Shown: piece after piece, positions 1 to 24,069 of the stretch
How positions within the stretch are numbered: the first letter of the stretch is position 1
Layout of the letters: each line of letters begins with the position of its first letter
Virus record (IMG/VR): IMGVR_UViG_3300022746_000051
Coordinates: 1-24,069 of that record
Source: a virus
DNA: 24,069 nucleotides
Direction: 5' to 3' (one strand)
The notes under the pieces: model-generated
Seen by the model: the letters and a program-made list of their open reading frames with translations, nothing else
What the model was told of the DNA's origin: nothing
The model's database searches: none
Program-made: the position numbers and the translations under genes

Positions 1-1
1 C

Positions 2-88
2 GCAACTATCAGCGCAGATATTATTCTGCGGATTCACGAAGAAACCGGCATTCCGGTAAAGACAATAAAAGAAAAAATTAATGGATGA
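2..88 (+). CDS. C-terminal end of an unknown protein (5' truncated)
   Basis: An open frame enters from the left edge and stops at TGA 86-88, leaving 28 residues (ATISADIILRIHEETGIP, then VKTIKEKING). The tail is amphipathic and probably helical. The next gene starts at ATG 81 inside the end of this one, so the two are probably translationally coupled, which is the main reason to think the frame is real. The fragment is too short to assign a family. Its place just upstream of recombination-type genes suggests the early/replication block, but that is inference. Confidence 0.5.
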   Translation, partial: ATISADIILRIHEETGIPVKTIKEKING

Positions 89-260
89 CATGGAGCAAGC
101 CGCTGAAAGTCCTGGCGGCAGCAGATGGTGCAGCAACTGTATGCAGAACAAATATTCCGCTAACGGTTACTGGAAAACTTACGAAAACGGGCGAAAGCGC
201 AGATGGCTTTGCGCTGCTTGCTCTGCTAGGCGGTTATGGCAAAAAACAAGCACTATGTGA
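81..260 (+). CDS. Small zinc-ribbon-like protein (59 aa)
   Basis: This frame encodes 59 residues with two CxxC knuckles: CSNC at about residues 17-20 and CAAC at about 44-47. Between them lies a basic and aromatic stretch (NGYWKTYENGRKRRWL). The spacing fits a four-cysteine zinc ribbon. Phages carry many such short proteins, where they usually bind nucleic acid or a protein partner; here the role is unknown. The start ATG lies inside the end of the upstream gene, and a second ATG is at 90. A longer overlapping frame (85-270) has no recognisable features and is judged a shadow. No clear Shine-Dalgarno precedes the start, consistent with coupled translation. Confidence 0.6.
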   Translation: MDDMEQAAESPGGSRWCSNCMQNKYSANGYWKTYENGRKRRWLCAACSARRLWQKTSTM

Positions 261-279
261 TATGATGTAATCATCACAT
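255..279. promoter_or_regulatory. Inverted repeat ahead of the homing endonuclease gene
   Basis: ATGTGAT (255-261) and ATCACAT (273-279) are perfect inverted arms separated by 11 nt. An alternative tighter dyad, TGATG-TAAT-CATCA (263-276), lies inside. It follows the stop of the zinc-ribbon gene and sits just before the AGGA ribosome site (about 281-284) of the ATG at 292. It could be a protein-binding operator or an RNA hairpin that limits translation of the endonuclease. No T-tract follows, so it is not a terminator. Function is inferred from position only. Confidence 0.3.
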
Positions 280-291
280 TAGGATGCCGTC

Positions 292-807
292 ATGGAAAAT
301 TGGAAACCAGTTTTGGGTTGGGAATTGTTTTATGAAATATCTGATTTGGGCAACGTCAGGTCAATTCAACGAACAGGCCGAACAAATTATGGCGAACGAA
401 TCTATGGTGGCTTCGCTGTAAAAAGTTTTATGACTCGACCAGGCTATCTTGCGGTCAATTTGACTTGCAAAGGAAAGCGAAAACAATTTCATGTTCATAG
501 ACTTGTTTTGGAATCTTTTGCCGGACTTCCTGAAGTTGGGCATGAATGTTGTCACAACAATGGCATTAGAACCGATAACCGGCTAGAAAATCTTCGATGG
601 GACACAAGAAAAAACAATCATCTTGACAAAAAATTACATGGAACTTGGCAAGTTGGCGAAAAATCAGGCACTTCAAAATTAAAAAATCCTGATGTTGTTT
701 TTATAAGAGAATCAAATAAACCATATAAAGAATTAGCGGAATTTTTTGGGGTATCAAAAAACACCATTGAAAGAATAAAAAATAATAGAAGTTGGACGCA
801 TATTTAA
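292..807 (+). CDS. HNH homing-type endonuclease (NUMOD4 + HNH_3 + C-terminal HTH)
   Basis: The 171-residue protein has the layout of free-standing phage homing endonucleases. Residues 3-40 form a NUMOD4 DNA-binding module (WKPVLGWELFYEISDLG, then VRSI). Residues 67-110 form an HNH_3 domain (HVHRLVLESF, then HECCHNNGIRTDNRLENLRW with the conserved N at 109). Residues 143-168 look like a helix-turn-helix (YKELAEFFGVSKNTIERI). Such enzymes cut double-stranded DNA at a recognition site and spread their own gene by repair. The gene is visibly richer in A/T (many AAA, AAT, TTT codons) than the nuclease genes after it, a sign of recent acquisition. The start ATG 292 has AGGA upstream; the stop TAA overlaps the next start. 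No intron ends are apparent. Confidence 0.88.
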   Translation: MENWKPVLGWELFYEISDLGNVRSIQRTGRTNYGERIYGGFAVKSFMTRPGYLAVNLTCKGKRKQFHVHRLVLESFAGLPEVGHECCHNNGIRTDNRLENLRWDTRKNNHLDKKLHGTWQVGEKSGTSKLKNPDVVFIRESNKPYKELAEFFGVSKNTIERIKNNRSWTHI

Positions 808-1088
808 TGGCTACTAAAGAACAAAAAAGGAGGTATCAAAAAATTGTCGAACTTGGCTGCATTCTTTGTAAAAAGCTTGGTTATGGCGAAACTATTCCTG
901 AGTGCCATCATATTCGTCGTGCTGGCCGCCGTTCTGATGCTCCCGTTATTGGTCTTTGCCCTTTCCACCATCGTGGCAATGGCGGGATACATGGCATGGG
1001 AAGAAAAGCGTTTGAACGGCATTATCAAACAACGGAAGAAGATCTTTTGGCTTGGACGGAGGAACTAATTGACTCCAACCCAACGTAG
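807..1088 (+). CDS. Ref-like RecA-dependent nuclease (HNH)
   Basis: The 93-residue protein carries CxxC (18-21), HH (34-35), CPFHH (51-55) and a late IHGMG (61-65), followed by a helical tail ending in TEEDLLAW. This matches the recombination-enhancement, RecA-dependent nuclease family (phage P1 Ref type), in which an HNH site nicks or cuts DNA within RecA filaments. Start chosen at ATG 807 because it overlaps the previous stop as TAATG; an in-frame ATG at 792 would add five residues inside the HNH gene and lacks support. The gene ends 20 nt inside the next one. Its likely job is phage recombination or host DNA processing. Confidence 0.78.
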   Translation: MATKEQKRRYQKIVELGCILCKKLGYGETIPECHHIRRAGRRSDAPVIGLCPFHHRGNGGIHGMGRKAFERHYQTTEEDLLAWTEELIDSNPT

Positions 1089-1380
1089 CCTTGCAGCCCT
1101 GAAAGAACAAGGCTATTTGCCGACCGTGGTAGAACGCTGGAACGCATTTGCCAAAGTCCGACAAGATTTATGGGGCTGGTGCGACATCCTGGCGATTAGG
1201 AAAGGCGAAGTTTTGGCCGTACAAGTAACCAGCGGGAGCAATGTTTCCGCGAGGATAAAGAAAATACAGGAATCAGAAACAATTGCAAAAATCAGGGAAG
1301 CGGGAATCAGGGTGGAAGTACATGGTTGGGCTTTGGGTGCTAATCGCCGCTATGTATGCAGGGTTGTGGATATATCATAG
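1069..1380 (+). CDS. PDDEXK-like nuclease or resolvase-like protein (103 aa)
   Basis: The start is TTG 1069, supported by a strong GGAGGA about 6 nt upstream (inside the preceding gene) and by overlap with that gene. The protein reads like a compact restriction-endonuclease fold: an early helix with E22, then LWGWCDILAI with D39, then a strand LAVQVTS in which Q52-x-T54 occupies the place of the usual E-x-K, then a basic helix SARIKKI (60-66), and a late strand VEVHGW. Small phage proteins with this pattern occur next to recombination genes and are often described as Holliday-junction-resolvase-like or VRR-NUC-like; I am not certain of the family. The Gln in place of Glu could mean altered metal use or loss of cutting. 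Confidence 0.55.
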   Translation: MTPTQRSLAALKEQGYLPTVVERWNAFAKVRQDLWGWCDILAIRKGEVLAVQVTSGSNVSARIKKIQESETIAKIREAGIRVEVHGWALGANRRYVCRVVDIS

Positions 1381-1395
1381 AATCATATTACCTGC

Positions 1396-1423
1396 TTGAC
1401 ATTCCGTTAAGCTGGGTTAAACT
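1396..1423 (+). promoter_or_regulatory. Putative sigma70-type promoter
   Basis: TTGACA (1396-1401) is a perfect -35 box, followed after 16 nt by TAAACT (1418-1423), matching four of six -10 positions. It lies in the only gap (1381-1453) between the recombination block and the genes leading into packaging and head assembly, so it is well placed to start a late transcript beginning near 1430. The next ATG (1454) has AAAGGA at 1442-1447. A 10-nt palindrome CTTTGCAAAG (1436-1445) overlaps that ribosome site and might modulate it. Confidence 0.5.
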
Positions 1424-1453
1424 ACTTCTACTTTTCTTTGCAAAGGAAAAATC

Positions 1454-1672
1454 ATGGGCAAGATGGATGGCATGAAAGGCGCAAAAAGCGTGACTGGCGC
1501 AACCCCGCCGAAAGGCGCAATTTCGTCGGATAAATCGGGCGAGCGCATGGAAGGCCGCAAAGGCGGCGTGGCTATGGGCAAAATGGACGCAACTGGTGCT
1601 GACAAGCAATACAACACCGGCCGCACGGAAGGCATTTGCTACACCCATACTCGCGGCGAATACGGCAAGTAA
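1454..1672 (+). CDS. Small Gly/Lys/Met-rich phage protein
   Basis: This 72-residue, strongly basic protein has low-complexity sequence. MGKMD occurs at residues 1-5 and again at 41-45, with several GAK/KG/GRKGG steps between, and a more ordered end around GICYTHTRGEYGK. There is no signal peptide, membrane segment or catalytic motif. A good ribosome site (AAAGGA, spacing about 6) and an upstream promoter make it the first gene of the presumed late operon. It touches the GroES gene by a TAATG overlap. Function unknown; a DNA- or capsid-associated basic protein is only a guess. Confidence 0.7.
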   Translation: MGKMDGMKGAKSVTGATPPKGAISSDKSGERMEGRKGGVAMGKMDATGADKQYNTGRTEGICYTHTRGEYGK

Positions 1673-1950
1673 TGCTAAGACCACTTCATGACCGAGTGCT
1701 GGTCAAGCCAAGCGCACAAGTACTTTCTGAAATCCTGATTGTCAAGAATTCGGAAAAGTTTAATACCGGAACTATTGTGGCAGTTGGGCCGGGCAAAGCA
1801 GACAAATATGGCAAAGTCAGGCCATTGGATGCCAAGCCAGGTGACCAAATCCGCTACGGCAACGGCAGCTACTTGGATTGGCCGCTAATTGAGCATGAAG
1901 GCGAGCAATACCAGCTAATTCAGGAAGCTGACATTTGCTGGATAGAATAG
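1672..1950 (+). CDS. groES: Phage GroES-like co-chaperonin (cpn10)
   Basis: The 92-residue product begins LRPLHDRVLVKPS, the canonical GroES N-terminal strand, and continues with GTIVAVGPG (33-41) and KPGDQIRYG (55-63), both GroES hallmarks. In GroES the mobile loop ends in a hydrophobic triplet that docks on GroEL; here the segment before KNSEKFNTG carries ILIV. Known phage GroES proteins (T4 gp31 is the classic case, though very divergent) replace the host cap on GroEL to fold the coat protein. Start ATG 1672 overlaps the previous stop and places LRPLHD at residue 2 as in cellular GroES; an in-frame ATG at 1636 would add 12 unrelated residues. No GroEL is visible, so host GroEL is the likely partner. 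Confidence 0.88.
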   Translation: MLRPLHDRVLVKPSAQVLSEILIVKNSEKFNTGTIVAVGPGKADKYGKVRPLDAKPGDQIRYGNGSYLDWPLIEHEGEQYQLIQEADICWIE

Positions 1951-1970
1951 GAAAGCGGATGCTGGTGTGG

Positions 1971-2271
1971 GATTGCTACAAGCAGTCAAGCGCAGCCAGA
2001 CGCAGCGAGTACTAATAACCGGCAAGCCAAGCTTGCGCCGGATAAACGTAACCGGCACTAACACGCATGAGGATTGGTAAAAGCCGAAAGTGACCTAATG
2101 CTCTGGTCTATGTCTTTCGGTGATAGAGCTTCCAGTCCTCAGTCGTGTTGGTGAATGCGCAGGCTGATGCGCAAACGGATGGAAGGGATAAGCAGGGGAA
2201 ATGGTCCTAAGCCGGTATGCCCGGCTGCTATGAAAAAGCGCCGCCCCACTGTGCCGGAGATCAGCACCGGC
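1971..2271 (+). ncRNA. Large structured RNA candidate with long helix and pseudoknot
   Basis: The 350-nt gap between GroES and the next gene has no plausible reading frame but is full of helices. They are: hairpin 1971-1977/1981-1987; hairpin 2019-2027/2031-2041 (CCGGCAAGC with GCTTG-CG-CCGG); and a two-part long helix, 2056-2065 with 2144-2153 and 2068-2077 with 2132-2141, ten pairs each around a 2x2 internal loop. Within it, 2084-2090 pairs with 2114-2120 and 2092-2095 with 2105-2108, while the enclosed loop GCTCT (2100-2104) pairs with AGAGC (2125-2129), forming an H-type pseudoknot. Hairpins follow at 2156-2161/2168-2173, 2210-2215/2221-2226 and 2253-2257/2267-2271. The non-Watson-Crick steps (2059-2150, 2074-2135, 1973-1985) are G-U on the + strand and would be A-C on the other. 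I recognise no family; size and architecture recall HEARO/omega-RNA, GOLLD or ROOL-class RNAs, but no IscB/TnpB-like gene is adjacent. No 3' T-tract is seen. Confidence 0.6.
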
Positions 2272-2300
2272 CACCAACAACCTTAACTTATGGAGGGCAT

Positions 2301-2450
2301 ATGCCGCTGAAAAAAGGAACGTCTGAAAAGACCCGCCAGTCCAATATCAAAAAAGAAATTGAGGCTGGCAAGCCGCCAAAGCAAGCCGTAGCTATTGGTT
2401 ATGCCGTCCAGCGCGAAGCAAAAGAAAAACAGAAAGCAAAGAAAAAATGA
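2301..2450 (+). CDS. Small basic conserved-type phage protein (49 aa)
   Basis: The protein starts PLKKGTSEKTRQSNIKKEIE and continues GKPPKQAVAIGYAV, ending in a Lys-rich tail. The pattern 'PLKKG...SxNIxxEIxxGKPxKQAVAIA' recurs in small phage and bacterial proteins of unknown function (I associate it with DUF6496, not verified). Start ATG 2301 has an ideal TGGAGGG about 5 nt upstream; an in-frame ATG at 2217 would extend the protein into the structured RNA and lacks a ribosome site. It ends ATGA with the next gene, implying coupled translation. Role unknown. Confidence 0.75.
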   Translation: MPLKKGTSEKTRQSNIKKEIEAGKPPKQAVAIGYAVQREAKEKQKAKKK

Positions 2451-2599
2451 CCGATTACACTATCAAACTGACTACTGAACAACTGAACGTTATTGGCGTT
2501 GCGCTGCTTGAACTTCCAGGCAAGGTCTGCAATCCGGTAATCGCGGATATTAACAAACAAGTTATCGAGCAACAGCAAGCAGCAAACCAAAACCAGTAA
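2447..2599 (+). CDS. Tiny phage protein (50 aa) before small terminase
   Basis: Start ATG 2447 overlaps the upstream stop (ATGA) and its own TAA (2597-2599) overlaps the terminase small-subunit ATG, so it is locked into the operon on both sides. The product has the pattern LTTEQLNVIGVALLELPGK, then NPVIADINKQVIEQQQ, ending in a Gln/Asn-rich tail. It looks like two short helices. Similar 'LNVIGxALxELPxKxxxPVIxxIxxQ' peptides occur in phage genomes without known function. Codon use agrees with its neighbours. Confidence 0.65.
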   Translation: MTDYTIKLTTEQLNVIGVALLELPGKVCNPVIADINKQVIEQQQAANQNQ

Positions 2600-3009
2600 T
2601 GACTGAACAAGTAAAACGCCCAGTTGGTAGGCCATCTCTGTACGATACAGCGTACTGCGAGAAGGTTATTGAACTTGGGAAGTTGGGCAAAAGTACTGAA
2701 GCAATAGGCGCAATGCTAGATGTCGGAACGGCAACAATATATCGTTGGCGTGATGAGCATCCAGAGTTTCGAGAAGCCTTGGAGCTTGCCAAAGAGCATG
2801 AGCTGCTTTGGTGGGAAACCATCGCCCAAAGCTATATGATTGAAAGCAAAGATACGGAGCGCATTAACGCTACGATCTGGTCTAGAAGCATGGCTGCTAG
2901 GTTCCCTAAGAAGTACAGGGAAAGCACTAAGACGGAGATTACAGGCGCGGATGGCGCACCGTTGCTATCTGGTATCCAAGTCACGTTTGTAAAGCCGGAT
3001 GAGCAGTAA
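2599..3009 (+). CDS. terS: Terminase small subunit
   Basis: The 136-residue protein begins with a basic GRPSLYD motif and has a helix-turn-helix at about residues 31-50 (KSTEAIGAMLDVGTATIYRW). A helical middle region (EHPEFREALELAKEHELLWW) fits oligomerisation, and RFPKKYRES is followed by a flexible C-terminus. This is the usual make-up of small terminases that recognise the packaging site and regulate the large subunit. It lies directly upstream of and overlaps terL by 11 nt, the expected order. The start overlaps the preceding stop (TAATG). The packaging site itself, often in or near terS, could not be located. Confidence 0.88.
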   Translation: MTEQVKRPVGRPSLYDTAYCEKVIELGKLGKSTEAIGAMLDVGTATIYRWRDEHPEFREALELAKEHELLWWETIAQSYMIESKDTERINATIWSRSMAARFPKKYRESTKTEITGADGAPLLSGIQVTFVKPDEQ

Positions 3010-4264
3010 TATCGCCAAAGCGGAGTTCCCGCAAAAGCTGTCAATCCTGTTTGATAAAAGCCGCTATAAGGTTCTCTATGGTGGCCGAGGCGGGGCTAAG
3101 TCTTGGGGCATTGCTCGCGCCCTGCTTATCCTTGCTGCTAAGTCCCCAATTCGCATCCTTTGCGCCCGCGAATACCAAACTTCCATCAAAGATTCTGTCC
3201 ATAAGCTTCTGAGCGACCAGATTACGGCTCTGGGCTTGGATACGTTCTATGAGATAACCCAATCCCAAATTCGCGGCAAAAACGGCTCAGAATTCAATTT
3301 CGTTGGCCTGAAGAACAACGTTGCCAACGTCAAATCCTATGAAGGCGTGGATATTTGTTGGGTAGAAGAAGCCCAATCCGTCAGCCGCCATAGCTGGAAC
3401 GTCCTAATTCCAACTATCCGTAAGGAAGGCTCAGAGATCTGGATTAGCTTTAACCCAGAGCTTGAGACGGATGAAACCTACCAGCGGTTCGTTGTCCATG
3501 CGCCGGACAACTGCAAGGTTGCCAAAGTTAATTGGTCGGACAATCCCTGGTTCCCAGAAACGCTACGGGAAGAAAAGGATGCGTTAAAAGCCCGTGACCC
3601 AGCCGCATACGCTACGGTTTGGGAAGGCATCTGCCGCAAAACCGTGGACGGGGCTATCTTTGCCAAAGAAATCGAACTGGCAGAGCTAAACGACCAGATT
3701 ACCAACGTGCCTTATGACCCAATTAAGCCGGTTCACGCCGTGTTTGACTTAGGATGGTCTGACAATACTGCTATCTGGTTCATCCAATTCATTGGCATGG
3801 AGATTCGGGTAATCCGCTACTTGGAGAACAACCAGCAAACAATTAGCTGGTATCTTGCTGAGATGCAAAAATATGGGTACGTCTACGATACGCTGTGGCT
3901 GCCGCATGATGCCCAGAACAAAACCTTAGCCGCTAATGGCCGGAGCATAGAGGAAATTGTCCGTTCGGCAGGTTTTAAAGTGCAGATTGTAGAGAAAGTG
4001 CCGGTAATGGACTCCATTAACGCAGCAAGGACAATCTTCCCTAAATGCTGGTTTGACCGCAAAAATACTGATGCCGGTCTACAATGTTTGCGGCATTATC
4101 GGTATGATGTTGACCCAGAAACAGGGCAATTTAGCAAGAATCCGCGACATGACATTTATTCTCATGGTGCGGACGCTTTCCGTTATATCGGTCTGGTAGT
4201 TAACGAACCCAGAAAAGCCCAGAAAAAGGCGGTATATTTGCCGCAGACTTCGTGGATGACATGA
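2999..4264 (+). CDS. terL: Terminase large subunit (ATPase-nuclease)
   Basis: This is the packaging motor of 421 residues. The ATPase half has Walker A GGRGGAKS at 28-35, Walker B ICWVEEA at 119-125 and the coupling motif SFNP at 150-153. The nuclease half has an RNase-H-like fold with acidic residues at D250 (FDLGWSDNTA), D304 (LPHDA) and D385/D392 (HDIYSHGADAFRY), which coordinate metal for cutting concatemers. It docks on the portal during packaging. Length is normal for the family. The gene starts inside terS and ends in an ATGA overlap with the portal gene. All catalytic motifs are intact. Confidence 0.96.
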   Translation: MSSNIAKAEFPQKLSILFDKSRYKVLYGGRGGAKSWGIARALLILAAKSPIRILCAREYQTSIKDSVHKLLSDQITALGLDTFYEITQSQIRGKNGSEFNFVGLKNNVANVKSYEGVDICWVEEAQSVSRHSWNVLIPTIRKEGSEIWISFNPELETDETYQRFVVHAPDNCKVAKVNWSDNPWFPETLREEKDALKARDPAAYATVWEGICRKTVDGAIFAKEIELAELNDQITNVPYDPIKPVHAVFDLGWSDNTAIWFIQFIGMEIRVIRYLENNQQTISWYLAEMQKYGYVYDTLWLPHDAQNKTLAANGRSIEEIVRSAGFKVQIVEKVPVMDSINAARTIFPKCWFDRKNTDAGLQCLRHYRYDVDPETGQFSKNPRHDIYSHGADAFRYIGLVVNEPRKAQKKAVYLPQTSWMT

Positions 4265-6375
4265 TGGACGATGAATACGATTCGCGTATAGATGATGCAA
4301 AGCAATTCCTAAAGCTGGCTGCTGACGCTGACTCTAATAACCGCGCAGAAGCTTTGGAAGACCTGAAATTTGCGGCAGGCGACCAATGGCCTGTTGAGAT
4401 TCAGAACAGCCGCAGTCTTGAAGCCCGCCCTTGCCTGACCATCAACAAGCTGGATGCGTACTGCCGCCAGGTTACTAACCAGCAGCGGCAAGCCCGTCCC
4501 CGCATCAAAGTCCACGGGATGAACTCTGAGGCTGACGCCAAGGTTGCAGAAGTGCTAACCGGCATTTGCCGCCATATCGAAGTCAATTCTGACGCTGATA
4601 CCGCTTATGATGAAGCCTTTGACTATGCTGTACGCATGGGTTGGGGCTACTGGCGAGTCGTTACTGATTACGTGCGGGAAGATTCCTTTGACCAAGAAAT
4701 CTTTATTCGCCCTGTTCGCAACCCGTTCACCGTCTACTTTGACCCCAACTCCGTCTTGCCGGATGGCTCAGACGCAGAACGGGCAATGATTACGGAAGTA
4801 ATTCCTAAAACTACTTTCCGTAAGATGTATCCAACCGCTGACGATGGTTCGTTCAATGCTCGCGGTACTGGTGACGCTCAAGCAGAATGGGTAATGAAGG
4901 AAGATATTCGGATTGCAGAATATTTCTATACCGAGCGCGAAGAAGCCACGCTGCTGCAACTGTCGGACGGCACTACGCTGTATGAAGATGAGCTAACGCT
5001 AGAAGCAGAAGCCCTGATGGAGCAAGCGCAAGTCACTATTGTTGACAAGCGCAAAACCCTTCGCAAGCGCATTAAGTGGATGAAATGTACCGGCATGGAA
5101 GTGCTGGAAGAACGCACTTGGCCTGGCCGATTTATCCCGATTATTCCCGTCTACGCTAACCAACTAACCGTTGAATCCAAGCGTAAAAAGTTTGGCTTGG
5201 TTCGGATGGCTAAAGATGCTCAGAAGATGTACAACTTCTGGCAGACTTCTTTGACTGAAACCGTTGCGCTGGCTCCCAAAGCCAAATGGCTTTTGGCTGA
5301 AGGTCAGGACGAAGGCCACGAAAACGAATGGGCGCAAGCCAACATTAAGGCTTTCCCGGTTTTGCGCTACAAGCAAACCGACATTGATGGCCGCGTTGCG
5401 CCAGTTCCTAGCCGTGTTTCGCCGGAGACTATTCCGGCTGGCATCATGGCCGCTTCTGAATCCATTAATAAGGATTTGCAAGCGGTTCTTGGTATTGTTG
5501 ACCCGAACCAACTGCCGCAGGGCAACATTTCCGGCAAGGCTTTGCTTGGTCAGCAACAGCAGATTGATCTAAACAATTACCATTACTTTGATAACCTGAC
5601 TCGCTCGATTAAACATACCGGCAAGATTATTCTTGACCTTGTGCCGGTGATTTACAGCGGCGAGCGTGTGCTGCGTATTATTGGCGATGATGGCCGTCCA
5701 GACATGGTTACGGTCAACGAACGCAATGCGGTTGGCGAAGTAATCAATGATGTGACCGTGGGCGAATACGATGTCGTTATGGATACCGGCCCTGGCTATA
5801 ACTCCAAACGTATTGAAGCAGTAAATGCAATGGTTGAAATGACTGCGGGTAATCAGCAGCTATTTGACGTTGTTGGAGATCTGATATTCAGAAATATGGA
5901 CTTCCCAGGCGCGGATACTATTGCAGACCGCCTTGCAACGATTAATCCGCTGGCTCAGATTGACGAGAAATCGGACATACCGCCGCAGGTTCAAATGCGC
6001 CTTGCCCAAGCCCAGCAGCAAATGCAGCAGATGCAACAGCAAATGCAGCAAATGCAGACGTTTATTCAACAGCGCGGCGATATTGAGCAAGTCAAGCAAG
6101 ACAATGAGAACAAGCGCGAACTTATGCGTCAGACCGCCAAAGCTCACAATACTGAGACTATGGCTGAGGTTAAGGTCAACGACCAGAACACTAGAGCCAT
6201 TACTAGTCAGAACAAAACCGAACTGGATGCGATTGTTCAGCTAATGCTGCATCACATGGACACCAACCGGCTGCTAAGTGAGATTGAGCGCAGGAATCAG
6301 GAGCAGTACAAATACACCGGCACAGCAGTTGCCGATATAGATCAAGGGCAAAACCCGTTCATGGGAGCGCAATAA
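4261..6375 (+). CDS. P22-type portal protein
   Basis: The roughly 704-residue protein matches the P22 portal family in length (P22 portal is about 725) and in recognisable blocks. These are an acidic N-terminus, LTINKLDAYCRQVTNQQRQ, the NPFTVYFDPNS wing region, MYNFWQTSLTE and GISGKALL-type sequence (NISGKALLGQQQQIDLNNY), then the DTGPGYNSKRIEA segment. Near residues 580-605 a Gln/Met coiled coil begins, corresponding to the C-terminal helical barrel. Twelve copies form the head vertex through which DNA passes; terL, gp4-like and gp10-like proteins bind it. ATG 4261 is preferred because it forms ATGA with the terL stop; GTG 4252 is a possible start three codons earlier. Confidence 0.93.
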   Translation: MMDDEYDSRIDDAKQFLKLAADADSNNRAEALEDLKFAAGDQWPVEIQNSRSLEARPCLTINKLDAYCRQVTNQQRQARPRIKVHGMNSEADAKVAEVLTGICRHIEVNSDADTAYDEAFDYAVRMGWGYWRVVTDYVREDSFDQEIFIRPVRNPFTVYFDPNSVLPDGSDAERAMITEVIPKTTFRKMYPTADDGSFNARGTGDAQAEWVMKEDIRIAEYFYTEREEATLLQLSDGTTLYEDELTLEAEALMEQAQVTIVDKRKTLRKRIKWMKCTGMEVLEERTWPGRFIPIIPVYANQLTVESKRKKFGLVRMAKDAQKMYNFWQTSLTETVALAPKAKWLLAEGQDEGHENEWAQANIKAFPVLRYKQTDIDGRVAPVPSRVSPETIPAGIMAASESINKDLQAVLGIVDPNQLPQGNISGKALLGQQQQIDLNNYHYFDNLTRSIKHTGKIILDLVPVIYSGERVLRIIGDDGRPDMVTVNERNAVGEVINDVTVGEYDVVMDTGPGYNSKRIEAVNAMVEMTAGNQQLFDVVGDLIFRNMDFPGADTIADRLATINPLAQIDEKSDIPPQVQMRLAQAQQQMQQMQQQMQQMQTFIQQRGDIEQVKQDNENKRELMRQTAKAHNTETMAEVKVNDQNTRAITSQNKTELDAIVQLMLHHMDTNRLLSEIERRNQEQYKYTGTAVADIDQGQNPFMGAQ
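6013..6057 (+). repeat. CAG/CAR-ATG codon repeat in the portal C-terminus
   Basis: Fifteen codons alternate Gln and Met (CAG, CAA and ATG only), encoding a QQQMQQMQQQMQQMQ heptad-like run in the portal's helical barrel region. Both Gln codons are mixed, so the tract is not a simple recent slippage product, but the DNA is repetitive enough to be a plausible site for length variation. Confidence 0.8.
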
Positions 6376-6755
6376 TGTCTGAAGAAAAAGAAATAAAAGA
6401 AAAATCAATTACTGAAACATTAAAAGAAAAGCATCCTGATATTGATTTTTATATTTCCGAAAGCAAAAAAAAAGATCGCCCAACTATTCTAGAAAAAGTT
6501 GTTGTTGACAAAAAGAAAAGAGGCGAAGGAATAGGATCAAAATTTATGAATGATCTTATTTCTGAAGCAGATTCCCGTGGTCATATGCTTGCACTAACAC
6601 CATCTAGTGATTTTGGCGGCTCAGTGCCAAGATTGCATAGGTTTTATGCAAAATATGGTTTTGTGCCAAACAAAGGCAAACATAAGGATTTTTCAATTAG
6701 TTATGGAATGTACCGTCATCCGGCTAAAAAAGATGAAAAAAAAGAAAATAATTGA
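6375..6755 (+). CDS. GNAT-family N-acetyltransferase, AT-rich insert
   Basis: The 126-residue protein has a lysine-rich start, then a GNAT core: strand LEKVVVDKKKRGEGIGSKFM (39-58) with the acetyl-CoA pyrophosphate-binding RGEGIG at 49-54, LALTPSSDFGG (72-82), and the motif-B helix RLHRFYAKYGFVPN (86-99), ending in a basic tail. The fold transfers an acetyl group from acetyl-CoA to an amine; the substrate is unknown. The gene is markedly richer in A/T and lysine AAA codons than the portal and scaffold genes around it, and it breaks the usual portal-scaffold neighbourhood, suggesting a moron-type acquisition. ATG 6375 overlaps the portal stop. A promoter-like TTGACA lies across its stop codon. 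Confidence 0.85.
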   Translation: MSEEKEIKEKSITETLKEKHPDIDFYISESKKKDRPTILEKVVVDKKKRGEGIGSKFMNDLISEADSRGHMLALTPSSDFGGSVPRLHRFYAKYGFVPNKGKHKDFSISYGMYRHPAKKDEKKENN

Positions 6756-6779
6756 CAGTATTTCCAAAAGTATTAAGAT
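6752..6779 (+). promoter_or_regulatory. Putative sigma70-type promoter for the scaffold-coat genes
   Basis: TTGACA (6752-6757) overlaps the TGA of the acetyltransferase gene; 16 nt further lies TAAGAT (6774-6779), matching four of six -10 positions. The architecture (perfect -35, 16-nt spacer, TAA-type -10) is the same as at 1396-1423. It would start transcription near 6786, just before a hairpin leader and the scaffold gene, giving the head genes their own supply of mRNA. Confidence 0.45.
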
Positions 6780-6792
6780 AGCTATAACCGTA

Positions 6793-6810
6793 CCAATGCG
6801 GCAACATTGG
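6793..6810 (+). promoter_or_regulatory. Leader hairpin upstream of the scaffold gene
   Basis: CCAATG (6793-6798) and CATTGG (6805-6810) form a perfect 6-bp stem with a 6-nt loop CGGCAA. It is in the 75-nt gap before the scaffold gene, about 10 nt ahead of its GGAG ribosome site (6821-6824). No T-run follows, so termination is unlikely. It may protect the 5' end of the head-gene mRNA or regulate scaffold translation; in P22 the scaffold is known to limit its own synthesis after transcription. Confidence 0.4.
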
Positions 6811-6830
6811 GTTAATTCTTGGAGTAATCC

Positions 6831-7730
6831 ATGTCTGGAGCAAATGTACTAACAAGTGAGAATGCAGCCGATTTTTATGCTCAAAAACTAGGTTTAGCTG
6901 CGGATACTCCGACCGAGGCTGTCGAAAAGACGGAGCCGGTTGTTGAGGAACAAGCGCAGAGTGAGCCGGAAGCAGAGCAAAAAGAGGCAACCGGAACAGA
7001 AGAACGGAAACCCAATCCGAAAATCGAAAGGCGATTTTCTGAGATTACCAAGCAGCGCGAAGCCGCACGGGAAGAAGCCCGAAAGGAACGCGAAGCAAGG
7101 GAAGCCTTGGAAAGCCGCCTGAGAGAGCTAGAAAGCAAAGCTAACCCTGCGCCAGCACCCCAAGTGGATGCAAACGCAGAACCGCAGCCTAGTCAGTTTG
7201 AAGACGCTTTTGAATATGCAAGAGCGTTGGCTGAATGGTCAGCGGAAAAGGCTTTGCGCGATAGGGACGCAGCAGAGGAAAGGCGAAAGCAACAAGCAGC
7301 AGAAGCCGAAAAACATAAGGCTTGGGCTGACAAAGTTGCGAAAGCCAAAACCGAACTGCCGGATTTTGAAGACATGGTTGCATCGTCTGACGTTGCCGTA
7401 AGCAATGAAGTCAGGGATGCAATTCTGGAAAGTGATGTAGGGCCGCAAGTCCTGTATTACTTGGCTGAAAATTCTGATTTCGCTAAGTCTCTTGGCGAGA
7501 TGCCCACAATCAAAGCTCTGCGAGAAATCGGGAAATTGGAGGCTAGGCTTGAGAAATCAGAGCCAAAGCAAGAAGTGAAAACTGTTGCGGCGAAATCAAA
7601 TGCACCGGCTCCCATCTCGCCGTTAAGGGCTACTTCTGCCGTGCCTGATGTTGCTGTGAATGCTGAGGGTCAGTTTCACGGTACTTATGCACAATGGAAA
7701 GCGGCCCGTAAAGCGGGAAAGATTCGGTAA
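6831..7730 (+). CDS. Capsid scaffolding protein
   Basis: The 299-residue, very charged and Ala/Glu-rich protein has almost the length of P22 scaffold gp8 (303). An acidic N-terminal third is followed by a long coiled-coil prediction at about 65-107 (EITKQREAAREEARKEREAR). A second helical stretch lies at about 140-175 and a Pro/Ala linker at about 245-265. The basic C-terminus TYAQWKAARKAGKIR has the character of the coat-binding helix-turn-helix of P22 scaffold. It would assemble coat subunits into procapsids and exit before or during packaging. GGAG is 6-7 nt upstream of ATG 6831. Position between portal and coat is as expected. Confidence 0.88.
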   Translation: MSGANVLTSENAADFYAQKLGLAADTPTEAVEKTEPVVEEQAQSEPEAEQKEATGTEERKPNPKIERRFSEITKQREAAREEARKEREAREALESRLRELESKANPAPAPQVDANAEPQPSQFEDAFEYARALAEWSAEKALRDRDAAEERRKQQAAEAEKHKAWADKVAKAKTELPDFEDMVASSDVAVSNEVRDAILESDVGPQVLYYLAENSDFAKSLGEMPTIKALREIGKLEARLEKSEPKQEVKTVAAKSNAPAPISPLRATSAVPDVAVNAEGQFHGTYAQWKAARKAGKIR

Positions 7731-7760
7731 ATAAATTTCCCTACTTTTTGAGGATAAAAA

Positions 7761-9002
7761 ATGTCTAACAATCTGTTGACTATTAGCAAGATTACTAACG
7801 AAGCCCTGATGGTGCTGGAGAACGAACTCACCTTCACTTCGGAAGTTGACCGTAACTATGATGACCAATTCGCCGTTGTTGGCGCGAAGATTGGTAACAC
7901 CGTGAACGTCCGCCGTCCGGGTCGCTTCATTGGTACGACTGGCCCGGCTCTGAACGTTGAAGATTTTAACGAATCGAGCGTTCCGGTTACTCTGTCCACC
8001 CAGTTCCACGTTGATACCCAGTTCACCACTCAAGACCTGGCTCTGTCGCTGGATATGTTCTCCGACCGCGTGCTAAAGCCCGCCGTTGCTGCTATCGCCA
8101 ACAAGATTGACCGCGATGGCATGGTGATGGCTAAGAACAACACCGCTAACATCGTTGGCGTTGCTGGCACTCCTCCGACCGGCCTGATTACTTACCTGAC
8201 CGCAGGTGCGTATCTGGACGCTGAAGGCGCGCCGCGTGACGGTCGCCGTAGCTGCATCGTGGAACCGTTTACTTCGGCTACCATCGTTGACAGCCTGAAA
8301 GGTCTATTCGTGCCGCAAGAAGCAATCGGCGAACAGTATCGCAAAGGCCTGATGGGTCGCGATTCGGCTGGCATGAACTGGAAGATGGATCAGAACGTTG
8401 TTTCGCAGCAATTTGGCTCGTATGCTGGCGTTACCCTGACCACCAACACTTCGACCTTTACTGGCTCGCTGACTTCGGGTTGGGCGCAGACTTCGACCAT
8501 TACTCTGGCTGTTTCGGGCGGCACGGCTAACCTGAACCAAGGTGACGTTATCCAAATCGCTAACGTGTACGCTGTCAACCCGCAGAACCGTCAGGCTTAT
8601 GGCTCGAACAAGCTGCGTAACTTCGTGGTGACTTCGGCTGTGTCGGGTTCGTCGAGCATTTCGGTGACCGTCTCCCCGGCAATCATCACCGCTGGTCAGT
8701 TCCAGAACGTTTCGGTTGCAGCTACGTCCTCGACCGCCGCTGTTACCCCGTTCAACCAGACTGGCGCAGTTTCGCCGCAGAACATCATCATGCACCGTAA
8801 TGCGTTTACGCTGGCGGTGGCTGATCTTGAACTGCCGGAAGGTGTCCATTTCGCTGGCCGCGCAAGCGATAAGGAAATTGGCCTGTCGATGCGTGTTGTC
8901 CGTCAATACACCATCAACAACGATTCGATTCCGACCCGTCTTGATGTTCTGTATGGCTGGGCACCGCTGTATCCGGAACTCGCTTGCCGTGTCGCAGCCT
9001 AA
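7761..9002 (+). CDS. Major capsid protein, P22 coat (gp5) type
   Basis: The 413-residue product begins NNLLTISKITNEALMVLENE and shows the P22 coat pattern (VNVRRPGRF, QFTTQDLALSLDMFSDRVLKPA), an HK97-fold shell protein slightly shorter than P22 gp5 (430). The central region around residues 225-340 (GDVIQIANVYAVNPQ, then LRNFVVTSAV) corresponds to the inserted I-domain. The C-terminus ends VLYGWAPLYPELACRVAA. GAGG precedes ATG 7761. Codon choice is unusual: Leu is nearly always CTG, Ser very often TCG, Arg CGT/CGC, unlike the fibre and ejection genes, as expected for the most abundant virion protein. Host GroEL with the phage GroES may assist its folding. Confidence 0.95.
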   Translation: MSNNLLTISKITNEALMVLENELTFTSEVDRNYDDQFAVVGAKIGNTVNVRRPGRFIGTTGPALNVEDFNESSVPVTLSTQFHVDTQFTTQDLALSLDMFSDRVLKPAVAAIANKIDRDGMVMAKNNTANIVGVAGTPPTGLITYLTAGAYLDAEGAPRDGRRSCIVEPFTSATIVDSLKGLFVPQEAIGEQYRKGLMGRDSAGMNWKMDQNVVSQQFGSYAGVTLTTNTSTFTGSLTSGWAQTSTITLAVSGGTANLNQGDVIQIANVYAVNPQNRQAYGSNKLRNFVVTSAVSGSSSISVTVSPAIITAGQFQNVSVAATSSTAAVTPFNQTGAVSPQNIIMHRNAFTLAVADLELPEGVHFAGRASDKEIGLSMRVVRQYTINNDSIPTRLDVLYGWAPLYPELACRVAA

Positions 9003-9031
9003 TTGACAACCCAATTTAAAGGAACTTAATC

Positions 9032-9334
9032 ATGGCACTTACTCCGACCACCTACACCAACAACGGCCCGGCTGTTACCGTTTCGCCGCATTACCTGATT
9101 GACGGTGATTCGACTGACGGTACTGCGATTGCTCCGAATGGCGGCCCGCTGTCGTTCTTTGGTGTGACCGCTGTTGGTCAGCAAACCGCCGCTGGCAACA
9201 CTACTACTTCGGCTGCTGGCTCGACCACCGCTGTTTATACCAACACCACCTTTACCGGCGGCTCTGGCTCGACCGCTTATACCGTGGGCGATGTTGTTAA
9301 GGCTCTGAAAGCTCTTGGCCTTATCGCTGCTTAA
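9032..9334 (+). CDS. Small virion protein, candidate head decoration or fibre
   Basis: The 100-residue protein directly follows the coat gene and shares its CTG/TCG-biased codon use, implying high expression. The N-terminal part is Thr/Gly/Ser-rich and beta-like (TPTTYTNNGPAVTVSPHYLI). The end SGSTAYTVGDVVKALKALGLIA contains a short helix pattern that I have seen at the C-terminus of small phage head-associated proteins. A ribosome site AAAGGA is 8-9 nt before ATG 9032, and an intrinsic terminator follows at 9355. A capsid surface protein is the best guess; there is no diagnostic motif. Confidence 0.7.
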   Translation: MALTPTTYTNNGPAVTVSPHYLIDGDSTDGTAIAPNGGPLSFFGVTAVGQQTAAGNTTTSAAGSTTAVYTNTTFTGGSGSTAYTVGDVVKALKALGLIAA

Positions 9335-9354
9335 TTGCTAAATGGCGATTAGAG

Positions 9355-9383
9355 AAAAGGCGGCTCAAAAGGCTGCCTTTTTT
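9355..9383 (+). terminator. Rho-independent terminator
   Basis: AAAAGGCGGC (9355-9364) pairs with GCTGCCTTTT (9372-9381) across a 7-nt loop, with one G-U pair, and the run of T continues to 9383. It stands 20 nt after the stop of the candidate decoration gene and marks the end of the coat transcript. The adjacent fibre genes then need read-through or their own promoter. Confidence 0.8.
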
Positions 9384-9397
9384 CGTATATATCGCTA

Positions 9398-9413
9398 AAA
9401 TCTCATTAGATTT
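9398..9413. promoter_or_regulatory. Short inverted repeat before the 9426 gene
   Basis: AAATCT (9398-9403) and AGATTT (9408-9413) are perfect 6-bp arms around CATT, followed by GAAAGGA and ATG 9426. It lies just after the terminator and directly ahead of the ribosome site. It may be an operator or leader hairpin; a promoter -35 box could not be identified with confidence. Confidence 0.3.
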
Positions 9414-9425
9414 GAAAGGAATATC

Positions 9426-9749
9426 ATGCCCAAAACCACTCTGTCGCGTGGCAACGTATTGGCACAAAGCATTGTGCAGGTTATTTTCCCGCAAACCACG
9501 TTTTCCACTACTACCACCGAAGTTAACATTACGGTTCCTGGCGTAAAGGCTGCTGATTTCGTTCAGGCTCAGATTGATGCTGCAATGACTACTGGCGTTG
9601 GCATTGGTAACGTTTATACAAATACCGATAACGTAATTACTGTTCGTCTTATTAATCTAACTGGTGGTTCGGTAACTCAAAACGCAGCAACTATGTTGAT
9701 TACTGTTAAGAACTGCGAAGATCAGCCAATTCCTGCAAGCGTGGTGTAA
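9426..9749 (+). CDS. Small virion-type protein of unknown function (107 aa)
   Basis: The start ATG has GAAAGGA about 6 nt upstream. The protein is rich in Thr, Val and Ile with alternating polar and apolar residues (TTTTEVNITVPGVKAADFVQ, VITVRLINLTGGSVTQNAAT), typical of all-beta virion proteins. It contains no signal peptide or membrane helix. It opens the stretch between the coat terminator and the large fibre and lies 2 nt before the next gene. A minor head or tail surface protein is likely from context only. Confidence 0.7.
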   Translation: MPKTTLSRGNVLAQSIVQVIFPQTTFSTTTTEVNITVPGVKAADFVQAQIDAAMTTGVGIGNVYTNTDNVITVRLINLTGGSVTQNAATMLITVKNCEDQPIPASVV

Positions 9750-9751
9750 TC

Positions 9752-10111
9752 ATGGCAGGCACAACCGTTTATCGTTATGTCGGCCCGACAACGGCTATCG
9801 CGGTAACTTCCACGTCGTCAACTGCTGTCACGATTACGCCTGTTGGTAACGATCAAATCAACTACTGCGGCTTTCTGAATACGAATGCCTTCCCAGTAGC
9901 GATTACGATTACTCCAGCAAGCGCACCAGCAGCAGTTCTTCCGGCGGCTGGAAGTTCCTCTGTTAGCATTGTTCTTGGTGTTGCAATGCCTTCGCCTCTC
10001 ATCGTCGCAGTTCCTCCGGGCGGTGCTGGGCAAGGCTTTTCCGTGACCACGATTGCCGGTTCTGGCAATAGCGGTACGATTTATGTCTCTCCAATGGCTG
10101 ACCAATCGTAA
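9752..10111 (+). CDS. Small virion-type protein of unknown function (119 aa)
   Basis: Codons from ATG 9752 give an Ala/Thr/Val/Ser-rich protein (VTSTSSTAVTITPVGNDQIN, FPVAITITPASAPAAVLPAA) with repeated beta-strand character, a Gly/Pro-rich turn (AVPPGGAGQGF) and the end GTIYVSPMADQS. It resembles the small beta-rich structural proteins that sit beside phage fibres. Its TAA/ATG overlaps the big fibre gene start at 10111, suggesting coordinated translation. No family recognised. Confidence 0.68.
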   Translation: MAGTTVYRYVGPTTAIAVTSTSSTAVTITPVGNDQINYCGFLNTNAFPVAITITPASAPAAVLPAAGSSSVSIVLGVAMPSPLIVAVPPGGAGQGFSVTTIAGSGNSGTIYVSPMADQS

Positions 10112-12507
10112 TGAGTGACCCGGCTGAGGCTTCAGTACAAAACCTGCTCCCTGTTCAGGCTTATTTTGGTCTGGACGGGAGTTTCCAGACATTTATTGGT
10201 CAGGGACAGCCGTTTTACGCAACGGTTTATCCGTATCAATCTGGGCTGCATATTACTGACAGCACAATTGATAGCTCGATTATCGGCGGCACTACGCCTG
10301 CAACGGCCACGTTTACCAATGTAGCCACCACAACTGGCACTATTAGCACAGGGCCGATTAATCCGGCAGATATTGCCAATAAACAATACGTTGACCAGAT
10401 TGCGGCGGGGCTAAAAGTAAAAGCCCCTTGCTTGGTTGCGACAACGGCAAACATTACGCTATCTGGAACTCAAACTATTGATGGCATTTCGGTTGCTGCT
10501 GGCGATCGTGTGCTGGTTAAGAATCAATCTAATGCAGCGCAAAATGGTATTTATGTTGCTTCCGCTAGTGTTTGGGCGCGGGCTAGCGATATGTCTACTT
10601 GGGAGCAAGTCCCAGGTTCGTTCTGCTTTGTGCTGGAAGGCGCTACGCAAGCAGACAATGGCTATGTTTGTACGTCTGACCCTGGCGGCACGATTGACGT
10701 TACCCCGATTACTTGGGTTCAGTTCAACGGCATTGCAACGTACACCGCCGGGACTGGCCTACAGCTTATTGGAACTCAGTTCAGCATTGCCAATACTGGC
10801 GTTACCGCTGGCTCTTATGGCTCTGCAAGCTCGGTTGCGACTTTCTCGGTTAATGCTCAAGGCCAGCTTACCATTGCAGCGACTCTTGCAATTGCAATTG
10901 CGGCTAGCCAAATCACAAGCGGCACGATTTCCAGCAGCCTGATTTCTGGCAACTACAGCGGCATTACTGGCGTTGGTACGCTGGCAAATCTAACTGTTAC
11001 AAACCCAATTAATGGCTCGATTACCGGAAATGCTGCAACTGCAACAACGGCGGGAAGTGCGACAACTTCCACTAATTTAACTGGCGGTTCTACTGGTGCA
11101 ATTCCTTATCAAACGGCGGCGGGCGCAACGTCTTTCCTCGCCTCGAATACTGGTGTCTTGGTTGGCGGCTCGGCTCCTAGTTACACCACCACTCCGACGA
11201 TTTTCGGCACGAATATCACCGGCACGGCTTCTGGCTTGTCTATTGGCGGTAACGCAGCCACGGCAACGGCGGCAACTAATCTTGCGGGTGGCTCAACGTA
11301 TGCCATCCCGTACCAAACGGCGGCGGGCAGTACCGCATTCGTTGCGGCTGCAACGGCAGGTTACTTGCTTCAAACAAATAACTCAGGGGCTGCGCCTTCA
11401 TGGGTTGCGCCGTCAGGCCTTACGGTTGGGTTTGCAACAAATATAAGTGGTGGCGCAGCAGGTAAAATCCCGTGGCAGTCTGCTGTTGGCACAACTAGCT
11501 TTACTGCTGCTGGAACTACGGGTCAAGTTCTCACTTCTGGCGGTACTGGCTCACCTACATGGACGAATCAAAGCAGCCTTTCTGTTGGCTATTCCAACAA
11601 CTTAAATGGCGGGGCGGCAGGTTCGTTGCCGTATCAAACTGGCAGCAATGCAACGGATTTTATTGCGGCTGGGACAAATGGGTACGTCCTAACCATGGTG
11701 GCTGGCCTTCCGGCTTGGGCTGCTTTGCCAGCTACTGGGGTGACGATTTCGGACGATACAACGACGAATGCGACCCGGTATTTGACGTTTACGAGTGCCA
11801 CGACCGGCAATATTACCGCCGAAAACGTCAGTTCCACTAAGCTGCAATACAACCCATCAACTGGAACCCTTACAGCAACATCGTTTAGCGGCGCGGGGAC
11901 TGGGTTAACCGGAACGGCAGCAGCTTTGAGCATTGGCGGCAATGCTGCTACGGCTGCAACGGCAACTTCTGCAACTAGCGCGACAACGGCAACCAACGTG
12001 GCTGGCGGCGCAAGCGGTTCTATCCCTTATCAGACGGCATCTGGAACTACGGCCATGCTTGCCGCAGGTACTAATGCTTATGTCCTTACCATGTCGGGCG
12101 GGCTTCCGTCCTGGCAACCAAGTACAGGCGGCGGCGGCGGCGTTACTACGTTTAGCGCAGGAACAACTGGCCTTACTCCAAGCTCTGCTACTAGCGGCGC
12201 GGTAACATTGGCGGGAACGTTGGTTGTCAGCAACGGCGGCACGGGCTTGACTTCGCTAACGGCGGGGAATATTCCTTACGGCAATGGCACTAGCGCATTT
12301 GCTAATACTTCATCGTTTACTTTTGCATCTAATACGGTAACGGCTCCGGTTGTCTCGGCATCTAACGGCATTGTCATTAACAGCAAAACCGTGGCAGCTA
12401 GCTATTCAATTCCAAGCGGTTATTGCGGCACTTCGGCTGGCCCGATAACGATTGCTTCTGGGCAAACGGTTACGGTTCCTAGCGGCTCCAGATGGGTGGT
12501 GCTATGA
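10111..12507 (+). CDS. Large repeat-containing tail fibre protein
   Basis: This 798-residue protein has a modular fibre layout. The N-terminal roughly 90 residues probably attach it to the virion. Residues about 91-207 contain the phage-fibre module NKQYVDQIAAGLKVKAP ... TTANITLSGTQTIDG ... AAGDRVLVKNQ ... NGIYVA. Residues 322-670 hold about five copies of a 40-50 residue repeat (xNLxGGSxGAIPYQTAAGTT, then FxAAGTxGYVLTxxGGxPSW), and 706-735 a degenerate copy with NGGTGLTSLTAGNIPYG. Residues 757-798 form a tip (SAGPITIASGQTVTVPSGSR) shared with the 13799 gene. Such proteins trimerise and contact the host surface. There is no chaperone protease motif. It overlaps the next gene as ATGA. Confidence 0.85.
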   Translation: MSDPAEASVQNLLPVQAYFGLDGSFQTFIGQGQPFYATVYPYQSGLHITDSTIDSSIIGGTTPATATFTNVATTTGTISTGPINPADIANKQYVDQIAAGLKVKAPCLVATTANITLSGTQTIDGISVAAGDRVLVKNQSNAAQNGIYVASASVWARASDMSTWEQVPGSFCFVLEGATQADNGYVCTSDPGGTIDVTPITWVQFNGIATYTAGTGLQLIGTQFSIANTGVTAGSYGSASSVATFSVNAQGQLTIAATLAIAIAASQITSGTISSSLISGNYSGITGVGTLANLTVTNPINGSITGNAATATTAGSATTSTNLTGGSTGAIPYQTAAGATSFLASNTGVLVGGSAPSYTTTPTIFGTNITGTASGLSIGGNAATATAATNLAGGSTYAIPYQTAAGSTAFVAAATAGYLLQTNNSGAAPSWVAPSGLTVGFATNISGGAAGKIPWQSAVGTTSFTAAGTTGQVLTSGGTGSPTWTNQSSLSVGYSNNLNGGAAGSLPYQTGSNATDFIAAGTNGYVLTMVAGLPAWAALPATGVTISDDTTTNATRYLTFTSATTGNITAENVSSTKLQYNPSTGTLTATSFSGAGTGLTGTAAALSIGGNAATAATATSATSATTATNVAGGASGSIPYQTASGTTAMLAAGTNAYVLTMSGGLPSWQPSTGGGGGVTTFSAGTTGLTPSSATSGAVTLAGTLVVSNGGTGLTSLTAGNIPYGNGTSAFANTSSFTFASNTVTAPVVSASNGIVINSKTVAASYSIPSGYCGTSAGPITIASGQTVTVPSGSRWVVL
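11074..12120 (+). repeat. Protein-level fibre repeat array (about five units)
   Basis: Units begin at about residues 322, 390, 444, 498 and 629 of the fibre and share GG(S/A)xGxIPYQTAxGxTxF, AAGTxGYVLT and a closing P(S/A)W. Spacers between units include the IGGNAATAT linkers (379-386 and 608-615). Codons differ between units, so the repeats are old enough to have diverged at silent sites. The gap of about 90 residues between units four and five holds non-repeat sequence with ENVSSTKLQYNPSTGTLTAT. Confidence 0.75.
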
Positions 12508-12821
12508 CCTATGAATGGCGAATTCTGGATATTTATAGCGACCATGAAAACAATCTGGTTCAGGTTCGCTATTACCTGAAACTAAAAAACGGCAATCTTT
12601 CTGTTGATACAGAAGGCTATTATGCTTTTAGCAACCCAATCAAGATTTACCCTGAATTGTCAGAAAATCAGGTAGTTTTCATGATTGAAAATGATTCTAG
12701 CCAAGACTTTGTTAGCGCAATAAAATCACGGCTAGAGGAACAAATGCAGGTATTGCAAGCCAATGTGCAGCCAATTCGTGCGCCATGGCTTGGCCCTGAA
12801 ACCTTTGCGGTGGGACTATGA
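12504..12821 (+). CDS. Small fibre-associated protein (105 aa)
   Basis: ATG 12504 overlaps the fibre stop (ATGA) and its own end overlaps the gp4-like start (ATGA). The product starts [20 protein letters not shown], followed by YYLKLKNGN and a helical end ([15 protein letters not shown]), finishing with APWLGPETF. The arrangement (Y-x-W strand, charged loop, later helix and a PW end) resembles a class of short phage proteins encoded next to tail fibres (I associate it with DUF7936, unverified). It could be a fibre assembly or connector protein. A further in-frame ATG at 12492 lies in the fibre gene and is less likely. Confidence 0.65.
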
Positions 12822-13789
12822 CGCAGCCAATAGATATTATTAGCCGCGCACTAAAAGACATTGGTGCGCTGGAAGCAGGTGAAGTCCCGACCGCTGATGC
12901 GGCTGTTGATGCGTTTGATATGCTCAACGATATGCTAGACCAATGGTCTAACGAATCGATGATGGTATATAACGTAACGGAAATCATCTTCACGCTTACC
13001 GCGGGGCAAACCCAATACACGATTGGCCCAGGCGGGGATATTGGCGCAAACTTTACCGGCTCAATCGCTGGCAATATTCTGACCGTTACTAATATTGATT
13101 CCGGCGCAATTGCTCTAAACCAGACGCTGGCAGGAACGGGGATTGCGCCCGGAACTCAGATTGTTGCGTTTATTGGCGGCTCTGGCGGCAACATCAACGA
13201 AGCTGGAACGTATACGGTCAACATCCCGCAAACGGTCGCATCTACTTCCATCAATGCTTATTATCAGAAGCCATTGAACATTGACACGGCTTTTGTGCGG
13301 GTTAATACGAACAGTAACGGCCAGCCAATCAACAATGGCGGCCTTGATTACCCTGTCGCTGTGCTTGAGCTTGAAGCTTACGAAATGATTGGCCTAAAGA
13401 CGCTGAACGGCCCGTGGCCTAAAGCCCTTTACTACAATCCAGGTCAGACTTTGGGCAATTTGTTTGTGTGGCCGAATCCATCACAAGGCGAAATGCATAT
13501 GTTTGCAGAAACGCTTTTCCCGCGATTTACTACGCAATACGATGAAATTCTGATGCCGCAAGGCTATGTAAACGCGATGCGGTGGTGCTTGGCTGAACGG
13601 CTTATGCCAATGTACGGCAAAAGCAATCAAACGCAAATTGCAATGATTTCTGCATATGCGGCGCAAGCAAAGGCTACTCTTAAGCGTTCCAACATGAAGC
13701 CAGCCAAAACCGCAATGTATTCTGATGTGCTGGTTAATACTAGGTCGCGTGATGCTGGCTGGATTCTTACCGGCGGCTTCTTTAGATAA
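12818..13789 (+). CDS. P22 gp4-like tail accessory factor with inserted module
   Basis: The protein has 323 residues, against 166 for P22 gp4. The N-terminus [20 protein letters not shown] ... [15 protein letters not shown] is characteristic of the gp4 family, which binds the portal base and begins tail assembly. The familiar stretch [18 protein letters not shown] ... [12 protein letters not shown] is interrupted at residues 79-147 by a repeated beta module. After it the family pattern resumes ([52 protein letters not shown]). In P22, gp4 also has peptidoglycan-hydrolase activity; I see no basis to judge that here. Overlap ATGA with the upstream gene. Confidence 0.85.
13052..13258 (+). mobile_element. 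Inserted protein module, copy 1 (in gp4-like gene)
   Basis: Residues 79-147 of the gp4-like protein read [18 protein letters not shown], then [12 protein letters not shown], then [18 protein letters not shown]. They share the core pattern LTVxxVxSGxIxxGQxLxGxGI ... TxIxAxGxGTGGxGTYTVxxSQTVAS with three other places in this window. The copy splits a continuous family segment and keeps the frame. This is a domain-level insertion, not a transposon: no terminal repeats or transposase are visible. This copy is the most divergent, with an extra NINE segment before GTYTV. Confidence 0.6.
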
Positions 13790-13798
13790 GGCGATAAG

Positions 13799-14245
13799 AT
13801 GGCTTCTACAATGTTTATTGACAACCAGACGATTATTTATGCGTCTTGGTTGAACGATGTAAATAACCTGACGTATAACGGCGTATTGCCAAATGGTATT
13901 CTTAATTCGTCTACGCTTGCGCTGCAAACTGGCGGGATTAATGCAGTTACGATTGACGCGAGCCAAAATGTAACGATTAGCAAGCTTGTTCTTAGCGGAA
14001 CGGTTAATGCCCCATCTGGCTTGACGATTACTGGCAATTTTGGCATTACTGGTAACGTAGTAACTTCCGGCAATACCACTAGCTACAAGTATTTTTCCAC
14101 TAGCGGTATTTACGAAAACGTAAAAACGATCAGCCAGAATTACACCATTACCGCTGGCAATAACGGCATGAGTGCTGGCCCAATTACTTTGGGTAGCGGC
14201 GTAGTAGTTACCGTTCCTCCAGGCTCCCGCTGGACGGTTGTTTAA
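13799..14245 (+). CDS. Short tail fibre/tip protein with shared C-terminal module
   Basis: The 148-residue protein begins TMFIDNQTIIYASWLNDVNN, close to the phage tail-fibre adaptor motif 'TxFxDxxTxIxAxWLNDVN', then a beta-rich middle (LVLSGTVNAPSGLTITGNFG). It ends with a tip (residues 108-148: NYTITAG, MSAGPITLGSG, VTVPPGSRWTVV) that is nearly the same module as the end of the large fibre. It therefore looks like a minimal fibre: anchor plus tip. Start ATG 13799 follows the gp4-like stop by 9 nt with a weak AAGG ribosome site. Confidence 0.75.
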   Translation: MASTMFIDNQTIIYASWLNDVNNLTYNGVLPNGILNSSTLALQTGGINAVTIDASQNVTISKLVLSGTVNAPSGLTITGNFGITGNVVTSGNTTSYKYFSTSGIYENVKTISQNYTITAGNNGMSAGPITLGSGVVVTVPPGSRWTVV

Positions 14246-14254
14246 GGGCTATAG

Positions 14255-15016
14255 ATGGCATCCATTATCCTTGCTGGCGATACTAGCGGCACTTTTACGC
14301 TAGCGGCTCCAGCAGTTGCTGGGACAACTTCGCAGACGCTTGTTGCGAGTAACGGTACGCTTGCTCCGCTTATTAGTGGGGCTGTGGTATCTACGGCAGC
14401 AACGGCATTTACTGGAGCAATTACTGGCACAACTTTGACCGTTACCGCTGTTGCGTCTGGAACTATTCAGATTGGTCAGGTTTTGTCAGGCGTAGGCGTT
14501 ACCGCTGGCACTTCTATCATTGCATTTGGCTCCGGCACAGGCGGTACGGGTACTTATACGGTTAGCACTTCGCAGACGGTTGCTTCTGTTGCTTTGTCAG
14601 TTGTCGGGCAAGATTTTTACAATATCCCGTCTTACGCAAAACGCATTACTATCATGCCTGTTGGGGTGTCCACTACTGGCGCAAACAATATGCTGCTCCA
14701 AGTCGGCACAAGCAGCGGCATGATTACTACTGGATATACGTCAACTTTGGGTGCGCTTGGCTCTGCCGCAAGTGCAACTAACGGGTTCTTGATTTGCAGC
14801 ATTAACGCTTCTTCGGCGGCTTCTGGCGCGGCCATGTTGCATCTGCAAACGGGCAGCACTTGGGTCAATAGTGGCTCAACAAGAGCGTCGGCCACCTCAA
14901 TGTCCGTTTTTGCTGGTGACATTACTTTAGGTGGCACTCTTGATAGAGTTCGCATCACGACCACTACTGGCGTTGATACTTTTGACGCTGGAACGATTAA
15001 TATTATGTGGGAATAA
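14255..15016 (+). CDS. Tail fibre protein with inserted module and C-terminal receptor-type domain
   Basis: The 253-residue protein has an N-terminal strand-rich segment ([20 protein letters not shown], residues 6-25), a copy of the shared insert module at 52-116, and a C-terminal domain from about 120 to 253. That domain has [43 protein letters not shown] and an end [20 protein letters not shown]. It is shared with the 15132 gene and resembles the 'IPSWAKRITVMFxGVST ... FDAGSINI' fibre domains common in phages. It probably forms a trimeric beta structure exposed on the virion. A ribosome site is not obvious; translation may be coupled to the preceding gene. Confidence 0.75.
14408..14602 (+). 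mobile_element. Inserted protein module, copy 2 (in fibre gene)
   Basis: Residues 52-116 of the 14255 fibre: [56 protein letters not shown]. It is the closest to the consensus of the four copies. It directly precedes the receptor-type domain ([10 protein letters not shown]); the sister gene at 15132, which has the same C-terminal domain, lacks this module, so its boundaries can be read by comparison. Confidence 0.65.
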
Positions 15017-15018
15017 TC

Positions 15019-15135
15019 ATGGAATACACGCGCATTGAGGTTAATGTTCAGACCGGCGAAGTAAAAGAAATTCCGCTGACACCAGAAGAAATTGCGGCTA
15101 TTCAGGCAGCACAACAAGCAGAGGCACAAGCATGA
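15019..15135 (+). CDS. Tiny fibre-associated protein (38 aa)
   Basis: Start ATG 15019 lies 2 nt after the fibre stop and its TGA (15133-15135) overlaps the next ATG 15132. The 38-residue product has the pattern YTRIEVNVQTGEVKEIPLTP, then EEIAAIQAAQQAEAQA: a short strand followed by an acidic, Ala/Gln-rich helix. Peptides of the form 'TGExxxxPLTxEExAxxxA' occur next to phage tail-fibre genes and at the start of some fibre-assembly proteins. Operon position on both sides supports it being real. Confidence 0.65.
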   Translation: MEYTRIEVNVQTGEVKEIPLTPEEIAAIQAAQQAEAQA

Positions 15136-15725
15136 GCGCACTTACTCTAGGTTCGGATACTCTGGCGGTGACACCTACGCCGGGGACGATGGAATATAAC
15201 GGTTCGCTGTATTACACCGATTCCAATTCCTCGCGTGGCGCAATTCAGCGTTTGCTGCTTAGTACTGCGGTTGCGTCTACTAGCGGAACGTCAATTGACT
15301 TTACTAGTATCCCAGCATGGGCAAAACGCATTACGGTGATGTTTAACGGCGTAAGTACGAATGGGACATCAAATATCCAAATCCAACTTGGAACCGGCTC
15401 AACAGTATTTACGACAACGGGCTACGGAAGCAACTACAGTACGCTTGGCGCGTCAACTGTTGCTACGGCCGCGGCATCAACAGGATTTATTTCTTCCGTT
15501 CCGTCGGCAGGAACTGCTACGGTTTCCGGCCAAATATTCGTCGCAAATATTACTGGCAATGCTTGGGCGCAAATTGGACAATTAGGTGAAACTAATGGTA
15601 CGCGTATAACCAGCAGTACCGGCTCAATTTCTTTGGGGGCAATTCTTACAGCTGTTCGCATTACTACCGTCAACGGCACGGATACCTTCGACGCCGGTTC
15701 AATTAACATTCTGGTAGAGGGTTAA
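15132..15725 (+). CDS. Tail fibre protein, paralogue of the 14255 gene
   Basis: The 197-residue protein starts with AVTPTPGTMEYNGSLYYTDS, then SSRG, a short connector seen ahead of receptor domains in phage fibres. From about residue 55 it carries the same domain as the 14255 gene: IDFTSIPAWAKRITVMFNGV, QIQLGTGST, TTGYGSNYSTLG, and the end VRITTVNGTDTFDAGSINIL. The connector differs and the shared insert module is absent. The two are divergent paralogues or independent fusions to the same tip domain. Overlaps the upstream 38-aa gene (ATGA). Confidence 0.75.
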   Translation: MSALTLGSDTLAVTPTPGTMEYNGSLYYTDSNSSRGAIQRLLLSTAVASTSGTSIDFTSIPAWAKRITVMFNGVSTNGTSNIQIQLGTGSTVFTTTGYGSNYSTLGASTVATAAASTGFISSVPSAGTATVSGQIFVANITGNAWAQIGQLGETNGTRITSSTGSISLGAILTAVRITTVNGTDTFDAGSINILVEG

Positions 15726-15727
15726 TC

Positions 15728-16132
15728 ATGGCAATCATTATTGATGGCACTAATGGTATTGCCGGAGCACCGGGCAGTCTTACTTCTGCTGGCGCGGGCG
15801 GCGTTGGTTATGTAACAGGCTCTGGTGGAACGGTAACGCAGCTAACAAGTAAATCCACTGCGGTTACGTTAAATACTGCGGCTGGTCAGATTACGATGAA
15901 CAACGCTACGTTAACCGCCGGGTCAAGCGTAGCATTTAGTTTGAATAATTCACTAATTTTGGCGTCAGATTTGATTGTTATAAATCCATCAACAAATACG
16001 GCAAATTATCGCGTTCATATTACAGGCGTTGTTAATGGCGCAGCAATAATTAATGTAACAAATATTTCTGCAGCCAATTTATCTGATTCTCTTATACTTA
16101 ATTTCGCCATCATCAAAGGCGCAACTTCTTAA
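15728..16132 (+). CDS. Phage tail/virion protein (134 aa), fibre-cluster member
   Basis: The product begins IIIDGTNGIAGAPGSLTSAG and has GGTVTQLTSKSTAVTLNTAA, GQITMNNATLTAGSSVAFSL, NNSLI, YRVHITGVVNGAAIINVTNI and the end LILNFAIIKGATS. The segment from GGTVTQ to the IKG end is a beta-sandwich-like unit that I recognise from many prophage tail-region proteins without a formal function. It closes the fibre cluster before the gp10-like gene. Codon use is more AT-rich in its second half. Starts 2 nt after the previous stop. Confidence 0.7.
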   Translation: MAIIIDGTNGIAGAPGSLTSAGAGGVGYVTGSGGTVTQLTSKSTAVTLNTAAGQITMNNATLTAGSSVAFSLNNSLILASDLIVINPSTNTANYRVHITGVVNGAAIINVTNISAANLSDSLILNFAIIKGATS

Positions 16133-16147
16133 TTTAATAAATCAATC

Positions 16148-18355
16148 ATGGCTGATTTTGGTTTTGTAGGCCCAAGCTATACGGCTCCAAGCATCTACCA
16201 AGATGCCCAAGAGCTTATCAATTGGTTTGCGGAAACAGACCCAAATAAAGCCCAAGGCGAGCGCGGCGTTGTTTCGCTTTACCCTACGCCCGGCTTAACG
16301 CTCAAAACTGCATTGCCAGCAGCACAAGAAGTTCGCGGGCTGCGCGTTGTATCTGGCGGTCAGCAAATGATTGCTGTATCTGGCCCTTATGTTTACGTTG
16401 TTAATAAAGACTTCAGCGCAAACATTATTGGCGTTTTGTATTCAACTTCTGGGCGAGTGGGGATTACTGACAATGGCATCAATGTCTATATTGTTGACGG
16501 TGCTTATCGTTACACTTGGCGAATTGGTAGCCCTGCTTCGTCTGTTTTCACCGGCTCGCTAAGCGGCACAACACTTACGGTTTCGTCTGTAAACAGCGGG
16601 TCTATTGGTGTAGGCCAAGCAATTTATGGAGTGGGGATTACAAATGCAACGATTATCACGGCTCTTGGTACGGGTACAGGCGGTGCTGGCACGTATACAG
16701 TCAATAATTCGCAAACTGTTGCTAGTCAGCAAATAACGGGAACGCTTGCCGGGGCAGTTGTTACTGCAACGATGGGGCAGACGCTTTCCGGCGTTGTTAT
16801 CACCGGCACGGCAGGACAATTTTCTTGCACAGCGACCACTTATCCGCTGGTTGTTGGGCAAACTGTTCGCATTAGCGGAACGTTTGGCGGCACGGGTTCA
16901 ATTACTGGCTACACGAATCCGACTACTTATTACATTATCGCAACAAATGGTTCTACCACGTTCACGTTGTCAACTACGGCAACCGGAACTGGTGTAACGA
17001 CTACTGCTGGCACTCCGACCGGCCTTACTTACCAGAACGCAAATCAGACAATGAGCGTTACTGCTGTCGCAAGCGGTACGCTTTATTTGGGGCAGACGGT
17101 TGTTGGAACTGGCATTGCCGCTAATACGATTATTACGGCACTTGGAACCGGCACGGGCGGCGTTGGTACTTATACCGTAAGTTCTGGGCAATACATTGGT
17201 AGCCAAACCATGTATATGCTGAACTTTACCGTTATGCCTACGTCTGATGGTGCATTTAGTGGCGCAAATACGGTTGATATTGTGGACAACTATTTTGTCT
17301 ACAATCGACCAGGAACGCAGCAATGGGGTTCGTCTAATGCCCTTTCTCCGATTAGTACGCAGCTTTCGTTTTCATCAAAAGATGGTGCGCCGGATAACCT
17401 TATCTCTCTGATTGTTGACCATCGAGAAGTGTATCTTCTGGGCGAAAAATCGTCAGAAGTCTGGGTAGATACTGGGTCTTTCCCGTTCCCATTCCAGCGC
17501 ATCCCTGGCACTTCAACCCAGCACGGTATCGTCGCGCAGTTCTCTATGGCGCGGGTTGGCAATTCGTTCTGCTATCTGTCACGCAACGAGCGCGGTCAGG
17601 GACAAGTGGTAATTATGGAAGGCTATACGCCTAAACGTATTTCCACCCATGCCGTCGAAAACTCGCTAACCAATCAATATATTGAAGACGCGATTGCATG
17701 GACTATGCAGTCTGAAGGACATGAATGGTATGTAATCAATTTCCCTACTTTAGATTTGACTTGGGTATTTGATACTTCAACGGGTCTTTGGCATAAATGG
17801 CTTTGGGTTGATAGCACAAATACTTATCACCGCCATCGTGGAAATTGCTCTGCGCTGTTCCAAGGCATTAACGTAGTGGGGGACTGGCAGAACGGCAATC
17901 TGTACATGGTTGACCGTGAGAATTACACCGATAACGGCGGTGAAATTCGCCGCCTTCGCCGTTGCCCGCATATCACTACTGACTTGCAACGTCAGTATTT
18001 TGAGGAACTGCAAATACAGTTTCAGCCTGGCGTTGGCTTGTCTGGGGTTAGCCAAAACTTTGCGACCAGCGCAATTGCTGGCGTAGCTAAAGCAGGTTTG
18101 GCGATTGCTGGTACGTCAGGCACGGCTACGTCTAATGTTAATCCCAAAGCCATGCTGCGCTGGTCTAATGATGGTGGCAGCACTTGGTCTAATGAGCATT
18201 GGTCAGGCATTGGTCAGCAAGGCAAATACAAAAACCGCGTGATTTGGCGAAGGCTTGGTTGGTCGCGGGATAGGATTTTTGAGGTTGTTGTTACTGACCC
18301 GGTTAAAGCTGTCATTGTGTCGGCAAACCTAAAAGCATCTTTGGGCGACAACTGA
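16148..18355 (+). CDS. P22 gp10-like DNA stabilisation protein enlarged by inserted modules
   Basis: The protein has 735 residues against 472 in P22. The family framework is clear: an N-terminal PSYTAPSIYQDAQELINWFA and GVVSLYPTPGLTL, a middle DIVDNYFVYNRPGTQQWGSS, then APDNLISLIVDHREVYLLGE, SEVWVDTGSFPFPFQRIPGT, and the LYMVDRENYTDNGGEIRRLR region. Such proteins plug the portal after gp4 and retain DNA. Residues about 134-357 (224 residues) are foreign: module copy 3, a second module type, then module copy 4. Removing them leaves about 511, close to the family size. Stop overlaps the next ATG (TGATG). Confidence 0.87.
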   Translation: MADFGFVGPSYTAPSIYQDAQELINWFAETDPNKAQGERGVVSLYPTPGLTLKTALPAAQEVRGLRVVSGGQQMIAVSGPYVYVVNKDFSANIIGVLYSTSGRVGITDNGINVYIVDGAYRYTWRIGSPASSVFTGSLSGTTLTVSSVNSGSIGVGQAIYGVGITNATIITALGTGTGGAGTYTVNNSQTVASQQITGTLAGAVVTATMGQTLSGVVITGTAGQFSCTATTYPLVVGQTVRISGTFGGTGSITGYTNPTTYYIIATNGSTTFTLSTTATGTGVTTTAGTPTGLTYQNANQTMSVTAVASGTLYLGQTVVGTGIAANTIITALGTGTGGVGTYTVSSGQYIGSQTMYMLNFTVMPTSDGAFSGANTVDIVDNYFVYNRPGTQQWGSSNALSPISTQLSFSSKDGAPDNLISLIVDHREVYLLGEKSSEVWVDTGSFPFPFQRIPGTSTQHGIVAQFSMARVGNSFCYLSRNERGQGQVVIMEGYTPKRISTHAVENSLTNQYIEDAIAWTMQSEGHEWYVINFPTLDLTWVFDTSTGLWHKWLWVDSTNTYHRHRGNCSALFQGINVVGDWQNGNLYMVDRENYTDNGGEIRRLRRCPHITTDLQRQYFEELQIQFQPGVGLSGVSQNFATSAIAGVAKAGLAIAGTSGTATSNVNPKAMLRWSNDGGSTWSNEHWSGIGQQGKYKNRVIWRRLGWSRDRIFEVVVTDPVKAVIVSANLKASLGDN
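16547..16741 (+). mobile_element. Inserted protein module, copy 3 (in gp10-like gene)
   Basis: Residues 134-198: FTGSLSGTTLTVSSVNSG, GVGQAIYGVGITNATIITAL, GTGTGGAGTYTVNNSQTVAS. It follows YRYTWRIGSPASSV of the gp10-like framework. Codons differ from copies 2 and 4 at many silent positions, so this is not a very recent local duplication. Confidence 0.65.
16796..17035 (+). mobile_element. Second-type inserted module between copies 3 and 4
   Basis: Residues about 217-296: VITGTAGQFSCTATTYPLVV, GQTVRISGTFGGTGSITGYT, NPTTYYIIATNGSTTFTLST, VTTTAGTPTGLTYQ. It is a different beta unit from the four-copy module, with its own regular pattern. I recall similar 'ITGYxxPTTYYIIxTNGxTTFTLS' units in environmental phage structural proteins, but cannot name a family. 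Confidence 0.55.
17048..17218 (+). mobile_element. Inserted protein module, copy 4 (in gp10-like gene)
   Basis: Residues 301-357: [56 protein letters not shown]. It lacks the first FTGxxxG strand of the other copies and ends GQYIGSQ instead of SQTVAS. After it the gp10-like framework resumes at LNFTVMPTSDGAFSGANTVD. Confidence 0.6.
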
Positions 18356-18930
18356 TGATTTCTATCAATGACCTTGCTGTACCTAAAAGTCCGTTTTTAG
18401 ATATAACAACCAATCGCCCTAGCCGTGAATGGTTAATGTATTTGTTGGCATTGGGTAGGCAACCTGTTTACGGTTCTTTTATTGCGACAACCAATCAAAC
18501 AGTTTCGGCAATTAATACGCCTTTTCGATTGTCGTTAGACACAACGACCGTTGCCAATCAAATATATTTCACGCCCGGGGACGGTATCCATGTTCAGCAA
18601 GACGGCGTTTACAACGTTCAATTTAGCGCACAGGTATTAAATACAGATACCGCAGCGCATGACGCTGATATTTGGATTAGACAAAATGGCGTTGACGTTC
18701 CTAATACCGCTAGTGTGTTTTCTGTGGTGGGGACGCATGGTGGTCAGCCAGGGTTTTTTGTTGTTGCCGCAAATTTTTATTTGACGATGACGGCAGGTGA
18801 TTACATTGAGTTTTGGTGGTCAACGAACTCAACTCAAATGTCTATTCAAGCATTGCCAGCGATTACTACGCCGTTTACAAGTCCAGCGTCTCCGGGGCTT
18901 GTTGTTACTTTGCAAAAGGTCAATCTGTGA
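18355..18930 (+). CDS. Needle-position protein with TNF/C1q-like jelly-roll knob
   Basis: This 191-residue gene occupies the place of the P22 tail needle gene 26, directly after gp10. About 38 N-terminal residues (LAVPKSPFLDITTNRPSREW, MYLLALGRQPVYG) could insert in the portal plug. The remainder reads as a trimeric jelly roll: FRLSLDTTTV, IHVQQDGVYNVQFSAQVLNT, ADIWIRQNGVDVPNTASVFS, FYLTMTAGDYIEFWWSTNST, GLVVTLQKV. A TNF-like knob is known on the tail needle of phage Sf6. Unlike P22 or Sf6 needles, no long coiled-coil shaft is present. A needle-like plug is likely but not proven. The stop overlaps the next GTG. Confidence 0.65.
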   Translation: MISINDLAVPKSPFLDITTNRPSREWLMYLLALGRQPVYGSFIATTNQTVSAINTPFRLSLDTTTVANQIYFTPGDGIHVQQDGVYNVQFSAQVLNTDTAAHDADIWIRQNGVDVPNTASVFSVVGTHGGQPGFFVVAANFYLTMTAGDYIEFWWSTNSTQMSIQALPAITTPFTSPASPGLVVTLQKVNL

Positions 18931-19298
18931 CAGAACAAGCCATGCAAATGGTGTATCAATCTGTTAACAAACGGATTGGCTGTAGTTTTGAGCAATTTAA
19001 AGATGCTTTAAAAGATTGGGCTTTTATCCCGCTGACCGAAAACGGCGAAGTTATTGGCGCAGTAATGCAGAAAGGCAACGAACTGCATATTGGGTACGGG
19101 AAGAAAGCCAAAAGTTCAATTTTGCGGCATATCCGCAAGCCATTAAGAGATGCCATTACCAATTATGGCTTTGCAGAAACTTCAGTTATGGCAAATAACC
19201 CTGCTGGATTAAAGTTCTGCAAACGTTTGAATTTTGTAGAAATTGGCAGGGATAGCGGTAGAATTCTATTAAGATGCGACCGGAGCAAATATGCGTAA
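18927..19298 (+). CDS. P22 gp14-position protein with GNAT-like fold
   Basis: A start at GTG 18927 gives 123 residues. It overlaps the previous stop (GTGA) and has AAAGG about 7 nt upstream, whereas the upstream in-frame ATG 18813 would add 38 residues inside the jelly-roll gene. The protein has DWAFIPLTENGEVIGAVMQK, NELHIGY, then a helical part (RHIRKPLRDAITNYGFAETS), and NNPAGLKFCKRLNFVEIG at 90-107, like GNAT motif B. The usual acetyl-CoA motif (Q/RxxGxG/A) is missing. Position and pattern match the P22 gp14/DUF2824-type head-assembly protein, which by my recollection has this fold. Confidence 0.65.
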   Translation: MTEQAMQMVYQSVNKRIGCSFEQFKDALKDWAFIPLTENGEVIGAVMQKGNELHIGYGKKAKSSILRHIRKPLRDAITNYGFAETSVMANNPAGLKFCKRLNFVEIGRDSGRILLRCDRSKYA

Positions 19299-20190
19299 AC
19301 ATTACCTAACCAAAGCGCAAAATCGCGCTTATGCGCTGGATAATCCTATTGGTGACCCATTTGGCGGCGCGGCTTATGGTGAAAAAAATGACCCGACTTC
19401 TGCGCTTATTGCCGCAGGTGGATCGCTGCTTGGCGGCGCAATGCAATCTGGCGCGGCATCAAGTGCGGCAAGAACGCAAGCGGATGCTGCCAAATATGCT
19501 GCTGACCAGCAAAAGGCAATGTTTGACAAGATCAATGCCCAGCAAGCGGCGGGGCGCGGAGCGGGTTATGAATCTTTTAATGCCATTCGTTCCATGTTGC
19601 CGGGTCAATATACGACTTATAACGAGCAAGGCCAGCCGACCGGAACCGCTGCCGGCTCGGATTACCTGACGCATCAATTTAACGCTCAAGACTTCCAAAA
19701 CAATCTTGACCCGGGTTATCAATGGCGTTTGCAGCAAGGCATGGCGGCGGCTCAAAACCAGGCCAACCAACTTGGCGGCTTAACTGGCGGCAATGCGCTT
19801 ACTGGCTTGCAGAACTTTGCTCAAGGCGCGGCTAGTCAAGAATACAGTAACGCATTCAATCGTTATCAAACTCAGCGTGGCAATATTTATAACACGCTGG
19901 CAGGTATTGCGGGAATTGGTCAAGCTTCGCAGCAACAAGCAAACCAAGCCGCACAAAACTACGCAAATAATCAAACTGGCCTGATTACTGGCGGTGCAGC
20001 GGCGCAAGCGGCGGGGCAAATTGGCGCGGCTAATGCAATTAGCGGCGGCTTGCAAGGAGCAGGCAGTAGTTATGCACTTAGTCAGATGCTTAAAGGCTCG
20101 CAATCTCCAGCATATAATCCCGCTCAAAGTTTGAATGATTGGGCTAATAGTCAATCTGGATATGGCAGCGAATACTATACAGGCCCGTAA
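19291..20190 (+). CDS. Ejection (internal virion) protein, P22 gp7 position
   Basis: The 299-residue protein is dominated by Ala, Gln, Gly and Asn. It starts MRKHYLTKAQNRAYAL and has a small-residue segment LIAAGGSLLGGAMQSGAASS (39-58). A coiled-coil-like region AARTQADAAKYAADQQKAMF follows, then LDPGYQWRLQQGMAAAQNQA with NALTGLQNFAQGAASQEYSN. This last block is typical of phage DNA-transfer proteins carried in the head and ejected with DNA. Order after a gp14-like gene and before two further long ejection-type genes matches P22 gp7. ATG 19291 overlaps the preceding stop. Confidence 0.75.
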   Translation: MRKHYLTKAQNRAYALDNPIGDPFGGAAYGEKNDPTSALIAAGGSLLGGAMQSGAASSAARTQADAAKYAADQQKAMFDKINAQQAAGRGAGYESFNAIRSMLPGQYTTYNEQGQPTGTAAGSDYLTHQFNAQDFQNNLDPGYQWRLQQGMAAAQNQANQLGGLTGGNALTGLQNFAQGAASQEYSNAFNRYQTQRGNIYNTLAGIAGIGQASQQQANQAAQNYANNQTGLITGGAAAQAAGQIGAANAISGGLQGAGSSYALSQMLKGSQSPAYNPAQSLNDWANSQSGYGSEYYTGP

Positions 20191-20201
20191 TAAGGACAAT
20201 C

Positions 20202-21863
20202 ATGGCTGACATCAATATAAAACCTGAGATTGCGCTGGGCGTTAAACAGCCAGATACTTTGACCAATCTTGGTCAGATGCTTAATTTCGCATCCAATATT
20301 CAGGAATTTCAGAAAGCCAAAGAACTGCTGCCTTACGCTATTGAAGCGGGGAAAGCACAAAGTTCTAGCGCAAAGTCTGCCGCAGAAGAAGCCTTGCTTA
20401 AAGTTAAGCAAGCTCAGATGACTACTGAGACAAAGCAACTTGAATTTGATGAGCAAAAAAATCTTTCTGCGCTTATGCAAAGCCCAGAACTGTGGCAAGA
20501 CAAAGACGGCAAGCCTGACCTTGCAAAGCTAAACAAGCTTGTCCCAATGTATGCCCCAAGAACAGGTAAAGAGTTTTTAAAAGGGTTTACGGAACTCAGC
20601 ACGGCACAAACTACAAACGAACAAGCTGCACTTAAACTTAGTACCGATGAACGTAACGTTGTAGCAAATCGCTTGCAACTTCGTGGGCGCATGGGCGAAA
20701 AAAACCCTAACGTTTACATTCAAGACCTAAAACAACTTAAAGAGGAATTCCCTAAATCTAAGGGGATGCAAGAATATATTGATTCTTTGGAAAAGCTTTA
20801 TTCCAAAGCGCAGCCTAGCGACCAAGTGCCAGGAATGGCAATTCGTCTTGCTGAAACCTTTATGTCCCCTGGCACTTTTGCCCCCGCCGTTTCCGCAGTT
20901 GATACTGGGGCAGGAACTAAGTTTGTTACCACTACGCCTTCCGTTGGCGGTCAAATGCCAACTGTTGACACTAAAAGCGGCTCATTTATTGAAAGAAAGC
21001 TTGGGCCAGCGCAAAAAGAAGTGCCAAACGGAAGAACGGATGTTTATGGCAGACCGCTTGCCAATGTTTATGATGACCGAGGCAATCTTATCGGCGAAAA
21101 AGTTATTGCGGCAGGCGTTTCGACTCCGCAGCCATCTCCGCAACCTAATCCGCAAGCAGGCGGCGGCAATGCACAACAACCGCGAACGCAGCCGAGAACG
21201 CCGCCTGCGGCAGAAGCGCCTGTTCGTTTGCCGGTTGGCGTGACTCCCGAAATGTTTGCAGAATCTAAAAAGATTCGTTCAAGCGCATTGGACTATGCTG
21301 GGACTTATCAAACCCAGTTGCACAACAACAATCAAATTATTGATTTGGCTGGCAAAGCAACAACCGGCGCAGGTGCAAGCGTTTTGGCTAATCTTGCTGG
21401 TGGTTTTGCTCCGGTTCCTTGGACGGGCGATAAAGCAACTTATTTTAATGAGTTGGGACATTATCTTGACCAGCAGGCGGCTCTTATTGCTCAAAGTCCT
21501 GGCTATGGCAGCACAAATGCCGCAAGGGAAATGGCGCAATCCGTTTCTGGGCAAACGAATTACACCGCAGAATCTTTGAAAAACATTGCCAGAACAAACC
21601 GCGCATTGGCAACTGGCGCATATTTGTTTAGTCAAGGTGTTGAAAACGGGTCTAATAAACATCCAGAAAATTTGGTTTATGCCCGCGAATTTAAAAACAA
21701 ATGGAATTCTATTGCAGACATAAAAGCTTTGCGTCTTTATGATGCAACCGCAAACAATGACAAAGAAGAAATAAAAAGAATTACTAAAGGCATGAGTACT
21801 GAAGAAATAAACAAACTTAAGCTAAAAGTAAAAACAATTATTAACCTTGCCAATGGTGAATAA
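20202..21863 (+). CDS. Ejection (internal virion) protein, P22 gp20 position
   Basis: The 553-residue product has an N-terminal helical/coiled-coil part (about 30-90: SAAEEALLKVKQAQMTTETK) and a charged middle. A Pro/Gln-rich linker spans about 305-345 (PQPSPQPNPQAGGG and TQPRTPPAAEAP), followed by a helical C-terminal half (SKKIRSSALDYAGTYQTQLH, FNELGHYLDQQAALIAQSPG). The last 50 residues are Lys/Glu-rich. No catalytic motif is evident. In P22 three proteins (gp7, gp20, gp16) leave with the DNA and build a conduit across the envelope; this gene is in the gp20 slot. Ribosome site AAGGA is about 6 nt before ATG 20202. Confidence 0.72.
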   Translation: MADINIKPEIALGVKQPDTLTNLGQMLNFASNIQEFQKAKELLPYAIEAGKAQSSSAKSAAEEALLKVKQAQMTTETKQLEFDEQKNLSALMQSPELWQDKDGKPDLAKLNKLVPMYAPRTGKEFLKGFTELSTAQTTNEQAALKLSTDERNVVANRLQLRGRMGEKNPNVYIQDLKQLKEEFPKSKGMQEYIDSLEKLYSKAQPSDQVPGMAIRLAETFMSPGTFAPAVSAVDTGAGTKFVTTTPSVGGQMPTVDTKSGSFIERKLGPAQKEVPNGRTDVYGRPLANVYDDRGNLIGEKVIAAGVSTPQPSPQPNPQAGGGNAQQPRTQPRTPPAAEAPVRLPVGVTPEMFAESKKIRSSALDYAGTYQTQLHNNNQIIDLAGKATTGAGASVLANLAGGFAPVPWTGDKATYFNELGHYLDQQAALIAQSPGYGSTNAAREMAQSVSGQTNYTAESLKNIARTNRALATGAYLFSQGVENGSNKHPENLVYAREFKNKWNSIADIKALRLYDATANNDKEEIKRITKGMSTEEINKLKLKVKTIINLANGE

Positions 21864-21865
21864 CA

Positions 21866-24069
21866 ATGGCTGGCGATATTCTCAGTTTTGATGATTTCGA
21901 AAATAGCCTGCATTCATCAGCAGGCATAAAGCCATTGCCTAAAAATGCGACCGTTTCATCTCCGGCAAATTTTCCAAAAGCAAAAAATAAAACAGATGAA
22001 CGTTTGCAAGTTCTTGAGTCAGAACGTCCTGCTTTGCTTGCCCGCATAAATGGTTTAGACCCTGAAGATAGAATTAGGGCTAGCAAAGACCTTGAAGCAC
22101 TTAATAATCAAATCAAATCATTGGGCGGTACAGTTTCTGACGCTGGCTCTGCGCCAGTACAATTTGATTATTCTAAATTTGAAGCAAGTCTTGCAAATAC
22201 TCCGGCGGCTGCGCCTGCGCCAAGGAATCCAGCGCTTTATTCTGCTCAATCCGTTCCTGGCAGCCCAGAGGCCAAAGCTTATGATGAACAAGTTCGCCGT
22301 CAAGCAGCAGAAGCAGATAAAAGACGGCATTTGAATGAATCGTTTATTAGCAAATTTGTTGCGCCACTTGTGGAAGTGCCGCTTGCTGTTGCCACTTCGC
22401 CGCTTGGTCTTGTTAGCGAACAATTGACCGGCAAAAACATTGCTTATCAACCGCAGTCCCCAACTTCGCAAGATGTTATGGGGCAGGTTAGCAAAGCATT
22501 TGAAGCAAGCAAACTTGAGGGCGCAATGGGCCTTCCTATTTTGCATCCTAACGCAAAAGTAACTAGCGAGCAAATTGCTGGCACTTTGCCAAAACAAATT
22601 AAAACTGCGCCGCCATCTACTAAGGTTGAGCCAGTTTTGCAAGAGCCAAAACTTTCTGGCGTTGGCGCAGCAAAATCTGAATTTAACCCATATGGCGGGC
22701 AAATCAGCGGGGAAGAAACTTCGCGTGGCGCATATCCAACTATAAAGCTTTCAAAAACTCGCGCAGACGCTCATCCTGTAGAGCAAAATGTGCGTCGAGA
22801 AATTGCAAAAGATGTGTTTGGCGAAGAAACTGGCGGCATTCGTCAGGGCGTACTTACCGGCAACGAAGATACGCTTCGTAATGAGGCGGCTATTGCAAAA
22901 TCTCCGACTCCTGAAGGCCAAGTTATGAAAGGCCAGATGGCGCGGGAACAAGTCGCGTTGTCTAATTATGCTCAAGAACGAGTAAATCGTTCTGGCGCAA
23001 ATCAAAACTTTGCTAATGATTATGAGCGCGGTCAGCTAATTAATGATTCGTTTACCGGCGATGATGGTTTAAGCGGTTGGTTCAAACAACAAAAAAATGA
23101 CCTTTACACGCAAGCCAAAGCTCAAGTTGGAGACAATCCAATTAACACTAGCCACGTTGACAATTTGCTTTCCAATAAACAATTTAGGGCTGGTCTTGGC
23201 CTTAAAGGAAATGAAAATGTTGCAAGGGCAGCGGAAGATTTAATTAATCTTGCAAAAACTACTGGCTTTGAAGATGAATTTGGAAATTTTCATCCAGCAA
23301 ATTCTATTTCCGCCTGGGACGCAGTTCGCAAATCTTTAAATTCAAATTGGACAAAAGACAATGCAAATGTAATCCGGCAAATTAATCAAGCAATTGATAA
23401 AGACGTTGCAGCAGCAGGCGGCGGTGACCTTTACAAAGCGGCAGACCGGATGCACAAAGCGGAAAAATCTTTGTTTGAGTCCAAAGGCATTAAAACAATT
23501 TTTGGCGAAATTGACCCTAATGGCGTTCAAACTGGCGCGGCATTTGAAACCATCCCGCAAAAGCTTAACAGTATGCCATTTGACCAATGGCGGCATATTT
23601 ACGATACCGCAGACCAGATTTCTAAAGGTTTTATTAAAATTGGAAATGAAATTATTTCCGTACCAGAAGAAGTTCGGGTATCTGCTCAGGCCACAAAAAA
23701 TGAAATGTCTGGTGCTTTGGCGCGGGACATTCAATCCGCTGGCGGCGGCAAAGCCGGGGAATGGAATGCCAATTCTGCGAATAAACGGCTAAATGCTTTA
23801 GACCAAAAAATTCGTCACGCATTCCCGCCAGAAGAAGTGCAAGCTTTTCATAAATTAAATTATGCTGGGCAACTTGTGCCGCAGCATGGTTATGAAGGCG
23901 CGGCATTGCAAGGCAAGCGAATTGAGCGGCTTTCGGAGAAATTCCCTGCTGCTGGCGCATCTGCGGGAGCGGCGATTGCTGGGCCAAAAGGCGCACTTGT
24001 CGGCGAATATGTTGGCGAAAAAGCTGGCGGCTTGTTTAAAGGGCGAGTTCAACAAAAAGCGGCAGAAAG
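21866..24069 (+). CDS. Large ejection/internal virion protein, P22 gp16 position (3' truncated)
   Basis: From ATG 21866 the frame stays open to the window edge (at least 734 residues; P22 gp16 is 609). It is the third of the three consecutive ejection-type genes. The N-terminal part is polar (GDILSFDDFENSLHSSAGIK). A hydrophobic stretch lies around residues 168-190 (VAPLVEVPLAVATSPLGLVS), and long Gln/Asn/Lys-rich helices follow (QGVLTGNEDTLRNEAAIAKS, DNANVIRQINQAIDKDVAAA). Near the truncated end is a glycine-zipper run ASAGAAIAGPKGALVGEYVG, a type of helix that can enter membranes. That fits an envelope-spanning channel component. No lytic enzyme motif was found in the visible part. Confidence 0.72.
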   Translation, partial: MAGDILSFDDFENSLHSSAGIKPLPKNATVSSPANFPKAKNKTDERLQVLESERPALLARINGLDPEDRIRASKDLEALNNQIKSLGGTVSDAGSAPVQFDYSKFEASLANTPAAAPAPRNPALYSAQSVPGSPEAKAYDEQVRRQAAEADKRRHLNESFISKFVAPLVEVPLAVATSPLGLVSEQLTGKNIAYQPQSPTSQDVMGQVSKAFEASKLEGAMGLPILHPNAKVTSEQIAGTLPKQIKTAPPSTKVEPVLQEPKLSGVGAAKSEFNPYGGQISGEETSRGAYPTIKLSKTRADAHPVEQNVRREIAKDVFGEETGGIRQGVLTGNEDTLRNEAAIAKSPTPEGQVMKGQMAREQVALSNYAQERVNRSGANQNFANDYERGQLINDSFTGDDGLSGWFKQQKNDLYTQAKAQVGDNPINTSHVDNLLSNKQFRAGLGLKGNENVARAAEDLINLAKTTGFEDEFGNFHPANSISAWDAVRKSLNSNWTKDNANVIRQINQAIDKDVAAAGGGDLYKAADRMHKAEKSLFESKGIKTIFGEIDPNGVQTGAAFETIPQKLNSMPFDQWRHIYDTADQISKGFIKIGNEIISVPEEVRVSAQATKNEMSGALARDIQSAGGGKAGEWNANSANKRLNALDQKIRHAFPPEEVQAFHKLNYAGQLVPQHGYEGAALQGKRIERLSEKFPAAGASAGAAIAGPKGALVGEYVGEKAGGLFKGRVQQKAAE

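Follow-up and report, generated by a model that had tools for sequence, protein, structure and literature searches.

A non-coding gap in the late gene run of a phage very probably encodes a tRNA-like RNA with hypervariable cassettes

The window, which is the whole stretch of DNA analysed here, is a 24-kb virus record (24,069 nt). Its late gene run includes genes of a GroES-like protein, small open reading frames (ORFs), the small and large terminase subunits, a P22-type portal, a scaffold and a head protein. In line with the original prediction, which noted one long non-coding gap, positions 1951-2300 form the longest stretch of the window without a credible gene. This gap lies between the gene of the GroES-like protein (1675-1947, PF00166) and a small phage ORF (2301-2447), after which the terminase genes follow. 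The window also carries a gene for a NUMOD4/HNH homing-type endonuclease (292-804) and a gene for a RecA-dependent nuclease (792-1085, Ref-like, PF16786). The Rfam search gave no gathering-level match in the gap, and up to E 10 only chance-level hits were obtained. Kinship with HEARO, GOLLD or ROOL is not supported, since none of them gave an Rfam match. On the + strand the gap (1951-2300) folds better than every dinucleotide shuffle (z -3.3), and the same is true of the - strand (z -2.9). Since these values are close, folding energy alone barely favours either strand. It had been claimed that three G-U pairs can be read only on the + strand. Two of them were seen (2059-2150 and 2074-2135), and the third was not located.

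All elements described below are on the + strand. The 5' part of the gap is a putative hairpin (1951-2011), in which the conserved arms GAAAGCGGATGCTG (1951-1964) and CAGACGCAGCGAGTA (1997-2011) flank a variable insert. The arms are unchanged around differing inserts in the syntenic relatives L026 and L033, and related arms were found elsewhere by eye. The single-sequence fold then gives two short hairpins (2022-2027/2031-2036 and 2037-2041/2052-2056; together 2022-2056). Apparently similar GCCGG..CCGGC hairpins precede the next element in other phages. This next element, stem A, is formed by a 5' strand at 2058-2077 and a 3' strand at 2132-2151, as judged from complementarity and covariation. 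It had been proposed as a 10+10 bp helix (2056-2065/2144-2153 and 2068-2077/2132-2141). The helix is present and is favoured by single-sequence folding. Comparison backs most of it, namely about 2058-2065/2144-2151 and 2069-2077/2132-2140, and leaves 2056-2057 unsupported. To be compared, the copies of stem A were anchored with CACGCATG / CAGYCGTG. In 27 copies, 5.81 of the 6 inner pairs are formed versus 4.45 after permutation, so that the letters vary and the pairing stays. Pairing extends outwards by four more pairs, which corresponds to 2058/2151 in the window. These four pairs outside CACG are formed in 89, 85, 90 and 83 of 92 distinct copies, and three of them exceed permutation. Stem A encloses a variable insert, cassette A (2078-2131). 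The complementarity of a candidate pseudoknot is present in its letters (CCGAAAG/CTTTCGG at 2084-2090/2114-2120 and GCTCT/AGAGC at 2100-2104/2125-2129). The insert is hypervariable, and no homologue sharing it was found among the relatives.

Stem A is followed by a tRNA-like module, which spans about 2147-2279. It begins with the 5' strand of a 7-bp acceptor-like stem (GTTGGTG, 2147-2153), of which 2147-2151 are common to stem A. Then come a 5-bp D-like arm (GCGCA-GGCTGA-TGCGC, 2157-2172) and, at the place of the anticodon arm, an 80-nt hypervariable insert, cassette B (2173-2252). A 5-bp T-like arm (GCCGG-AGATCAGCA-CCGGC, 2253-2271) joins the 3' strand of the acceptor-like stem (CACCAAC, 2272-2278) without a linker. 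Among the five flanking hairpins of the original prediction, those at 2157-2172 and 2253-2271 turned out to be the D-like and T-like arms of this one module. The T-like loop does not conform to the canonical T-loop motif (UUCRANN), and CCA is not encoded. Neither ARAGORN nor RF00005 matched the module in the window. We aligned 52 modules, that of the window included. In this alignment, a 7-bp stem is followed by a 5-bp arm, whose loop has 6 nt, by an insert and by a second 5-bp arm that runs straight into the closing stem. The predicted order and sizes of these stems are those of the acceptor, D and T arms of tRNA. R1, the covariance model built from these 52 modules, matches the window at 2141-2282 with 85.6 bits (E 2e-20), the window being one of its training sequences.

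In a blastn search, more than 200 phage records (E up to 10) and 65 plasmid records proved to share short conserved pieces with the gap. The constant blocks GGTGAATGCGCAGGCTGATGCGC and GCCGGAGATCAGCACCGGCCACC recur with unrelated sequence between them, mostly 31-178 nt long. Pattern scans of viral contigs gave at least 120 stretches each; the match lists were seeded with conserved letters, which biases family size and loop conservation accordingly. The R1 search added at least about 200 convincing modules in phages, prophages and plasmids, with hosts mostly among the Gamma- and Betaproteobacteria. At E up to 0.001, a match was present in 8 of 248 Enterobacterales and 11 of 398 Pseudomonadota genomes; the weakest genome matches (below about 30 bits) are probably due to chance, and some low-scoring MAG hits are chance matches too. 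Among 5,426 E. coli genomes, 108 carry a near copy of the HK620 unit, mostly unannotated among the matches listed.

Across 92 distinct hits aligned to the model, double changes occur in 15 of the 19 pairs of the acceptor, D and T stems, including four of the five pairs in each arm; the D-like arm is 99.3% paired. There are 157 double-change cells versus 29 +/- 4 in shuffled data, and partner-sliding controls are far lower; this set was fitted to R1, which somewhat helps its signal. In a hand-structured alignment (A1), pair counts back all three stems; change is mostly in the acceptor, which covaries here as well. The acceptor is exactly 7 bp long: alignment columns 7-13 are almost always paired, and columns 5-6 are often unpaired. 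The D-like and T-like loops (GCTGA, 2163-2167, and TCAGC, 2261-2265, in the window) are complementary in 214 of the 218 copies with both arms. This pairing is almost without covariation, and the loop letters were fixed in the search patterns. Among the variants, ACTGA/TCAGT is a clear compensatory pair change, the only one seen, and GCGA/TCGC is an alternative pairing. Given the loop letters in the search patterns and the one clear compensatory change, a contact between the two loops is plausible. Covariation in hundreds of relatives, and not the originally listed helices alone, supports the claim that the + strand encodes a structured RNA. Despite small ORFs in the gap, the covariation of stem and arms and the varied contexts argue against a coding region. 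We conclude that the gap very probably encodes a member of a family of structured tRNA-like RNAs. By comparison, it is built of a stem-A hairpin that holds one variable cassette and, 3' of it, a tRNA-like module that holds a second one at the place of the anticodon arm. Such units also occur in tandem arrays (L177:1700-2343, L178, L113, L130 and L140). A neighbouring unit in L177 has the same acceptor (GTTGGTG/CACCAAC) and a stem A and scores as a large-insert tRNA with 35.4 bits; for the L177 unit at 1921-2033, the tRNA score places the insert in the D-loop.

The 7-bp stem that closes the module (2147-2153/2272-2278) competes with the long outer helix for 2147-2153. In nested folding, the outer helix beats the acceptor by about 5 kcal/mol and the acceptor has a probability of 0; these energies exclude loop-loop and pseudoknot terms. 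Positions 2147-2151 are complementary both to the upstream strand of stem A and to the downstream strand of the acceptor, and this is conserved in many relatives. A 7-bp downstream partner is present in 78 of 91 stem-A copies, but shuffles already give 60, so that this count says little. The dual complementarity may reflect a conformational switch, a sequence of folding steps or a boundary that shifts.

The two cassettes vary strongly. Among the matches listed, 161 module pairs fall into 153 clusters by the upstream segment, which holds cassette A, and into 140 clusters by the B insert; 155 B inserts are distinct. Twelve B cassettes are each paired with at least two upstream segments that differ; conversely, more than one B cassette is found with each of five upstream segments. 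Phages having an identical 3' flank carry different cassettes. The pairwise similarity of inserts is nearly always zero and now and then near one. Apparently, cassettes are replaced between constant scaffolds rather than drifting gradually. The B inserts are only slightly better folded than shuffles (mean MFE z -0.47), and a scan for a common insert subfamily, GCCGG-N5-CCGGCTGCTATGAAAA, found it in three contigs only.

The surroundings of the modules differ. In P1 the module lies between tRNA-Thr and tciA, in HK620 between pR'/qut and the tQ terminator, and in PAJU2 between Q and the lysis genes. It is located in the tRNA region of Klebsiella phage Magnus and ahead of tRNA-Trp and tRNA-Arg in Xanthomonas phage Kintu; other relatives adjoin tail or portal genes. 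A tRNA gene lies within 1 kb of 25 of 168 modules, compared with 6% of random positions, and 24 of these 25 modules are on the strand of the tRNA. Long ORFs are avoided, covering 58 of the 168 modules versus 75% of random positions. In Escherichia phage IME11 (L213:966-3052), a 2-kb stretch without annotated genes contains a unit and several tRNA-like sequences, two of them matching RF00005. Because the genomic context varies among relatives, from tRNA clusters and the interval between antiterminator Q and lysis genes to tail and portal genes, the packaging or head-assembly role considered earlier is not supported. A guide or antisense function of the variable insert is conceivable.

At 12 loci of enterobacterial type, a 10-codon tag-like frame lies just upstream of the unit on the same strand (L002:2294+, L004:2264+, L025:980+, L034:5458-, L049:2192-, L075:6251-, L078:2406-, L079:670-, L161:3034-, L211:2257+, L213:1802+ and L264:2444-). 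The frames read ANDDVVLMAA, ANDEQFLAVA, ANEEMYLAVA, ANDDLMLMAA and ANDDAVLMAA. The helix around the stop codon of the tag and the next helix show compensatory changes. The match to tmRNA_permuted is weak (33 bits, E 0.003) and below the Rfam gathering score. Such a frame is absent from the window. These loci possibly encode undescribed phage tmRNA-like RNAs.

How might such an RNA work? It would be transcribed on the + strand together with the late genes, and tRNA-recognising host factors would bind its constant scaffold, stabilise it or process it. With less certainty, the RNA may be a mimic, decoy or adaptor acting on tRNA or the translation machinery, and the exchangeable cassette may set specificity. 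The latter would explain the rapid replacement of cassettes. Most likely, the phage RNA imitates tRNA and targets tRNA or the translation machinery, or it serves as a scaffold that displays variable cassettes; we give this reading about an even chance. That the RNA acts on this machinery rather than by base pairing alone falls somewhat short of an even chance. The tRNA layout, the neighbourhood of tRNA genes and the tmRNA-like tag frames incline us towards the machinery; the described behaviour of Pas sRNAs inclines us towards base pairing. The two modes are compatible with each other. A broader and distinctly tentative idea is that tailed phages of Proteobacteria share modular RNAs mimicking tRNA or tmRNA, with exchangeable hypervariable cassettes and some of them linked to tags, as a diversifying RNA recognition system whose targets would be host tRNA or the ribosome-rescue machinery.

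Among the other explanations, a base-pairing sRNA has the most weight, and we regard it as a real though minority possibility. The tRNA-like part would then be a stability scaffold, and the cassette an antisense seed against mRNAs of the host, of rival phages or of the phage itself. A base-pairing role with a variable seed has already been proposed for PasD and STnc100, and the Pas sRNAs come from Hfq RIL-seq and were validated by Northern blot, PasD and STnc100 being structurally homologous with different seeds (PMC13192938). STnc100_4 was verified by Northern blot in EHEC (PMC5331693). The weak structure and extreme variability of the B inserts would also suit a seed. RNAs that act by base pairing, as reported for PasD and STnc100, could do without any role directed at tRNA. 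However, no intrinsic terminator was recognised 3' of the module in the window, STnc100 is a distant relative, and the described sRNAs are single genes, in contrast to the tandem arrays at many loci here. The tag frames raise a further explanation, rather unlikely in our view, namely a tmRNA-like or anti-rescue RNA. It would combine the tRNA-like domain with a putative upstream tag partner for trans-translation in enterobacterial phages, and the tagless forms, such as that of the window, would titrate SmpB or other tRNA binders. The tag-like frames at 12 loci, their compensatory helices and the weak tmRNA_permuted match speak for it. Moreover, there is a record of a phage tmRNA consisting of little beyond the tRNA-like domain, and a molecule of this sort inhibits tmRNA (PMC4131195). 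Yet the match stays below the Rfam gathering score, ARAGORN calls no tmRNA, and the window lacks a tag, a canonical T-loop and G3-U70 in the acceptor.

A cis-acting element for the processing or regulation of late mRNA, e.g., one controlling the gene starting at 2301 or the late leader, is less probable still. The RNA does lie among late genes of the same orientation, with its end 22 nt ahead of a start codon, the HK620 copy sits between pR'/qut and tQ, and the two partners of 2147-2151 make a switch conceivable. Against this, the downstream genes vary among relatives, even when the two syntenic ones are compared, and the relatives are found in settings as different as tRNA clusters and plasmids. 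An RNA-only assembly such as a cage of the GOLLD/ROOL type, in which kissing loops would connect separate molecules and the variable insert would serve as cargo or linker, seems highly improbable. It would fit the shared ecology (phages and prophages, vicinity of tRNA islands, kissing loops and variable linkers; PMC12286853). But the unit is much shorter, the Rfam search matched neither GOLLD nor ROOL, and the complementary loops are explained inside a single module.

The tRNA mimic or scaffold that we prefer can be compared with several known RNAs. Like phage tRNA genes, the modules have the acceptor length, the arm order, the tRNA adjacency and the strand; unlike them, they have neither an anticodon arm nor a T-loop and are not called by ARAGORN. 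GOLLD and ROOL likewise occur in phages close to tRNA islands and have kissing loops and variable linkers; they are far larger and multimeric, without sequence or structure match here. As in the tRNA-like domain of tmRNA, a long insertion replaces the anticodon arm, and enterobacterial relatives have a tag-like frame; the canonical T-loop, G3-U70, a tag in the window and an Rfam tmRNA match are missing. YrlA (RF02553) likewise sets a tRNA-like domain, made of acceptor, D and T arms, beside a long stem (reviewed in PMC8394870); in the present RNA, the stem comes before the tRNA-like part. YrlA itself was rejected: its matches were at chance level and on real tRNAs, and a Ro60/TROVE gene was present in 0 of 10 related phages.

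The closest likeness is to the prophage sRNAs STnc100 (RF02076) and PasD. Both are prophage-borne and share their layout with the modules here: the 7-bp acceptor has GGUGAAU on its 5' strand, the 5-bp D-like arm has a loop of 6 nt, and the insert is followed by a 5-bp T-like arm directly joined to CACC (Rfam consensus of STnc100). Unlike STnc100, the window has the T-like loop AGAUCAGCA instead of AGGCA, and it is complementary to the D-like loop. Unlike both sRNAs, the modules here have a stem-A partner and occur in tandem arrays. STnc100 gave no match in the window at gathering level or at E up to 10. The last module of P1 (L209:2683-2813) scores 33.9 bits with STnc100, which is below gathering, and 29.7 bits with R1 (E 3e-5). 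In Klebsiella phage Magnus, an STnc100 RNA above the Rfam threshold lies in the tRNA region (L211:4052-4266). We consider the phage RNAs probably distant kin of STnc100 and, since the window itself has no STnc100 match, not members of its family. PasD and STnc100 were reported as homologous prophage sRNAs, in a text that names neither a cloverleaf nor tRNA mimicry for them (PMC13192938, preprint). A literature search, with few subscription-only sources, gave no description of such a tRNA-like phage RNA. Thus, the word "undescribed" of the original prediction holds for Rfam, but not entirely, as the described STnc100 and PasD share the tRNA-like layout. By sequence comparison, the gap appears to belong to a large family that is not collected in Rfam and is distantly related to STnc100. 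This family would account for long non-coding gaps that adjoin phage tRNA genes or occupy part of late leaders in familiar phages (P1, HK620). It would also tie an orphan prophage sRNA (STnc100/PasD) to hundreds of unannotated phage RNAs and give both a concrete predicted fold.
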